From positions 1 to 64,000 of the forward strand of contig NZ_VUNS01000009.1 of assembly GCF_009695545.1 (NCBI RefSeq): a stretch of 64,000 nt of DNA, given 5' to 3'. Shown piece by piece: positions 1 through 64,000 of the stretch. Each line of letters opens with the position of its first letter. Position 1 is the first letter of the stretch. This DNA comes from Victivallis lenta (GTDB lineage Bacteria > Verrucomicrobiota > Lentisphaeria > Victivallales > Victivallaceae). A program made the translations under genes and the position numbers. Below the pieces are notes generated by a model. It was not told the origin of the DNA. It was given only the letters and a program-made list of their open reading frames with translations, and ran no database searches.

Positions 1-18
1 GTCGATGAATAACGAAAG

Positions 19-1677
19 TTGACGGAAGCCGAGACAAAAATCAGAACAGAAAACGCCGGAAAATCCGGCAAAAAACAACGTTTGAATCCGCATGAAAAAC
101 ACATGGACAAAATTTCACGGATTCAGGTGCATTACAACCTGACCGCGAACCTGCAGGGAGTCTATACGCCGCTGACCGCGCTCTGGCTCATGATCGACAA
201 CGCCGTGTTCGGCGGAGCCCCGGCCGGCTTCCATCTCGTGAATCTGCTGCTTTACGGCGGCTGCGCCGCCATGCTCTGCCTCATCATGCGGGAGCTTCGC
301 ATTCCGCCCGTCGCGGCCGTCGTGCTGACGCTGCTGTGGGCGTGGAATCCGTGCAAGATCGAAACGGTCGGCTGGATCGCCGAGCGCAAAGGGCTCGCCA
401 GCGCGTTCCTCGCCTTCTGCGCCATGCGGCTCTTCCTGCCGGCCTGCCGCCGCGGCCGTCCCTCATGGAGCGCCGCGCTGCTGACTTTCGCGGCGTTCTT
501 CTTCAAGCCGTGGGTGCTGCCGCTGCCGGGCGTCATGGCGGTCTATGCGTGGATGCTTTATCCGCGCGATTTCCGGAAGCTGCAGAACCTCCTCGGGCCG
601 GTCGCCGCCGCAGGAATCCTCGGAGCGGCAATCGTCAGCGCCGTGACCTTCAGCGAACTTTCGGGCTCGCAGAAGCCGGAAGCGGCGGATTATGCCGGGC
701 TCCTCCTCCGCTACGCCGGGGCCGCCTTCGCACCGCTCTCGCTCAATCCGCTTCACCCCGCGGCCGGCTTCGCCCGCATGTGGCCCGAAGCGCTCTGGGG
801 CGCGGCGGTGCTCGGCTGCCTGTGGGCGGCAGGCTTCGCAAACTTCGGCCCGAAGCGCGGGTTGCGGCTCTCGCTCGCCTTCACCGTTTCGCTGGCGGGA
901 CTCGCGCTGCCGGTCCTGTCAAGCGGGAGCTTCACGAATACGAATTACGCCGACCGCTACGGCTTCCTGCTTTCGGCGCTGCTCTGGTGCTGGGCCGGGG
1001 TGGCGGGAAGCTGCTGGTTCCGCCGTTTTCCGCGCATCTCCGCTGCGGCCGCCGCGCTGCTGGCCGGCGGTTATCTGCTCGCCGGATACGTTTATGCCGA
1101 AACCTTTTCGGACGCCCGGCTCCTGTTCGCCCGCGCCGCCGCCGAGCCGGACTGTCCGGCCAAAGCGATCGACGGCCTCGCGCTCGTCGGGCTGAACCGC
1201 AACGACCCCGGGCTCGTTTACGAAGCCGGAACCCTCTTCCTCGCCCGCGCCGCGCTTCAGCCCGCGCCGGTCCGCCGCAGTTACGAGGCGGCCGGCGCCC
1301 TGCTGACCGCGCTGGCCCCGGCCATGGCGGGCGGAAACCCGGCGGCGGAGCGAAAGCTTGCGTCGCTGCTGGAACATCTTGACCTGCCGGCGGTCTACTC
1401 CCCGACCGCGTTCCTGGCCCGCGCCTGGGGCATCGCCGCCGCGCGGCTGCTGCGGGACGGCGAGAAAGCAAGAGCGCTCCGCATGCTGGAATGCCAGCTC
1501 GAACGCGGCGACGGCGGCAGTTACGAGCTCGCCTTCGCATCGGGACTGTACGGCTACCTGACCGGCGACCGCGAACGCGCCGTCGCCGGCTGGAAAAAAG
1601 CGCTGATGCTCAAGCCCGGCGACGAACGGGCCCGGCTGAACCTGAAGAACGCGGAGGCGATGCATGGATCTGAGTGA
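19..1677 (+). CDS. TMTC/PMT-like membrane protein with C-terminal TPR, 5'-truncated
   Basis: Polytopic membrane protein resembling bacterial TMTC-like or Dol-P-Man mannosyltransferase-like proteins with tetratricopeptide repeats. Visible family features are the segment VYTPLTALWLMIDNAVFG followed by HLVNLLL, then ETVGWIAERKGLASA, about eight hydrophobic helices, and a helical TPR-like tail (RERAVAGWKKAL, KPGDERARLNL). The usual first membrane helix and acidic loop that precede the YxPLT segment are missing. The TTG at 19 and the ATG at 103 both lack a good ribosome site, the first 28 codons are hydrophilic, and all three frames contain stops in positions 6-22. The gene therefore looks truncated at its 5' end, or the N-terminus was replaced. 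It overlaps the following methyltransferase by 14 nt, so the two are probably co-translated. A role in glycan or lipid-linked sugar metabolism is inferred from the neighbours. Confidence 0.6.
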   Translation: MTEAETKIRTENAGKSGKKQRLNPHEKHMDKISRIQVHYNLTANLQGVYTPLTALWLMIDNAVFGGAPAGFHLVNLLLYGGCAAMLCLIMRELRIPPVAAVVLTLLWAWNPCKIETVGWIAERKGLASAFLAFCAMRLFLPACRRGRPSWSAALLTFAAFFFKPWVLPLPGVMAVYAWMLYPRDFRKLQNLLGPVAAAGILGAAIVSAVTFSELSGSQKPEAADYAGLLLRYAGAAFAPLSLNPLHPAAGFARMWPEALWGAAVLGCLWAAGFANFGPKRGLRLSLAFTVSLAGLALPVLSSGSFTNTNYADRYGFLLSALLWCWAGVAGSCWFRRFPRISAAAAALLAGGYLLAGYVYAETFSDARLLFARAAAEPDCPAKAIDGLALVGLNRNDPGLVYEAGTLFLARAALQPAPVRRSYEAAGALLTALAPAMAGGNPAAERKLASLLEHLDLPAVYSPTAFLARAWGIAAARLLRDGEKARALRMLECQLERGDGGSYELAFASGLYGYLTGDRERAVAGWKKALMLKPGDERARLNLKNAEAMHGSE

Positions 1678-2407
1678 GGAACGCATCCGTTTCCGGCAGG
1701 ACGGGGAGCGTCATTTCTGGGAGCTGGCGCGGGCGGATTTCCTGGTGCGGCTGCTCGGCCGCCGCCTTCCGCCGGGTCCCGGCACGATTCTCGACATCGG
1801 CTGCGGGGACGGATACCTGCTGCGGCGCCTCGGAGCCGCCTTCCCCGAACGGCGTTTCGCGGCAGTCGACCCGGCGGCCGGTCCGGAACGGACCGCCGAA
1901 CTCGAAGCGCTGCTGCCGGGCCGCGTCTCCGTTTCGACCGGAGTGAACCCGCAAAGCGCCGCCGCCGCGGACACCGTAACGCTGTTCGACGTGCTCGAAC
2001 ACATCGAAGACGATGCCGCCTTCCTGCGCTCCGTCCGCGACATGGTTCCGGCCGGAACGCTCTTTTTCCTGACCGTCCCGGCCGGAGCACGGCTTTTCGG
2101 AGAACACGACCGGAAACTGCGCCACTTCCGCCGCTACGATCACGGCGCGCTGCGGCTCCTGCTCGAAAGGAGCGGCCTGCGGATTCTGGAGACCGGAAGT
2201 TTCTTCCAGACGCTCTACTGGTTCCGCTGCCTTGAGCTCCTGTTCGGCAGGCGGTCCCCCGGGGTCGGCGGCGGAGCGATCTCTCCGCGCTGGCTGAATG
2301 TCTGCCTGCGGAACTTCCTGCGTCTGGAAGCCGGATTCGAAACCCGTCAGGCCTGGAGCCGCCTCCGGCTGCCCGGCCTTTCCCTGGAGGCGATATGCAG
2401 GAAGTGA
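1664..2407 (+). CDS. class I SAM-dependent methyltransferase
   Basis: 247-residue Rossmann-fold methyltransferase. Motif I is ILDIGCGDGY near residue 40, the acidic end of strand 2 is AAVDPAA, and the motif IV/V region TVTLFDVLEHIEDD is typical of UbiG-like or Methyltransf_11/23 enzymes. The C-terminal part (LRHFRRYDHGALRLLLE) matches methyltransferases that sit in cell-surface glycan or lipid clusters. It overlaps the upstream membrane protein by 14 nt and the downstream glycosyltransferase by 13 nt, which indicates one translationally coupled operon. The acceptor is unknown; a polyprenyl-linked or sugar substrate is an inference from the adjacent DPM1-like GT2. Confidence 0.85.
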   Translation: MDLSEERIRFRQDGERHFWELARADFLVRLLGRRLPPGPGTILDIGCGDGYLLRRLGAAFPERRFAAVDPAAGPERTAELEALLPGRVSVSTGVNPQSAAAADTVTLFDVLEHIEDDAAFLRSVRDMVPAGTLFFLTVPAGARLFGEHDRKLRHFRRYDHGALRLLLERSGLRILETGSFFQTLYWFRCLELLFGRRSPGVGGGAISPRWLNVCLRNFLRLEAGFETRQAWSRLRLPGLSLEAICRK

Positions 2408-3126
2408 TCCTCGTTGTGCCGTGCTATAACGAAGCGGAACGGTTCGACTCCGGCGGATTCGCGGATTTTCTCGCGGAACAGGCCAGCTATGCGCTGCTCT
2501 TCGTCGACGACGGCAGCTCCGACCGCACGCCCGAGCGGCTCGAAGCACTGCGGAAACGGCAGCCCGGACAGGTTTCCGTGCTGCGGCTCGAAGCAAACTC
2601 CGGCAAAGGCGAAGCGGTCAGGCGCGGCATGCAGACAGCGCTCGCCGCCGGCGCTCCGTTCACCGGCTTCTGGGACGCCGACCTGGCGACTCCGCTCTGC
2701 GCCGCCGTCGCCATGCGCCGCGAATTCGAACGCCGGCCGGAGCTCGACTTCGTCACCGGCTGCCGGCTGCGGCGGCTCGGAGCCGATATCCGCCGCTCCC
2801 CGCTGCGGCATCTGGTCGGACGCGTCTTCGCCACGGCGGCTTCGCTGCACCTGAAGCTGCCGGTTTACGACACGCAATGCGGCGCAAAACTCTTCCGGCG
2901 CGAGACAGCGGAGGCGCTTTTCGCAGAGCCGTTCACAACCCGCTGGCTGTTCGACGTCGAACTCTTCGACCGGTATCAGAGGCGTTACGGGCGCGATGCC
3001 GCGATGCGCCGTATCTGCGAACATCCGCTGGCCGTCTGGCACGACGTGCCGGGTTCGACGCTGCGGCTGCGCACGGCGCCGCGCATCCTTCTTGAATTCC
3101 TGCGGCTCCGGCGCCGCTGTTTGTAA
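2395..3126 (+). CDS. GT2 glycosyltransferase, dolichyl/polyprenyl-phosphate sugar synthase-like
   Basis: 243-residue GT-A fold glycosyltransferase of family 2, closest in motif pattern to DPM1/GtrB-type polyprenyl-phosphate sugar synthases. Visible: EVILVVPCYNEAERF at the N-terminus, the nucleotide-binding VDDGSSDRTPERLEAL, NSGKGEAVRRGM, and the metal-binding WDADLATPL (DxD-like). There is no C-terminal membrane pair, so it is the short soluble form. Known family members move a sugar from a nucleotide donor to a lipid phosphate. The upstream TMTC/PMT-like protein would be a logical user of such a lipid-linked sugar. The start overlaps the methyltransferase stop by 13 nt. Confidence 0.85.
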   Translation: MQEVILVVPCYNEAERFDSGGFADFLAEQASYALLFVDDGSSDRTPERLEALRKRQPGQVSVLRLEANSGKGEAVRRGMQTALAAGAPFTGFWDADLATPLCAAVAMRREFERRPELDFVTGCRLRRLGADIRRSPLRHLVGRVFATAASLHLKLPVYDTQCGAKLFRRETAEALFAEPFTTRWLFDVELFDRYQRRYGRDAAMRRICEHPLAVWHDVPGSTLRLRTAPRILLEFLRLRRRCL

Positions 3127-3149
3127 AGTATGCGGCATTATGCTATATT
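3121..3149 (+). promoter_or_regulatory. sigma-70-like promoter
   Basis: TTGTAA at 3121-3126 and TATATT at 3144-3149 are separated by 17 bp. The -35 lies on the stop codon of the GT2 gene. The predicted transcription start (about 3156) falls on or next to the ATG at 3157, so the mRNA of the small secreted protein may be leaderless. Confidence 0.5.
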
Positions 3150-3156
3150 AAAAAGC

Positions 3157-3534
3157 ATGAATTTATTTTCGTTCAAATCCGCCGGGCTGGCCGGCTGTTT
3201 TTTCTTTCTTCTGCTGCTGACGGCGGCCCTGCCGGGAGCGATTCGTTTCGCTTCCCATGCATGCCCCGCCCCGGCGGTGCCGGTCTATATCATGACTCCG
3301 GTCGACGACTGCTGCGACGACTCGGCGCACGATCACTCCGTGCCGGTACTGCAGGAGGACGAGTTCGATGAAGCGATCGTTCCGAAGTCGTTTCCCGACT
3401 TCGTTCCGTCCGCGGTACCGCCCGCCGCATTCCGCATCGAACCGGCGCCGCCGGAAAGCACTCCGGCCGGCTGTTCCGGCCGGTTGTCCGTTCCGGCTCC
3501 GCCCTGTCCGGCGCCGCCGATTCTGCGCTGTTGA
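3157..3534 (+). CDS. small secreted Cys/His/Asp-rich protein
   Basis: 125-residue protein of unknown function. The N-terminus carries a signal peptide or membrane anchor (MNLFSFKSAGLAGCFFFLLL). The mature part contains a short acidic metal-ligand-like cluster (DDCCDDSAHDH) and then a Pro-rich tail with several cysteines. The ATG at 3157 is preferred to the upstream ATG at 3130 because that ATG lies inside the promoter spacer. Metal binding in the envelope is possible from composition, but no family was recognised. It lies between the GT2 gene and a methyltransferase, with its own promoter. Confidence 0.5.
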   Translation: MNLFSFKSAGLAGCFFFLLLLTAALPGAIRFASHACPAPAVPVYIMTPVDDCCDDSAHDHSVPVLQEDEFDEAIVPKSFPDFVPSAVPPAAFRIEPAPPESTPAGCSGRLSVPAPPCPAPPILRC

Positions 3535-3635
3535 CCTTTCTCTTTCTTTTCCGCGCCTCCACCGGAGAGAACGGCGCCCCGCCGCGCCTCTTCTCCCTGT
3601 CATATCCGTCAGATCATCACAGAAAGAAAACATCC

Positions 3636-4571
3636 ATGAAACGATTGTTCCGGCGCAAGCGCAAAAATCCGAATTCTCAGGAAATCGGATTGCGCATCGC
3701 CAATATTTTCGGCCGTTACTTCCTGAAAACCGACCATCTTCATTACGGCTTCTGGCCGGAAGGGCTCCCCGTCGCCCTCGAAAACCTGCCGAAGGCGCAG
3801 GACCTCTACACCGAATTCCTGCGCGCCCGGATTCCGGAAGGCGTCAGAAGCATTCTCGACGTCGGCTGCGGCACCGGCCACAACGCCGAAGTGCTGCTGG
3901 CTGCGGGATACGAAGTCGACTGCGTTTCGCCGAGCCCGTATCTCTCTTCGGTGACCCGGAGCAAGCTGCTCGACCGCGGCACCTTGTTCGAGTGCATTTT
4001 CGAAGACCTGCCGGCCGGAAAGAAATACGACTGCCTGCTGTTCAGCGAAAGTTTTCAATATATCGACCTCGACACGGTGTTCGCAAAGATGCCGGTGTTC
4101 CTGAATCCGGGCGGCTGTGTGATCATCTCCGATTTCTTCCGGATTCCGGGAAAAGGGTCGAGCGCCATGGGCGGCGGCCACCGGCTGAGCCGGTTCCGCG
4201 ACAAACTCGCCGCATCGGGCTTCACGCTCGAATACGAGCAGGATATCACGGACAATACTGCACCGAACCTGCAGCTGGTGGACGAAGCGCTGCAACAGGT
4301 GGCCGTTCCGATCCGCGACCTTGTGCTGGACGAGCTTTCGACCCACCACCGCTGGGCGTGGCTGCCGGGACGCTGGATCGGCCGGCTCTTCTTCCGCCGC
4401 AAGCTCGAAAAGCTTGATTACAAATACTTCAGCGGCTCCCGCAACGCCGAAAACTTCAAAGAGCACAAACGGTACTGCTGCTTTGTGCTGAGGCAGGAAA
4501 AAGCGGCCAGGGAACCCGGTCTCGCCGCGGAACGGCCCGGCCGGATGAACTGGAAAGCCGCGGCGCTGTAA
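3636..4571 (+). CDS. SAM-dependent methyltransferase (Methyltransf_11/25 type)
   Basis: 311-residue methyltransferase. The SAM-binding motif I is ILDVGCGTGHNAEVLL near residue 70, followed by EVDCVSPSPYL and the motif IV/V region DCLLFSESFQYIDLD and LNPGGCVIISDFF. Methyltransferases with an N-terminal HYGFW segment often act on lipids or small molecules, but the substrate cannot be read here. The ATG at 3636 is chosen because a purine-rich AGAAAGAAA stretch precedes it; the open frame upstream to 3531 is not protein-like. The C-terminal part is basic (RLFFRRKLEKLDYKYF). It converges with arfB on the other strand, with only 7 nt between the two stops. Confidence 0.8.
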   Translation: MKRLFRRKRKNPNSQEIGLRIANIFGRYFLKTDHLHYGFWPEGLPVALENLPKAQDLYTEFLRARIPEGVRSILDVGCGTGHNAEVLLAAGYEVDCVSPSPYLSSVTRSKLLDRGTLFECIFEDLPAGKKYDCLLFSESFQYIDLDTVFAKMPVFLNPGGCVIISDFFRIPGKGSSAMGGGHRLSRFRDKLAASGFTLEYEQDITDNTAPNLQLVDEALQQVAVPIRDLVLDELSTHHRWAWLPGRWIGRLFFRRKLEKLDYKYFSGSRNAENFKEHKRYCCFVLRQEKAAREPGLAAERPGRMNWKAAAL

Positions 4572-4578
4572 CCGGGCG

Positions 4579-4998
4579 TCACTCCTCGTCCAGAGGGCCG
4601 CGGCGGGAATTCTTGAGCTCGGAGCGGCGGCTTTTCGACTCGAGCCGCCGCCGGACCGACGCGGCCGTCGGTTTCGTCGGCCGCCGCATTTTGCGGACGG
4701 TCATCGCCTCCGCCAGAAGCGCATCAAGCTTTGCGAGCGCGATGCGCCGGTTCGCGTGCTGCGTACGTTCTTCCCGGGCCGTGACGACGAGCTCGCCCGC
4801 CTCGTTGAGGCGCGGGCCGAGCCGGGCCAGCAGCCGGTCGCGGAACTGCTCCGGCACCGACGGCGATCCGCGCAGATTCCAGCTGAGCCGGACCGCCGTG
4901 CAGACTTTGTTCACATTCTGCCCGCCGGGGCCGCCGGACTGCGCAAACTGCCAGTTCAGCTCGGACTCCAGCACAAAGATTTTTCCGGCCAGCAGCAT
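4579..4998 (-). CDS. arfB: peptide chain release factor-like ribosome rescue protein
   Basis: 139-residue ArfB/YaeJ-type peptidyl-tRNA hydrolase that releases ribosomes stalled at mRNA ends. The catalytic GGQ lies in SGGPGGQNVNK at residues 25-27, and the basic C-terminal tail that enters the mRNA channel is present (RRRLESKSRRSELKNSRR). Length matches the family and is much shorter than RF1/RF2. The start ATG at 4998 shares one base with the stop TGA of the upstream gene (TGATG), so translation is coupled. A longer start at 5031 would run inside the upstream gene. Confidence 0.92.
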   Translation of the reverse strand: MLLAGKIFVLESELNWQFAQSGGPGGQNVNKVCTAVRLSWNLRGSPSVPEQFRDRLLARLGPRLNEAGELVVTAREERTQHANRRIALAKLDALLAEAMTVRKMRRPTKPTAASVRRRLESKSRRSELKNSRRGPLDEE

Positions 4999-5747
4999 CA
5001 GCGGACGAATTCCCGGAAGAGCGAGAGCCATTTCGTCCAGATGCCTTCCGCCGTCTCCGCATGGTCCGGCGCTTCAACGCCGGGCGGAACCGCGTAGGAG
5101 GCGGCCAGAAAAAGATCGACCCACATGAACTGCTCCTCGTTCAGAAACTTCATCGCCTCCCCGAAACTTTTCCAGTCGCGCACTTTGTTCAGGAACTTCA
5201 TGCTCATCGCGTCGCGCCGGGCCGTCAGGACCCGGATCGAGTTGTCCGCGGGATCGTGGACCAGCGTGTAGCGATCGCGCTTGCGCAGTTCCGAATCGGG
5301 GTTGAAGAGTCCGGGATCGTCGACATAACCGCCCTCGAAAATCAATTCGACCGGGCGGCCGAGCGCGGCGGCTCCGGCACGAACCTTCTCCTGCAGAATT
5401 CCCGACGCGACGGCCGGATAAAAGGTGTGCCACCCCCACGAATCGTCCATCAGGAGCCGCCGCCCTTTTTTGGTCGGGTAGACCTTTTTCAGCATCGGGT
5501 CGAGCCCTTTGGCCAGATAGAGACCGCAGCGGAGCGGGTCCCGGACTTTTTCATCCCAGGTGAAAAAGTATTTGCCGAACTTGAAAAACGGCAGTTCGAG
5601 CGACGGAACGATCCACCAGTCGGTCAGCGCCGGCGAATAGTGGTTGAACGGACGGCGCACGATCCGGCCGCCCTCCGGCGGAATCACCGCCTCGATCCCC
5701 TCGCACATCCGGCGCGGAGACTGGTATACCGAGTATGGAATTTCCAT
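4998..5747 (-). CDS. conserved hypothetical protein coupled to arfB
   Basis: 249-residue soluble protein with no family recognised. It is rich in aromatic residues (DDSWGWHTFYPAVASG, QFMWVDLF) and has no signal peptide or membrane helix. The ATG at 5747 is favoured over 5756 because AAGGA lies 8 nt upstream of it, while the same AAGGA overlaps the other ATG. Its stop overlaps the arfB start by one base, so both are expected to be translated together. The link to ribosome rescue is only positional. Confidence 0.6.
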   Translation of the reverse strand: MEIPYSVYQSPRRMCEGIEAVIPPEGGRIVRRPFNHYSPALTDWWIVPSLELPFFKFGKYFFTWDEKVRDPLRCGLYLAKGLDPMLKKVYPTKKGRRLLMDDSWGWHTFYPAVASGILQEKVRAGAAALGRPVELIFEGGYVDDPGLFNPDSELRKRDRYTLVHDPADNSIRVLTARRDAMSMKFLNKVRDWKSFGEAMKFLNEEQFMWVDLFLAASYAVPPGVEAPDHAETAEGIWTKWLSLFREFVR

Positions 5748-5775
5748 AAAAAACATCCTTTCAAAAATTTTTCAC

Positions 5776-5804
5776 TTGCAAACCCGTAACCGGGAGCATA
5801 TTGT
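5776..5804 (+). promoter_or_regulatory. sigma-70-like promoter
   Basis: TTGCAA at 5776-5781 and TATTGT at 5799-5804 with a 17-bp spacer, just upstream of the small membrane protein gene at 5827. It lies back-to-back with the minus-strand gene that starts at 5747. Confidence 0.5.
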
Positions 5805-5826
5805 ATCTCCGGAAAGGGGAACCGTC

Positions 5827-6114
5827 ATGCAGAATCCGGCTTGCTCCCATACAGCCCGGCCGCGCCTGAAACTCACCGGAGCATTTTTTCGCCAGCTTGA
5901 ACTGCTGATCACTGCTTTTCTGTTTTACGCCTGCGTTTTCTCCACCGCAGATCCCCTCAGCCATCTTTGTTATCTCGCAACTCTCGCGGTCTTTCTGATC
6001 ATCGCATGGCTTGCCGAGCGCCTGACCGGCTGGAAGGGATTCGACATGCCGGCCTATTTCCTGTCGATTCCAGCAGCGCTTTTCCTGACGGAAACCATCG
6101 TGCAGCGCTGTTGA
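5827..6114 (+). CDS. small membrane protein
   Basis: 95-residue hypothetical protein with two to three hydrophobic segments (LLITAFLFYACVF, YLATLAVFLIIAWLAE and MPAYFLSIPAALFL). The start at 5827 has a strong purine-rich ribosome site (GGAAAGGGGAA) and a promoter at 5776-5804. No family was recognised. Its stop is immediately followed by the convergent dGTPase stop. Confidence 0.6.
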   Translation: MQNPACSHTARPRLKLTGAFFRQLELLITAFLFYACVFSTADPLSHLCYLATLAVFLIIAWLAERLTGWKGFDMPAYFLSIPAALFLTETIVQRC

Positions 6115-7467
6115 TTACAGCGAAATCCCCTTCAGCTTCTGAAAGAGGCTGACCGCGTACGAATCGGTCATGCCGGAGACGTAATCGAGCACACGCAGCA
6201 GCCGCAGATAGGCACTGCGTCTCCACTCCTCGTCCGCGAGATTCTCCGCCATGTCCGGCAGCAGGGCCGACAACCGGCGGCTGCGGAACGAAGCGGTTTT
6301 TCCTCCGGTCGCTTCGAGCGCCATCTCGTTCACGCACGGCACGAAGATGTCAAGCATGCCCGACACCATTTCGAACCCGGCGCCGATGACCTCGGCGACC
6401 GCCCGGTGCTGATAAATGTCGCGCGTGCTGCGCGCCTCGATCCGCCGCAGCGGCTCCTGGCAGCCGATGTAGGACAGCAGCGGTTTTTCGAGCGTTCCGG
6501 ACAGCAGTTCCTCGTGATGATCGATAAACGCTTTCGTGCACTCCCCGACCAGCCGGCCGATGACCTGCGCCCGCAGGAATTCGGATTTGCGCAGCGGCGA
6601 AGCGATGGTCGCGACATACTCGGCCGAACGCTCCGAATCGATGATCTCCAGAAAGAGCTGCTCAAGTTCCTGATAGGACACGAGCCCGAGCCGCTGGCCG
6701 TCCTCGAAGTCGACGATCCGGTAGGCGATGTCATCCGCCGCCTCGACCAGATACGCGAGCGGATGACGCTGCCACGCCCACGGCCCGGTCTGGACCAGCC
6801 CGGTGTGCTCGGCCATCTCCCTGAACAACTGTTCCTCGGCGCGGAAAAAATTGAACTTCTTGCCGGCCACTCCGGTCGGCCTGACCATGACGCGCGAGGC
6901 GCACGGATACTTCGCAAACGCCGCCAGCGTCGCACAGGTCAACTGCATTCCGCCGGCCTGATCCGGCATTTCGAGCCGGGTCAGCACCCGGAAGCCCTGC
7001 GCATTGCCTTCGTAGAACTCGAAATCGGCGGCTTCGTCGTCATTCATGACGTCGCGCATCGCCTTCCCGACCGGCGAATGGGTGAACCAGTGGCGGATCG
7101 CCTCCTCTCCCGCATGTCCGAGCGGGGGGTTGCCGATGTCGTGCGCAAGTGCGGCGGCCGCAACGGCTGCGCCGACGTCGCTCGGCTGCGCATCGCCCAT
7201 ATCGAACTCCCGGCACAGGTGGACGCCGACCGCGCTGCCGAGCGAACGCGCGACCGAACTGGCTTCGAGGCTGTGGGTCAGCCGGGTGCGGACATAGTCG
7301 GTCTTGGCGAGCGGAAACACCTGGGTCTTATCCTGAAGCCGCCGGAACGAACTCGAAAAAACAATCCGGTCGAAGTCGCGCTGAAACGGCGACCGCGCCT
7401 GTGAGATTTCCCCGGGACGCGAACTCCCGACCCGGTGGGGAGACAAAAGCTTCTTCCATTCCATCAT
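6115..7467 (-). CDS. dgt: deoxyguanosinetriphosphate triphosphohydrolase-like protein
   Basis: 450-residue HD-domain dNTP triphosphohydrolase. The N-terminal RSPFQRDFDRIVFSSSFRRL and KTQVFPL, then RTRLTHSLEAS with a metal-ligand His near residue 65, and the HD pair in LAHDIGNPPLGHAG near residues 109-110 are the standard dGTPase signature. It hydrolyses dGTP (or dNTPs) to the nucleoside and tripolyphosphate, adjusting dNTP pools. The MM at 7467/7464 is chosen because AAGGAG lies 11 nt upstream; the longer frame to 7500 starts inside that leader. It converges with the small membrane protein. Confidence 0.93.
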   Translation of the reverse strand: MMEWKKLLSPHRVGSSRPGEISQARSPFQRDFDRIVFSSSFRRLQDKTQVFPLAKTDYVRTRLTHSLEASSVARSLGSAVGVHLCREFDMGDAQPSDVGAAVAAAALAHDIGNPPLGHAGEEAIRHWFTHSPVGKAMRDVMNDDEAADFEFYEGNAQGFRVLTRLEMPDQAGGMQLTCATLAAFAKYPCASRVMVRPTGVAGKKFNFFRAEEQLFREMAEHTGLVQTGPWAWQRHPLAYLVEAADDIAYRIVDFEDGQRLGLVSYQELEQLFLEIIDSERSAEYVATIASPLRKSEFLRAQVIGRLVGECTKAFIDHHEELLSGTLEKPLLSYIGCQEPLRRIEARSTRDIYQHRAVAEVIGAGFEMVSGMLDIFVPCVNEMALEATGGKTASFRSRRLSALLPDMAENLADEEWRRSAYLRLLRVLDYVSGMTDSYAVSLFQKLKGISL

Positions 7468-7622
7468 CTTTCGAACGGCTCCTTGATTCATGCCAATCAT
7501 TCATTGTCATGAAATATACCAGCCGGACTCCCCAAATACAAGCGGAAAGACGACAACTCTGCACGGGAATGGCCGGGCAGAACGTCCGGCTGAAGAAAAG
7601 GCCGCAGGCGGCAGAGGAACAA

Positions 7623-9476
7623 TCACGCAAATCCGGCTTCGGCCATGCGGGCCTCGCGGATCATTCCGGCCGTGGCGATGGCGTGGAGCTCCGCAAAGAG
7701 TCCGCCCTTCCCGAGCAGCTCCTCGTACGAGCCCGATTCGACCACGCGTCCCTGATCCATCACAATGATCCGGTCCACATGCCGCAGCGTATTGAGGCGG
7801 TGCGCGATGATCAGCACGGTTTTCTGATGGCTCAAAGCGTCGAAACTCTGCTGAATGATCGCCTCGCTCTCCGGATCGAGCGCGCTGGTCGCTTCGTCAA
7901 GCAGCACGATCCGGCTCTCAAGCAGCATGCAGCGCGCAATCGCAAGCCGCTGGCGCTGGCCGCCCGAAAGACGGCTGCCGCGTTCGCCCACCCGGAACCG
8001 GAGCTGCCCCGGAAGCTTCTCGACGAACTCCCAGGCGCGCGCTTTTTTGAGCGCCTCGATCACCGCCGCCTCGTCCGCCTTCGGATTCGCGCAGTGCAGA
8101 TTTTCAAAGATCGTCGTGTCGAACAGATACGGGTCCTGCAGCACCACGCCGAAAAGCGCGCGGTAGTCGTGCAGCGGCAGTTTGCGGATATCCGTCCCGT
8201 CGAGCAGAACCGCGCCGCCGGACGGATCGTAGAAACGCATCAGCAGATTCGTCACCGTCGTCTTTCCGCAGCCGGAACGGCCGACGAGCGCGACGGTCTG
8301 CCGCGCCGGAATGACCAGACTCGCATCCTTCAGGATCAGCTGATCCGGCTCGTAACCGAAATCGACGTGGCGCAGCTCAAGCCCGCCGCAGACCTCCGCC
8401 GGAACCGGCACCGGGCGTTCGCACTCCTCGATGTCGCTGTGCGTGTCGAGCACCGTGAACAGCTGATCGAAAGCGACGCGCGTGGTCGTGAACTGCCCGT
8501 AAACGTTGGTCAGCGACTGAATGACCGTGATCAGCGTCGCCTGATAGCCGACGAACGCGACGAGCGTGCCGATCTCCATATTCTCGTCGAGCACCATATA
8601 GGCGCCGGTCACCACGACGGTCGCGGTCAGCAGATAGCTGATGTTTTCGGTGGTCAGCGAGAGCTTCATCGACTCCATGACGCTCGACAGCCACTTGCGC
8701 TGGGCGGTCCAGATTTCATCCTCGAATTCGCGCTGGACCTGTTCTTCCATGATGAAAGCCTGAATCGTCTTGTGGCCGTGCAGCTTATCCATAATCACCT
8801 CGGTCACGCGCATGCCGGCCTGCGCCGACTCCTTCGATTTCGTGTAGATCCGCTTCGACAGCTTCCGGGCGACGAAGACATAGCAGGCCGCCCCGGCGAT
8901 GATGACCAGCGTGAGCTGCCACGACAGATAGAGGCAGACGAAAAGACTGAAGAAAAGCCCGGTCACAAAAGTGGCGAACTGCTGCATGAAGCTCTGGATG
9001 AAGGTGCCGAGCGCATTGATCGAATTGCCGAACACCCGTTCGTACAGGAAACCGGACGGGAATTTGCTGTGAAACGACAGACAGAGCTTCTGCAGATGGT
9101 TGAACGACTGCGCGCGGAGGTGAAACACCACCGACTGCTGGATCAGATAGACATTGCTCATGGCCTGATACCAGAGGAAGGTGCGCCCGCACTCGACCAC
9201 GAGAAAGACCGCCGCCGCCGCCAGCGCATAATAGATGCCGTCCTCCCTGCCGTGAGTCTTGATTGCGGTATCGATGACGTATTTCGGAAAGAGCGGCACG
9301 GCCGCGAACGCCGCGCCGACCAGCATCAGCAGCACCGCCGTGCCGAGCATCCGGAATCTGTACGGCGCGAGCAGCGGGGCAAACCGCCGGAAAATTTCAC
9401 GCCAATGATAGTGTTCGACCCGGAACTGCGCTTCCGCCGATTGTTCCGCCGCCTGGTTCTCCGCTGCTTCCGCCAT
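7623..9476 (-). CDS. ABC transporter, fused permease and ATPase (MsbA-type exporter)
   Basis: 617-residue type IV ABC exporter half-transporter. An N-terminal six-helix membrane domain (residues about 50-330) is followed by a nucleotide-binding domain with Walker A GRSGCGKTT, the signature SGGQRQRLAIA and Walker B RIVLLDEATSALD, then the H-loop IIAHRL. The length is slightly above MsbA because of an acidic N-terminal extension. Homodimers of this class flip lipids, lipid A precursors or hydrophobic compounds outward. Start choice is uncertain: the ATG at 9476 has AGGAG abutting it, and the frame is open to an ATG at 9572. Confidence 0.88.
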   Translation of the reverse strand: MAEAAENQAAEQSAEAQFRVEHYHWREIFRRFAPLLAPYRFRMLGTAVLLMLVGAAFAAVPLFPKYVIDTAIKTHGREDGIYYALAAAAVFLVVECGRTFLWYQAMSNVYLIQQSVVFHLRAQSFNHLQKLCLSFHSKFPSGFLYERVFGNSINALGTFIQSFMQQFATFVTGLFFSLFVCLYLSWQLTLVIIAGAACYVFVARKLSKRIYTKSKESAQAGMRVTEVIMDKLHGHKTIQAFIMEEQVQREFEDEIWTAQRKWLSSVMESMKLSLTTENISYLLTATVVVTGAYMVLDENMEIGTLVAFVGYQATLITVIQSLTNVYGQFTTTRVAFDQLFTVLDTHSDIEECERPVPVPAEVCGGLELRHVDFGYEPDQLILKDASLVIPARQTVALVGRSGCGKTTVTNLLMRFYDPSGGAVLLDGTDIRKLPLHDYRALFGVVLQDPYLFDTTIFENLHCANPKADEAAVIEALKKARAWEFVEKLPGQLRFRVGERGSRLSGGQRQRLAIARCMLLESRIVLLDEATSALDPESEAIIQQSFDALSHQKTVLIIAHRLNTLRHVDRIIVMDQGRVVESGSYEELLGKGGLFAELHAIATAGMIREARMAEAGFA

Positions 9477-9651
9477 CTCCTGCCGACCGCTCCACAAATG
9501 TTGAATTTCGGACTTCCTGTAAAATAGCCGGAAAAGAGGCGAATGCAAATGCGGAAGAACCATTCCGGCCACAAAAAACGCGATTCCGCCGGCAAAAGAG
9601 GGGAACCGGGGCGACAGAGCGGTCCCGCCTGTTTCCCGGCCCCCTCCGCAA

Positions 9652-10038
9652 TCAGCCGCGCCCGATCCGGAAATTCCGGCGCCGGGCCGCCTCCATGAAT
9701 TTCAGCGCACGCGGCGCGTAATCCGGCTCCTCCGTGTCGCCGTACTCCCATGCGCGGCGGCCGACGCCCGAAATCTCCTCCGAGACAAGGCGCCGTTTCG
9801 GACCGGAACACGGCGGCTTCCGCGCCAGGTGAATCGCCTGCTCGAAGACGGCGCCGCACTCGCAGCGGTTCTCCGGGTCGATGCCGGTCCGGTCAAGGTA
9901 GAGCGCGACATCCGCCTCAGCCCCGGCAAGCGCGCTCTGCTTCACCTCTTCGGGCAGCAGCTTCCACTCCTCCCGGGCCAGATGGCGGCGGAAATACTCT
10001 TCCGCCGCGGATCTCAGTTCAACAAGTGTCATATTCAT
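9652..10038 (-). CDS. phage head completion/head-tail connector-like protein
   Basis: 128-residue protein directly after the major capsid gene. The N-terminus (MTLVELRSAAEEYFRRH, then ALAGAEADVALYL) resembles small gp6-type head-tail connector or head-completion proteins in which a short helical bundle follows the capsid gene. A CxC motif (NRCECG) and a basic tail follow. The start at 10038 has AGGAG five bases upstream, placed right behind the terminator hairpin at 10059-10079. The family call is by position and helical pattern only. Confidence 0.5.
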   Translation of the reverse strand: MNMTLVELRSAAEEYFRRHLAREEWKLLPEEVKQSALAGAEADVALYLDRTGIDPENRCECGAVFEQAIHLARKPPCSGPKRRLVSEEISGVGRRAWEYGDTEEPDYAPRALKFMEAARRRNFRIGRG

Positions 10039-10058
10039 ACTTTCTCCTGCCGGAAAAA

Positions 10059-10079
10059 GGGGGGCCGCACCGGCCCCCC
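10059..10079 (-). terminator. rho-independent terminator between capsid and head gene
   Basis: A 9-bp all-GC stem (10059-10067 with 10071-10079, 3-nt loop) is followed on the minus strand by five T. It lies between the capsid stop (10086) and the next start (10038), so capsid transcription would mostly end here, with read-through needed for the small head gene. Confidence 0.8.
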
Positions 10080-10085
10080 GAAATA

Positions 10086-11234
10086 TCAGTTTCCGCCGCG
10101 GAGCGCCGCAAGCGCGGTCGCGCTGGCCTTCAGGTTGCTGATCCGGCAGAGACGCGCGCCGGCGTTCCTGAAGACGAAAGTGACTTCCCCGAGCGCCATG
10201 CGCTTGATGCCGTCGAACCCCTTCGGCGTCGCATCCGAGTCGGTGATCGCGCGTCCTTTCAGGCTGGCCAGGCCGAAACCGGCCGGATCGATGATCCAGC
10301 TGTCGGTGTCCGGCATGTCAGGATCGGCCATGACCGTCATGCCGCGACCGTTGATCTCGTTCACGATCACCGCGACATAGGCGCCGCGCCGGTCGTCGGA
10401 ACGGACGATCTGCAGCTGGTTCTTATACTCGTTCGACAGAACCCGCGCCTGTCCCGGCGAGCAGAGGATCAGCGACGGGTCGCCGCCCGCGCCGAGCACT
10501 GCCTGAGCCGCATCGTTCACCACGACGCTGTCGAGCGCGGCGGCAGAAGCATCGACCGAGAGCCCGTTGTCGCCGCAGCCGAAGAAGTAGAGCCCGCCCG
10601 CTTCGCCGCGCGCCGACGCGGTCGCTTCGACCCGGCGGCCGAAAAGCGCCACGCGGTTCAGGTCGCGCGCCAGCTCGCCGAGCGCAAAGGCGGTCTGCTT
10701 GTTGAGCTGGTTGTCGACCGTGCCGAAAACATTGACCGCGAGCGCACTGCCGGAGAGAATGATGTCCTTGCGGAAAATCTGCGTGCAGTTGAACCCGGTC
10801 TGTCCGGTCAGGCCGGTTTCGTCGCCGTCGCCGGGGTTGCTGCCCTCCTGCACCGGCGTCGAAACGATCGACAGCACGTCGTCCGCCGCCGGCGCTGCGG
10901 TCTTGGAACCGTTCGCGCTGACCAGCGCGACGGTGAAGCCCGACGACGTCACCGTGGCAACCCGGAAAAGCGCCGAATCGTCCTTCACGACCACGAGCGT
11001 ACCGACCTTCAGCTTCGCGAGGTCGGCGGCCGAGGCCGACAGCGTGCCGGACGAAACGGCAGTGACCGTCACGCTGCGCCCGGTCAGCTGGTCCTCAAGC
11101 CACTCGTGCTTCTGCTGCGTCGCATCCTCGCTCGGCTTGAAGAGGCTGATAAAACGCGGCTCGTCCTTGATCACGGTCGAAAGCACGTCGGAGAGGTCGC
11201 GCTTCTTATTCTGGAAACTGTAGCTGTACAACAT
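10086..11234 (-). CDS. phage major capsid protein, SU10/DUF5309-like
   Basis: 382-residue protein with the pattern of SU10-like (DUF5309) major capsid proteins. It has an N-terminal arm (KKRDLSDVLSTVIKDEPRFISLF) and HEWLEDQL, a variable beta-insert, the segment QIFRKDIILSGSA followed by helical QTAFALGELARDLNRVALFG, then AVLGAGGDPSLILCSPGQA and a final strand-rich part ending in GNAGARL-like residues. The frame is intact and base use equals that of host genes. Start ATG at 11234 with GCAGGAG ten bases upstream. Preceded by a scaffold-like gene and followed by a terminator and a head-completion-like gene. No portal, terminase or tail gene is in the window. Confidence 0.75.
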   Translation of the reverse strand: MLYSYSFQNKKRDLSDVLSTVIKDEPRFISLFKPSEDATQQKHEWLEDQLTGRSVTVTAVSSGTLSASAADLAKLKVGTLVVVKDDSALFRVATVTSSGFTVALVSANGSKTAAPAADDVLSIVSTPVQEGSNPGDGDETGLTGQTGFNCTQIFRKDIILSGSALAVNVFGTVDNQLNKQTAFALGELARDLNRVALFGRRVEATASARGEAGGLYFFGCGDNGLSVDASAAALDSVVVNDAAQAVLGAGGDPSLILCSPGQARVLSNEYKNQLQIVRSDDRRGAYVAVIVNEINGRGMTVMADPDMPDTDSWIIDPAGFGLASLKGRAITDSDATPKGFDGIKRMALGEVTFVFRNAGARLCRISNLKASATALAALRGGN

Positions 11235-11259
11235 ATTGTGGAAACTCCTGCAATTCTGG

Positions 11260-11814
11260 TTATTCGTTCACGGCGGGAACTTCGGCGAGAAGCGACACGA
11301 TGTCGTCCCCGCTCCGGTCGGCCCGTGCCGGGGCCGGCGGCACCTCGGGCGCACCCGGGGCCAGATCGAGCTTGAAAAAACGCGGCGAACTTTCGCGCAG
11401 CCGTTCGAGGAACGCCCCGGCCGCCTCGGGCGACTCCGGATCGATCCGGTTCCGGGCGCACAGATACTCGAGGTAGTCGGCGTCGGTGAAGCCGTGCTCC
11501 TGCGCGATGCTCTCGATCCGGCGGCGGAAACCGATGCGGGCGAGCTCCTGCTTCGCGGCGTCGCGTTCGGCTCCCGCGCTCTCGAGGCTTTCGCGCAGCC
11601 GGGCGAGTTCGGCGTCATAGCGGCGCTTGAGCTGTTCCGGCTCGGTAAGGGCGCTCTTCTCGAGCTCCTCGATCCGGGCTTCGAGTTCGCGGTTGCGTTT
11701 CTCGAGTTCGGAGGAACCGGCGTCGCCGGGGCGGAAGCCGGCCAGCCGGGCGCGTTCCGCCTCGCTCAGAGCCTCCCCCGCCGCGGCTTTTCCGATGATC
11801 TCCATCAGATCCAT
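11260..11814 (-). CDS. phage scaffolding-like coiled-coil protein
   Basis: 184-residue acidic protein with a long predicted coiled coil (ELEKRNRELEARIEELEK, then LARLRESLESAGAERDAA) and a C-terminal charged, Pro-rich segment. This composition and its place just before the major capsid gene fit a capsid scaffolding protein, which directs shell assembly and is then lost. The ATG at 11814 is chosen because GGGAG lies 8 nt upstream; the frame is open to 11901, but those codons look non-coding. No scaffold family was identified by sequence. Confidence 0.55.
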   Translation of the reverse strand: MDLMEIIGKAAAGEALSEAERARLAGFRPGDAGSSELEKRNRELEARIEELEKSALTEPEQLKRRYDAELARLRESLESAGAERDAAKQELARIGFRRRIESIAQEHGFTDADYLEYLCARNRIDPESPEAAGAFLERLRESSPRFFKLDLAPGAPEVPPAPARADRSGDDIVSLLAEVPAVNE

Positions 11815-12035
11815 TGGCAATTCTCCCTGTTGATGGTCACTTTCGTCAGGCTCCGCCGGAAGCGGTCCTTTCCGGCACGGCATGCGGCCTGAACTCACCA
11901 ACGGGAATTTCTGTCAACCCGCCGCCTCAGAAACGGCCGGAAACAGCAACCGTTCCGAATTTTTTCATGCACGATATTTTATGAATATTTGTTTCTTGAA
12001 TATTTCATCAATTCTGCCCGAGGTCCGGAATCACG
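11815..12035. other. AT-rich gap upstream of the capsid module
   Basis: The stretch holds no convincing gene. Positions 11958-12010 are much more AT-rich than the surroundings and contain an imperfect inverted or direct repeat around GAATATTT at 11983-12006. On the minus strand TTGATG (12007-12012) and a TATTCA-like box form at most a weak promoter for the capsid genes. Confidence 0.35.
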
Positions 12036-12259
12036 ATGGACGGGCCTAAACACGTCTTCGGCCTCTTCCGCAAAGGCGGCACGCCCGAACCGGTGACCGC
12101 CGCCCGTACAACAACGCCCCTGCGTCTTCGAAGGAAGCAGCTCTCGGCACCCTGGCCCCCCCGGCCGGGACGATCCCGGCGGGGCCGGCGGCATCGAATT
12201 CCCGCGCCGACAACAGCGACAACCCGGCGTTCTGGTCGCTGCTCCGCCTGAAAAAGTGA
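12036..12259 (+). pseudogene. possible small frameshifted ORF
   Basis: Starting at the ATG at 12036, one frame reads FGLFRKGGTPEPVTAA. After about 12100 the protein-like reading moves to another frame, ending in NPAFWSLLRLKK and a TGA at 12257-12259. Joined, this would be a 70-75 residue Ala/Pro-rich protein. No ribosome site or family was seen. It may be a decayed phage-island gene, or a chance reading. Confidence 0.2.
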
Positions 12260-12262
12260 AAA

Positions 12263-12292
12263 CGGGCGGAACGGCCGAAGCCGTTCCGCCCG
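12263..12292 (-). terminator. rho-independent terminator of the GH-A glycosidase gene
   Basis: A perfect 13-bp stem (12263-12275 with 12280-12292) closes a four-base loop that reads TTCG on the minus strand, followed by TTTT. It lies 19 nt after the stop of the minus-strand glycosidase at 12311. Confidence 0.85.
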
Positions 12293-12310
12293 CAAAAAAC
12301 AGACTGACTG

Positions 12311-15235
12311 TTACTGGGCGAAGACGATTTTCACATTCCGAATCCAGTAGACGGGGCGGTCCACCTGCGGATTCATGCCGATCCGCAGCTGTTCGATATC
12401 GGCCGGGTCGATCGTGTCCGGGAAGCGGACCGTCCGCTCCTCCCACTTCGCCGACGGTTTGTCATAGGGCAGATCGACGGAACTGCCCTGTTCCTTCTCC
12501 CTGCCCATCACGGCCATCAGGTAGCACTTGCTGATCTTGTCCGCCGGGACGTCGGTGCGGATTTCGAACGAGATTCCGGCCGCTCCCTTCAGCGACTCCT
12601 GCGGCAACTGGAGCACGTATTCCGGATAGACCCAGCGGTCCACGTTCGGCGGAAATTTCACCGCGAACCGAACCGCCTGCTCATTGCCGTCATAGCCGAT
12701 CTCCATGCCGCCGGCCGCGTTTTTCCGCCAGTTGACCGGGTCTTCCGTGCCGACGATGCCGACTTTGCGGCCGCCCTGCATGAGCTTGCCGACCGCCACG
12801 ACCGGCGCCACCAGCGGCGTCGCCGGCTTACCTTCGAATACACCGTCAACCTTGAGCGCGCCGCGGAACTCCCCGTTCAGCTCCGGCGTGAAGCCGAGCT
12901 CGAATTCGGCCTTGCCGAACGGCGGAACGGTCACCGCCTCCGGAACTCCGGTCACTTTACCGCCCGAAACGGCGATCCGGCCGGATTTCGCACGGTCCGA
13001 AAGGTTGAACACCTGAAGTTTCAGCTTCGCATTGTCCTTCTTCACGTCCACGCTGTCCTTGCCGCTCGAAAGCACGAAGTCATCCGAAAGCTCGGTACGG
13101 AACACGATGGTCCGGTCGAAGCCGTCCGCCGAAGCACCGCGCTTGGCGACCGCCCGGAACGGCACGGCCGGCGTCAGCCCGGAGAGTCCGGAGAGGAAGG
13201 CGGGCAGCCGGGTCGCCTCCAGCTTCAGCTTTCCATCCGCCGCCTTCACCTCGAACGGAGTCCCGAATGCGTTGCAGCCGGTGTAGACGCCGTCCTTCAC
13301 ATCCAGCGTAAAACCGCGCCGGTACAGATCCTTGAAATCGCGGTCCGGGCGGTTCGACTCGGTCTCGATGCCGGTCACGCTCCAGTAAACGAGCGTCTGC
13401 GACCCGTCCGGCTGACGATAGAGGAAACCGCGGATTCCGTCGCCGAGCTCCATGGCGCCGAGGTAAACCGCACTGCCGAGCCGGTCGGTCAGCGTGGAAA
13501 ACACGACGAAACCGGGCTTGACCGTAAAATCACGGCGCATGAGTCCCCAGTCCTTGTTGCCGTTCCGCTCGTTGTAGGGCGGCAGGACGAAGAAGAAATC
13601 GCGGTCCACCCCGAACGACTGCATGGTGATCATGACCTTCGGCAGAATTTCGGAAACCAGGAGCTCCTGTTCCGGCGAATGCGCCTTCATCCCCGCAATC
13701 ACCGAAGAGACGCGGCCCGATCCTTCCGAATCGGTGCCGTTTTCGGTGAACCAGAGCGGACGGTCAGCGATGCCGTGGCGCTCCATATAGCTCCGGACGT
13801 TCTCCATGATGGCCGGGTAGTCCCGGATCGCCCGGTAGGCGTGGACGTTGAAGATGTCGAAGTAACGCCCCGCCCCGTTCTCCATGACCACGTCGGCATA
13901 CTGCGGGAGCGGAATCATCGCATAGCCGCCGATGGCGACCGGCAATTCCGGGTCAGCCGCCTTGTACCCGAGGTAGGCCGCTTTCAGCGCCGATGCATAA
14001 TCCCACGCGGACTCCGGCGCAAAACCGATGTCCTGCTCGTTCCAGAACTCCCAGTCGGTCATGGTTCCCCGGAACGCTCCGGCGACCTCCTTCGCATAGC
14101 GGTAGACGGCGACAAGATCGCCCGGCAGGTTCGTCGTATTCGTTTTGGCCCACCGCGGCGCGTTGTGGTACATGCCGGAGGCCCTGATGCCGCGCTCCGC
14201 CAGCAGCTTCGCGTTGAGGCCGTACTGCTTCCAGTCGTATTTCCCAGGTTCCGGCTCGCAGTCGGCCCAGCTCATGCGCTCGCGGACAATCTCGATGCCG
14301 CCGCGCCGGATCAGCTCCGAAAGCAGTTCATAGGCGTCGCCCGGATAAACCGGATTCGCCGGATCGGGACGTCCGAGCCAGCTCTGGCCGGAATCGATCG
14401 CAAAAAACGTATCGGGGTTGCGGAGGCGCGAGGCCGGGTCCGGCACGACCGCAAAGCTGCGGACTCCGGAAAACGGCGCCTCCGCCGACTCCACAGCCAG
14501 CTGGTAATAGCCGTTCGGCAGCGCAGGCAGCCGCAGCTCCTCCCGGCCGGAACCGGGCCACTCGCCGGAACGCAGAACCTCGCCATTCCAGCCCAGCAGC
14601 TTCCAGCGGAGCGGCAGCGCCGCATACGGTTTCAGGCTGAACGTCAGCGGCTCGCCCTGGACAAAGACCGAACCCGGCGCATGAACGGTGATCGTCGAAG
14701 CGGCGTCGAAACCTCCCTTCGGGGGTTTCGAACTCAGCATTTCGAGATTGCGGATATAGAACGTCGTCTTCTCCGAACGCGGATTGGCGCCGATCCGGAT
14801 CGACTTCACGGCGGCGGGATCGGCCGCCGTCTCCGGAACCCTGACCGTGACGGTCTGCCACTCCGGCTTCAGCTCCGGCAGCGTGACGTACGGCGGCTTG
14901 CCGTCATACATCAGATAAGCGTGCCTGTAGCCCTTGCCGCCCGCCGGCTGCACGGCCTTGATGTCGAAACGGATGGCCTCGACATCGGCCAGGGACTCAT
15001 CCGCACCGAAACGGATGCCGGGATAGCACCAGAAATCGGTTCCCGGCTTGAATTCGACATCGAACCGGACCGCCTTCTCCGCCGCATCATTGCTGATCGT
15101 CAGGCGCCCCGAACTGTTATGGTCGAACCGCGAAGCGGTATTCAGCCGCTCCGACCACGGCAGCGGACGCAGTTCGGCGGCGGAACACGCCGCCGCCAGA
15201 CATGCGACCGACAACAGACCCGTCAGAAATTTCAT
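12311..15235 (-). CDS. secreted clan GH-A glycoside hydrolase with flanking CBM-like domains
   Basis: 974-residue exported enzyme with signal peptide MKFLTGLLSVACLAAACSA. A CBM-like beta-sandwich (about residues 45-165) is followed by an Ig-like linker and a TIM barrel (about 270-600) with likely acid/base Glu in WEFWNEQD (about residue 400) and nucleophile Glu in WFTENGTD (about 498), the GH39/GH5-like arrangement. After a beta-rich part, the last 130 residues repeat the N-terminal domain (compare IGANPRSEKTTFYIRN with IGMNPQVDRPVYWIRN). The substrate cannot be read. The start has a GGGGGG ribosome site, a promoter at 15298-15326 and a terminator at 12263-12292, so it is monocistronic. Confidence 0.8.
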   Translation of the reverse strand: MKFLTGLLSVACLAAACSAAELRPLPWSERLNTASRFDHNSSGRLTISNDAAEKAVRFDVEFKPGTDFWCYPGIRFGADESLADVEAIRFDIKAVQPAGGKGYRHAYLMYDGKPPYVTLPELKPEWQTVTVRVPETAADPAAVKSIRIGANPRSEKTTFYIRNLEMLSSKPPKGGFDAASTITVHAPGSVFVQGEPLTFSLKPYAALPLRWKLLGWNGEVLRSGEWPGSGREELRLPALPNGYYQLAVESAEAPFSGVRSFAVVPDPASRLRNPDTFFAIDSGQSWLGRPDPANPVYPGDAYELLSELIRRGGIEIVRERMSWADCEPEPGKYDWKQYGLNAKLLAERGIRASGMYHNAPRWAKTNTTNLPGDLVAVYRYAKEVAGAFRGTMTDWEFWNEQDIGFAPESAWDYASALKAAYLGYKAADPELPVAIGGYAMIPLPQYADVVMENGAGRYFDIFNVHAYRAIRDYPAIMENVRSYMERHGIADRPLWFTENGTDSEGSGRVSSVIAGMKAHSPEQELLVSEILPKVMITMQSFGVDRDFFFVLPPYNERNGNKDWGLMRRDFTVKPGFVVFSTLTDRLGSAVYLGAMELGDGIRGFLYRQPDGSQTLVYWSVTGIETESNRPDRDFKDLYRRGFTLDVKDGVYTGCNAFGTPFEVKAADGKLKLEATRLPAFLSGLSGLTPAVPFRAVAKRGASADGFDRTIVFRTELSDDFVLSSGKDSVDVKKDNAKLKLQVFNLSDRAKSGRIAVSGGKVTGVPEAVTVPPFGKAEFELGFTPELNGEFRGALKVDGVFEGKPATPLVAPVVAVGKLMQGGRKVGIVGTEDPVNWRKNAAGGMEIGYDGNEQAVRFAVKFPPNVDRWVYPEYVLQLPQESLKGAAGISFEIRTDVPADKISKCYLMAVMGREKEQGSSVDLPYDKPSAKWEERTVRFPDTIDPADIEQLRIGMNPQVDRPVYWIRNVKIVFAQ

Positions 15236-15297
15236 CTCTGCCCCCCTTTGATTTGGTAACCGTTCATTTTCCGGCTATTGGTTGCTTCCGACCATAT

Positions 15298-15326
15298 ATT
15301 ATAGCAAAGTCCTATAACAAATTCAA
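15298..15326 (-). promoter_or_regulatory. sigma-70-like promoter of the GH-A glycosidase gene
   Basis: On the minus strand TTGAAT (15326-15321) and a perfect TATAAT (15303-15298) are separated by 17 bp, about 60 nt upstream of the start at 15235. The rest of the 15236-15541 gap holds only this promoter and the rubrerythrin terminator. Confidence 0.65.
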
Positions 15327-15442
15327 TACCGTCATCGAAATTTTTTCGAATTTATCGACAGCCGAAACAAAGGGAGAGGGTGCGGACGGCTGAACAGGCA
15401 TCGCCGCAAACCGGACGGCGTTTCCCCCCGCATGAACAAAAA

Positions 15443-15480
15443 CTGCCGGCCGGAACGGCATACACCGTTCCGGCCGGCAG
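15443..15480 (-). terminator. rho-independent terminator after rubrerythrin
   Basis: A perfect 16-bp inverted repeat (15443-15458 with 15465-15480, 6-nt loop) is followed on the minus strand by TTTTTG. It lies about 60 nt after the rubrerythrin stop. Confidence 0.85.
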
Positions 15481-15541
15481 GCCATAATCGATCATCCCCG
15501 CCCGCCGGCATCCGGCCGGCCCGGGGTTCAGCAGCAGAAGC

Positions 15542-16117
15542 TTACCAGTTTTCGGCGAGAACTTCAAAATGAGCCTGCGGATGCGCGCAGGCCGGGCAGA
15601 CCAGCGGCGCCTCGAAGCCGACGTGCAGATAGCCGCAGTTCAAGCAGCGCCAGACGATCTCTTTCGGCTTCTTGAAGACGGTGCCGTTCTGCACGTTTTC
15701 GAGCAGGGCGCGGTAGCGGCGTTCATGCTGCTTTTCGGCGACGCAGACATGATCCCACACCGCGGCGATTTCGGGGAAACCCTCTTCGCGCGCCTTCGCG
15801 GCGAAAGCCGGATAGAGATTGTGCCACTCGTCGTATTCGCCGCCGGCAGCTTCCTTCAGGTTCGTCGCCGTGTCGGAGATGATTCCGGCCGGGAAACTCG
15901 CGGTGATTTCGAGTTCGCCGCCCTCGAGGAACTTGAAGAAGCGCTTGGCGTGCTCCTTTTCCTGATTCGCGGTCTCCTCGAAGATATTCGCAATCTGAAC
16001 GAAACCCTCTTTGCGCGCCACTCCGGCGAAATAGGTGTACCGGTTCCGGGCCTGCGATTCCCCGGCGAACGACTTCAGAAGATTCTTTTCGGTTTCAGTG
16101 CCTTTGACGGACTTCAT
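15542..16117 (-). CDS. rbr: rubrerythrin
   Basis: 191-residue non-haem iron protein that reduces hydrogen peroxide in anaerobes. The N-terminal four-helix di-iron domain shows KSFAGESQARNRYTYFA and a second ExxH-type set (EETANQEKEHAKRFF, CVAEKQHERRYRALL). The C-terminal rubredoxin-like domain has two CxxC knuckles (WRCLNCGYLHVG and LVCPACAHPQ). Length and domain order are standard. It has its own promoter (16174-16202) and a strong terminator, so it is a single-gene unit. It points to an anaerobic or microaerophilic lifestyle. Confidence 0.96.
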   Translation of the reverse strand: MKSVKGTETEKNLLKSFAGESQARNRYTYFAGVARKEGFVQIANIFEETANQEKEHAKRFFKFLEGGELEITASFPAGIISDTATNLKEAAGGEYDEWHNLYPAFAAKAREEGFPEIAAVWDHVCVAEKQHERRYRALLENVQNGTVFKKPKEIVWRCLNCGYLHVGFEAPLVCPACAHPQAHFEVLAENW

Positions 16118-16173
16118 AATGCATTTTCCTCTCTTTTATGGTTGCCGCGCTTCATAAGAAGAAACGCTATTTA

Positions 16174-16202
16174 TATATAGCAGGGGATAGCGGGAAAGTC
16201 AA
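16174..16202 (-). promoter_or_regulatory. sigma-70-like promoter of rubrerythrin
   Basis: On the minus strand TTGACT (16202-16197) and TATATA (16179-16174) are separated by 17 bp, about 55 nt upstream of the start. The promoter begins directly after the ibrB-like stop at 16221. Confidence 0.7.
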
Positions 16203-16220
16203 GCTTCCCGTTCAAAAAAC

Positions 16221-16754
16221 TCACTTCCACGCCTCGGAAAAAGCGCGTTCGCTGAACGCTTCGGCCAGCCCTCCGACCTGCGAAAGCCGCAGCACCTCGT
16301 CGGGATCCATGCCGAGGTTTTTGCCGATCTTCGCATTGCTCCAGTTCCGCCGCTTGAGTTCGAGCACGATATTGCTCATATCGATAATCTGGTGCTTGCC
16401 GCGCGCCCGGTTGTGGCGGATGGTCGAGGCGATCCGGTCGTTGCGTTCCTCCTCGTTCCGGTTCAGCACCACGCAGGGCAGATGCGAAAGCCCGAGTTTG
16501 CGGCCGACCTTGCTGCGGTGAAAGCCGTCAACGACCTCGAAGCGGCCGTCCTCGCGGTGCCAGACCACGATCGGCTGGGTGAAGCCGTCCTCGCGAATCG
16601 ACAGTTCCAGCAGCTCCATCTCCGGCGGAGCCACCACATTCGGATTGTAATCGTTCGCCTCGATCATCCCGACCGGAATCCAGTAAACCCGGGCGACCGG
16701 CTGGTCCGCGGCCCACACCGGCATCTTCTCATACTGTTTCAGATCAACTGCCAT
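16221..16754 (-). CDS. ibrB: ParB-like nuclease-domain protein, IbrB-like
   Basis: 177-residue protein with a ParB/sulfiredoxin-like N-terminal domain. YWIPVGMIEANDYNPNVV is the ParB-type start, followed by QPIVVWHREDGRFEVVDGFH with the conserved DGFHR(S) turn, and a C-terminal helical part with an HTH-like SNAKIGKNLGMDPDEVLRL. It overlaps the upstream PAPS-reductase-like gene by 16 nt. The pair has the architecture of IbrA/IbrB, known in E. coli as joint activators of prophage-borne genes; transfer of that role here is inference. Unlike plasmid ParB there is no ParA neighbour. Confidence 0.72.
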   Translation of the reverse strand: MAVDLKQYEKMPVWAADQPVARVYWIPVGMIEANDYNPNVVAPPEMELLELSIREDGFTQPIVVWHREDGRFEVVDGFHRSKVGRKLGLSHLPCVVLNRNEEERNDRIASTIRHNRARGKHQIIDMSNIVLELKRRNWSNAKIGKNLGMDPDEVLRLSQVGGLAEAFSERAFSEAWK

Positions 16755-17950
16755 GCTTTCCTCCTTCGTGCCATCAGATCACAATATTTCTGGTAAGCGG
16801 CTGTTTTGGTCGGAGCGAAGCAGAGGGTCCGGCACCAGTAATCGTTCTTCAACACGCACTTGCAGATCCGGCGCCAGCTCGGGACGTCTTTCGAGCCGAG
16901 GTCGTTCTGCTGCTCGTCCGGTATGCCGTCCGGCAGACCGCCGCGGGTGGTCCACCACCGCAGGTACACGGCGATCTTGTTCCGGTAATGCTCGGCCGTC
17001 CGCTGCGGCATCGATTCGAGCAGCAGAAGCGTAAAGCTCTTCCAGGTATGCTTTTCCGGCTTCGATATCCGGTAATTGCCGAGGATGATTCCGCGCTCGC
17101 GCGCGTAGACCGAGCCGAAATTCGCGCCGTTGACGCGCGCGACCATCCGCCCCCACGTCTCCGGTTCGATGATCTGGAAGAAATCGAGCGACTGGCGCTG
17201 TTCGTTGCCGAACGGCTCGCAGATGCGCATCCGGCTCAGCGGCACGCCGGCCTGATAAAACCGGTCGTAAAGTTTATTGTAGCACTTGCCGAATTTGCCG
17301 CAGTAGGTCCAGATGTCCTCGGTGCTCCAGTCGTAGAGCGGATACGCGTTGCAGAGCACGCTGCTGAACAGCGTGGTCCAGCGCCTCCCCTTGTAGGTGT
17401 GCTTGACGCGCCCGCCGGAGACCGTGGCCCAGCGGTTCAGCGACTCCGCGGCGCGGATGCCGACGAAACAGGCCGCCTTCCGCCTGCCGGCATACCAGAA
17501 GCCGAATTCAAGCACGAACTCCTCGAAGGTCATCTCCGGCTTGTAGAACGGAAAAAAGCTGCCGTCGGTGATGGCGCCGGCGGGCTTCTCCCGAATCCAC
17601 TCCTTGCCCTCCTCCCAGCAAACCCATTCCGGTTCGAAAACGCTGACGGCATTGACCGTGCGCAGCGGAATGCAGCACCAGTACGGCTCGATCACATCGG
17701 CATACTGCCGGAACATCTCCGCGACATGGTCGATGGTCAGTTTGTACTGACACTCCCAGTCGATGAAGAGAACGCCGAATTTCCGGTGCAGCCGCCTCGC
17801 CTCCTCGGCGCACAGATGGAGCATGACCGTGCTGTCCTTGCCGCCCGAAAAGGACAGATAGACCTGCGAAAACTCTTCGAAAATCCAGGCAATGCGGGTG
17901 CGGGCGCCTACAAAAACGTCGTACCCCAGATATGTCTTGCCTCTGCTCAT
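16739..17950 (-). CDS. ibrA: PAPS reductase/sulfotransferase-like ATPase with DUF3440, IbrA-like
   Basis: 403-residue protein of the adenine nucleotide alpha-hydrolase (PP-loop) class. The ATP-pyrophosphatase loop is YLSFSGGKDSTVML near residue 30, then LFIDWECQYKLTIDHV, and a long C-terminal DUF3440-like region (PLYDWSTEDIWTYCGKF, LSRMRICEPFG). Length is near that of E. coli IbrA. The catalytic chemistry is not established for this branch. The ATG at 17950 is chosen because MSRGKTYLGYDVF starts the conserved domain and the codons up to 18064 are not family-like; the ribosome site is weak. It is the first gene of a two-gene unit with the ParB-like protein and is probably phage-associated. Confidence 0.75.
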   Translation of the reverse strand: MSRGKTYLGYDVFVGARTRIAWIFEEFSQVYLSFSGGKDSTVMLHLCAEEARRLHRKFGVLFIDWECQYKLTIDHVAEMFRQYADVIEPYWCCIPLRTVNAVSVFEPEWVCWEEGKEWIREKPAGAITDGSFFPFYKPEMTFEEFVLEFGFWYAGRRKAACFVGIRAAESLNRWATVSGGRVKHTYKGRRWTTLFSSVLCNAYPLYDWSTEDIWTYCGKFGKCYNKLYDRFYQAGVPLSRMRICEPFGNEQRQSLDFFQIIEPETWGRMVARVNGANFGSVYARERGIILGNYRISKPEKHTWKSFTLLLLESMPQRTAEHYRNKIAVYLRWWTTRGGLPDGIPDEQQNDLGSKDVPSWRRICKCVLKNDYWCRTLCFAPTKTAAYQKYCDLMARRRKAWQLI

Positions 17951-18166
17951 TTTCCCGGAATTCCCGATTGCTGAACGGTGAAAAATGACCGCCTGACGAC
18001 AGGCAGGTTTTACCATATCATGAATCACTTGATTTTTCAACGATTCGTTCGAGTAAATTATCAAAAAAACAATAATTTTTTCACTTTTACCGGATCACCT
18101 TTCCGGAAAATAACCGGAAGCTGACGGTGATGAATCGAGTAAAAAAGCGCGCGCTCCGGAAAAATC

Positions 18167-18194
18167 TTGCATTCCGCCCCGATGCCCTTATATT
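18167..18194 (+). promoter_or_regulatory. sigma-70-like promoter of the M32 peptidase gene
   Basis: TTGCAT at 18167-18172 and TATATT at 18189-18194 with a 16-bp spacer, 40 nt upstream of the start at 18234. Confidence 0.5.
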
Positions 18195-18233
18195 ATGCAA
18201 TCAGATAAAGCAGATTCGAACCGCGGGAGGTGC

Positions 18234-19721
18234 ATGGTGGAAAAGCAATGGAAAAAATTTCTGGCCCTGATCGGCGAGGTCCGCGACCTTGCCGCGGTGC
18301 TGGAGCTGCTGGAGTGGGATATGCAGGTCAACCTGCCGGAGAACGCCGCCGCCGGGCGCGGCAGCCAGATCGAGACCCTCTCCGGAATTCACCACGAAAA
18401 AGCGACCTCGAAAGCCCTCGGGAATCTGCTCGACACGCTTGAACGCGCCTCCTTTCCCCCCGGTTCATTCGAACAGGCGCTGCTCCGCCGGGCGAAACGC
18501 GACTACGACAGGGAGCGCCTGATCCCGGCCGCGCTGGTCCGTGAGCTCGGCGCGGCCGGCTCCGCCGCTTTCGGCGCATGGCTGAAAGCGCGCGAAGAGC
18601 AGGACTTCTCCGTGTTCGCCCCGCATCTCGAACGGCTCCTTGAACTCAAACGCAGCCAGGCGGCGCTCTACCGCCCGGCCGGACATCTGCTCGACCCGCT
18701 GCTCGACGATTACGAGGAAGCCCTCACGGTCGCCGAACTCGATCCGCTCTTCGGCGTCCTGCGGCGCGAGCAGGCCGCGATCGTCCGCAAAGCCGTCGAA
18801 CGCGGCCTGGAGGACGACAGCTTCCTGCGGCGGAAATTCCCGGCGGCGAAGCAGCTGAAGCTCGCCGAATTCGTCGCGCGCCGGATCGGCTACGATTTCC
18901 GGCGCGGCCGGATTGACCAGGCCGAACACCCGTTCACGACCAGCTTCGGCCTCTCCGACGTGCGCATCACGACGAAGGTGTTCCCGCAGCTCCCGCTCTC
19001 CTGCCTCTTCAGCACGATCCACGAGGCCGGACACGCGATCTACGAGCAGGGAATCGATCCGTCCTTCGACCGTACGCCGCTCGCCGACGGGGCTTCGCTC
19101 GCCTTTCACGAATCGCAGTCGCGGCTGTGGGAGAACCAGGTCGGGCGGTCGCTGCCGTTCTGGCGCTGGCTCTATCCGGTCATGCAGAAGCGCTTCGGCG
19201 GCGAACTCGGCGGAATCCCGCTCGAAACCTTCCTCCGGGCGGTCAACCGGGTCGAGCCCTCCCTGATCCGCATCGAAGCGGACGAGGCGACTTACAATCT
19301 GCACATCATCCTGCGCTACGAGCTCGAAAAGGAGCTGATCGAAGGCAGCCTCTCCACCTCGGAACTTCCGGAAGCGTGGAATGCGAAAATGGAGGAGTAC
19401 CTCGGCGTCATTCCGCCGAACGACCGGCTCGGCGTGCTGCAGGACGTCCACTGGACGAGCGGCGGTTTCGGCTATTTCCCGACCTACGCGCTCGGCAATC
19501 TCATCGCCGCGCAGATCTGGGAACTCGCGCATCAGGCGATTCCGGAGCTGGAGGAGGAGATCGCCGCCGGGAAATTCGACCATTTCCGCGAATACCTGCG
19601 CGCGAACATCCACCGTTACGGCGCGAAACTGCCGCCGCGGCAGCTGTTGAAGCAGCTCACCGGCTCCGAAACGCCCGACCCGCGGCCGTTCCTCGCCTAT
19701 CTCGAAAAGAAATTCGCCTGA
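18234..19721 (+). CDS. metallocarboxypeptidase, M32 (Taq) family
   Basis: 495-residue zinc carboxypeptidase of family M32, which removes C-terminal residues from peptides. The zinc-binding HEAGH lies near residues 263-267, in TIHEAGHAIYEQGID. Other family segments are TSFGLSDVRITTKVF, ESQSRLWENQVGRS and, near the C-terminus, GGFGYFPTYALGNLIAAQ. Length matches Taq and Pfu carboxypeptidases. Start ATG at 18234 follows GGGAGG closely; upstream codons to 18195 overlap the promoter. It acts in the cytoplasm, as there is no signal peptide. Confidence 0.95.
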   Translation: MVEKQWKKFLALIGEVRDLAAVLELLEWDMQVNLPENAAAGRGSQIETLSGIHHEKATSKALGNLLDTLERASFPPGSFEQALLRRAKRDYDRERLIPAALVRELGAAGSAAFGAWLKAREEQDFSVFAPHLERLLELKRSQAALYRPAGHLLDPLLDDYEEALTVAELDPLFGVLRREQAAIVRKAVERGLEDDSFLRRKFPAAKQLKLAEFVARRIGYDFRRGRIDQAEHPFTTSFGLSDVRITTKVFPQLPLSCLFSTIHEAGHAIYEQGIDPSFDRTPLADGASLAFHESQSRLWENQVGRSLPFWRWLYPVMQKRFGGELGGIPLETFLRAVNRVEPSLIRIEADEATYNLHIILRYELEKELIEGSLSTSELPEAWNAKMEEYLGVIPPNDRLGVLQDVHWTSGGFGYFPTYALGNLIAAQIWELAHQAIPELEEEIAAGKFDHFREYLRANIHRYGAKLPPRQLLKQLTGSETPDPRPFLAYLEKKFA

Positions 19722-19744
19722 GCCTCTTCGGGCCCCGCGGCAGC

Positions 19745-20803
19745 TCAGAACACGTCGTCGACCATCTGGACGCCGGAGTGGAGCCGCCGCGTGGCGCGGT
19801 AGACCATTCCGGCCCGGTAGAACGGCCAGATATCCGGCTCCCAGACAAGTTCGGGACAGACGTTCCCTTCTCCCTCCCAATGGAAGCCGATCCGCTGCCG
19901 GAGCCGCCGGTCGATCTCCGGCAGCAGCGCCGGGCGCACCGAACGGCCTGAAAAAATCGCGATGCGCGGATTCACGGTGCAGGTCACCGCGCCGAGCAGA
20001 TACGCAACCCCGGCGATATACTCCTCGTCCGGCACGTCGTCCGCAACGAGATCGCGGATGCAGCGGCCGCCCGGCAGCGGCATCCGCCCGACTTCCCCGG
20101 CAAAGAAATCGGCTCCGCGCAGCACCCGGCCGCCGGCCATGCAGCCCGCGCCGTGGCCGGCCGGGTCGAGCAGAAAGCAGGTGATGTCCTGCAGCTCCGG
20201 CGTTTCAAGCGCCATGGGGGCAAGCCCGCGCCGGCTGTAGCCGACCGTGGCCAGATTCAGATCGCGCCCCATCCAGACCGGAATGCCGAAGAGCGCGTTG
20301 AGCTCCCGCTGAACGTCCATCTGCCGGAACTGCCGCAGCCCGCCGCTGTGGAGCCGTCCGCCGAACACGGCCGCCGGAAATCCCGCCACCGCCGTGCGCA
20401 TCGGCGGCAGGCCGTCGAGAAATCCGGCGAGCTTCGGAGCAAGCTCCGCAACCAGGTATCCCTCCGGCATCGGCATGAATTCCTCGCGGACCACCGCGCC
20501 GAACTCGTTCGCCGCAACGAAATCGACGCCGACGCCGCGGAACCGCAGCGACACGGAACAGCTCCGGTTGCCGTCGAGTTCGAAACGTTCCGCCCGGCGT
20601 CCGAGTCCGGATTCGCGGAGCCCGGAACGCAGCAGCGTCCCTTCCTCCAGCATCGCGTTCACGATCTTGCCGACCGTCATCAGGCTGATGCCGGTCGCCT
20701 CCGCGATCTCCGGCTTCGTCGCGCTCCCGTTCGACAGCAGGAACCATTTGACCAGATTGCAATTGCACTGTCTCACGTTCGGAGACGTCCCCGCGACTTT
20801 CAT
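19745..20803 (-). CDS. ROK-family transcriptional regulator
   Basis: 352-residue repressor of the NagC/XylR type. An N-terminal winged HTH (residues about 10-65, SATKPEIAEATGISLMTVGK) is joined to a ROK fold with VAGFPAAVFGG and a C-terminal sugar-binding half. The zinc motif expected in ROK proteins is only partly present (GRMPLPGGRCIRDLV), and the kinase ATP motif is not obvious, so a DNA-binding, sugar-sensing role is more likely than sugar phosphorylation. It is divergent from the receptor kinase, with promoters back-to-back at 20853-20957. Start at 20803; the ribosome site AGGGAG is 12 nt away, longer than usual. Confidence 0.85.
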   Translation of the reverse strand: MKVAGTSPNVRQCNCNLVKWFLLSNGSATKPEIAEATGISLMTVGKIVNAMLEEGTLLRSGLRESGLGRRAERFELDGNRSCSVSLRFRGVGVDFVAANEFGAVVREEFMPMPEGYLVAELAPKLAGFLDGLPPMRTAVAGFPAAVFGGRLHSGGLRQFRQMDVQRELNALFGIPVWMGRDLNLATVGYSRRGLAPMALETPELQDITCFLLDPAGHGAGCMAGGRVLRGADFFAGEVGRMPLPGGRCIRDLVADDVPDEEYIAGVAYLLGAVTCTVNPRIAIFSGRSVRPALLPEIDRRLRQRIGFHWEGEGNVCPELVWEPDIWPFYRAGMVYRATRRLHSGVQMVDDVF

Positions 20804-20852
20804 TGGAATTTCGAACTCCCTTCCGCCATATTTATAAATAACATTTAAGAAT

Positions 20853-20880
20853 ACTATACAGCATCTCCCCCAAAAGTCAA
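20853..20880 (-). promoter_or_regulatory. sigma-70-like promoter of the ROK regulator
   Basis: On the minus strand TTGACT (20880-20875) and TATAGT (20858-20853) with a 16-bp spacer, 50 nt upstream of the start. Confidence 0.6.
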
Positions 20881-20929
20881 GGAAATACTTCCGGCAACCG
20901 ATATACGGTAAAAAAAACACCCGGGAATC

Positions 20930-20957
20930 TTGAAAAAATACGCAATCATATTATAAT
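20930..20957 (+). promoter_or_regulatory. sigma-70-like promoter, long leader to kinase
   Basis: TTGAAA at 20930-20935 and a perfect TATAAT at 20952-20957 with a 16-bp spacer. The next plausible gene start on this strand is 21312, so the transcript would have a leader of about 350 nt. Confidence 0.5.
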
Positions 20958-21311
20958 TACAGATGTTGAAGCACGACAATGCGGAAAAAAGCGTAAATAC
21001 CCGTTTTTCATTATGCATCTCTCTATCGTTCGAACGGCAGACGAAGATTCGCCGCCGGAAAAACAGCAGAACAACATAACCGCCGGAAACCGGCGTTTCT
21101 CCATCCGGGAAAGCCGGAGGCGCGACTGCGTCCCGCCGCCTGACGCCGGCCGGGCCGTACGGCGAAGTTCCTGAAGCCGCCGCCGATCCCCGGCCCCGCC
21201 GTTGAACCATTGCGGGAATCCGGCGGCCGGCCGGTGCGGTCCTCCGGCAGCAAGCCTCCCCTTTCCCCCTCATTTATCATGCAGCCTGATAACCGGAAAG
21301 AAGATAACCAC
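20958..21311 (+). other. long untranslated leader upstream of the receptor kinase
   Basis: No convincing gene, tRNA or known riboswitch was recognised in this stretch. Short GC hairpins occur (for example GCCGG/CCGGC near 21080-21095), and short reading frames begin at 20964 and 21013 without ribosome sites. It is either a 5' leader or contains an undetected small gene. Confidence 0.3.
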
Positions 21312-23570
21312 ATGATAGAAAACCCCTCCGACAACACAACAGGAATCACGCAGGTGCTGACAGAGCAGGCGCCGCAGTCGTCGGCCGACACCTCCAACGA
21401 GATCATATCCGACGGGGAGCTGGAGGCCGGACCGGTCAACTTCTCCGTGGATTCTTCACTTGAATTCCGCCAGTCGCTGGAGAAAAGCGGCAACCGCTAC
21501 CACATCCAGAAGCTGCTGGCGACAGGCGGATTCGGGCGGATTTTCCTTGCCAGGGACCGGATTCTCGGGCGCCCCGCCGTCATCAAATCGCTGCGGGAAG
21601 AGCTGCTCGCCCAGCCGGATACCGTGAAGAAGTTCATCGCCGAGGCCAAACTCAGCGCCCAGCTGGACCATCCCGCAATCGTCCCGCTGTTCAGCCTCGA
21701 CAGCGACAGCACCGACGGGCTGCACCTTGCAATGCAGTTCGTCAACGGCATCACGCTGCAGGAATATCTGCACCGCAGCCGCGAACAGCAGCAGAAGCAT
21801 CATTACGGGCAGATGCGTTACAACAAATCCCTCAGGGAACGCCTCGAAATGTTCCTGCATATCTGTGACGCCATCGAATACAGCCACAACCGCCATATCA
21901 TCCACTGCGATCTGAAGCCCGCCAACATCATGATCGGACGCTACGGAGAAGTGTATGTGATGGACTGGGGCAGCGCCTGCGAAGAGGGCACCGACCGGAA
22001 AGGACATGCGGACGGAACCCCCTCCTACATGGCCCCGGAAAGCCTGCGGGAAGGCGCGACGACGCAGCAGACCGATGTGTTCGCCCTGGGCATGATCCTC
22101 AATGAGATCGCCACGCTGCGCCGGCCGGTTTTCGGCAGCGACTGCCGGGAGATCATCAACCGGATCTGCAGCGGCGAATTCGAACCATCGACCCCGCTCG
22201 ATCCCGCGCGGCGGCTTGCGCCGGCGCTGCGCGCCATCATCGAAAAGGCCCGCGCCGTCGATCCCGCCGCACGTTATCAGTGCGTGAAACATCTCGCGGC
22301 CGACGTCCGGCACTATCTCTTCAACGAAGAGGTGGAGGCGTATCCCGACTCCATGCTGCAGAAGCTCATGCGCCTCATGTACCGCCACCGCTACCTGACA
22401 CTGTTCCTGATCATGGCCGTGCTCTGCGCCTCCGGCGCGATGGCGGTCTACGGGATGCAGCGGGAAAATCACGTCCTCCGGCAGGTGAACCGGGAAATGA
22501 TCCGGAACCTGCAGCTGCAGAGCAATACCGAAAAACTCGCGACGGAGGTCAACAGCCGGCTGCTCCGGCTCCAGGACCAGCTGAGGACCCTCAGCCTGAG
22601 TCTGGGAATCGGGATGGCCGGGTCAAGTGCCGACAGCGGGAAAGAACATTTTTACATGGTCTCCGAGTTCGCCCCGGATTCGAAGACTCCGCCGCCGGGC
22701 CTGATCGCGACCCGGTTTTACAAACACCCGATCACACTGGAACACGCCGCATACTTCAAAGAAGGCGATGTAACCGACGACACGCTGAAACAATGGGGGC
22801 ATCGCCTCCGGGGTCTCCATCCCCTGAGGCTGGCGCATTTTTTCGACAATCTCATCAGGCAGGATTCGTTTGTGCACGCGCAGGATGAGAACATGCGGCA
22901 ATTCTTCCTGCAGGGGGGAATCCTGAGGCGGATCACCTATATTCTCGACAACGGGATCGCATTGCGCTTTCCCGGCATGTATGAAGAGGTCGCATCTAAC
23001 CGGGATTTCCAGTGCGACTGGATCAGGAGAGCCTACCGAACCCAGCCGCACCGCCTGATCTGGAGCCCGCCTTACCCGGACACCTCCGGACACATGGTGG
23101 TTTCCTGCTGGCGCCCGGTTCTGGACAGGGCGGGGAAAGAGATCGGAACAATGGGATTCGAGGTTTGCTACCATGAATTGCTGCGCCCGATCTTCGAACA
23201 GGGCCGGCGGGAAAATTTCCAGACGCTCTATATCCTGCTGGATTCGGAGGGCAGAGAAATATTCACCTCCGAACGGCGGGACTTCGAGCAGCAGCACGCC
23301 GACATCTTTTCCGCTCCGGCGTCCGCGCCGGAATGGCCCGCCTTCCGCTGCGGAGAGCTGCTCAAACGGATCAGGCAGGCCGACGTGCCGCAATTTACCG
23401 CAACGGTGGACGGGCAGAAGATGCGGGTCTCCTGGAGCAGCATCGGCCATGCCGGCTGGACCCTGGTCCAGCTGGCCCCGCAGGATTTCGACGGCCCGGC
23501 GGATCATCTGCAGACAGCGGCAAGGCAGCCCGGCTCCCCGGTCCGGGGCGCGGTCACAGCCGCGCGTTGA
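21312..23570 (+). CDS. transmembrane Ser/Thr protein kinase with C-terminal Cache-like sensor
   Basis: 752-residue receptor kinase. The kinase domain (about residues 63-335) has a G-loop LLATGGFGRIFLA, catalytic Lys in AVIKSL (about 92), a Glu in AEAKL, HCDLKPANIM replacing HRDxKxxN, and DWG in place of DFG, followed by GTPSYMAPE. One membrane helix (about 361-380) leads to an extracytoplasmic region of about 370 residues whose ending (GHMVVSCWRPVLDRAGKEIG, then HAGWTLVQLAP) resembles double Cache ligand-binding domains. Kinase and sensor are thus in the order cytoplasmic kinase, helix, outside sensor. ATG at 21312 is chosen over 21279 by the GGAAAGAAG site. It overlaps the convergent GntR-SBP gene by 17 nt. 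Confidence 0.85.
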   Translation: MIENPSDNTTGITQVLTEQAPQSSADTSNEIISDGELEAGPVNFSVDSSLEFRQSLEKSGNRYHIQKLLATGGFGRIFLARDRILGRPAVIKSLREELLAQPDTVKKFIAEAKLSAQLDHPAIVPLFSLDSDSTDGLHLAMQFVNGITLQEYLHRSREQQQKHHYGQMRYNKSLRERLEMFLHICDAIEYSHNRHIIHCDLKPANIMIGRYGEVYVMDWGSACEEGTDRKGHADGTPSYMAPESLREGATTQQTDVFALGMILNEIATLRRPVFGSDCREIINRICSGEFEPSTPLDPARRLAPALRAIIEKARAVDPAARYQCVKHLAADVRHYLFNEEVEAYPDSMLQKLMRLMYRHRYLTLFLIMAVLCASGAMAVYGMQRENHVLRQVNREMIRNLQLQSNTEKLATEVNSRLLRLQDQLRTLSLSLGIGMAGSSADSGKEHFYMVSEFAPDSKTPPPGLIATRFYKHPITLEHAAYFKEGDVTDDTLKQWGHRLRGLHPLRLAHFFDNLIRQDSFVHAQDENMRQFFLQGGILRRITYILDNGIALRFPGMYEEVASNRDFQCDWIRRAYRTQPHRLIWSPPYPDTSGHMVVSCWRPVLDRAGKEIGTMGFEVCYHELLRPIFEQGRRENFQTLYILLDSEGREIFTSERRDFEQQHADIFSAPASAPEWPAFRCGELLKRIRQADVPQFTATVDGQKMRVSWSSIGHAGWTLVQLAPQDFDGPADHLQTAARQPGSPVRGAVTAAR

Positions 23571-24936
23571 TCTTCCTGCAGAACTCGCGGCACTGTTCGC
23601 GGGTCAGCCGCAACTTGTGCGCAAGCAGCAGTTGAATCGTTTCGGAAACCGCATTGACCGCATGGCGGCTCGTGCTCTGAATCGACGGATACGCCTCCCG
23701 CAGCAGCTCCGTTATCAGCGGAGGGACATGGTTCGCAGCCGGTTCATACGCCGGCAGGGTATTGACGCTCCGGCAGCAGTCAACCCAGTGTCCCGGGCGG
23801 AAGCAGCGCTCCAGCAGCGCGAAACGCTCCTGCGCGCGCGGTCCGGCGGAGAGCCCGATTCCCCACACGGAGAGCGACGTGGCGCTGCGTTTCCCGGCGG
23901 GAAGCTTCACCATCCCCCAGTCATCGGGCGGCATGCGCTCGCACAGCATCGCATAATCGATGCCGTCGCCGATGAGCATCGCCGCGAAGTCGTTGCTCAT
24001 CAGGTCGGCCAGCGCGCTGCGCGGATCGCCGTGGCGGTGGCTGCACACACCCGGCAGCCGGTAGAGCTCGGAGAAGAACGACAGCGCTTCGAACGCCGGC
24101 TCGCTGTCGATCACGCAGTTTCCGTTCCGGTCGAAGAACTCCCCGTCGTTCTGGAACACGAACGGAACATAGCTGTTCGGAGTGAACAGAATCGCAAGTC
24201 CGTAACAGGAAACGCCCTCCGGCCCCGCGTCGGTCAGCAGCTCGGCATGACGCAACAGATCATCCCAGTTCCAGGAACCGTCCGGCTCCGCGACGCCGCG
24301 GCGGCGGAAAACGCGCCGGTTGTAGCAGAGAAACACCGGGTTGAACGCCAGCGGCAGCGCATACAGTTTTCCGCCGAAGCTCAACGACCGCAGCAGCTCC
24401 GGCGGAAAGCCGTCGCGGACGGGAAAATCCGAGCCGTCGAGAAGATCGTCGAGCGGAAGCAGCGCCTTCTCCGACGCGAGGACCGGCAGCTGCCCTTCAT
24501 CCAGCACGATCAGCCCCGGATGCGATTCGCCGCCGGAATTCCTCGAGATGATCCAGTCGAGATAGTCCGGATTATAATCGTAGGTCGAGGCGGGGAACGC
24601 CGAAAACTCCAGCTCCGGGGAGAGCGAGGCCGCGAGCCTCGCCGCCTCCATCGACGGCAGTACGCAGTCCCAGCTGTAAAAATAATTCTTCGGATCGGCG
24701 GCGGCGGGCGTGCCGCAGACGAAAGTTCCGGAACCGGCGCGCCGCTCGACCAGCCCCTTTTTCTCAAGCGCGCGGTAGGCGGAGAGGCAGACCGCCGTGC
24801 TGATGCCGTAACGCACGGCGAGTTCGCGCACGCTCGGCAGGCGCGACCCGGCCGGGAGGGTTCCGTCCGCGATCCGTTCCTCCATCTCCGCCGCAATCCG
24901 GCGCGTCATCGGAATTCCCCGGTTCGTCCCTTCCAT
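23554..24936 (-). CDS. GntR-type HTH fused to a solute-binding-protein domain
   Basis: 460-residue cytoplasmic regulator. Residues about 1-70 form a GntR winged HTH ([48 protein letters not shown]). The rest has the pattern of an extracellular solute-binding protein of family 1 ([55 protein letters not shown]) but without a signal peptide, so the sugar-binding fold acts as an internal effector domain. AAAGGA lies 7 nt before the ATG at 24936. It is divergent from the pseudopilin and GH42-like genes, and repeated ATATATCAC motifs sit in its own promoter; local control and autoregulation are inferred. Confidence 0.87.
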
Positions 24937-24963
24937 AATCGAGTCCTTTCTGATTGATTCCCC

Positions 24964-24999
24964 ATATATCGTCACTATAAATATATCACAATATATCAC
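24964..24999. repeat. ATATATC(AC) repeats, candidate operator
   Basis: Three ATATATC copies start at 24964, 24981 and 24991. The last two are ATATATCAC with a 10-bp period, about one helical turn. They cover the spacer and -10 of the minus-strand promoter of the GntR-SBP regulator, so they are a candidate autoregulatory operator. The regulator that binds is not known. Confidence 0.45.
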
Positions 25000-25007
25000 T
25001 TTATCAA
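24980..25007 (-). promoter_or_regulatory. sigma-70-like promoter of the GntR-SBP regulator
   Basis: On the minus strand TTGATA (25007-25002) and TATATT (24985-24980) with a 16-bp spacer, 45 nt upstream of the ATG at 24936. Confidence 0.5.
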
Positions 25008-25043
25008 GAGTGTCGTTTTTATTTTATTTATTTAAAACAGCAC

Positions 25044-25072
25044 TTGACAATGTGATTCATATCTGGTATAAT
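25044..25072 (+). promoter_or_regulatory. consensus sigma-70 promoter of the pseudopilin-GH42 unit
   Basis: TTGACA at 25044-25049 and TATAAT at 25067-25072 are separated by exactly 17 bp, a perfect consensus. An unregulated promoter of this kind would be very strong, so a repressor is likely. The divergent GntR-SBP gene is the obvious candidate. Confidence 0.85.
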
Positions 25073-25111
25073 TATAGGCAGATTCACCCCGAACTGAAAA
25101 GGATAATGCAG

Positions 25112-25696
25112 ATGAAGAAAAAATCGTTTACATTGATCGAACTCCTCGTTGTAATTGCGATCATAGCGATACTGGCGGCCATGCTGCTGCCCGCGTTGAA
25201 CCAGGCGCGCGAAAAGGCGCGTTCGACGACCTGCATGAACAACCTCAAGCAGATCGGGACGTCCATGCTGCTCTATGCGCAGGACAACAACAACAACTGG
25301 GCGCCGACCCACGAGGCCTGGGGCGGGCGCAAATGGTACGACCTGGTCCGCAAATACGGACAGCTCGGCAAAAACGTCAATGAGAGCGGTTCGCTGTTCC
25401 GCTGCCCGAGCGAACAGGATCTGACCAAGGTCAACACTTACTGCTACAATATGTCTCCGAAAACCGGCATGAGCGGCGACGGAAAATCCCTGCCGGTGCT
25501 GCGGCTGCGGAATCCGTCGCGCCTCATCGCGATCGCCGACGGCTCGAACTGGTGGACCGATCGCTGGAAAACCCCGAACGGCACCGACGGGCTCGTCACG
25601 CGCCACTCGTCGCGCGCAAACGCGCTGTTTTTCGACTGCCACACAGCAAGCCTCTCGTCCGGCGAAATCGTGACCGAGCGGCTGTGGGAAGAATAA
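25112..25696 (+). CDS. type II secretion-like pseudopilin (DUF1559-like)
   Basis: 194-residue protein with a type III (prepilin) signal, [20 protein letters not shown], a long N-terminal helix ([20 protein letters not shown]) and a globular head with [12 protein letters not shown]. It ends near [20 protein letters not shown], a variant of the H-X9-DG motif of these pseudopilins. The residue before the expected cleavage site is Ser instead of Gly. ATG at 25112 is chosen because AAAGGA lies 8 nt upstream; an ATG at 25106 is too close to it. The next gene, a secreted GH42-like enzyme, starts 18 nt after the stop, so they form one unit. Confidence 0.9.
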
Positions 25697-25714
25697 GTGA
25701 CGGGGGGCAACGCC

Positions 25715-28700
25715 ATGCGGCTGTGGATATTCTGTTTCTGTCTCCTCTCGCTCTGCCTCGGCGCGGGGGAGCTGTTCCGGGACGATTTTCCGGGCGACCG
25801 CCCCGGCCCGCACTGGCGCGGCAGCGGCGGAGCCTTCTCCGTTGCGGACCATACGCTTTCGATCCGTTCCGGCAGGGATAATCCGGTTCTCTATCTCGAC
25901 GGAAAAAACTGGAAAAATTACCGGGTCGGCTTCGAGCTCATCCGCCCGACCGGCTCGCGCTTCGACCTCTATGTCGGCTGGCGCTACCCGGAATTCGTAA
26001 AGCTCGTCTTTTCGCCGCCCTCCCCCGGCACGCTGAAGTTCGTCACGGCCGGAGGCGAGACCGCGGCCGAATTCGATTACACCGGGAAAGTCGATGCCAA
26101 AGGCCCCCTGAAACTCGAGGTCGACATCCTCGGCGACACGGTCAACTGCAAGCTGAACAACGTTGAAATCGGCTCGTACAAGGCCCCGGCCCCGCTCTCC
26201 GGTTCGATCGCGTTCGGCGGAGAATGGAACACGAATCTTCAGATCCGGGACCTTGCAGTCACGCAGCTCGCCGCCCCGCCGGCGCCGAAGCCGGAGATCG
26301 TCGACCGTTTCACCCGTCCCGAAATCAAAAACGGCACGTTCTACGTCGGCGGAAAACCGGTTTTCATGCTCGGCGTCAACGACTCGCAGAATTTCTGGGA
26401 GTTCGGCAAATTCAACGCCGAGCCGCCGTTCGCCCCGAACGACGTGTTCACGGACCTCATGAGCCGCGAAACCGCCGGAAAGATGGGCTTCAATTCGCTG
26501 CACGTGCCGACCTCGGCGCGGCAGGCGGCCGACCCGTACCTGGCCGAGCTCGCGCTCACGCCGGAACAGGCCGACGAACTCTTCGGACTCGGCTATCCGC
26601 AGCACTGGAGCGAACGCGCCCGCCACCGCTCCCGCATCGCCGGAATCCCGCTCATCGTCGATTACTCGGCGCTGCACCTCTTCACGATGGCGAACCAGCG
26701 CGAGCGGATCAAAAAAGCCGGATACCCGGCCGAGCTCTACCATGACGGCGGCTTTATGCCGTACGTGCCGGAACTGCCGATCGGACGCGCCGTTTACAAC
26801 ACCTATTTCCGGGGGGGCGCCGAATACTGGCTCGACGGAGGGAAATCCAATCCGTGGGTCTACGAACTCTTCAACGAGGTGCAGTGGTATCACTCGAAAC
26901 ACCCCGAAAATAAAAAGCGCTTCGGCGCATGGCTGAAGAAGAAGTACGGCACGCTCGCCGGACTCCGGGCCGTCTGGGGCGGCGAAACGCCCGACTCGTT
27001 CGAAGCCGTCGCCGCCCTTTCGCCGTGGAACGGCAAAGCGATGAAGGCGGACTGGATGATGTTTCTCGGCGACCGTTTCGTCGAAATCTTCAACGACGGA
27101 AAGGCCGCGATCCAAAGCGTCGACCCGCGCCGGAAGAACGTCTATTTCGACATCGAAATCGCGGTCGCCTCGCTCTGGTACGAGCAGAACGGCATCGATT
27201 ATCACAAACTCATGAAGGCGGCCGATTTGTTCGGAACCGAAGGCGGCATGCCGTTCGGGCTCTTCGCCGAGAGCGGCAAAAGCTACCTCGACGACGTGAT
27301 GAACAACTCGAAGATCAAGGTCATGTTCTACTGCGACCTCGCGCGCAGCTTCGCGGGGGAAAAACCGATCCTGAACCAGGAGTCCTACGTCAAGCGCACG
27401 CACGGCAAGCTCGGCGTGGTGCCGGCCCGCCGCAGCGACTTTCCGACGCTGTTCTGGTTCGAGGTGTTCCACAACTATTCCGGCTCGCAGGTCTACTGCT
27501 GGTGGCAGGGATATAAGAACAACGGCTGGAAGACGCTTGAAGACGCCCGGAAGACGACGAAGAGCGTCCCGCCCGCACTGCTGAATCCGTACGCCTACCC
27601 GTTCGAATCGCTGAAAGGTTTTCAGGATTTTTCAAACGAAATCGGGCGGCTGGCCGAAACGGCGCTGCCGTATCCGCGCGTCACGCAGGAAATCGGCATC
27701 CTCTACTCGCTGCCGTCGGTCTGGCGGCAGCCGCATGCCGTGAGCGGAAACCAGAAGTTCCCCTACCAGCAGAACTGCTTCAACTGGTACGACGCCTTCC
27801 TGCGCCGCCAGCTGCCGGTCGCGGTCATCACCGAACAGGAACTCATCGAGCGCGGCCCCGGCTCCTTCAAGGTCATCGCGGTCCCCTACCCGTCGCACAC
27901 GTTCGCGGAGACACCCGCGAAGCTGCGCGAGTTTGCGAAGAACGGCGGCATCGTGCTGGCCGGTGAAGGCTCGCTGAAATTCGATCCGTACGGCCGGGAA
28001 CTGGCCGATTCGAAGCTCTCCGGCCCGAACATCCATATGATCCCGGCCGGGCTCCCGCCGCAGGAGCAGGCGAAAGAGCTGAACAAAGCGCTCGACGCAT
28101 CGGGCTACCGGGCTCCGTTCCGGGTAACGGGTTCCGACACAAAGCTGCTCGCCGAAGTTGAGGCGCGGGTCATCCGCCGCGGCGGAACCGATCTTTACTT
28201 CCTCTGCAACTGGGATGCGCGCACGGCCGGAACCGTCGATTTCCATCCGGCCTCCCTGCCGGGAGAACAGTTTTACGTGACCGACATGGTCCGCATGGCG
28301 CCGCTGCTCGCCCCGTCCGGCCGGGAGGAGTGGAACGCCGCCGAACTGCGGGCCGGTTTCCCGGTCGCGCTGCCGTCGCAGGAGCGTGTGCTGATCGCCG
28401 TCTCGACGGCGCGGCCGGAAGGAGCCGACGCTCCCGCCCTGACCTTTGACGCCGTCCGCCGCCTGGCGGAGGAGGCGAAGAAGAAACTCGATGCCGAGAA
28501 TGAAAAGCTCGACCGGGAGCTGGCCGCGGTCGAAGCGGCGGAGGCGGCCGCGTTCCGCGCCGCGCGCAAGCCGTATCCGGCCGAACCGGAGAACTGCTTC
28601 GCGCTCGATCTCTCGAAAGCCGCGAACATGGGTTTTCGCGACGAGACCGCCGGTGACCGCAAAGGCGGCTGGACCGACCAGGGAGCGATGGACTTCCGCG

Positions 28701-29170
28701 AATTCCCGACCGGCAGACGGAACTTCGCCGGCGTGCCGTTCGAAGTGATCGATCCGGGCCGGAACGACGGAAAAAGCTGTATCGTGCTGGCCGGGGCAAT
28801 CAAATATTTTCCGCTTGAATCGACGGACATCCCGGTCGGCGGCAAGGTGAAGAAGCTCTATTTTCTACACGCCGCCGCCTGGGGCGGCCAGGCCGGGAAG
28901 CAGTTCGAATACCGCGTCGCCTATGAGGACGGCAGTACGGCGGACATCCCGATCGAAGGCGGAAAGGAGTGCGCCGACTGGGTCGGCAACACGCCGGTCG
29001 CGAACGGCAGCATCGTCGCCGAAACGGCCAAGCCGAACGGCGTCCGGATCGGCGCCTACGTGACCGGCTGGAAAAATCCGCACCCGGAGAAGCCGGTCCG
29101 CTCGATCCGGGCCGTATCGGCCGGAGCCGACGCCGTGCCGATCGTCATCGGCATCACGGCCGAACGCTGA
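25715..29170 (+). CDS. large secreted GH42-like glycoside hydrolase
   Basis: 1151-residue exported enzyme (signal peptide MRLWIFCFCLLSLCLGAG). A concanavalin-like beta-sandwich (about residues 20-190) precedes a GH42/clan GH-A TIM barrel with likely acid/base Glu in YELFNEVQ (about residue 388) and a likely nucleophile Glu in ILNQES (about 556). A trimerisation-like Rossmann region follows (FKVIAVPYPSHTFAE, NGGIVLAGEGSLKF), then a coiled segment and a C-terminal beta-sandwich. GH42 enzymes are beta-galactosidase-like, but the substrate here is unknown. ATG at 25715 with GGGGGG seven bases upstream. Co-transcribed with the pseudopilin; a terminator follows at 29191-29226. Confidence 0.82.
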   Translation: MRLWIFCFCLLSLCLGAGELFRDDFPGDRPGPHWRGSGGAFSVADHTLSIRSGRDNPVLYLDGKNWKNYRVGFELIRPTGSRFDLYVGWRYPEFVKLVFSPPSPGTLKFVTAGGETAAEFDYTGKVDAKGPLKLEVDILGDTVNCKLNNVEIGSYKAPAPLSGSIAFGGEWNTNLQIRDLAVTQLAAPPAPKPEIVDRFTRPEIKNGTFYVGGKPVFMLGVNDSQNFWEFGKFNAEPPFAPNDVFTDLMSRETAGKMGFNSLHVPTSARQAADPYLAELALTPEQADELFGLGYPQHWSERARHRSRIAGIPLIVDYSALHLFTMANQRERIKKAGYPAELYHDGGFMPYVPELPIGRAVYNTYFRGGAEYWLDGGKSNPWVYELFNEVQWYHSKHPENKKRFGAWLKKKYGTLAGLRAVWGGETPDSFEAVAALSPWNGKAMKADWMMFLGDRFVEIFNDGKAAIQSVDPRRKNVYFDIEIAVASLWYEQNGIDYHKLMKAADLFGTEGGMPFGLFAESGKSYLDDVMNNSKIKVMFYCDLARSFAGEKPILNQESYVKRTHGKLGVVPARRSDFPTLFWFEVFHNYSGSQVYCWWQGYKNNGWKTLEDARKTTKSVPPALLNPYAYPFESLKGFQDFSNEIGRLAETALPYPRVTQEIGILYSLPSVWRQPHAVSGNQKFPYQQNCFNWYDAFLRRQLPVAVITEQELIERGPGSFKVIAVPYPSHTFAETPAKLREFAKNGGIVLAGEGSLKFDPYGRELADSKLSGPNIHMIPAGLPPQEQAKELNKALDASGYRAPFRVTGSDTKLLAEVEARVIRRGGTDLYFLCNWDARTAGTVDFHPASLPGEQFYVTDMVRMAPLLAPSGREEWNAAELRAGFPVALPSQERVLIAVSTARPEGADAPALTFDAVRRLAEEAKKKLDAENEKLDRELAAVEAAEAAAFRAARKPYPAEPENCFALDLSKAANMGFRDETAGDRKGGWTDQGAMDFREFPTGRRNFAGVPFEVIDPGRNDGKSCIVLAGAIKYFPLESTDIPVGGKVKKLYFLHAAAWGGQAGKQFEYRVAYEDGSTADIPIEGGKECADWVGNTPVANGSIVAETAKPNGVRIGAYVTGWKNPHPEKPVRSIRAVSAGADAVPIVIGITAER

Positions 29171-29190
29171 AAAAGCAAATTTCATTGAAA

Positions 29191-29226
29191 ATCCCCCGGC
29201 AGCCGCTAAGAAAACTGCCGGGGGAT
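29191..29226 (+). terminator. terminator hairpin after the GH42-like gene
   Basis: A 12-bp stem (29191-29202 with 29215-29226, 12-nt loop) ends the pseudopilin-GH42 unit. The following T-rich stretch is short (TTCGTCTT), so termination may be incomplete, and the next gene begins at 29241. Confidence 0.6.
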
Positions 29227-29240
29227 TCGTCTTAACGGAC

Positions 29241-32201
29241 ATGATGAAAAAATTCGGATTGATTCTTCTGCTCATCCTGTCCGCTGCCGTCGTTCTGCCG
29301 GGAGCGCCGCGCTTCGCGCTCCTCGGAGAAGGGGACGGCGGTTCTTCGCTCGCCGACCTGACGCTGGCGGAAGCGGGCGACTTTGAATTTGTCGACCGCG
29401 AAAATCTTCACACGCTCCTGCGGGAACGCAAACTCACGGCCGCCGAGCTCGACGGACGAACGGTCGCCGCGCTTCTTCCGCTGCTGCGGGCGGAGCTCTT
29501 CGCCCGCCTCGAGGGGAAAAACGGCGAAGCGGTCCGGCTCACGATCTTCGAATCCGGCAGCGGACTGCGGCTGGCCGACCGGCTGCTTCCGCCCGATGAA
29601 GCGACGCCGCAACAGGTGCTCGCCGAACTCCGGCGCACGTCGGAACTGCTCGAGCATCCCGAAAAAACGCTGCTGCTTTCGTTCGCCGGAATCCGCGACC
29701 GCGGCATCCCGGATCGAATCCGGGCGGAGGCCCGGTTCCGGGCGGAAGAGGTCCGCCGTCAGATCGCCCGCATCGCCCCGGTTCTGCTGACCGAGCGCGA
29801 ATACCTGGCCACGCTGGCGGCGGAAAACAGACTGACCGGCAAATTCGGCCGCCTGGCCGCCTCGGCCCGCATCGTGACGATTTCGCTCGATCCCGGCGCG
29901 CAGACCTCCGATTACGGCATCACCCTGACGCTGAGCGATGCGGACGGTACGAAACTGCTGGAAAACACGGCGCCGGGCAACGCCGCCTCCACTCCGGAGC
30001 TGCTGGCCGGAAAACTGGCCCGTTTCCTGCACACCGCTCCCCCGCCTCCGGAATCACCGGAGGATCGCGCCCGGGAAGCCGAACGCTTTCTCCGGGAAGC
30101 CGACTGGCAGCAATACTCACGGCGCGCTCCCTCTTCCGAATATCTGCCGCTCTATCAGGCCGCCTGGCTGCTCGAACCGACCGCCCGGCACTGGAAAGAA
30201 CTCACATACGCCCTTTCTGCCGCCGCCGCGGAGAACAGCGCTCCTCCGGTCAGCGTACTGCTTGAACGCCTGGAATTGGTCTCTTCGGCATTAGAGAAAG
30301 AGTATCCGCAAGATGAAAGCGAGCTTGAGAGTTCCGGCCGTGAAGCCGTCTCCTCCCTGTTCACCCTCCTCTACCTGCGCCGGGAAGAGCTGAGTGATCC
30401 CGCACACAACCGGGTCGCGGAACTGGCCTCGCTCTATCGTTCCTATCGGGAAAAATGCGTCAGAAACTACCGCAAATGGTATGATGAGAAAAAATCCCCG
30501 ACCTCTTTCGATTTCAGTTCATGCCTCTCGCGCTACTGCGATCTCCTGAAACCGTGGTTGTGGTTCAATGATGCTGAATTTGCAACGGGAGGGGAGTCCT
30601 GGTTCGCCGAATTGCCGGTACTGGCGGAACAATACTGCGGCCCGGAGGATGAAATTGATCCTTTCGGCTGGCTCCTTCCCGACGAATGGTTTGCCGTCCT
30701 GCCGGATTCCGTTGCGGCAAACCACGCGGAACGACTGGCGGCGGCCTGCCGCCGGATTCCGGGCAACGGAATCCGGAACGTGGCGGACGAGCTCGCCGAC
30801 TACGCGGATTTGCGGCGGAATCTGATGGATGACGCCGGTTTTGCCGCCGCGTTCCGCCGGGTATGCGAACACGGCGCGGGGAAGACGGACTTCTACGCGG
30901 AAACCCAGTTCAACAGCGTTATGAGCGTCCCGCACCTGACGGAAGAACGCCGGCAGCGCTGCCGGAAAATCCGCTCCGAAGTGCGGTCGGCCTTCCTGCG
31001 GGAAAGAGCCGCTCCGCTCTCTCCCCGGAATCAGCTCCTGCATTCTGCTGAAACGCTTCGCACAGCGGCCGGGAAACGGTTCGGCGCGGTGCCGCCCGGC
31101 TTTCCGGCCGGAAACAGGAACCTGCCGGAACTCGCGACAACCGATTTCTGCGAAAAGCTCAATCCTGACTTCACATTTCGGGAACTCTCCGGCAGCCACT
31201 TCCCGTTCTGCGCTTTCGTCCAGTCGTCAGACGGAACCATCTATACGGCCATGTGGCAGGGAAGCACGATCACGTTCCACACGCTCAACCCGGAAACGGG
31301 AACAATGCGGAGAATTGCATATCTCACAGGACAGCCATTCGGCAATCTCGACAACAGCAAACGCCTTCTGGCTCGCCTGCACGCCGAAAACGGTTTTCTT
31401 TCGTTCGGCAATGCAAATACGATCCACCTGATCCCGCTTGACGGCTCGAAGACGCGCATCATCCGCGACTGGCCGGAAGAGGTGTTTGCCGCCTTCGTCC
31501 GGGACGGCCGGGTCTGGGCGGTCGGTCCCGCCATGCTGATCAGCTCGACTCCCGACGGCAGCAACCGGATCATCCACCTCTCACGGCTGCGCGAGGACGA
31601 ACCGGCCTTTACGGCTTTCAGGCACGGCAGCCGGTCATTCACGCCCAGGAATCTGTTTCCGGCCGAGGATGGAAAGATCCTGATTCAGACGGAGTCTGCG
31701 GTCATGCTTTATGAACCCGGCGGGAAACAGCTGGAAATCGTCGGCGGCTTCCTGCCGTACGGCATCGTCAGCCGGCGGGCCGGGAACTTCATTCTGTTCG
31801 GCGAAAACAACGAATATATGACGCCGACCGGATACCGGGCGGCCCGGGATATGCAAAACCGGAGCTTCCGGCATCTCGCCATGCCGGAAAAACTTCAGAA
31901 GGAGCTGGAAAAAGCCGCCGTGCGCGATCTCTCCGCCCTCCCGTCCGCCGCTTCCCTCAAAACAGAGGTGACGCTGCCGCCCGGCACGACGCTGCGCGGC
32001 CCGTCGGCCCTGTCGGGAGAGCGGCTCTGGTGCGCCGGGAACGATTCCGGCCCCGGCAGCGTGGTCCGCCTCAACCGCCCGGAGAGTTCTCCCGGCTGGC
32101 TCCTTCCGGGCATTTTCGCAATTTATCCGCATCCGGACAACCGTTCCGTGCTGCTGTTCACCGACACAAGAATTTACAAGGCAACCCCGAAAGACGAATA
32201 A
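29241..32201 (+). CDS. large secreted protein, CsgG-like N-terminus and beta-propeller-like C-terminus
   Basis: 986-residue exported protein (signal peptide MKKFGLILLLILSAAVVLPG). The first 250 residues recall CsgG/curli-assembly-like domains (FEFVDRENLHTLLRERKLTA) often used as an outer-membrane stress or amyloid-associated module. The middle is helical and acidic, and the last 400 residues show WD40/NHL-like repeats (SSDGTIYTAMWQGSTITFHT, GRVWAVGPAMLISSTPDGSN). No catalytic motif was seen. The following gene starts 10 nt after its stop, and both have propeller-like C-terminal parts, so they probably act together in the envelope. Confidence 0.6.
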   Translation: MMKKFGLILLLILSAAVVLPGAPRFALLGEGDGGSSLADLTLAEAGDFEFVDRENLHTLLRERKLTAAELDGRTVAALLPLLRAELFARLEGKNGEAVRLTIFESGSGLRLADRLLPPDEATPQQVLAELRRTSELLEHPEKTLLLSFAGIRDRGIPDRIRAEARFRAEEVRRQIARIAPVLLTEREYLATLAAENRLTGKFGRLAASARIVTISLDPGAQTSDYGITLTLSDADGTKLLENTAPGNAASTPELLAGKLARFLHTAPPPPESPEDRAREAERFLREADWQQYSRRAPSSEYLPLYQAAWLLEPTARHWKELTYALSAAAAENSAPPVSVLLERLELVSSALEKEYPQDESELESSGREAVSSLFTLLYLRREELSDPAHNRVAELASLYRSYREKCVRNYRKWYDEKKSPTSFDFSSCLSRYCDLLKPWLWFNDAEFATGGESWFAELPVLAEQYCGPEDEIDPFGWLLPDEWFAVLPDSVAANHAERLAAACRRIPGNGIRNVADELADYADLRRNLMDDAGFAAAFRRVCEHGAGKTDFYAETQFNSVMSVPHLTEERRQRCRKIRSEVRSAFLRERAAPLSPRNQLLHSAETLRTAAGKRFGAVPPGFPAGNRNLPELATTDFCEKLNPDFTFRELSGSHFPFCAFVQSSDGTIYTAMWQGSTITFHTLNPETGTMRRIAYLTGQPFGNLDNSKRLLARLHAENGFLSFGNANTIHLIPLDGSKTRIIRDWPEEVFAAFVRDGRVWAVGPAMLISSTPDGSNRIIHLSRLREDEPAFTAFRHGSRSFTPRNLFPAEDGKILIQTESAVMLYEPGGKQLEIVGGFLPYGIVSRRAGNFILFGENNEYMTPTGYRAARDMQNRSFRHLAMPEKLQKELEKAAVRDLSALPSAASLKTEVTLPPGTTLRGPSALSGERLWCAGNDSGPGSVVRLNRPESSPGWLLPGIFAIYPHPDNRSVLLFTDTRIYKATPKDE

Positions 32202-32211
32202 GGACACTCTC

Positions 32212-34482
32212 ATGCGGAACCTCCTGTTTACCCTCTTTGCCCTCCTCACATTCACGCTTCCGGCGGATGAGCTTCCGCTGCCGGCGGAGAAATGGAGCCT
32301 TTTCGCCAATTCATCCATCGAAGACCGGGTCGGCAACGATACACTGCCAAGCGGTTTCTGGTACGGAGTCTTCCCCGAAAGGGAGCCGGGCCGCGGCAGC
32401 GTTGTCTTTCTGCGGGCCGAAAACCGTTACAGCAGCGCCATCTACGACATCGCGCTGTTTCCGCCGGTCCCCGGTTCCTACCGCTTGAAGGGGCGAGTCC
32501 GTTTTCTCGGCGGCGAGGAATGTCTGCAGATCGGCGGCACCTGGCATCTGAAAGCCGAGCAGCAGCCGGGGCAAAAACGGCATTCGGCTCCTCAGGGACC
32601 TCAGGACGGACAGCCCCGGATCGGCACTTGGATTCAAAGGACCGGAGAAATCGGCGAATGGCAGACATTTGACATTCCGATTGAAATTCATCCCCGGAAA
32701 GCCTGCCCGGAATGCGGCAGGAAATATATATTTCAGGATTTCGGTCTCGCCTTCAGCCTCTGGAAAATGACGGAGGAACCCAATAAGCGTTATCTGGAGG
32801 CGGAAGTCGATTCCCTCGTTTTTTACGGCCCCGGAGCCTCTTCCACCCGTTTTCTGCCTCCGGGAAAACGGCCGCAGAAAAAAATTGCGCCGATGCCGGT
32901 TCCGCCGCGGCTGCCGGAGCGTTTTCCGGAGAACCGCTTCGATGCGACAGCATATCTCCTTCGCGACAAACCGCAGCCGCCGCCTTTTTTCCAGGCCGAT
33001 GGCCTGAGCGGGGAACAGCTGCGTATCCTTAATCCGGCCTTTCAGGTCCGGCGCGTGATCCGCTACGCCCCGAAGAAGGTGCTCGACGGCCGCCGGGCCA
33101 TGCGTTTCCCGATCCAGATCGAGGACGGACAGCCACGTCACCGGCCCCTTGCCGGCGGCTTTCAGGCCGGAAATTTCCATGCGCTGCTCGAAAATACCAA
33201 AGGCTTCGACTTCGCCCGGTTCAATCCGGATCACGGAACCTGGAGCATACTGAATCATATCGACAAACTCCCGTATTTCGACTGGACAACTCCGCTGGCA
33301 GCGGAGTCGAACGGAGAATACCTGTGGCTGCACTCCCGGCCTCCCGTCGGCTTCCGGTTCAGCGACGGCCGAATGGTCCAGTTGCCGGGAAAACTTTCGT
33401 TCGGCGTCCGTCCCGGCCATATCTATTATCTTCAGGACGGCAAGGTGATCGACGGCCGTTCCGACGGCAGCGGCCGGGAAACGGTAAAAATCGATTTCGA
33501 GCCGATTCCGCCCCGCGACGGAAATGTCCACCGAATCCACAGCTCACCTGACTCCGCGACTCTCTACCTGCTGGCGGACGGGCATACCCTTTATGAATGG
33601 AATCCGGAAAGCGGCAAAGCGATACAGAGATATTATCCGTTTCCCAGCAGCGGGGAACAGCAATTCCTGGCGACGGAATACGGCAGTTTCGCCTGGAACG
33701 GCAGTCGGCACCGGCGCGAAATGCGCCATCTGATCTGGTATCCCGGAAACAACAGGCAGCCGGTCCGCATCCAGGGCTCCCGGGAGGCCGGGCAGGAGCT
33801 GCCGCATCTGCCTTTCGCCCCGCGGAACAGCGTCTACCCCGAATCCAATGTTTATCACGGCATCCGCGGCCGGTACCTGATCCTCACCGTGCATGGAGCG
33901 CTCTCTCTGATGAATCTGGCAGACCCGGCGCAATCGCTCATCTTCCACGGCTGCGGTGGCACCGGCTTTCTGCCGGTGCCGGGCAGCGACGCCCTCTGGC
34001 TCTCGAATAAAGACGGCATGTTTGAAATCGTGCCGCCGGGCGGCTGGGGAGAGTTCCCGGCGACGATCGAGAGCCGCTGGACCTATCTGGACCGGAATTA
34101 CATCGATCAGGAACGGACTGTCCCGCTCCGGGAGTTCATCACGCAAACTGATGCCAGCGCCCCTGATCTGTTCCGGGCCGAATGGACCAAAGAGGGGGAA
34201 ATCGACGTGCTCCGGTTGTCGTGGGACGAAATTCCGTTCACCTGCGAGGTCACCCTGACCCTCCGCGACGGCCAGCCCGCCGGACAGGTCAAACGGCTCT
34301 TTACGCTTCCGCGCGCGACGCAGCAAATCCCCAAGCCGTTTCCGGGTCAGGTGCTCACCGACAACCGGTACGACCGAATCGATCAGCAGGGTAACATCGC
34401 CGTCACAGGGGTGAAGACGGTCACCTTCCGGCTGAACAAAGCCGCGCCCGGCTCCATCACGGTCGCCGCTGCAGGACAGTGA
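32212..34482 (+). CDS. secreted beta-propeller-like protein with N-terminal carbohydrate-binding-like domain
   Basis: 756-residue exported protein of unknown function (signal MRNLLFTLFALLTFTLPADE). Residues about 25-210 look like a jelly-roll CBM-like domain (ENRYSSAIYDIALFPPVPGS, LRFLGGEECLQIGG-type strands) and contain a CPECG turn. The remainder has repeats of the type TLYLLADGHTLYEWNPESGK typical of propellers. It follows the previous gene after only 10 nt and is probably co-translated. A role in binding or sensing surface glycans is plausible but unproven. Confidence 0.55.
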   Translation: MRNLLFTLFALLTFTLPADELPLPAEKWSLFANSSIEDRVGNDTLPSGFWYGVFPEREPGRGSVVFLRAENRYSSAIYDIALFPPVPGSYRLKGRVRFLGGEECLQIGGTWHLKAEQQPGQKRHSAPQGPQDGQPRIGTWIQRTGEIGEWQTFDIPIEIHPRKACPECGRKYIFQDFGLAFSLWKMTEEPNKRYLEAEVDSLVFYGPGASSTRFLPPGKRPQKKIAPMPVPPRLPERFPENRFDATAYLLRDKPQPPPFFQADGLSGEQLRILNPAFQVRRVIRYAPKKVLDGRRAMRFPIQIEDGQPRHRPLAGGFQAGNFHALLENTKGFDFARFNPDHGTWSILNHIDKLPYFDWTTPLAAESNGEYLWLHSRPPVGFRFSDGRMVQLPGKLSFGVRPGHIYYLQDGKVIDGRSDGSGRETVKIDFEPIPPRDGNVHRIHSSPDSATLYLLADGHTLYEWNPESGKAIQRYYPFPSSGEQQFLATEYGSFAWNGSRHRREMRHLIWYPGNNRQPVRIQGSREAGQELPHLPFAPRNSVYPESNVYHGIRGRYLILTVHGALSLMNLADPAQSLIFHGCGGTGFLPVPGSDALWLSNKDGMFEIVPPGGWGEFPATIESRWTYLDRNYIDQERTVPLREFITQTDASAPDLFRAEWTKEGEIDVLRLSWDEIPFTCEVTLTLRDGQPAGQVKRLFTLPRATQQIPKPFPGQVLTDNRYDRIDQQGNIAVTGVKTVTFRLNKAAPGSITVAAAGQ

Positions 34483-34494
34483 ACGGCCCGCGCG

Positions 34495-34932
34495 TTACGG
34501 ATTGTGGTAGCTGCCGCCGTGCAGGATGTTCGTCGCCCGGAACAACTGCTCGAAAAGCAGCAGCCGGGCCAGTTCGTGCGTGAAGGTGAGCTTCGAAAGC
34601 GACCAGAGCAAATCGGCGCGCTGTTTGACTTCCGGAGCAAGCCCGTAAGGGCCGCCGATCACGAAAACAATCTTGCGGTCGCAGGAGCCGAGTTTTTCGG
34701 CGAACTGCACGCTCGTGAATTCGCGCCCCTCCTCCGACAGAACGACGACCGCCGCGTTCCGCTCCCGCCCGAGAGACTTCAGAATGGCCAGCCCCTCCTT
34801 CGCAACGGTCGAATCGGGCAGCTCGACGACCTCGAGTTTCGCATACGGCGAAAGCCATTTGGCGAACTCGTCGCAGCGCGCCTGCATGGCGCGGTCCTTC
34901 AGCCGGCCGACCAGAACGAGCTTAATCAGCAT
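34495..34932 (-). CDS. rlmH: 23S rRNA (pseudouridine-1915-N3)-methyltransferase
   Basis: 145-residue SPOUT methyltransferase that methylates pseudouridine 1915 in helix 69 of the large subunit. Family landmarks are the start KLVLVGRLKD, KLEVVELPDS, VVLSEEGREFTSVQFAEKL, then FVIGGPYGL (SAM-binding knot) and the end FEQLFRATNILHGGSYHN. Length is close to the usual 155-160. It overlaps the mnmA stop by 11 nt, so both RNA-modification genes share one transcript from the promoter at 36026-36054. Confidence 0.95.
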   Translation of the reverse strand: MLIKLVLVGRLKDRAMQARCDEFAKWLSPYAKLEVVELPDSTVAKEGLAILKSLGRERNAAVVVLSEEGREFTSVQFAEKLGSCDRKIVFVIGGPYGLAPEVKQRADLLWSLSKLTFTHELARLLLFEQLFRATNILHGGSYHNP

Positions 34933-35995
34933 GGTCGATCACTCCCCCGCCGAGCAGAACATCGCCGCGGTAAAAGACCGCCGCCTGTCCCGGCGTGACC
35001 GCCCGCAGAGGATCGGCCGGAACCACCCGGAGCCCGCCGTCCGCGCCGGGCTCGATCCGGCACGGAACCGCGCGGCTGCGGTAACGGATCTGCACTTCCA
35101 TCTCATCACCCTCGGGCGGCACTCCGAGCTGCCACGCCGCGCGGCGGACGGTGAAGCTCCGCGAAAGCAGCGCCTCCGGATCGGTTTCAAGCCGCACATC
35201 CCCCGACTCCGGGTCGATCGATACGACATAGGCCGGCACGCCGAGCGCAACGTTCAGTCCCTTGCGCTGGCCGATCGTAAAAGCGTGCGCGCCCGCATGA
35301 CGGCCGACCGTCCGGCCGCGATAGACAAATCTTCCCGGTTTCGCGGCCAGGCCGCAGAGCCGCCGCAGCGTCTCGCCGAAGCATTCGCCGCCGACCTGAA
35401 AACAGGCGTCCTGGCTGTCCGGCTTCTGCGAGGTGACGAGCCCGAGCCCGGCCGCGATCCTGCGAACCTCGCTCTTCTCCATCGCGCCGACCGGAAACGA
35501 CAGTTTCCCGAGCTCCCGCTGAGTCAGCCGGTACAGGAAATAACTCTGGTCCTTCCGGGGATCGTCGCCGCGCCGCAGCACGGCCCCGGCCGTTTCGTGC
35601 GAGAGCTTCGCATAGTGTCCGGTCAGCACGCGCGCTGCGCCCAGCTCCTCCGCCAGGTCGGCCAGGATGCCGAACTTGACCAGCAGATTGCAGTCGCAGC
35701 ACGGATTCGGGGTCCGGCCCGCCATATATTCGCGCGCCGAGGGCTCGAGGACCCGCTCCCGGAACCGCCCGAATCCCTCGATGTAGCGGTGCGTGATCCC
35801 GAGCGTGCGCACGACCTGCTCCACCGCGGCCTCGTCGTTTCTGGACGCGCAGAGCTGCGCGCTCGAAAACGCCGGGTCCGGATGCTTCAGCCGCAGCGTG
35901 ACGCCGATCACCTCGCAGCCCGCCTGCACTGCCAGAGCCGCCGCGACCGACGAATCCACGCCTCCCGACAACGCGACAATCACCTTTTCCTTCAT
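34922..35995 (-). CDS. mnmA: tRNA-specific 2-thiouridylase
   Basis: 357-residue enzyme that thiolates U34 of Lys, Glu and Gln tRNAs. It has the PP-loop VALSGGVDSSVAA at the N-terminus, the catalytic cysteines in TPNPCCDCNLLVKF and DSQDACF, and SYFLYRLTQREL, all at expected spacings, followed by the C-terminal beta-barrel with HAFTIGQRKG. Family assignment is strong. First gene of an operon with rlmH, from a promoter divergent from clpC. Confidence 0.97.
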   Translation of the reverse strand: MKEKVIVALSGGVDSSVAAALAVQAGCEVIGVTLRLKHPDPAFSSAQLCASRNDEAAVEQVVRTLGITHRYIEGFGRFRERVLEPSAREYMAGRTPNPCCDCNLLVKFGILADLAEELGAARVLTGHYAKLSHETAGAVLRRGDDPRKDQSYFLYRLTQRELGKLSFPVGAMEKSEVRRIAAGLGLVTSQKPDSQDACFQVGGECFGETLRRLCGLAAKPGRFVYRGRTVGRHAGAHAFTIGQRKGLNVALGVPAYVVSIDPESGDVRLETDPEALLSRSFTVRRAAWQLGVPPEGDEMEVQIRYRSRAVPCRIEPGADGGLRVVPADPLRAVTPGQAAVFYRGDVLLGGGVIDHAD

Positions 35996-36025
35996 AAAAT
36001 TCCTCCCGGAAACACGCTTTTCGAT

Positions 36026-36054
36026 AGTATAAAGTAAAATGATTAACTTTTCAA
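36026..36054 (-). promoter_or_regulatory. sigma-70-like promoter of mnmA-rlmH
   Basis: On the minus strand TTGAAA (36054-36049) and TATACT (36031-36026) with a 17-bp spacer. Its -35 almost touches the -35 of the divergent clpC promoter. Confidence 0.65.
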
Positions 36055-36055
36055 G

Positions 36056-36083
36056 TTGATTTGTGAAAAAAAGCGGTTATATT
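36056..36083 (+). promoter_or_regulatory. sigma-70-like promoter of clpC
   Basis: TTGATT at 36056-36061 and TATATT at 36078-36083 with a 16-bp spacer, 45 nt upstream of the clpC start. No CIRCE element or CtsR box was recognised. Confidence 0.5.
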
Positions 36084-36127
36084 GACTTAAACCTGAACTG
36101 CTGATGCAACTTGAGAGGAGGAGCATA

Positions 36128-38629
36128 ATGGCAAAACCAGAAGACAACAATTTCGGGAATCTGACACCGCGCGCACGGCAGATCCTGCTTCTTGCGAAGC
36201 AGGAGGCCGAGCGGTTCAATCACGATCATATCGGCACCGAGCACCTGCTGCTCGGCATTCTCTGCCTGAACGAGGGAGTCGCGGTCAACGTGCTGAAATC
36301 GCTCGGGCTCAATCTCGCCCAGCTCCGGCTGGAGGTCGAAAAGTCCTGCGGAATCGGCGGGGCGACCCAGACGGACGGGCCGCTGCCGCTGACACCGCGG
36401 CTCAAGCGCGTTCTGATGCTGGCCGCAACCGAGGCGCAGGCGATGAACTACAACTTCGTCGGCACCGAGCACCTGCTGCTCGCGATCCTGCGCGAAGGCG
36501 AAAGCGCCGCCGCGCGGATATTGCAGAATCTGAACGTGAATCTCGACGAGGTGCGGCAGGCGGTCATCAAGACGCTCGACTCGGACTACCTGCCCGAAAA
36601 CAATGACGACCAGTCCGAACCGCCGAACCTCCCGCCGCAGCAGCAGAGCGGCCAGGGCGGAACGCAGCAGAGCAGCCAGGAGGGGCTGAACGCCCTGAAC
36701 GCCTTCGGGCGCAACCTGACCGATCTCGCGGCGAAGGGCGAACTCGACCCGGTGATCGGGCGCACGGACGAAATCGAACGCGTGATCCAGGTGCTCTGCC
36801 GGCGGACCAAGAACAACCCGGTCCTGATCGGCGAGGCCGGCGTCGGCAAAACCGCCATCCTCGAAGGGCTGGCGGAGGCGATCGTCGCCAAGAAGGTGCC
36901 GGACCTGCTCGCGGACAAGATGGTCTATGCGATCGACCTGCCGCTCATGGTGGCGGGAACCAAATACCGCGGCCAGTTCGAAGAGCGGATCAAGGCGGTC
37001 ATCGACGAGGTCCGCAACTCCGGCAAGGTCATTCTGTTCATCGACGAGCTGCACACGATCGTCGGGGCCGGCGGCGCCGAGGGCGCGATGGACGCGGCGA
37101 ACATCATCAAGCCGGCGCTGTCGCGCGGCGAGCTCCAGTGCGTCGGCGCAACCACGCTCGACGAATACCGCAAGGGCATCGAAAAGGATGCCGCGCTAGA
37201 ACGCCGGTTCCAGCCGGTGCTGGTCAATCCGCCGAGCGTCGAGGATTCGATCAAGATCCTCGAAGGGCTCAAGGAAACCTACGAGAAACACCACCACGTG
37301 CAGTATGCGAAAGGTTCGCTCGAAGCGGCGGTGAAGCTCTCCGACCGCTACATCACGGGCCGTTTCCTGCCGGACAAGGCGATCGACGTCATGGACGAGG
37401 CCGGCGCACGGGCGCGGATCAGCAGCGTCTGCCCGCCGCCCGACACCACGCTCGCCGAGCAGGAGATCGAGTCCGCCAAGGCGAACAAGGAGGCCGCGAT
37501 CGTCGAGCAGAACTTCGAAGCCGCCGCCAAGTGGCGCGACCGTGAACGCGAGCTCAAGCGCAATCTGCAGGATCTGCAGGACAAGTGGCGGCAGGAGTGC
37601 GCCGAGAAGAAGACGGTCATCAGCAAAAGCGATATCGCCGCCGTGGTGGCGAAACTGACCGGCGTCCCGCTTCAGCAGATGGAGGAAGGCGAGAGCAAGA
37701 AGCTGCTCCGGATGGAGTCCGAACTCAAGAAAACCGTCATCGGGCAGGACAACGCGGTCGGGATCATCTCCCGCGCGCTGCGCCGCAGCCGCGCCGACCT
37801 GAAGAATCCGGCGCGCCCGATCGGATCGTTCATCTTCCTCGGACCGACCGGCGTCGGCAAAACGCTGCTGGCCAAGGCGCTGGCGGAGTTCATGTTCGGC
37901 GACCAGGACGCGCTGATCCAGGTCGATATGTCCGAATACATGGAGAAGTTCAACGTGTCGCGTCTCGTCGGCTCGCCGCCGGGCTACGTCGGCCACGGGG
38001 AAGGCGGAGAGCTGACCGAAAAGGTCCGCCGCCGCCCGTATTCGGTCGTGCTGTTCGACGAGATCGAAAAAGCGCACCCGGACGTCATGCACATGCTGCT
38101 GCAGATTCTCGAGGAGGGGCGGATCACCGACACGCTCGGCCGCCGCATCGATTTCCGCAACACGATCATCATCATGACCAGCAATGTCGGGGCGGAACAG
38201 CTAGCGAAGGGTTCCGGGCCGCTCGGCTTCGGCAGCGACTCCATCGAGTCGGTCAATGCCGATGAAAAGCTTCTCGGCATCGCCAAGAAGTTCTTCAAGC
38301 CGGAGTTCATCAACCGCGTCGACGACATCATCGTCTTCCGGAAGCTGAACAAGGAGGACCTGCTCGCAATCATCGACATCGAGCTCGGCAAGCTGCGCGA
38401 GCGGCTGCTCGGCCGCAGGCTCGACTTCGAGATCTCGAACGAAGTCAAGGACTTCCTGATCGCGAAGGGGTACGAACCGGAGTTCGGCGCCCGTCCGCTG
38501 CGGCGTGCGGTCGAACGCTTCATCGAGGACCCGCTGGCGGAAGAACTGCTGCGCGGCACCTTCGAAAAGGCGAAGAAGGTCCGGGTCGAGCTCGATCAGC
38601 AGAAGATCCTGTTCTTCCCGGAAAAGTAA
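36128..38629 (+). CDS. clpC: ATP-dependent Clp protease ATPase subunit
   Basis: 833-residue AAA+ unfoldase that feeds substrates to ClpP. The double Clp N domain (two repeats with [15 protein letters not shown] and [16 protein letters not shown]) is followed by AAA+ domain 1 with Walker A GEAGVGKT (residue about 235), a UVR-type coiled segment ([18 protein letters not shown]), and AAA+ domain 2 with GPTGVGKT (about 572), MSEYMEKF and GYVGHGEGG. The UVR region and the double N domain mark ClpC rather than ClpB. mcsA, mcsB and ctsR are not adjacent. Start ATG at 36128 follows AGGAGGAG. A terminator is at 38650-38684. Confidence 0.95.
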
Positions 38630-38649
38630 ACCGCCGGAACAGACAGACG

Positions 38650-38684
38650 CGCCCCGGAATCCGACATGGGTTCCGGGGCGTTTT
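38650..38684 (+). terminator. rho-independent terminator of clpC
   Basis: A 10-bp GC-rich stem (38650-38659 with 38671-38680, 11-nt loop) followed by TTTT, 20 nt after the clpC stop. The following 230 nt up to the LOG gene show nothing recognisable. Confidence 0.85.
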
Positions 38685-38913
38685 CATGCGGAAGCAGAGC
38701 GCCGGTACGATTGCCGGCACGCAAAGCGGCAGAACCGCCGGAATCCGCCCCCCCCCTGCCGCTCTTCCGCCGCTTCAGCGAAACGCGCGGAAAGGCCGCA
38801 GCCCGGAAGAACCGTGCCTCCGGGAAGTTACGGTGCGGCGGGCGGGCCCGCTGCGCCCGCTCTCCGGAACCTGCATCCGCGGCCCCCGGAGACAGCAAGG
38901 CACGGCAGCACCG

Positions 38914-39621
38914 TCACTGCCTGACCGTAGTGCGGAAGCCGAAGCGGTGACACATCAGGAGATAGCTGACCGCCTCCTCCGCCGAATCGACGAGGTGGAA
39001 GAGCTCCATATCCGCGGGAGAGATCGTCTTTTCCTTAACCAGCACGTTCTTGAACCAGTGCAGCAGCCCGCTCCAGAAATCCTTGCCGACCAGGATCACC
39101 GGAATCCGGTTGATCTTGCCGGTCTGGATCATGGTCAGAACTTCGCAGAGCTCGTCGAGCGTGCCGAAGCCGCCCGGGTACACGATGATCGCCGTCGAAT
39201 ATTTCAGGAAGCAGACCTTCCGCACGAAGAAGTAGCGGAACGAAAGCGAATTGGTCTGGTAATGGTTCGGATGCTGCTCCATCGGCAACTCGATATTGAG
39301 CCCGACCGACTTGCCGCCCGCGTCGAAGGCTCCCTTCGACGCCCCGCCCATAATGCCGGGACCGCCGCCGGTGATGACGCCGTATCCATTTTCCACCAGC
39401 AGCCTGCCGAGCGCGCATGCCGACTTGAAATCCGGATTGTCCTCCGCCGTACGCGCCGAACCGAACACGGCAACCAGCCGCTCCGGCAGCTGGCTCATAT
39501 CCTCGAACGACTCGACGAATTCGGACATGATCCGCAAAATCCGCCAGGAGTCGACCGGCATGAAGTCGTGATTGTTGAAGCTGCCTCCCCCGTTCGGGCC
39601 GTCAAACTGATTTTCCATCAT
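38914..39621 (-). CDS. LOG-family Rossmann-fold protein (TIGR00730-like)
   Basis: 235-residue protein of the LOG (formerly lysine-decarboxylase-like) family, whose characterised members release nucleobases from nucleoside 5'-monophosphates. Key motifs are VAVFGSART, GYGVITGGGPGIMGGASKGA, FFVRKVCFLKYS and the catalytic PGGFGTLDELCEVLT. The substrate is not known for bacterial members of this kind. ATG at 39621 is chosen because GGAGGA lies 7 nt upstream, while the ATG at 39636 overlaps that site. The start of the conserved part is around residue 40, after a Gly/Asn-rich head. Confidence 0.88.
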   Translation of the reverse strand: MMENQFDGPNGGGSFNNHDFMPVDSWRILRIMSEFVESFEDMSQLPERLVAVFGSARTAEDNPDFKSACALGRLLVENGYGVITGGGPGIMGGASKGAFDAGGKSVGLNIELPMEQHPNHYQTNSLSFRYFFVRKVCFLKYSTAIIVYPGGFGTLDELCEVLTMIQTGKINRIPVILVGKDFWSGLLHWFKNVLVKEKTISPADMELFHLVDSAEEAVSYLLMCHRFGFRTTVRQ

Positions 39622-39656
39622 TGCAGATTCCTCCATTCATGGTATCATATGTCAGG

Positions 39657-39685
39657 AATATACCAGCCGCCTCCCGCGAAGTCAA
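39657..39685 (-). promoter_or_regulatory. sigma-70-like promoter of the LOG gene
   Basis: On the minus strand TTGACT (39685-39680) and TATATT (39662-39657) with a 17-bp spacer, 36 nt upstream of the start. Confidence 0.65.
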
Positions 39686-39726
39686 GTCCGGGAGAACACT
39701 TTCCCCGAAAATCGAAAATGCCGGAC

Positions 39727-39755
39727 TTGACGAATCCTCTCCGCCGTGGTATCTT
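39727..39755 (+). promoter_or_regulatory. sigma-70-like promoter of the CAT-like gene
   Basis: TTGACG at 39727-39732 and TATCTT at 39750-39755 with a 17-bp spacer. No leader peptide or attenuator of the inducible cat type is visible in the 24 nt before the start. Confidence 0.55.
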
Positions 39756-39778
39756 TCCGGAAAGAGGAGGACGATTTT

Positions 39779-40429
39779 ATGAAAAAAGCGGAATTCCTGC
39801 CGTTCGATCCCGAAAACTGGCCGCGCCGGAGCCATTTCGAGCACTACCGGAAGTCGGGCTGTTCCTTCAACCTGACCGCCAAAGTCAACATCCGGAGCTT
39901 TCTCGACACCTGCCGGCGAACCGGGGTGCGGAGCTATCCCGCGCTCGCCGTGCTCGTGACGCAGACCGTGAACCGAATCCCCGAATTCCGCACCGCCGTC
40001 GATGCGGACGGGCGGCCGGGATACTGGGAGTACGTCTCTCCCTCGCTGCCGGTTTTCCATGAAGAGGACCACACCTTTTCGTGCTTCTGCACTCCCTACG
40101 ACCCGGACGCGCGCAATTTCTATGACGCGCTGACCGCCGACCTCGAACGCCGCAGCAGGGAACGCGGCATCCTGCTCGGCGAATTTCCGCCGAATCTGGT
40201 CCATCTCTCCTGCCTGCCGTGGTTCCCGACAACGGCTTTTTCGCTTGAGCTTCAGGATGCCGGCTGTCTCGCCCCGGTCATCACCTGGGGCAGATACGAG
40301 TCCGCCGACGGACGGACGCTCCTGCCGGTTTCGCTGCGGCTCAACCATGCCGCCGCGGACGGCTGGCACGCCTCCCTCTTTCTCCGGCTGCTCGAAGAAA
40401 GTGCGGCAAATTTCAATATACTGTCTTGA
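39779..40429 (+). CDS. chloramphenicol acetyltransferase-like protein (type A)
   Basis: 216-residue protein with the complete type A CAT layout: FDPENWPRRSHFEHYRKSG at the start, YPALAVLVTQTVNRIPEFR, PVFHEEDHTFSCF, LSCLPWFPTTAFSLEL, and the catalytic HxxxDG in LRLNHAAADGWH (His about 190, Asp about 194). Length equals classical CAT. Whether it acetylates chloramphenicol or another small acceptor cannot be read; chromosomal CAT-like proteins of anaerobes may differ. Excellent ribosome site (AAGAGGAGG, 8-nt spacing), own promoter, and a divergent LOG gene. No mobile element flanks it and base use matches the neighbours. Confidence 0.85.
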   Translation: MKKAEFLPFDPENWPRRSHFEHYRKSGCSFNLTAKVNIRSFLDTCRRTGVRSYPALAVLVTQTVNRIPEFRTAVDADGRPGYWEYVSPSLPVFHEEDHTFSCFCTPYDPDARNFYDALTADLERRSRERGILLGEFPPNLVHLSCLPWFPTTAFSLELQDAGCLAPVITWGRYESADGRTLLPVSLRLNHAAADGWHASLFLRLLEESAANFNILS

Positions 40430-40453
40430 CTATTCGGTTTATCAAACTATATT
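40426..40453 (+). promoter_or_regulatory. sigma-70-like promoter overlapping the CAT stop
   Basis: TTGACT at 40426-40431 (over the CAT stop codon) and TATATT at 40448-40453 with a 16-bp spacer, 23 nt before the start at 40477. Confidence 0.6.
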
Positions 40454-40476
40454 GAATCAGAAAGGGAGGCGTGATC

Positions 40477-41043
40477 ATGAAAAAGCTGTCCGTTCTCCTT
40501 CGAACCGCTGTGCTGTTCGGCTGCATCTCGGTCTGGGCCGGCGAATCGGCCGTCAAAACCACAGCCCCGGCCCCCGCAGCGGAACAGCCGGAACAGGCAA
40601 AGCCGCTGAATCCGGGTTCACTCGTCGGTTCGGTGAAAATCGGCGATGCGACGATCGTCACGACTCCCGGCGGAAAATCCGAAGTGCTGATAGAAACCGG
40701 CAATACGGTCATCTTCCAGAAAAACGGAGCCTCGACCTTCACCGAAGTCCCGTGCAAAGGGGAGACTCCGCAGTTCGTGCACGACTCCGGCGGGAAGGTC
40801 ATCGGGCCGCTGTCCGTCGGCAGCGCGCCGAAAATACGGCCGCGCCCGAATCCGGTCCCTTCCGCAGCATCGCCATCGCCCGGTACGGGGGCGGAACGCG
40901 AAAGCGCGAACCGTTCCGGCTCGACGCGAAGCACGCCTTCCGCCCGGCAGAACCGCCCGTCGCCGATCGAACGCTCGGAGCGGCCGAGCCGCAGTACGAT
41001 GCCGAGCTCGCCGTTCCTGCGCCCGAATCCGATTCGCCGCTGA
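40477..41043 (+). CDS. small secreted hypothetical protein
   Basis: 188-residue exported protein (signal MKKLSVLLRTAVLFGCISVW followed by AG). The mature part has a short beta-rich core (VGSVKIGDATIVTTPGGKSE, GNTVIFQKNG) and a Ser/Pro/Arg-rich disordered tail. No family was recognised. Start at 40477 has AAAGGGAGG upstream. Followed after 15 nt by a membrane protein gene, so probably one transcript. Confidence 0.55.
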   Translation: MKKLSVLLRTAVLFGCISVWAGESAVKTTAPAPAAEQPEQAKPLNPGSLVGSVKIGDATIVTTPGGKSEVLIETGNTVIFQKNGASTFTEVPCKGETPQFVHDSGGKVIGPLSVGSAPKIRPRPNPVPSAASPSPGTGAERESANRSGSTRSTPSARQNRPSPIERSERPSRSTMPSSPFLRPNPIRR

Positions 41044-41058
41044 GCGGAGGATTTGAAA

Positions 41059-42021
41059 ATGACGAGACAAAAGCTGCCTATCTTTTTCGTTGCCGGATTT
41101 CTCGTCGTTGCACAGCTATTTTTAGCCGTAACGCTATTTCTGCCGCAATTTTTTGGTATTGCACTCGGCAGCCTCGGTGTCGGCCTGGGCACCTGGCAGG
41201 TGTTGCGGTTCGACAAATCCATCGGCAATTTTCCACAATGGGGAAAATGGACCATTCTGCTGGGGCTGGGGCTCATCTTCTGGGGGCTGATCGGTTTCAT
41301 CGGTTCCTACCGGATCTTTCCCGAAAGCCTTCTACCGCAATACGCACCGTATTTCTGGCCGCGTGCCGTGTCTGCATTGCTGGTATTCGGGGGACTCACC
41401 ATCATTCAGTCCGGTCTCGAGGCATCGGTTTCAGAACATGCCGGACAGGATAAAGCGGAACTGACTCCGGTAATCTGGATGTTCAAATTCCTGCCGCTCA
41501 TTCTGCTGAACATCACAGTGGACAGCGATCTCGCCGAAGAAGAAACAAAGTATCTCATCATCCACAGCATCACCTTCGCAGGGCTGCTGATCTGGATGTT
41601 CGCTGATCTTATTCTGGCCGTCTTTCACAAACCGCGCGGCAGGTATCTGTTCCGCGCCACTGTCATGTTTGCAGTCCTTTTCATTCTCGGCTGTATTCTC
41701 CCGGCCAACGGAATCCGGGAACCCACCAAACGCATCGCGTGCCGGAATAACCTCAGGCAGCTGCAATTCATGCTGGAGCAATATCTTGCCGACGAACATT
41801 CCCTGCCTCCGGACCTGAAAACACTCCATGACGGCGGATATCTGTCGGAGCCGGGCACCTGCGTCTGCCCGACCCGGTCCGGTCCGGCCGTTTCGCCGGA
41901 TGCCTTTCGGACCGATTATCTCTACACGGTCGAAAACGATATCGTCACGCTGGCCGACAAACCGGACAACCATCCGCACGGCTTCGTCAACAAAATCAGC
42001 TTTCCGCTTTCGAGCCCCTGA
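41059..42021 (+). CDS. polytopic membrane protein ending in a pilin-like helix and head
   Basis: 320-residue protein with about six hydrophobic segments (for example LPIFFVAGFLVVAQLFLAV, WTILLGLGLIFWGLIGFIGS, FAGLLIWMFADLILAVF). The last helix runs directly into ILPANGIREPTKRIACRNNL and then QLQFMLEQYLADEHSLPPDL with a Cys-containing small head (EPGTCVCPTRSG). This is the layout of the alpha-1 helix and head of the DUF1559-type pseudopilins in the same window (compare [20 protein letters not shown] and LLYAQ), but without a prepilin leader. ATG at 41059 is nine bases after GGAGG. The role is unknown; it may be a membrane-tethered partner of pseudopilins. Confidence 0.55.
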   Translation: MTRQKLPIFFVAGFLVVAQLFLAVTLFLPQFFGIALGSLGVGLGTWQVLRFDKSIGNFPQWGKWTILLGLGLIFWGLIGFIGSYRIFPESLLPQYAPYFWPRAVSALLVFGGLTIIQSGLEASVSEHAGQDKAELTPVIWMFKFLPLILLNITVDSDLAEEETKYLIIHSITFAGLLIWMFADLILAVFHKPRGRYLFRATVMFAVLFILGCILPANGIREPTKRIACRNNLRQLQFMLEQYLADEHSLPPDLKTLHDGGYLSEPGTCVCPTRSGPAVSPDAFRTDYLYTVENDIVTLADKPDNHPHGFVNKISFPLSSP

Positions 42022-42029
42022 GAGGCGAT

Positions 42030-42058
42030 TTGCATAAAACCGCCCCATGCGGTATAGT
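42030..42058 (+). promoter_or_regulatory. sigma-70-like promoter of the SGNH hydrolase gene
   Basis: TTGCAT at 42030-42035 and TATAGT at 42053-42058 with a 17-bp spacer, starting 9 nt after the stop of the preceding gene and 31 nt before the next start. Confidence 0.6.
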
Positions 42059-42089
42059 ATCCACGCAACCAACGCGGAGGAGTCTGTCT

Positions 42090-42800
42090 ATGAAATTCCG
42101 AAAACTTCTGTCGGCCGCGATTCTTTTTTTCGCGGCATTTTTCGTTCGCGGCGTCGAAGTCGTCAATGCCGGGCATTCGGGCTGGAACTCGCGGCAACTG
42201 CGCGAAATTTTCCGGCAGGAGCTCGATAAAAACAGGCCGGACCTCATCATCCTGATGGTCGGAACCAACGACAACCTGAACAGCTACAACCTCGTCCCGC
42301 CGGAAGAGTTCGAGAAAAACCTGACCGCGATGGCCGAGGCCGCCAGAGCCTCCGGCGCCGAGCTCCTGCTCTGCGAAATCCCGAACGCCTGCCAGGAGCT
42401 CATGCAGAAACGGCACAAAGCCGATTTCTTCCGCCGCGAAACCGCCGAAGACAAGGTCCGCCGCGCCAACCAAATCGTCGCGGCCGTGGCCGAAGCGCAG
42501 CGCATCCCCCTCCTGAAAACCACCGAAATCCTCGGGAAAGCCACGACCGACGCGGCCAGTCTCATCCGCAATCCGGCCAACTCCGGCAACGAGGACGGCG
42601 TACACCCGACTCCGAACGGCTATTTCCGCCTGGCCGACGCCATCGCGAAGCGGATCAAAGCCGAACAATGGAAGCCGAAGCGCATTCTCTGCATCGGCGA
42701 CAGCATCACCTTCGGCGCCGCGGTCAAAGGAGCCGGAACCGCCGCTCCCGACGCAGAAACCTATCCCGGCCGCCTCGCCCGGGAATTGAACGCCAGATAG
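42090..42800 (+). CDS. secreted SGNH/GDSL-type hydrolase, circularly permuted
   Basis: 236-residue exported protein (signal MKFRKLLSAAILFFAAFFVR). Catalytic blocks are present but in changed order: block II AGHSGWNS (residues 27-34), block III VGTNDN (57-62), block V with the Asp-His pair in EDGVHPTPNGY (168-178), and only then block I with the nucleophile Ser in CIGDSITFG (201-209, Ser about 205). The protein ends in PGRLARELNAR, which normally leads straight into EVVNAGxSG, the part that here begins the mature chain. No second domain or frameshift remnant follows the TAG at 42798. The natural fold would be complete. Esterase or deacetylase activity on glycans is likely for the family. GGAGGAG is 7 nt before the ATG. 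Confidence 0.8.
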   Translation: MKFRKLLSAAILFFAAFFVRGVEVVNAGHSGWNSRQLREIFRQELDKNRPDLIILMVGTNDNLNSYNLVPPEEFEKNLTAMAEAARASGAELLLCEIPNACQELMQKRHKADFFRRETAEDKVRRANQIVAAVAEAQRIPLLKTTEILGKATTDAASLIRNPANSGNEDGVHPTPNGYFRLADAIAKRIKAEQWKPKRILCIGDSITFGAAVKGAGTAAPDAETYPGRLARELNAR

Positions 42801-42848
42801 TCCCCATGCCCTCAACCGCCGCCCGGCACGGCGGGCGGCACAGGCCGG

Positions 42849-43547
42849 TCAGCGAAGATTTTTGATCAGCTCCTCGCGCTGCCGGAAGAGCTCGCGCAAA
42901 GCGCGCATCTCCTCGAGCATCCGTTCCGGCGGATACTCTGCCGCGGATGCCCGCAGTTTCAGGAAGCCATCGCAGATTTTGTCGTCGATGTGGGCGGAGG
43001 CCTTCACGCTCTCGGCCGCAAACCGCGCCGCTTCGGCCAGCCGGCCGCTTTCCCTCAGGAGCTCCGTCTCCCGCGGGAAACGCGTTTTGAGCTCCGACAG
43101 CAGAGCGGCCGACTCAAGCTTGAAGCCGGTCTTGTTCCGTTCCGTCACCGCAAAGCCGGTCACCCCCTCAACCGCCGCCCGGCCGGCCAGGCCGAACAGC
43201 AGCTGCATGATCAGCGTGACGCCGAAGCCGATGATCTGCACGACCAGGAGCGTCCGGGTCGAAATGCCGTTCCCATAGACGGGAATCATGATCATCGTGA
43301 AAATAAAATAGCCGACCACCACCACACCGCTGCCGGCGCGGAACAGCCCGAAGCTCTCCTTCAGACGGCTGCCGAAATCGGCGAACGAAAATCCGAACAT
43401 GGCCTCAGCCAGCATGATCGGCACGAGGGTGACCCAGAATCCGGTGTCCCGCTCCGGACTTTCCACCAGCAGCAGCCCGGCGGCCGCCGTCATCCCGAGA
43501 AGCAGCAGCGTGATGACCGGCCATACCAGTTTCGATTTGCCTGACAT
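42849..43547 (-). CDS. membrane protein with C-terminal coiled coil
   Basis: 232-residue protein with four hydrophobic helices (LVWPVITLLLLGMTAAAGLL, FWVTLVPIMLAEAMFGFSFA, AGSGVVVVGYFIFTMIMIPV, TLLVVQIIGFGVTLIMQLLF) and a charged helical C-terminal half (ERMLEEMRALRELFRQREEL). No family was recognised. ATG at 43547 has AAAGGAGA at suitable distance. The upstream same-strand reading (a CPNCGG turn before 43595) may be a remnant of the decayed SPFH gene. It converges with the SGNH hydrolase gene. Confidence 0.6.
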   Translation of the reverse strand: MSGKSKLVWPVITLLLLGMTAAAGLLLVESPERDTGFWVTLVPIMLAEAMFGFSFADFGSRLKESFGLFRAGSGVVVVGYFIFTMIMIPVYGNGISTRTLLVVQIIGFGVTLIMQLLFGLAGRAAVEGVTGFAVTERNKTGFKLESAALLSELKTRFPRETELLRESGRLAEAARFAAESVKASAHIDDKICDGFLKLRASAAEYPPERMLEEMRALRELFRQREELIKNLR

Positions 43548-43567
43548 GATTTCGCGTCTCCTTTCCA

Positions 43568-43977
43568 TCAACTCAACTTCGTACCGCACCCGCACAGAAG
43601 CACCAGCAAAAATCCTGCCGCCGCAGTTCGGGCATTGACCGGCAGCATGATCCGGGAATTCGGGTCTTCAAGCGGCATCGGTCCGGCGGTCTTCCACGGA
43701 ATATCGAGCTTGAGCGCTTTCCGGATAAACCAGGTTTCGGCGGAAAAAGGGAGACTCCTCCGTCACCGTTTTCACGATCGAGATCAGCCCCGGACCATCG
43801 GCCGGGCTCGAAACATGACGGCCGGGGCAGAACGGGCAGACCACCTTCCCGCCCTGCGGCTGGACCGTCTCCTGCGACTCCGAAACGATCAGCGGCGTCC
43901 CGCTCGAAGACTCCCGGAAATTTCCATGCGAAGACACCGGGTCCGGCATCCTGCTTCACGGCATCGATAACCGTCAT
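43568..43977 (-). pseudogene. decayed SPFH-domain (virion-core/YdjI-like) protein gene
   Basis: Three frames together give recognisable pieces of an SPFH-domain protein of the YdjI type: DAVKQDAGPGVFAWKFPG from the ATG at 43977; then, after a frameshift near 43910, SGTPLIVSESQETV, CPGRHVSS and GLISIVKTVTEESPF; then, after a second frameshift near 43740 (at an A5/G3 run), TWFIRKALKLDIPWKTAGP and RIMLPVNAR. The rest of the SPFH domain and the C-terminal part are missing. This means a 5' fragment with at least two frameshifts, so no functional product. Sequencing error could explain one shift but not the truncation. Confidence 0.7.
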
Positions 43978-44220
43978 TGCTGCCTGCCTTTCACATATTT
44001 CGGGAAGCGGACGGAAAACGGCTGCGCGGCATATCTCCGCCCATCATAACAGATATCCGGAATAACATAATTCCGGTCAGGGAAAAAAACAAGCGCCGGA
44101 AATGCGCGAATCCGTATTTTTGCCTCATCGCCGTTCAGCCGGGAAAAAAATGAGTTCCGGCCCGCGGCGCATTTCAGCCGCAAACCGGAACCATCCGTCT
44201 GCACCGGACCGGGGGAGCAC

Positions 44221-47200
44221 CTATTCCGGAATCACCTCGATCGCGTTCAGGAAACGCACCGACGGATGCACTCCGTCCGGCACCGTAAAGTCGAGTGTCA
44301 GCATGCCGTCCGTCACTTCGATGCCTTTCATTTCACGCACGATCGCCCGGTTGAAGCTGCCCGTCTCCCGGAACAGGTCGAAGTTGTCGAGGAATCTGCG
44401 CCCGTTGACCGTCAGCGTAAAGACTCCCCTCCCCTCCTTTGCATTCGGTTCGTAGCCGATCTTCAGATAGACCCTCACCGTGTAAGCGCCGTTGCGGACC
44501 TTGAACCGGTAGGCGTCGAGATTGTACGCCTCCGTCGCATAGAGTTCGGGGTCGTCGGTACCTTCGATGTTCTGAATCGCCCGCCCGATCTGGCTGCCGT
44601 CGCTGACGGAGCCGTAAACGCCGTCCCACGGATGATCCGGGAAGAAGAGCGTGCCGTCCTTCGCCACATAATAGTCATACTCGCCGCTGCCGCAGTTCAC
44701 CGCAAAACGCGACGCCCGGATCATCTCCTGCCGCTTCAGCAAATGGCCGTTTTCCGCCGGCGGCAACTGCCGGATCACGCCGTTCAGCAGCTTCGAAAAC
44801 AGCAGCCGGTGCGCTTCGGCGTACTCGTTCCGCCCGACGGCGCGCTTCGCTTCCCCGAGTTTCTTCTCGGCCCTGTCGGATGCGAGCCCGGCCTTCCGCA
44901 GAAACTCCAAGGTCCTGTCGAGCTCCTTCAGGCGCTTTGCGGCCGCCTGCCGCTGGCGCTCCGAAATCTGCGCGCCTTCAACTTTCGGAGCAACTTTGCC
45001 CGGAGTGAAAAAACTGCGCAGTTCGTACGCCTTCAGCGGCAGCGTCAATTTGCCGTCGGGCGGAACCGCCAGCGATTCTCCGGTCGAAAGATCCGTGACA
45101 ATGGTGTCCGCCGGGAGCGAAAGCGTAACTGCGCCGGCGTCCCAGAGCAAACTCGCCGCATAGAAATAGGTGCCGTCCTTCGCCTCGAAATAGCGGACGG
45201 TCACCGGGTCGTGCGGTCCTTCGGCAAGCGTGAACGGCTCGGCCGGCAGCGCCGTATAGGCCCGGGCGAACTCGCGCGCTTCGGCGTCGCGCCCCCAGGT
45301 CCCGATCGGCTGCGCGCCGATGAGAATCCGGGAGGCGTCGGCCGCCGCGACGTTGAACACCAGCTCCTTCAGGAAGAACCGCCCGTGCGGCTTGACGTCC
45401 GCATTCTGGAAGTAAGCCTTGAACACATCCGGCTGCAGCGAATCGTTGAAGGTCTCGAAGTATTGCAGATAGCTGTTGGCCACGCCGGCCGGACCGAACG
45501 GCTTCATGCGCTCGAAGTCGTAGAGCTGCTCGTCGATGGTCGACTCCGGCTTGCCCCAATGCTTCGCCCAGCGATAGTCGGTCGCAAAACGCATGGCCGC
45601 GAGCCGGAAGCCCGGGATTTTCGCCGCGGCGCCGAGGTCGAGCGCGCTGTTTTCATAATACCATTTCGCCGTGTCGATGCCGTCGCCGCTCTCGAGCGCA
45701 TAACTGCCGCGCAGCGGTTCGCCGCTGACCGACAGGACCGTCGACAGCGCCGGATTCGCGGCCTTCACCACCGCCGCAACTTCGGTCAGGAAGGAGGTGA
45801 GCCCGTCGGCCCGGAATTTCAACCATTCATCGCGGTAACGGCCGTTCAGCAGTTCGTAACGCTCCTTCATCGACTCCGGCAGCGCGATGTTCCGCAACCG
45901 CGCGAATTCGCCGGCGGTCCAGTTGTCGTAGCCGTGTTCGGCATTCAGCGTAAAACCGCCCCAGAGGTCGATCCCGCGGAAACCCGGCAGATTGCCGTAC
46001 CGCCCGACGATCCTCCGGATGTGATCGAGAATCAGCCGGCGCGCCTCGGGGTGGAAAAAGTTCGGCGCGGCCGATTCGGCGGCTTCATCCCTGTAATCGT
46101 AAAGCAGAAATCCCTTTTCGCGCAGCGCGGCGCGGTTCTGCGGCTGGAGGTTGAACTCCGGCAGATTGTAGATGTTCACGCTCGATACGAAATCGATGCC
46201 GCTGCCGTGCAGCATGCGGAGAAAGAGCGGCACATCGCCCGGCGCATACGGCAGAAGCCCGTTCCCGACATAGTTGTTCAGCGGATAGAAGCAGAAGTCG
46301 TAGCGAAGGAGCGAGTACGAAAGCATATTCTGCCCTGTGTAGTTCATGTATTCGGCGAGACGGTCGGCCACCCGCCCGGTGCGGAACGGGCTCCGGACCC
46401 GGCTCTCAATGTCGTAGCCGAAGGTCATATCGACGGTCTGGTCCTCGTCGAGATGGCCGAAGCTGCGCGGACGGCAGCCGTCCGGCATTTTCACGGCAAG
46501 TCCGGGCAGCCCCTCCGGCAGTTCGTAGACGCTGACCCGCGACACGGCGGCCGGAAGATGGTCAATCATGGTGCGCGCCTCGAAGAGATAGCGCGATTCA
46601 CCGGGGTAGAACAGATAACGCGTCTTCACCATCCTGCCGGAGTTCGGATACTCGTCCCCGGCTTGAATGCCGCCCTCGAGGCGGTCGCGATGCATCGCCT
46701 CATCGCTTTTCACATACAGATAGAGCCCCATCGAGCGCGGTTTGTCGTCGGGCCACTCGATTTCGAGCAGGACCGGCCTGCCCCGGCGGTGCATGGCCCC
46801 GAACGGAATCTCGAAAGCGAAACGGTTCCCCTTGCGTTCCCCGGCCTCTGTGTACTTCCCGGCCTCGGAACTGCCCTGCCGGACCGGCGCATCCGCGAGA
46901 AATCCGCTCAGCGGAGGAGCGGTCAGATCACGGGTGAAAATCCGCGCTCCGATCTTCAGCTCCGTTCCGGCAGCGGCGGTTTTCCGCTCATACTCCGGGC
47001 GGTAGACGGTCACCGGGAAACTCCGCCGGGCAGGAACTCCCTCCGGGTTTTCGATCTCCGCCTGCAGGTGGTAGAGCTTCTGCGGCAGCTTTCCGGCCCG
47101 CAGGGCAAAGCGCTGCACGCCGGTTGTCCCGACTGGATTGAAGGAGCCCCGGCACAACACCTTTTTCTCCTCCGGGTCGCAGAGCTTCAGCGTGAGTTTC

Positions 47201-48546
47201 CGCGCCGCGAGCGGTTCGTCCGGATCGTATCCGTCCGGCTTCGGCACGCTGTAGAAATCCGCCGGAGCCGCAGCGACTTCGAGGACAACCTCCTCATCGG
47301 TCGTAAAGGCGGCCTTGTCAAGCATCAGGTCGAACGGGACGAAGCGGCGGAATTCGGCGGAGACCTCCCGCCAGGTCAGCGGGCGGTTGTAAACTTTGAA
47401 CTCATCGATCGCTCCGTCGGCCGCGCGGACGAGACCGTTCGTCTCCGGCGCGGAGCCGACCAGCAGCTGTTTCACCTTGCCGAAATCGAAGTTGCCGATC
47501 CGGACCGGTTTCTCATCCATCCAGGTCGAACCGATTTTGTACGGCAGAGCGTTGACATAGATCGTGCTCCAGCCGCTGTTGTCATAGACGAACGCGAGAT
47601 GAATCCAGTCGCCGGGGTGATTGATCGCCCGCATCATGCGGGCCAGCGAAACCGGCTCGAGGTCGCCGCGGCGCGGAAAATCGGCGCGCAGCCAGTTCCA
47701 CCAGAAGATGTTCACGGCGTTTTTCCCGCTCTCATCCTGCCCGGTAAGCAGATGGTACCACGGCATCGAATCGCGCACCTCGCCCTCCCAGTCCGGCCGG
47801 AACCAGAAGCTGAACGCCCCCTGCGACGGATTCAGCCGGACCGGGAAACAGATCCCGGAGTTTCCGTTCCGCAGGGTGCGGATCACTGCCGCCTGACCGC
47901 TCAAACCGGGTTCGAACGAGACGCCGCCGCTCCCCGCCGCCCTGACCGGCCCCGCGTCGGCCGTACCGTCGAACGGCGCATACAGAATCGGCGGAGCCGC
48001 CGGGTCGGCCGCCGTATTCGCCGCCTCGAGCTCCTCGAGCGAGGCGCTGCGGAGCGCGAGGTCGCCGCGGTATCCGTAAGCCTGCACCTCCGCAAGTTCC
48101 CCGAGATCGAAGTCGATGCTGCCGACATACTTCCGGTTGCAGCTGATTTCGATGAAACCGCCGCGGTATTCGAGTTCGAGCTTCGTCCAGGCGTTTGACA
48201 GCGTGCCGGAGAGCTTCGGTGCGATCGGACCTATCGCCTCTTCGCCGCCGGAGAGCGGAACATAGTTGACCGTGTCGCCGCGCGTCAGCAGATGAAGCTT
48301 GCGCCTGCTCCCGACCAGCAGGAACCCGCAGTGCTGCCCGGCCGGATTCAAATTGAAAGTCTGGAACTCGGCGGCGAACCGGAAGTTCGTCCTGCCGCCG
48401 CCGTCGAACAGCGGAACGGTTTTCATCTCCTTCCGCCGTGTTTTCACGGTCAGCATCTTCTGCGGCTCATCATCGAACCGGACCGTTTCGGCATACAGTA
48501 CCCCCGCGGCGGCGATGAGCGCCGCCGAAACCATCCATCGATTCAT
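44221..48546 (-). CDS. very large secreted glycoside hydrolase-like protein with LamG and malectin-like domains
   Basis: 1441-residue exported protein (signal MNRWMVSAALIAAAGVLYAE). It has a lectin-like beta-sandwich (about 20-175), then a LamG/concanavalin domain (about 190-420, ending AIDEFKVYNRPLTWREVSAE), beta-rich linkers, a TIM-barrel-like region (about 770-1100, NLPGFRGIDLWGGFTLNAEH, STVLSVSGEPLRG), a helical segment, and a C-terminal malectin-like carbohydrate-binding domain (SRFAVNCGSGEYDYYVAKDG to the end). The barrel resembles GH42/clan GH-A, but catalytic Glu assignment is uncertain. It follows a pseudopilin gene and a LacI gene on the same strand, 70 nt after the pseudopilin stop. 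Confidence 0.78.
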   Translation of the reverse strand: MNRWMVSAALIAAAGVLYAETVRFDDEPQKMLTVKTRRKEMKTVPLFDGGGRTNFRFAAEFQTFNLNPAGQHCGFLLVGSRRKLHLLTRGDTVNYVPLSGGEEAIGPIAPKLSGTLSNAWTKLELEYRGGFIEISCNRKYVGSIDFDLGELAEVQAYGYRGDLALRSASLEELEAANTAADPAAPPILYAPFDGTADAGPVRAAGSGGVSFEPGLSGQAAVIRTLRNGNSGICFPVRLNPSQGAFSFWFRPDWEGEVRDSMPWYHLLTGQDESGKNAVNIFWWNWLRADFPRRGDLEPVSLARMMRAINHPGDWIHLAFVYDNSGWSTIYVNALPYKIGSTWMDEKPVRIGNFDFGKVKQLLVGSAPETNGLVRAADGAIDEFKVYNRPLTWREVSAEFRRFVPFDLMLDKAAFTTDEEVVLEVAAAPADFYSVPKPDGYDPDEPLAARKLTLKLCDPEEKKVLCRGSFNPVGTTGVQRFALRAGKLPQKLYHLQAEIENPEGVPARRSFPVTVYRPEYERKTAAAGTELKIGARIFTRDLTAPPLSGFLADAPVRQGSSEAGKYTEAGERKGNRFAFEIPFGAMHRRGRPVLLEIEWPDDKPRSMGLYLYVKSDEAMHRDRLEGGIQAGDEYPNSGRMVKTRYLFYPGESRYLFEARTMIDHLPAAVSRVSVYELPEGLPGLAVKMPDGCRPRSFGHLDEDQTVDMTFGYDIESRVRSPFRTGRVADRLAEYMNYTGQNMLSYSLLRYDFCFYPLNNYVGNGLLPYAPGDVPLFLRMLHGSGIDFVSSVNIYNLPEFNLQPQNRAALREKGFLLYDYRDEAAESAAPNFFHPEARRLILDHIRRIVGRYGNLPGFRGIDLWGGFTLNAEHGYDNWTAGEFARLRNIALPESMKERYELLNGRYRDEWLKFRADGLTSFLTEVAAVVKAANPALSTVLSVSGEPLRGSYALESGDGIDTAKWYYENSALDLGAAAKIPGFRLAAMRFATDYRWAKHWGKPESTIDEQLYDFERMKPFGPAGVANSYLQYFETFNDSLQPDVFKAYFQNADVKPHGRFFLKELVFNVAAADASRILIGAQPIGTWGRDAEAREFARAYTALPAEPFTLAEGPHDPVTVRYFEAKDGTYFYAASLLWDAGAVTLSLPADTIVTDLSTGESLAVPPDGKLTLPLKAYELRSFFTPGKVAPKVEGAQISERQRQAAAKRLKELDRTLEFLRKAGLASDRAEKKLGEAKRAVGRNEYAEAHRLLFSKLLNGVIRQLPPAENGHLLKRQEMIRASRFAVNCGSGEYDYYVAKDGTLFFPDHPWDGVYGSVSDGSQIGRAIQNIEGTDDPELYATEAYNLDAYRFKVRNGAYTVRVYLKIGYEPNAKEGRGVFTLTVNGRRFLDNFDLFRETGSFNRAIVREMKGIEVTDGMLTLDFTVPDGVHPSVRFLNAIEVIPE

Positions 48547-48615
48547 GTCTCAACTCCGATACGGTTTCCGTGTTTTCTCTTCAAACTCTTTTCCGCCGGT
48601 CTCCGTCCGGAGCGG

Positions 48616-49383
48616 TCACTGATTGTCGGGGTAGGTAAGGTCGTAATGCTGCCGGGCCGAGGTATAATCCGTGCCGAAAATCCAGTAGCCGACGATGTCG
48701 TAGTACTTGTAGTTGCGGACGCTGCCGTCGACCGTGGCGATGTTGGTGCCGCCGCCGTGGCCGTCGATATACAGCCCCTGCCCGAACTCTCCGAACGGCG
48801 CCCAGTTCGACGAATAGTAATCGAAACGGTCGATGGAGTTCGCATATCCGACGGCCGCGCCATCGGTTTCGGCTCCGTTCGGATGGCGGTCGAAGGCTTT
48901 ATTGATGCAGGTGAAGAGGAAAATATTCGACGGCCTTTTGATCGATGTGATCTTCTTGCCGGCGGGATTCCGCGGATTCAGATTCGGGTGGTCGCCGAAA
49001 TTCGTCATATTGACATCCGCATTGATCATATACGACAGCGGGCGGGTGTCGCGCCAGAATCCCTTCGTATGCTTGTCGAGTTTGCAGTGGAACACCTTGT
49101 AGCCCTGGCCGGTGTACTTCGAGACCTGCCAGCTCCAGGCGCCGCCATCCTCATCGACCTGATTCACAATCGAAGGGTCGCGCCGGACGGGCACGATATA
49201 ATCGCCGTAGTCGTTCGTGTACATCAATGACGCCTGGCCGACCTGCTTCAGGTTTCCGACGCAGTCGCCGCCGTAGGCGCGTTCGCGCGCCTGCTGCAGC
49301 GCCGGCAGGAGCATGGAGGCGAGAATCCCGATGATTGCAATAACCACCAGCAGTTCGATCAGGGTGAAGCGGTTCCTGTACAT
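48616..49383 (-). CDS. type II secretion-like pseudopilin (DUF1559-like)
   Basis: 255-residue protein with prepilin signal [20 protein letters not shown] and helix [18 protein letters not shown], then [17 protein letters not shown] and a beta-rich head ([18 protein letters not shown], an H-X9-DG variant). The residue before the expected cleavage site is Arg, not Gly. ATG at 49383 follows GGAG. The gene lies between the LacI regulator and the 1441-residue glycosidase, all on the same strand, giving the same regulator-pseudopilin-glycosidase order as at 23.5-29.2 kb. Confidence 0.9.
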
Positions 49384-49454
49384 GGCACTGTCTCCTTTTG
49401 TTCCGTTATATTTACCGGGAAGCGGTTGCACCAGTGACTCATCCGGAATCCGGA

Positions 49455-50495
49455 TCAGGTCGTCTCGCCGGGAACAAAGATCACCGGCAGTTTTTCCTCA
49501 TCGCCGGAGTCCGTTCCGGAATCCGCCGTTTTCAGCAGCCGCCGGGCGGCGGCGGCCCCGATTTCGAAATCATCCATCGCGACGCGGGTGATTTTCAGGA
49601 TCGATTTTTCTTCGACCAGGCTGTCGCAGCAGGCCACCGCGCACTCCTCCGGAATGCGGATTCCGCGCGACGAAAAGACGTCGCAGCAGCCCCGCGCCGA
49701 ATCGTGGCTCACGAACAGCAGCGCGCTGACCGGGGAGGCTCCGCCGGGAGCGAACGCTTCGGCAAACTCACAGCCGTGCGAATACAGATAGTTGCAGCGC
49801 ATCGGGACAATCGTTTCATCCCAGCCCAGATTATTCGCGTTGAGCGCCTGCCGGATGCCGAGATCCAGCTCGCCCTGCAGGCTCGTCACGTCGTCTCCGT
49901 TCGCGCACCAGCCGATGCGGCGGTGCCCTTTCTCCAGAAGATGCTCCACGGCCAGACGGCTCGCCTCGGTGTAATTCCCCCGGAAACAGGCGGCAGGGTC
50001 CCCGCAGTCCGGACGGGTCGTAATGAACACATGCGGATAACCGTGCTCCCCGAGTTCCGCGTAAAAGCGGTCCGCGCTGGCCGCCCCCCAGATGAATACG
50101 CCGTCGAGCTGTTTGCTGCGGAAAATATTCAGATACTCCTTGCCGGAAACGAAGTCGCGGTCCGCGAAAATCAGCAGGACCCGGTAGCCCTCCGGCGAAA
50201 TCGTCTCTTCGATGCCGGCCAGAATCCGCATCAGGTGCTGGTCCTCGAACATCCGCCGCATCGGAAAGTCGAACCGGGGCAGCACAAGCCCGAAAACGCC
50301 GGAGCGGTTCGAAAAAAGCCGCCGCGCATTGATGTTCGGCACATAGTCGAGCGTGCGCACCGCGTCGAGGATCTTCTGCCTGGTCGCGACGGATACCCGG
50401 GTGCGCCCCATCCGGTTGCTCAGCACCCGCGAAACCGTCCCCGGCGACACTCCGGCCGCCCGGGCGACATCCCGCATATTCACGTTCTCCGGCAT
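49455..50495 (-). CDS. LacI-family transcriptional regulator
   Basis: 346-residue repressor. The N-terminal HTH ([20 protein letters not shown], about residues 5-25) is followed by a hinge ([19 protein letters not shown]) and a periplasmic-binding-like core with [20 protein letters not shown] and [14 protein letters not shown]. It should bind a sugar or oligosaccharide effector. ATG at 50495 has AGGAAGGAA just upstream. Expressed from a perfect consensus promoter (50540-50568) with a palindromic site at 50515-50530 between the -10 and the start, so autoregulation is likely. The pseudopilin-glycosidase unit and the GH95 gene are the expected targets. Confidence 0.93.
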
Positions 50496-50514
50496 TCGTT
50501 TCCTTCCTGACAAC

Positions 50515-50530
50515 AAACAACATGTTGTTT
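50515..50530. promoter_or_regulatory. 16-bp palindromic operator
   Basis: AAACAACATGTTGTTT is a perfect 16-bp palindrome located 10 bp downstream of the -10 of the LacI gene promoter, the place where a bound repressor would block transcription. Binding by the adjacent LacI protein is inferred; no second exact copy was found by eye. Confidence 0.65.
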
Positions 50531-50539
50531 CACCCTATA

Positions 50540-50568
50540 ATTATACCAAAACAAACCGCTGTTGTCAA
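50540..50568 (-). promoter_or_regulatory. consensus sigma-70 promoter of the LacI gene
   Basis: On the minus strand TTGACA (50568-50563) and TATAAT (50545-50540) with a 17-bp spacer, a perfect consensus. The strong promoter plus palindrome suggests tight autorepression. Confidence 0.88.
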
Positions 50569-50608
50569 TAGCCGCGCCGTCTTTTTTGCGATTATTCCGG
50601 CGGCGGGG

Positions 50609-50637
50609 TTGACGGCCGGTGCTCCGCGGTGTACGTT
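50609..50637 (+). promoter_or_regulatory. sigma-70-like promoter of the GH95 gene
   Basis: TTGACG at 50609-50614 and TACGTT at 50632-50637 with a 17-bp spacer, 25 nt upstream of the start at 50663. Confidence 0.5.
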
Positions 50638-50662
50638 GTTGGAAACATTTCGGGAGGGATTC

Positions 50663-52978
50663 ATGACGAACGGACAACATCTTCTCTTTTACCGGAACCC
50701 GGCCCGCTGCTGGGAGGAAGCGCTTCCGCTCGGAAACGGCCGCATCGGCGCCATGGTCTACGGCCGTGCCGACGAGGAGCTCATCGAACTCAACGAAGAT
50801 ACCCTGTGGGGCGGACGGCCGCGCAGCTTCGACGGCGGCGGCTATTTCGAACAGCTCGGCGAAGCCCGCAGGCTCCTGCGGGAGCGGAGGTTTGCCGAAG
50901 CGGACGAATTCATCTCCTCGCATATGCTGCATTACGACAGCGAAGGGTATCTTCCGGCCGGGCGGCTGAAACTCCGCTTTGCCGGTCCGCTTCCGGACGG
51001 AGAATACCGCCGGGAGCTGGAGCTGTCGGAGGCCGTCGCCGCGACCCGGACCGGCGGACTCCTCTGCGAATGGTTCGTCTCCGCCCCGCATCAGGTGCTC
51101 GTCATGCGCTGTACCGCGACCGTCCCCGGAACGGCCGGCTTCGCGCTGTCGCTCGATTCGCCGCTGCGGCACACTGTCGGCATCGAAGCGGGAGACCTCT
51201 TCCTGAACGGCGTCTGCCCGGTTCACGCCCGCGGGGACGAAATCACCGAGACCGATGCGGAAGGGCGCGGCGGAATCCGTTTCGAAATCCGCGCCCGGCT
51301 GCTGGCCGAAGGGGGAACCGTCGCAGCCGGAGCAGGCGCCCTGACCGCAAGCGGGGCGGATTCCATCCAGTTGCTTGTCGCGATCCGTTCCGATTTCCGG
51401 GGGTGGAACCGGGAACCGGCCGGCGCGTTTCCGGCCGAAGCGTGCCGTGCCGATCTCGACCGGGCCGCAGCAGCCGGCAGCGACGCGCTCCGGCGCGCCC
51501 ACATCGAAGAGCATCAGCTCTACTACCGGCGCTCAAGCCTCGAATTGCCGGAGGACGCCGCCGACGCGCTGCCGACCGACGAACGGCTGGCCGCCGGCAC
51601 CGGCGCCCCCTCCCCCGCGCTCGCCGCATTGCTCTACAACTACGGGCGCTATCTGCTGCTCGCATCGAGCCGCCCCGGTACCGAGCCCGCCAATCTTCAG
51701 GGCATCTGGAACCGGCACACGCTGCCGCCGTGGGGAAGCAATTACACGACGAACATCAACCTCGAAATGAACTACTGGTCGGCGCTGCCCGCCAACCTGG
51801 CCGAATGCGCCGAGCCGCTGTTCCGCTTTCTGCGCGAAGCCGCCGAGGCGGGGAAGGAGACGGCGGAACGGCTTTATCACGCGCGCGGCTGGTGTCTGCA
51901 CCACAACAGCGACCTCTGGCGCTTCACGTATCCGGCGACGGGCCAGGCGCGCTGGGCGTACTGGCCGGTCGCCGGGCTCTGGCTCTGCCGCCATATCTGC
52001 GAATATTACCGCTTTACCGGGAATCTCGAGTTTCTGCGCGAAGCCTATCCGCTCCTGCGCGGCAGCGCCGCATTCGCGCTCGACCTGCTGACCGGGGATG
52101 AAAGCGGCGCACTCGGGACTTCGCCGTCCACCTCGCCCGAAAACGGTTTTCTCGATCCCGAAAGCGGCAGAACCGCGACCGTCTGCGCCTGCGGCAGCAG
52201 CATGGACCTCGAGCTGATTCGCGAATGCTTCCTGAACCTGGCCGAAGCCGCCGCGGAACTCGGGCTCGACGAACCGCTGCTCGCGGAGAGCGAACCCGCG
52301 CTCGCCCGGCTCCGCCGGCCCGGAATCGGCGAAGCCGGACAGCTGCTCGAATACGACGAAGCGTATGAGGAAGCCGAGCCGCACCACCGCCATCTGTCGC
52401 ATCTGTACGGCGTCTACCCCGGAGAACTCTTCACGCCCGATTGCGATCCGGAGCGCTATGAAGCCGCGCGGATTTCGCTGATCCGCCGCGGCGACCGCAG
52501 CACCGGCTGGGCCATGTGCTGGCGCCTCGCCCTCTGGGCCCGCTTCCGCGACGGCGGCAGGGCGGAGGCCGTGCTGAAGGAGTTCCTGACCCCGGTGGAC
52601 CCCGCGGCGGAAACCTCTTATCAATCCGGCGGCATCTATCCGAATCTGCTCTCGGCGCACCCGCCGTTCCAGATCGACGCGAATCTCGGCATTCCGGCCG
52701 CAATCGCGGAGCTGCTCGTACAGAGCCATCGCCGGAGTGCCGACGGCACGATGATCCTCGACCTGCTGCCGGCACTGCCGCCGGGCTGGGAGGAAGGGAA
52801 ACTGACCGGCGTCCGCGCCCGGAACGGCGTGACGCTCGACCTGGCCTGGAAAAACAGCCGGGTCGCCGCCGTCCGCATCCGGGCGGCAAAGCCGGTGAAG
52901 GTGGAGCTGAATGCGCCGCGCTTCACCCGCCGCGTCGAAGCCGGACCCGAAGCGCAGTTTCTCACCTCCTATCAATGA
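50663..52978 (+). CDS. GH95-type alpha-L-fucosidase/galactosidase-like glycosidase
   Basis: 771-residue enzyme of family GH95, with no signal peptide, so cytoplasmic. The N-terminal beta-sandwich shows EALPLGNGRIGAMVYGR and ELNEDTLWGGRP. The (alpha/alpha)6 barrel has PANLQGIWN, NYTTNINLEMNYW and PSTSPENGF, which are standard for the family; the conserved EPHHRHLSHLYGVYPG and DANLGIPAAI follow. Known members remove alpha-1,2-fucose or alpha-L-galactose from host or plant glycans. ATG at 50663 has GGGAGGGA upstream. Divergent from the LacI gene, so likely under the same control. Confidence 0.92.
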   Translation: MTNGQHLLFYRNPARCWEEALPLGNGRIGAMVYGRADEELIELNEDTLWGGRPRSFDGGGYFEQLGEARRLLRERRFAEADEFISSHMLHYDSEGYLPAGRLKLRFAGPLPDGEYRRELELSEAVAATRTGGLLCEWFVSAPHQVLVMRCTATVPGTAGFALSLDSPLRHTVGIEAGDLFLNGVCPVHARGDEITETDAEGRGGIRFEIRARLLAEGGTVAAGAGALTASGADSIQLLVAIRSDFRGWNREPAGAFPAEACRADLDRAAAAGSDALRRAHIEEHQLYYRRSSLELPEDAADALPTDERLAAGTGAPSPALAALLYNYGRYLLLASSRPGTEPANLQGIWNRHTLPPWGSNYTTNINLEMNYWSALPANLAECAEPLFRFLREAAEAGKETAERLYHARGWCLHHNSDLWRFTYPATGQARWAYWPVAGLWLCRHICEYYRFTGNLEFLREAYPLLRGSAAFALDLLTGDESGALGTSPSTSPENGFLDPESGRTATVCACGSSMDLELIRECFLNLAEAAAELGLDEPLLAESEPALARLRRPGIGEAGQLLEYDEAYEEAEPHHRHLSHLYGVYPGELFTPDCDPERYEAARISLIRRGDRSTGWAMCWRLALWARFRDGGRAEAVLKEFLTPVDPAAETSYQSGGIYPNLLSAHPPFQIDANLGIPAAIAELLVQSHRRSADGTMILDLLPALPPGWEEGKLTGVRARNGVTLDLAWKNSRVAAVRIRAAKPVKVELNAPRFTRRVEAGPEAQFLTSYQ

Positions 52979-53039
52979 CCGGTGCCGATACGGCTTGCCC
53001 GGCCGCGGAACCCGGGGACGGCTCCGCGACGCACGAAAC

Positions 53040-55154
53040 TCACAGCAGACGGTGCGCCCGGAGCTGGAAACGCAGCAGCGGCCCGGCATTGCGGAAGCGC
53101 AGCGGACACCGTCTCCGGTCCGCCTCCAGCCGGGCGGCGAGGATGGTCCGCCGCTCCGGATTGCCGAGGCGGTGAACGCCGGAGCACTCCGCCTCCACGA
53201 CATTTTCCTTTTCCCGGAATGCGAAAACGGGTTCCCTGCAATTCGGCAGGAGCGCGCCAATCCACGAAGCCGCCGCCGACCATCCGGCGAGCCAGCCGAA
53301 CTTCAACAGTCCGAGTCCGTAACGCTTCCAGAGCCGGGCGGGCTCCTGAACGATCCGGTAGACCCATTCGAGTCCCGACCGCTGCATCCAGCGCGGTGCG
53401 CGCCTGACCGAGCCGCTGAGAAAATTGAACGAGCCGCCGATCCCGATCGCGGCGGCGGCCTTCAGCTGCGCGGCGTTCCGGCCGAGCCACAGCTCCTGCT
53501 TCGGGTTGCCGAAGGCGACCAGCAGCAGATCCGGGCGCGCGGCATTGATCCTTGCGCAGATCTCCGCATCCTGCCGGCGGCTCTCCTCCGTGTCGTCCGG
53601 CGAAACGAACGGAGTGTCGATTCCGACGATCCGGAGACCGGGAAAGCGTTCGAGCAGAATCGCTTCCGCCTTCCGCGTCTGGTCGGGGGCCCCGCCGAGA
53701 AAATAGAGCCGGAGACCGTCCCGCGCCGCACGCTCCGCCAGGAGCGGAACGAGATCCGCCCCGGCCACCCGTTCCGGGAGCGGACAGCCGAGCAGGCGGC
53801 TCAGAAGGACGACCGGCATGCCGTCCGCACAGACGAAATCCGCCCTCCGCAGCACCGGCAGAAGCCCCGGCACGGCGCGATGGAAACATACCGGAAGCGC
53901 GTTGACGAGAAAATCGACGTTCAGCGTCACCAGGATCCGGCAGCGGCCGGCCGGCGGACGCCCCGCCAGCTCCGCAATCCGGTCGAGCGCCTCCGCCGTG
54001 GCGACCCGGGCGACCGGAATGCCGAACAGGACCGCCGCGGAATGCGAAACGGCCGCCTCGCGGCACCAGCCGGCGATCTTCGCGGCGTGCGTACTCCAGC
54101 GGAATGCGCGCGCCCGTTCCTCTCCGGCGGCGATGAGCCGGGAGCGCGTCTCTTCCGATTCGAGAATGGTGGTCAGCGCCGCCGCGATCTCCTCCGGTTT
54201 GCGGGGGTCGAAAAGCAGCGCGGCTCCCTCCCCGATCTCGCCGAGCGACGAGTTGTTCGAGCAGCAGCACGGCACCCGATAGTGCATCGCCTCGATCAGC
54301 GACAGGCCGAACCCTTCGAAAAAGGAGGGGAACACATAGCAGGCCGCATTCCGGAAGGCGGCTTCGAGATCTCCGGCAGGCAGGAAGCCGGGGAAGAGAA
54401 TCCGGCCGCGCCGGGACGAGTTCGCCGCCGCGGCGTGGACGGCCTCCGCCCCGTGCCAGTCCGCCCCCGCGCAGACGAGCCGGCAGCGGGAGGCCAGGCG
54501 CTCCGGCAGGAGTTCGAAGGCGCGGATGAGGTTCAGGTGGTTTTTCCCGGGCGACTCGATGCGCGATATGTACAGGATATACGGCTCCGCGGCGAGGCCG
54601 TTCCGTTCCGGCCAGTCGTGCAGCGGATTCGACACCTCCGGCAGAGAGAGGCCGTTCCAGACCACCCGGATCTTCTGCGGCGCAACGCGCCAGAACGTTT
54701 CGAGATCCCGCGCCGTCGAACGGCTGATCGCCAGCACCGCCGGGGCGCGGCGGATGAAGAACGGCAGCACATGCTTCAGATAAAACATGCGGAGGCGGTC
54801 GTATTTGCCGGCGACATGGTACTGGGCGAGGTCGTGAACCACCGCAACCGTAAAGAGCGGATAACAGGCGAAAGCGCGCCGGTTCGCGGCCGCGATCAGG
54901 CAGAAATCGTACTCTTTCCGGCGGATCCGGAACGGCAGGATCAGCAGGTGCCAGAGCATCGAACAGACGGCGCGGCGGGTCCAGCCGGGCGCCTGAATGG
55001 TCCGGAAGCCGGGGAAGAATCCGGCGTCTCCGGGTTCGACCAGCAGCGTCAGGTCATGTCCCTGCGCCGCCAGCTCGCCGACCACGTTCCGGATGTAGGT
55101 TGAAATGCCCGACCTGCCGCGATCGAACGGGATGCACGAAATTAGAATTCTCAT
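53040..55154 (-). CDS. GT4-GT26 (WecG/TagA/CpsF) fusion glycosyltransferase with STAS-like tail
   Basis: 704-residue fusion. Residues 1-355 are a GT4 glycosyltransferase (ISTYIRNVVGELAAQGHDL, YVFPSFFEGFGLSLIEAM). Residues about 380-600 are a WecG/TagA/CpsF enzyme (TLNVDFLVNA, ADGMPVVLLSRLLG, FGNPKQELWLGRNAAQLKAA, SGSVRRAPRWMQRSGLEW), which extends undecaprenyl-linked glycans. The last 50 residues (CSGVHRLGNPE, then LRFRNAGPLLRFQLRAHRLL) look like a degenerate STAS domain. The fusion would join two consecutive sugar additions. Last gene of the EPS operon; its ATG overlaps the upstream stop by 4 nt (ATGA). Confidence 0.82.
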   Translation of the reverse strand: MRILISCIPFDRGRSGISTYIRNVVGELAAQGHDLTLLVEPGDAGFFPGFRTIQAPGWTRRAVCSMLWHLLILPFRIRRKEYDFCLIAAANRRAFACYPLFTVAVVHDLAQYHVAGKYDRLRMFYLKHVLPFFIRRAPAVLAISRSTARDLETFWRVAPQKIRVVWNGLSLPEVSNPLHDWPERNGLAAEPYILYISRIESPGKNHLNLIRAFELLPERLASRCRLVCAGADWHGAEAVHAAAANSSRRGRILFPGFLPAGDLEAAFRNAACYVFPSFFEGFGLSLIEAMHYRVPCCCSNNSSLGEIGEGAALLFDPRKPEEIAAALTTILESEETRSRLIAAGEERARAFRWSTHAAKIAGWCREAAVSHSAAVLFGIPVARVATAEALDRIAELAGRPPAGRCRILVTLNVDFLVNALPVCFHRAVPGLLPVLRRADFVCADGMPVVLLSRLLGCPLPERVAGADLVPLLAERAARDGLRLYFLGGAPDQTRKAEAILLERFPGLRIVGIDTPFVSPDDTEESRRQDAEICARINAARPDLLLVAFGNPKQELWLGRNAAQLKAAAAIGIGGSFNFLSGSVRRAPRWMQRSGLEWVYRIVQEPARLWKRYGLGLLKFGWLAGWSAAASWIGALLPNCREPVFAFREKENVVEAECSGVHRLGNPERRTILAARLEADRRRCPLRFRNAGPLLRFQLRAHRLL

Positions 55155-56314
55155 GCCGAACCTCCGCACAGACGGCCGAATCCGGCCAGAAACCGCTCCT
55201 CCGAAAAACGTTCGGCTGCCAGCCGGCGGCCGTTTGCCCCCATTTCGCGTCGCAGGCCGGCGGAATCGCGCAGCCGCGCCACGGCGGCGGCCATCGCCTT
55301 CCCGTCGAACGGCTTGACCGCGATCCCGGTCACGCCGTCGATCAGCCACTCCCGCACGCCGCCCAGGTCGAAGGCGACCACCGGCACCCCGTGCGCGGCC
55401 GCCTCCAGCCCGCAGAGGCCGAACGGTTCCTGCCAGCGGAATGGAAAAACCGCCGCGTCCGCTTCGGCGAACAGCTCCTCCGGCCGGCCGCACCAGCCGA
55501 GGAAACGGACACGCTCTCCGAACCCGAACGCCCGGCTCATCGCCTCGAGTCCGGCCCGATCATTGCCGTCCCCGGCGATAACCGCCCGGAACGGACCGCC
55601 GAGAGCGCGCAGCATCTCCAGAAAGAGGTCGCACCCTTTGCCGCGCAGGAGCTGGCCGAGAAACAGCAGCCGCAATTCCGGCGCCGGTTCCGGCCGCCGC
55701 GCTTCCGGCTCCACCCGGATGAACGGGGAGAGCAGGTGAATGTTCTCCTCCCGGAATCCGTTCCGCAGCAGATTGTTCCGCATAAAATCGGAGATGACCA
55801 CCGTACCGGTTTCACGCAGGATATCGAGCCGCCGCGGCGCATCCCGCAGCAGAAACCCGAGCTGACCGGCGATTCCGCCGCCCTGCCAGTTGCGCGGCGA
55901 GGCCAGCAGCGCGCAGCCCGCGCAGCGGAAACGCGAACACGCCCGCGCGCAGTTCCTCCGGCCGAACGGCGTATAGTAATAACGCCGCGGACAGTAAACG
56001 TCGTGATCATGCGCCCAGAATACGAGGCGGCGGCCGAAGGCCCGCGCCAGCAGCCGCAGCCCGGCGGCCGAACCGGCCTTGTGCAGCGCGGCGAGTTCGA
56101 ACTCCGCCGCCCGGTCCGCCGCCTCACTGCGGCTCATGATCCGGTCGAACCCGCCGAGAAAGCGGTCTGCCTCCCGGCCCGGCGAATCGAATGCGCCGGA
56201 GACCTCATAGCCGTGTTCCCGGAGCAGCCGGGCCGTTCCGAACATGTAGCGCTCGATGCCGCCCTCGAATCCGGCGCGGCCGCCGAGAAACAGAATCCTT
56301 CGTTTTTCAGCCAT
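55151..56314 (-). CDS. GT4 glycosyltransferase
   Basis: 387-residue GT-B enzyme. RILFLGGRAGFEGGIERYMF starts the acceptor half. The donor half has RLLFLGQLLRGKGCDLFLEM, VRFLGWCGRPEELFAEADAA and the EX7E-type motif EPFGLCGLEAAAHGVPVVAF. An unusual Cys-rich insert (YCPRRYYYTPFGRRNCARAC and CAGCALL) may bind metal or stabilise the acceptor site; similar inserts are known in some GT4. Start ATG at 56314; it overlaps the preceding GT4 stop by 8 nt. Sugar specificity is unknown. Confidence 0.87.
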   Translation of the reverse strand: MAEKRRILFLGGRAGFEGGIERYMFGTARLLREHGYEVSGAFDSPGREADRFLGGFDRIMSRSEAADRAAEFELAALHKAGSAAGLRLLARAFGRRLVFWAHDHDVYCPRRYYYTPFGRRNCARACSRFRCAGCALLASPRNWQGGGIAGQLGFLLRDAPRRLDILRETGTVVISDFMRNNLLRNGFREENIHLLSPFIRVEPEARRPEPAPELRLLFLGQLLRGKGCDLFLEMLRALGGPFRAVIAGDGNDRAGLEAMSRAFGFGERVRFLGWCGRPEELFAEADAAVFPFRWQEPFGLCGLEAAAHGVPVVAFDLGGVREWLIDGVTGIAVKPFDGKAMAAAVARLRDSAGLRREMGANGRRLAAERFSEERFLAGFGRLCGGSA

Positions 56315-57536
56315 GGCAGACCCCTTCGTAAAGACGCGCAAGCTCCCTGCCGATAACCGGCCAGGAGTAGCATCTGACCTCCTGCCGCGCCCAGCCGACG
56401 ATCGATTCGCGCAGCCCCGGTTCCCGGACGATCCGCTCGTAGGCGCTCATCAGCGTCGCCGGAATCCCGGGCTCGAAATGCAGCCCGGAGTAACCGTTCT
56501 GCACGAGCCGCCGCAGCCCGCCGACCTTCGCGGCCAGCACCGGCAGTCCGGCGGCCCACGCCTCCAGCACAACGATCCCGAACGGCTCGTGCAGCGAAGG
56601 CAGCACAAAGCAATCCGCGCCCTGGAAGGCGGCGACCAGCCGCGGATCGTCCGGCGCCAGTCCCGGCACGAGCGTCACCCGGTCGGCCACCCGGCACTGA
56701 CGCGCCAGCGCCATGAGCTCCTCCGCATACCAGGGAGCAGTAACCGGCCCGATCAGAAGCAGATGGACCTCCTCGCCGCGCCCGGTCAGCTGTTTCAGGA
56801 ACGGAATCAGCATCTTCTGGTTCTTTTGATAGTCGATGCGCGAAACGCAGAGCAGCAAGCGGCGTTCCGCCGGAATGTTCCACTCTTCGCGGACCGGCCG
56901 CGCCTTCGGCGTCCCCGCAAATTTTTCGATGTCGACCCCGTTCGGCAAATAGAGGACCCGGCGCTCCGCGCCGTACGGGGAGAGGAGACGGAACTCGTTC
57001 TGCCCGACACAGATGACCGCATCGGCCTCGCGGACCGGATTGCAGTGGAGCCCGCTCAGGCGGTCCAGCACCCCGCCGTAATGGAATTTGCCGCGCAGCG
57101 GAGCCAGCATCTCCTCAAGCTCCTGCTTCGGCACGTCGGCGAATCCGCCGTGCAGGCTGATGACGCACGGAATCCGGCACTGATGCGCCGCCGCGACCGC
57201 CAGCATCGCAATACGTCCACCGGCATGGATATGAATCAGGTCGTACCCGCCCTTCGCCATCGCCCGGGAGAGCGACGGCGAATAGGGACTGCCCCCCTTT
57301 TTGTCGAGCGCCAGCCGGTCCTTCCCCGGCAGCGGGAAATACGGGTAGAAGTAGCGGAAACGGCGGATTCTCACCCCGTCGCGCACCTCCTCGCCCGGAA
57401 GCGACAGCGCCGAAGTCGCCAGAATCTCCGACTCGATGCCGAGCTTGCGGAGCGCAAGCGTGCTGTTCCAGACCACGTTTTCGGTCCCTCCCCACTCGTC
57501 GAACGAAAAACGGCGGACCACCTGGGCGACCTTCAT
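56307..57536 (-). CDS. GT4 glycosyltransferase
   Basis: 409-residue GT-B enzyme. The N-terminus MKVAQVVRRFSFDEWGGTEN, then IHIHAGGRIAMLAVAAAHQ, VICVGQNEFRLL and LYLPNGVDIEKF belong to the acceptor half and linker. The donor half contains LLCVSRIDYQKNQKMLIPFL, the EX7E-type stretch EPFGIVVLEAWAAGLPVLAA and KVGGLRRLVQNGYSGL. No signal peptide. The ATG at 57536 overlaps the GT2 stop by 4 nt (ATGA), indicating coupled translation within the EPS operon. Confidence 0.9.
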   Translation of the reverse strand: MKVAQVVRRFSFDEWGGTENVVWNSTLALRKLGIESEILATSALSLPGEEVRDGVRIRRFRYFYPYFPLPGKDRLALDKKGGSPYSPSLSRAMAKGGYDLIHIHAGGRIAMLAVAAAHQCRIPCVISLHGGFADVPKQELEEMLAPLRGKFHYGGVLDRLSGLHCNPVREADAVICVGQNEFRLLSPYGAERRVLYLPNGVDIEKFAGTPKARPVREEWNIPAERRLLLCVSRIDYQKNQKMLIPFLKQLTGRGEEVHLLLIGPVTAPWYAEELMALARQCRVADRVTLVPGLAPDDPRLVAAFQGADCFVLPSLHEPFGIVVLEAWAAGLPVLAAKVGGLRRLVQNGYSGLHFEPGIPATLMSAYERIVREPGLRESIVGWARQEVRCYSWPVIGRELARLYEGVCHG

Positions 57537-58396
57537 GATTCCACACGCTTTCCCGCCGCGTCCAGCGCGCCGCGCCGGTAGGCGCACCTCTGGATGAACC
57601 GCCGGGCCGGAGCCGCGGCGAACTCGCGCCAGCCGGCGGGGCGCGGTGCGAGAAACAGCCAGTCGCGCAGCGTCTCCATCCCGGCCCGCCCGAGCGTGAG
57701 GAACCAGCCGGGCGGGGAACCGCAGATCTGCACGGAGTCTCCGCCCTCCTTGTAGAAGCGTCTCGCGAGCTCCCGCCAGCTGTAGTTGTGCGAGTGTTCG
57801 ACCCGCGCCTCCGGCACATAGCGGATTTTCCGGCCGCGGCCGACCGCCCGGAGGGCCCATTCGACATCCTCCGAACAGCAGACCGTCTCCGAGAACGGGA
57901 ATGCCTCCAGCTCCGCGCGCCGGGCGGCCGACGAGGCCAGCGAGAAGAAGAAACGCCACTTCGCCGCCGTCCGGCCGTCGCCGAACGCACGGATATGGTC
58001 CTTGCGGACCAGGTACGAAGCGTCGGCGCGCGGCAGCTGGTTCGCATAGGCGGCCGCCAGTCCCGCCTCCGCGAAGAGCGGAGAGGTCAGCCGCTCGAGC
58101 CAGTCGTCATCCAGCGGGATTGCATCGGCATTGTTGAAGACCACGACTTCTCCCCGGCACGCCTTCACCGCGGCATTCAGCGTCCGGCCCGGAACATACG
58201 GACCGGCGGGCGGCTCGACATGCCGGATCTCCGGATAAGACGCGATGATTCCGCGCGTCCGGTCCGTCGAGCCGTCGTCGATCGAAACGATCTCGAAGCT
58301 CCGCGGACAGCGCTGGCGGGCCAGACTTTCGAGCGTGCGGCCGATATGGCGGTCATCGTTGTGCGACCGCATCACAATACTGATTGCCGGGGCCAT
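57533..58396 (-). CDS. GT2 glycosyltransferase
   Basis: 287-residue GT-A enzyme. The start APAISIVMRSHNDDRHIGRT, VSIDDGSTDRTRGII, and the metal motif region VVFNNADAIPLDDDW are family hallmarks, followed by SLASSAARRAELEAFPF and the catalytic ED in CCSEDVEWALRAVGRGR. Soluble, with a basic C-terminus that may touch the membrane. It adds a sugar during repeat-unit assembly in this operon; donor unknown. Confidence 0.88.
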   Translation of the reverse strand: MAPAISIVMRSHNDDRHIGRTLESLARQRCPRSFEIVSIDDGSTDRTRGIIASYPEIRHVEPPAGPYVPGRTLNAAVKACRGEVVVFNNADAIPLDDDWLERLTSPLFAEAGLAAAYANQLPRADASYLVRKDHIRAFGDGRTAAKWRFFFSLASSAARRAELEAFPFSETVCCSEDVEWALRAVGRGRKIRYVPEARVEHSHNYSWRELARRFYKEGGDSVQICGSPPGWFLTLGRAGMETLRDWLFLAPRPAGWREFAAAPARRFIQRCAYRRGALDAAGKRVES

Positions 58397-58411
58397 CGGT
58401 CTGCCTTCCGG

Positions 58412-58759
58412 TTATTTCGCTTCGGCGCCGAACGAGGCGAGCGCCGCGTCGACCGAATCGAAAATCTCGAAGATCCGGTAGACCTTGGTGATGTCGAACA
58501 CGATCCGGGGCCGCGGCTGCAGGCAGGCGAGCTTCGCGGAGCCGTCCTGCGCGTTCGCCTTCTGCAGCACGTAGACCAGAGCGCCGAGTCCGCTGCTGTC
58601 GATATGATTCATCTGCGACAGGTCGAAGAGCAGAAAGCGGTTGTCGGCCAGCCAGCCGGAAACCGTCTCCTTGAACTCCTCCGAACAGGCGGCCACCAGA
58701 CGGCCGTCCACCGTGATTTTCAGCACATTGCCGATTTTGTCAAATTTGAGTTCCATCAT
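58412..58759 (-). CDS. STAS-domain protein (anti-sigma factor antagonist-like)
   Basis: 115-residue SpoIIAA-like protein. Residues 1-100 have the STAS strand-helix pattern, with the phosphorylatable Ser region HIDSSGLGALVYVLQKANAQ (Ser about 55/56) and LACLQPRPRIVFDITKVYRI. Such proteins are switched by a cognate kinase and sequester an anti-sigma factor or bind other partners; no kinase or anti-sigma gene is adjacent. ATG at 58759 shares one base with the flippase stop (TGATG), so it is produced with the EPS enzymes and may control them. Confidence 0.92.
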   Translation of the reverse strand: MMELKFDKIGNVLKITVDGRLVAACSEEFKETVSGWLADNRFLLFDLSQMNHIDSSGLGALVYVLQKANAQDGSAKLACLQPRPRIVFDITKVYRIFEIFDSVDAALASFGAEAK

Positions 58760-60309
58760 CACCTGATTCCTTTTATTTTGACCAGATTGACATAAGTTCT
58801 TATTTTACGGAAAATCTTTCCGCGCTCCTTTTCGTCCGCGACCAGCCGGAAAGAGGCGGCCGGATACAGAATTGCGGCCGTCCCTCCCGCAACGGCGAGC
58901 AGCCAGAAATCCGGGATCCGGCCTTCGAACAGCCGCAGCTCCGCATACCAGGCCGCCGCCGCCGGCAGAGTCGCGCCGAGCTGCCGCAGACAGGTGTCGC
59001 ACAGCAGAGGCCGAAAGCCGATGCCGGTCCGGCGCAGAAACCGCGGCACGACCAGAACGCAGGTGCCGGCAAGCTTGACCCCGAATGCGCAGCAGACCAC
59101 CGCAATCTCCTGATAATGCGGCAGAAACACGATCGAAAGGATCACAAAGCAAACGCTCTCGCCGATCACCAGCCACGAGAGGAAGCGGTGGCTGTCCGCC
59201 ATCAGGAAATAACGCTCCGGAATAGTCCGGAACACCAGACTCAGGTAGATCGAAAGCGTCATGATCCGGCAGACGGCGATCGCTTCCGGACTCTCCACCC
59301 TGAAGAGAAAACGCAGCAGCACGGGAGAAAAGAACAGGATTCCGACCGTCATCCCCGTTGCCAGAAAGCTGTTCCAGCGCATCGAATTCCGCAAAATCAG
59401 ACCGAGCCTGCGCACCTTGTTCCGGGAGTGCAGCAGCGCCGTGATCGGCGAAATGTTCTCCTGATACGGCCCGGTCAACTGCCCCATCAGGGCCGGCAGC
59501 CGGCCGCCGAGCTGGTAGACCGCCGTCGGGCCGAGGCCGCAGAAGATGCTGATGAGCAGCGCGCCGCTGCGCCCCCACGCCAGCCGGGCGACCGAGGTCA
59601 AATAGACGAAGCCGCTGAAGTGGAAGATCTCCCGGAAGAGCTCCGGGTCCGGCAGAACCCGGAACCGGAGGCGGAAACCCGGAATCAGCCGCCGGATGAA
59701 AAACAGCATCGACAGCTGCGTCAGCGCCGTCAGGATCACCGTGAACAAAATCAGCGTGATCAGGCCGCCGCCCAGCGCGAAAATCACCAGGATTCCGGCC
59801 AGCTCGACCAGCTTCGAAACGACATTGATGTAATTCCGGAGATAGAGCCGCTGCAGCCCGACCAGAATCTCCTGAAACATGCCGAACGGAAACACGAGCG
59901 CCGAACCGATGCCGAAGCAGAGGAAACAGCTCCGGAAATAGGCCAGCTCCTCCGGCGAAGAGTGTTCGACATGGAGCAGCACCGGCACGAAAAAAGCGGC
60001 GACGCCGGTTCCGAGCAGGATGACGGCGGACATTGCGGCGTGAAACGAAAACACCGTCGATATCGTCCGGTTGTAGCGGTCGATATCACGCCGGTAAAGC
60101 TCCGTCGACGTACTCTTCTGCGCGGTCACGCCGAAGCCGAAATCGAGCAGCAGCGAATAGCAGAAGAACGACCACAGCAGCGCCCACAGCCCGTAATACT
60201 CCTGCCCGAGGCTGGCGAGCAGCCAGCGGGTCACCAGAATCCCCTGCGCGAGACGGACGGCCATGATCAGGTAGTTCGTCGCCGTATTCCTGAATACCGG
60301 GATTTTCAT
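58759..60309 (-). CDS. polysaccharide flippase (Wzx-like, MOP superfamily)
   Basis: 516-residue membrane protein with 12-14 hydrophobic segments, such as YLIMAVRLAQGILVTRWLLA, LVELAGILVIFALGGGLITL and FLATGMTVGILFFSPVLLRF. Length and the N-terminal pattern NYLIMAVRL match oligosaccharide flippases that move undecaprenyl-linked repeat units across the inner membrane. It overlaps the phosphodiesterase stop by 4 nt (ATGA) and the STAS start by 1 nt. It needs the glycosyltransferases downstream in the same operon. A Wzy polymerase is not seen in the window. Confidence 0.88.
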   Translation of the reverse strand: MKIPVFRNTATNYLIMAVRLAQGILVTRWLLASLGQEYYGLWALLWSFFCYSLLLDFGFGVTAQKSTSTELYRRDIDRYNRTISTVFSFHAAMSAVILLGTGVAAFFVPVLLHVEHSSPEELAYFRSCFLCFGIGSALVFPFGMFQEILVGLQRLYLRNYINVVSKLVELAGILVIFALGGGLITLILFTVILTALTQLSMLFFIRRLIPGFRLRFRVLPDPELFREIFHFSGFVYLTSVARLAWGRSGALLISIFCGLGPTAVYQLGGRLPALMGQLTGPYQENISPITALLHSRNKVRRLGLILRNSMRWNSFLATGMTVGILFFSPVLLRFLFRVESPEAIAVCRIMTLSIYLSLVFRTIPERYFLMADSHRFLSWLVIGESVCFVILSIVFLPHYQEIAVVCCAFGVKLAGTCVLVVPRFLRRTGIGFRPLLCDTCLRQLGATLPAAAAWYAELRLFEGRIPDFWLLAVAGGTAAILYPAASFRLVADEKERGKIFRKIRTYVNLVKIKGIR

Positions 60310-61475
60310 CGGCGCGCCTCCGCGAGCTGCCCGATCCGATGTTTCATAAGCCGGAAATAGTCGGCGACCTGCGTCACATCGTCCGGCAGCGGCGTATTCG
60401 ACAGGATCGCGGCGGCGGAGTCGCGGTCGGCCGGGTCGAAGCCGTGCATGCCGTTCAACGCCTTGCCGCCCATGTCGGACGGAACGATCTGAATGCCGGG
60501 ATTCATGAGGAAAATCGCGTCGCCGAACCTGCGGTCCGCGCGGTAGATGCCGTATCCGCGCTCCTCTTCCTCCGTCAGCCAGCGGCCCGAACCGGCGAAC
60601 GGGGCGAGCGCATCGCAGAGCGCCTGCTTCGCGCCGGGTTTCAGAAAGTGCACTCTCAACATGGTCGAATCGTAGCAGGCCGCGTAATCCTCGCCGAAGC
60701 GCAGGCCGCTCTTTTCTACCGCCGCGCGAAGGTCGGCCGTACCGGCAAGCGGCGTCATGCCGTGATCCGAAATCACGGTCAGGCGGAAATTCCGGGCGTG
60801 GGCGCGCCCGGTTTCGAGCAGCCGGGCGACCCGCTCCTCATAAAACGCGAGCTTCCGCCGGATTATCTCCGGCCGGCCGACGCACTCGTGCTCAAGCCCG
60901 TCGAGCTCCGCCGTGTAGACGAAGAGGAAATCGCACGCTTCCGCTTCGGTCAGCCGGCACGCTTCGGCCAGATTTTCGGCGTCGCTGCTCCGCCAGTCGG
61001 AGATATGGAAACCGAGCCCGCTTGCGGCCAGCAGGTCATACAGATTCCCCGCCTCCCCCATCCCTTTCGCCGCGAACAGATTGCGTTTCTCGCAGTAGTC
61101 CATCAAGCCGATCCGGTCCAGGGGCATGCGGTAGAGCTGGAAATATCCGGTAAAGCCGTACAGCTTCTTCACCAGGCGCGAAAGCACATTCCGCACCCGC
61201 CCCCGCTCCCAGAACGAGCGCGGACGCAGCAGCGGATGCAGCGCGCCGAGCAGCCTGAACGGCGAATGCGGCGGGTCGTAGCAGAACAGGCACAGGTGTC
61301 CGTGCTCGGCCGGCGTGCGCCCCGACAGAATCGTCGGAATCGCGCTGCACGAATAACCGAACTGCATGCGGATGCACCGCCGTTCCGGCAGCTCGCGGCT
61401 GAGAAAACCGGTCGACTGCACCAGTTCCCAGCCGAGTGCGTCGATAAAGAGGAATACCTCGATGGCGTCTTTCAT
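60306..61475 (-). CDS. alkaline phosphatase superfamily phosphodiesterase-like protein
   Basis: 389-residue protein of the type I phosphodiesterase/nucleotide pyrophosphatase group. FLFIDALGWELV gives the first metal Asp, SAIPTILSGRTPAEHGH the nucleophile Thr/Ser and the following His region, LFVYTAELDGLEHE the Asp, and TVISDHGMTPL plus NGMHGFDPAD the second metal set. No signal peptide, so a cytoplasmic phosphodiesterase or a phosphate-group transferase acting on the lipid-linked glycan is possible. ATG at 61475 has AAGGAG just upstream. The gene overlaps the flippase start by 4 nt. Confidence 0.85.
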   Translation of the reverse strand: MKDAIEVFLFIDALGWELVQSTGFLSRELPERRCIRMQFGYSCSAIPTILSGRTPAEHGHLCLFCYDPPHSPFRLLGALHPLLRPRSFWERGRVRNVLSRLVKKLYGFTGYFQLYRMPLDRIGLMDYCEKRNLFAAKGMGEAGNLYDLLAASGLGFHISDWRSSDAENLAEACRLTEAEACDFLFVYTAELDGLEHECVGRPEIIRRKLAFYEERVARLLETGRAHARNFRLTVISDHGMTPLAGTADLRAAVEKSGLRFGEDYAACYDSTMLRVHFLKPGAKQALCDALAPFAGSGRWLTEEEERGYGIYRADRRFGDAIFLMNPGIQIVPSDMGGKALNGMHGFDPADRDSAAAILSNTPLPDDVTQVADYFRLMKHRIGQLAEARR

Positions 61476-61492
61476 TGTCTCCTTCTCTTTCC

Positions 61493-64000
61493 TCAGGGCA
61501 GCGGCGCATAGCCGGGCAGCTGCGTGATATCGGCGGCGGGGACGCGTTCCTTCGCTCCCGGCTCCGGCGGATAGGCGCGGTCGAGCAGAAGCCCGGTCGC
61601 CGCCGCCGCCGGAGCGATCGTCTCCCAGACCGTATATTCGCTCGCCGCGACGGAGTACGGCTCGACGTTCGCCCAGCGGCGCCAGATCGGCCACGCCCGC
61701 GACAGGAGCTTCGCGCTTTCGTCCTCGGCAAGTTCCCTGCCGCCGCGGAGCGACAGCGGCAGAAGCGATTTCGAAATGCCGGCGAAACCGGCTTCGGGCC
61801 GCTTGCCGTAATAGAGCCCGTGCGCCAGCCGGACATCGTCCCGCGCGATGCCGTAGGTGTTGCGGTACGGCGTGATGCCGGGGACGAACTCCGCGATCCC
61901 GTCGGCGTAGCTCGTAAAGTCGAGGAAGCGGACCGGACAGCGGTAGCCGAGCCCGCTGGTCATCGTCGTCCCGTTCGGATTCGCCCCGTTGTGGAAATCG
62001 TTGCAGAGATAGGCCGCATCGAGAAAACTCTTTTCCCCCGAATAAGCGTAAGCGGCCAGCAGCGTCAGCGCGCGCCGGAGCGGATGACAGTTCCCCCAGG
62101 ACATCCTGCCCGCCTTCCAGTTCCGCGCGCCGTACCACGCAATCCGGTACGGATAGCCGCCATCGATCTGCCCGGCCATCTCGCGGGCTTCCTGAACAAC
62201 CCTGCCGGTCCAGAAGCGGCGGAGCTCCCCGAACTCCTCCAGCCGGTCCCGGAAAACCTCGAGCTCGACGAACAGAAACGGCGACCAGCGCCATGACTCC
62301 CGCCGGATCAGGTCAGCCAGCTCCTTCCCTCTCCCCGCAAGCGGTTCGAGATAAGCGGCATCGCCGTACAGCAGCCGGAGATTCGCACCGGCTTTGAGCA
62401 GGAATTCCGCCGGCAGCTCCTTCGGTTCGCGGTAGCTGATCATCTGCTTGCGCTTGTCCAGGTAATACGAATAATACTGAATCTTCCGGTTCGCCGGATT
62501 CAGGGCATACTCCCAGGCCCGGCGCGCCGACTCCCGGCAGAGCTCCGAACCGGCGGCATCCCCGGCCTGCCGCAGCGCGAGCGCGAGCATCGACGCATAG
62601 GCGGCATATTCGAGCGTGCCCGCCCGGGTCGCCAGGGAGAGCCGGAACGGTTTCTGCGGGCTCGACGGCAGGTACTCGGCCGGTGTCGGGTGATGATCGG
62701 TCTCGATCCAGGTTCCGACGCCGCCGTCCGGCTGCTGCGCGAGCCGCAGGTGTTCGAGTCCCCAGCGCGCCTCGTCGAGAATGTCCGGCACGCCGTTGCC
62801 GCTCTCCGGAAGATCGAGCTGCCCGTCGCTGAAGTTCTCCGGTTTCAGCAGATACGCCGCAGCCAGGTCACCGACGATCGACAGGTGGCAGGGACGGCGG
62901 TCGAAGTCGGCCGCATCGTGCCAGCCGCCGGGCAGGAACAGCGGCTCCGGGTCGGCCGGAAGATTCTCCGCAATCAGGTTGAAATGCTTGACGGATATGC
63001 TGTTGCCGTGTGAATCGAAGAATCCCCAGTCGCGCGTTTTCCCTTTCGGAGCGGCGTTGTACTGACCGTCGTCCGGCGGGAACGTGCCGCGCAGGACTTC
63101 GCGGTGGCAGAGCGGCGTCGTCCAGTTCGTATACGGCTTCTCCTTTGCGATCCCGCAGCGCTTGTGGTAGAGCCCGCGGGCGTGGATGTAGAAGGCGTCG
63201 GCGATGCTGCGGCCGTCGATCCGGAAATCCGGACTGCGGCCGATGCCGGGCACGCGCAGGAAATAGGTTCCCGGCGCCGAAACGGACGAAAAATCGAGCT
63301 CCGCCGTCTCTTCGCCGGTAAATGGCGTCCCCTGCGGCGAAACCGGGTCCTCCATCCGCGCCGCGACCGGACCGGAAAACACCGCACTGCCGGTCGCCGC
63401 ATCGCACAGCTCGAAGCTCCTGCCGATATATTCCTTCATCGGCAGCGGCCCCGCGTCGCCGAGCCATGCGCCGAGATACGCATATTTGCGCCGGGCCTGC
63501 GGCGCATAACCGAGCTGGTTCTGTTTGAACAGGAGGGACGGCACATTGTCCGGGTCGAACCGGTAAGCGAGCGTCTCGCCGGTCGGCAGTGAAATCACAT
63601 AGCCCGCCCCCGGCGCCAGCGGCTCCGCAAAACGCAGGAAGACGAAGTGCGCGACATCGGCGTTCCGCGTCAGCCGCTCCCGTCCGTTCCCGTCCGGAAA
63701 GCGGGCCGCGCCGGTCGGATTCAGCCAGTAACCGGCCTTTTCGACGGCGTGCGCGCTTCCGGCGGCGTCCGTCACCCGGATGCGGTCGAACTGCTGAAGC
63801 ATCCCGGCGATCTCCGGCCGGTACCGGCCGATCACCCCGGCGGCGGAAAAGTTGAGGCCGAACGTCCGCTTCCACTCCGGCGACGGCTGCCGGCAGAGCT
63901 CCTTCAGCGCCTCAAGCTTCTCGGCGGCGTAGCGTTCGCGCAGAAAACTGGTATAATCGCCGGTCAGCGCCAGCGTCCTCCCGTCGAGATGCTCGATTCT
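61493..64000 (-). CDS. GH9-type glycoside hydrolase, partial (5' end outside window)
   Basis: At least 835 residues; the reading frame is open to the last base of the window, so the N-terminus and signal peptide are missing. An Ig-like CelD_N-type domain (FKQNQLGYAPQARRKYAYLG, PGTYFLRVPGIGRSPDF) precedes the (alpha/alpha)6 GH9 barrel with PGGWHDAADFDRRPCHLSIV (catalytic Asp region), LPESGNGVPDILDEARWGLE, and NDFHNGANPNGTTMTSGLGY. A Glu in ASEYTVWETIAP may be the proton donor. Family members are endo- or exo-beta-glucanases. Only 17 nt separate its stop from the phosphodiesterase start, so it belongs to the EPS operon, perhaps trimming the polymer. Confidence 0.87.
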   Translation of the reverse strand, partial: RIEHLDGRTLALTGDYTSFLRERYAAEKLEALKELCRQPSPEWKRTFGLNFSAAGVIGRYRPEIAGMLQQFDRIRVTDAAGSAHAVEKAGYWLNPTGAARFPDGNGRERLTRNADVAHFVFLRFAEPLAPGAGYVISLPTGETLAYRFDPDNVPSLLFKQNQLGYAPQARRKYAYLGAWLGDAGPLPMKEYIGRSFELCDAATGSAVFSGPVAARMEDPVSPQGTPFTGEETAELDFSSVSAPGTYFLRVPGIGRSPDFRIDGRSIADAFYIHARGLYHKRCGIAKEKPYTNWTTPLCHREVLRGTFPPDDGQYNAAPKGKTRDWGFFDSHGNSISVKHFNLIAENLPADPEPLFLPGGWHDAADFDRRPCHLSIVGDLAAAYLLKPENFSDGQLDLPESGNGVPDILDEARWGLEHLRLAQQPDGGVGTWIETDHHPTPAEYLPSSPQKPFRLSLATRAGTLEYAAYASMLALALRQAGDAAGSELCRESARRAWEYALNPANRKIQYYSYYLDKRKQMISYREPKELPAEFLLKAGANLRLLYGDAAYLEPLAGRGKELADLIRRESWRWSPFLFVELEVFRDRLEEFGELRRFWTGRVVQEAREMAGQIDGGYPYRIAWYGARNWKAGRMSWGNCHPLRRALTLLAAYAYSGEKSFLDAAYLCNDFHNGANPNGTTMTSGLGYRCPVRFLDFTSYADGIAEFVPGITPYRNTYGIARDDVRLAHGLYYGKRPEAGFAGISKSLLPLSLRGGRELAEDESAKLLSRAWPIWRRWANVEPYSVAASEYTVWETIAPAAAATGLLLDRAYPPEPGAKERVPAADITQLPGYAPLP

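Follow-up and report, generated by a model that had tools for sequence, protein, structure and literature searches.

The SGNH (GDSL) superfamily is a large and much used group of enzymes whose members carry catalytic Ser, Gly, Asn, Asp and His residues in the conserved blocks I, II, III and V, and the ordinary order of these blocks (I-II-III-V, or S-G-N-H) is ancestral, given its presence throughout the superfamily. Permuted SGNH/GDSL proteins are represented in the searched literature by the AlgX/AlgJ and PatB1 families, with an H-S-G-N order. AlgX and AlgJ, which are involved in alginate O-acetylation, possess a permuted SGNH core of order H-S-G-N/Y, in which block III carries a Tyr and block V reads DxH (PMC9487903, PMC4148444), and the DHHW family, which includes PatB1 of Bacillus cereus, displays the order H-S-G-N with the motifs KDS, DxRY and DHHW (PMC9487903). 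Permuted families such as AlgX are still counted within the SGNH superfamily (PMC9487903).

The window analysed here, a stretch of 64,000 nucleotides from Victivallis lenta (contig NZ_VUNS01000009.1), harbors a gene at positions 42090 to 42800 (+ strand; 236 codons, ATG start) whose product we read as a circularly permuted SGNH (GDSL) serine hydrolase belonging to a conserved, multiphylum family. We assign a probability of approximately 0.88 to this reading taken as a whole, that is, including the topology, catalytic triad, ester hydrolysis and likely O-acyl glycan substrate proposed below. The protein shares a permuted SGNH core with both AlgX/AlgJ and PatB1, but its order, G-N-H-S with unaltered motifs as opposed to H-S-G-N, indicates that the chain has been cut at a different position. 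It reads DGVH and GTND where AlgX/AlgJ carry DxH and Tyr, displays DGVH and GDSIT in place of the DHHW-family motifs, and matches neither the ALGX nor the DHHW Pfam family. With the ordinary Lipase_GDSL_2/SGNH hydrolases (PF13472; Bacteroides structures 4iyj, 4ppy and 4hf7 and Parabacteroides structure 3p94), it has the four catalytic blocks, the profile and the predicted fold in common; these proteins are, however, of order S-G-N-H, whereas in the permuted family the chain starts and ends between blocks I and II. A literature search conducted mostly without subscription papers and preprints turned up neither a paper nor a solved structure with the G-N-H-S order, and of the 60 chains that a profile search against PDB sequences listed, not one spans the core followed by the block I tail. 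The variant is, therefore, apparently undescribed.

Motif order and gene organization

The open reading frame presents block II (NAGHSG, residues 26 to 31; 42165 to 42182), block III (GTND, residues 58 to 61; 42261 to 42272) and block V (DGVH, residues 169 to 172; 42594 to 42605) ahead of block I (GDSITFG, residues 203 to 209; 42696 to 42716), all on the + strand. Block II, on a strand spanning residues 23 to 28, forms the new domain N-terminus and supplies Gly31 to the predicted oxyanion hole, to which Asn60 of block III is also assigned; block V carries Asp169 and His172, and block I the nucleophile Ser205, between a strand (residues 198 to 203) and a helix (205 to 208). An alignment of 30 diverse homologues shows no variation at, among others, G31, G58, N60, D61, D169, H172, G203, D204, S205, T207 and G209, and thus at any of the superfamily's defining residues. 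The protein is, consequently, a permuted member of the SGNH superfamily and not an ordinary one. This order had already been proposed from the letters of the sequence, and it holds in both the reading frame and the alignment; the same sequence-only reading located block I near the C-terminus with Ser205, which is correct, but at residues 201 to 209, where the motif in fact begins at residue 203.

The transposed segment, comprising a strand, block I and a helix, covers residues 194 to 236 (42669 to 42797, + strand) and is N-terminal in ordinary SGNH members. Its C-terminal helix, TYPGRLARELNAR (42759 to 42797, + strand), is followed directly by the stop codon and in ordinary members joins VEVVNAG (residue 22 onward), which is here the mature N-terminus; both ends agree with those originally claimed.

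A GGAGGAG ribosome-binding site, read from the sequence, precedes the ATG (42076 to 42082, + strand), and a candidate sigma-70-like promoter (TTTGCA-18-TATAGT, matching 9 of 12 consensus positions in a scan) lies immediately 5′ of the gene at 42029 to 42058 (+ strand), two promoter-like sites having been found in this region against 0.2 expected. Residues 1 to 21 (MKFRKLLSAAILFFAAFFVRG; 42090 to 42152, + strand), with a K/R-rich start and a hydrophobic core, are predicted to form a signal peptide, and the orthologue L007 reads FFVSA|VEVV at the predicted junction; the protein is, on these features, probably exported. The suggestion that the signal peptide was installed as part of the permutation event did not hold, as three permuted relatives (L018, L020 and L029) begin directly at block II without one.

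Evidence for circular permutation

The protein matches PF13472 with 82.4 bits, well above the curated cutoff of 32.9, and the best stretch aligns residues 21 to 178 with profile positions 32 to 176; because this stretch begins at position 32, the N-terminus of the protein lacks a counterpart to the start of the profile. Once the signal peptide is removed, the native order covers positions 35 to 176 (80.9 bits), and it is only when residues 194 to 236 are moved to the front that a single stretch spanning positions 1 to 176 of 178 is obtained (94.8 bits). When the chain is instead rotated at block III, as a control, the match is split and its score drops to 74.9 bits. The same rearrangement raises the PF00657 score from 54.5 to 65.2 bits, across positions 1 to 208 of 208, and yields a DUF459 match spanning positions 1 to 196 of 197. 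Against PDB sequences, the alignment of the rotated chain to 9otv runs through the artificial junction (ARELNA---RVEVVNAG) with a gap of just three residues. The comparison of native and rearranged proteins, which had been suggested as a check, thus returned full-length PF13472 and PF00657 matches for the rotated form.

A profile built from canonical (nonpermuted) homologues only gave the same outcome across the family, rotation improving on the native score in each of the 78 permuted homologues (means of 124.8 bits rotated, 103.4 bits native and 62.8 bits for the control rotation). On this profile, the isolated block I tail of the 236-residue protein receives 12.1 bits, at model positions 2 to 18, while the best of 2,000 shuffled tails (400 from each of five family members, this protein included) reaches 2.2 bits; the presence of block I in the C-terminal tail is beyond chance. 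Comparison with an orthologue of 71% identity gave a dN of 0.17 and a dS of 1.6 for the tail, and a dN/dS ratio of approximately 0.10 versus 0.09 for the core, with dS near saturation. Purifying selection therefore acts on tail and core alike.

The cut that created the termini falls between blocks I and II, in the loop leading from the block I helix to the block II strand. An ordinary chain runs from strand beta1 through block I, its helix and blocks II, III and V to a last helix; in the permuted chain, that loop is open, which provides the new termini, and a linker of approximately six residues connects the former C-terminal helix to the former beta1. The triad would consist of Ser205, His172 and Asp169, with an oxyanion hole formed by Gly31, Asn60 and the backbone NH of Ser205, and catalysis would likely follow the ordinary two-step hydrolysis of an ester via an acyl-serine.

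Predicted structure

The AlphaFold2 model of the 236-residue protein, computed from the 30-row alignment, has a mean pLDDT of 94.6 and a pTM of 0.89, with low confidence limited to the signal peptide (pLDDT of approximately 60, versus 98 elsewhere), and in it the strand at residues 198 to 203 leads to the helix that begins at the nucleophile. The model has an alpha/beta/alpha fold, and the nearest solved folds retrieved by Foldseek are the ordinary GDSL acylhydrolases 4iyj, 4ppy, 4hf7 and 3p94 (probability of 1.00; TM-score of approximately 0.5 over some 165 residues). That these alignments span only about 165 residues is as anticipated, since a sequential alignment should not extend any further along a permuted chain. 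The SGNH fold is thus probably restored despite the permutation. Taken with the homologue alignment, the Pfam rotations and the canonical profile, the model bears out a clean permutation, with the cut in a single loop and without loss of the fold or of any catalytic residue.

Distribution of the permuted family

A total of 79 distinct permuted domains were collected. The notion of a single-gene oddity was rejected, as dozens of genes in at least three bacterial phyla show the same rearrangement; the G-N-H-S order is a real variant of a common enzyme fold. The source genome itself encodes four permuted copies (C9:42090, C22:24638, C9:110827 and C7:103074), and two same-genus orthologues (71% and 66% identity) are both permuted. 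With phyla named after that of the locus used as the center of each genome sample, the 30-homologue profile detected permuted full-length matches in at least 38 of 388 genomes of the window's own phylum (E value of 9.1e-47 or better) and, at an E value of 1e-38, in at least 4 of 395 Bacteroidota and at least 3 of 199 Acidobacteriota genomes. Permuted domains are, accordingly, common in the first of these phyla and rarer in the other two. None was detected in the sampled Pseudomonadota (0 of 299) or Bacillota (0 of 299) genomes at this strict threshold and with limited numbers of scored candidates per genome, so that rare members are possible. Named carriers include metagenome-assembled genomes of Lentisphaerae, Victivallales and Kiritimatiellae as well as Chitinophaga, Dyadobacter, Euzebyella, Pedobacter, Adhaeribacter and Membranihabitans. 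A plasmid search returned no matches to the permuted domain, and a phage search returned only weak matches (69% coverage) to Vibrio phage lipases.

Scores on the 30-homologue profile are bimodal: permuted domains reach at least 148 bits, cover the whole profile and have block I late, whereas ordinary SGNH domains remain at or below 122 bits, cover positions 3 to 175 or thereabouts and have block I upstream. The exceptions are contig-end fragments, a full-length match in G226 that has diverged strongly (98.6 bits) and the divergent Bacteroidota protein L057, in which the order is permuted. The closest nonpermuted relatives by score (109 to 122 bits) are canonical SGNH proteins of Verrucomicrobiota, such as L161 (G262), L056 and L061, whose block I and block II sequences are very like those of the permuted family; they differ in that block I is N-terminal and in that they lack the VKGAGTxxGETYP loop which follows block I in the permuted family. 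The L161 segment GDSITKRGYPEELATLLNLEVINSGVAG resembles the tail of the permuted protein fused to its head.

Permutation is masked by local profile matching, Pfam simply displaying an ordinary GDSL hit. A second natural cut point that retains all canonical motifs affords a clean test of how connectivity constrains the SGNH fold, and it shifts the termini to another loop, which alters where further domains can be fused. Permuted and ordinary relatives within the same genomes constitute natural pairs with which the connectivity question is directly testable.

One same-genus orthologue, L008 (G003:C66, 62 to 757), has an in-frame TAG in place of the Trp194 codon. This stop falls precisely at the boundary of the core and block I and would remove the nucleophile from the chain; a broken copy, a sequencing error and a suppressed stop are each possible.

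Genomic context and predicted function

Permuted members occur as stand-alone proteins, with or without a signal peptide, and as fusions, the domain being N-terminal to DUF6259 in L052 and L040, C-terminal in the larger proteins L035 and L039, behind CBM_4_9 in L143 and elsewhere behind weak CBM9_1 matches. L035 is an 1,807-codon frame of the source genome (C22, 5627 to 11047), of which the last 215 residues are the permuted domain and the N-terminal 1,592 residues matched no Pfam family or PDB chain. Permuted domains are also encoded by neighboring genes in one instance (L194 and L134; G135:C94, 40919 to 44442), in frames of 1,448 and 271 codons.

Among the Bacteroidota loci, the neighbors of L043 encode SusD, a sulfatase, a sialate O-acetylesterase and oxidoreductases; those of L046 a SusC-like TonB receptor, a BNR repeat protein and a second, ordinary SGNH protein; and those of L053 a 3-keto-disaccharide hydrolase, a GFO/IDH/MocA protein and an AXE1-like esterase. 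Based on the carbohydrate-binding module fusions and the polysaccharide-locus neighbors of these relatives, the best guess is that the enzyme is likely a carbohydrate O-acyl (acetyl) esterase, which would remove an O-acetyl or other O-acyl group from a polysaccharide or oligosaccharide. Directly beside the 236-codon gene, no obvious sugar-related partner was seen except for a large gene at 44221 to 48546 (− strand), whose 1,441-residue product combines malectin and concanavalin-like lectin domains with a weak GHL10 match and is, judging by these domains, probably a glycan-active enzyme. Upstream, positions 39746 to 40429 (+ strand) encode a chloramphenicol acetyltransferase family protein (PF00302; E value of 1.8e-42).

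Alternative interpretations

The permuted fold might instead serve an O-acyltransferase acting on a glycan, in the manner of AlgX/AlgJ and PatB1, and it is indeed among such acetyltransferases that permuted SGNH families have been described. We consider this improbable, as the protein keeps Asn in block III and the canonical DxxH in block V, where AlgX/AlgJ have Tyr and DxH, lacks the corresponding Pfam matches, and has relatives whose surroundings are degradative (SusD, sulfatase and 3-keto-disaccharide hydrolase), no acyl-donor membrane protein having been seen among the neighbors scanned. A domain-swapped dimer, in which block I of one permuted chain fills the active site of its neighbor, might be imagined because block I, attached by a short linker, lies close to the end of the chain; yet the single-chain AlphaFold2 model folds with the pTM given above and a pLDDT of approximately 98 over residues 191 to 230, which makes the arrangement very unlikely.

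Least credible of all is that the gene is a misassembly or the remnant of a broken tandem two-domain gene, its tail being the start of a lost second SGNH domain. Block I opens an ordinary SGNH domain, and a truncated tandem pair would therefore look alike; but the collected homologues, from many genomes, all keep this order and carry no further core after it, the 71% and 66% orthologues show the order as well, and the tail is under purifying selection. The homologues thus refute this interpretation, and the earlier contention that the gene is not an assembly artifact stands. A genuine circularly permuted hydrolase remains the preferred reading.

Origin of the permutation

We favor, with some reservation, a scenario in which the G-N-H-S proteins represent a further topological class of SGNH enzymes, arising from one ancient permutation, followed by spread and diversification in Verrucomicrobiota-Lentisphaerota, Bacteroidota and Acidobacteriota into stand-alone forms and N-terminal and C-terminal fusions, hidden beneath generic GDSL annotation. 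Trees of the core or of the rotated sequences require three to four changes of the permuted/ordinary label, while a single permuted clade is not rejected by the AU test (P = 0.40 for the core and 0.44 for the rotated sequences), and thus neither a single nor a multiple origin is established. Duplication and trimming, the route originally envisaged, is plausible but unsupported, because neither block I nor the core is duplicated in any permuted member: the tandem-domain intermediates that it led us to expect were absent from all 79 permuted domains, none of which has block I within 110 residues upstream. Adjacent pairs of ordinary SGNH genes, of approximately 300 codons each, were observed at G015:C44 (2573 to 3915) and G267:C38 (14254 to 15584), an arrangement from which a permutation could arise.
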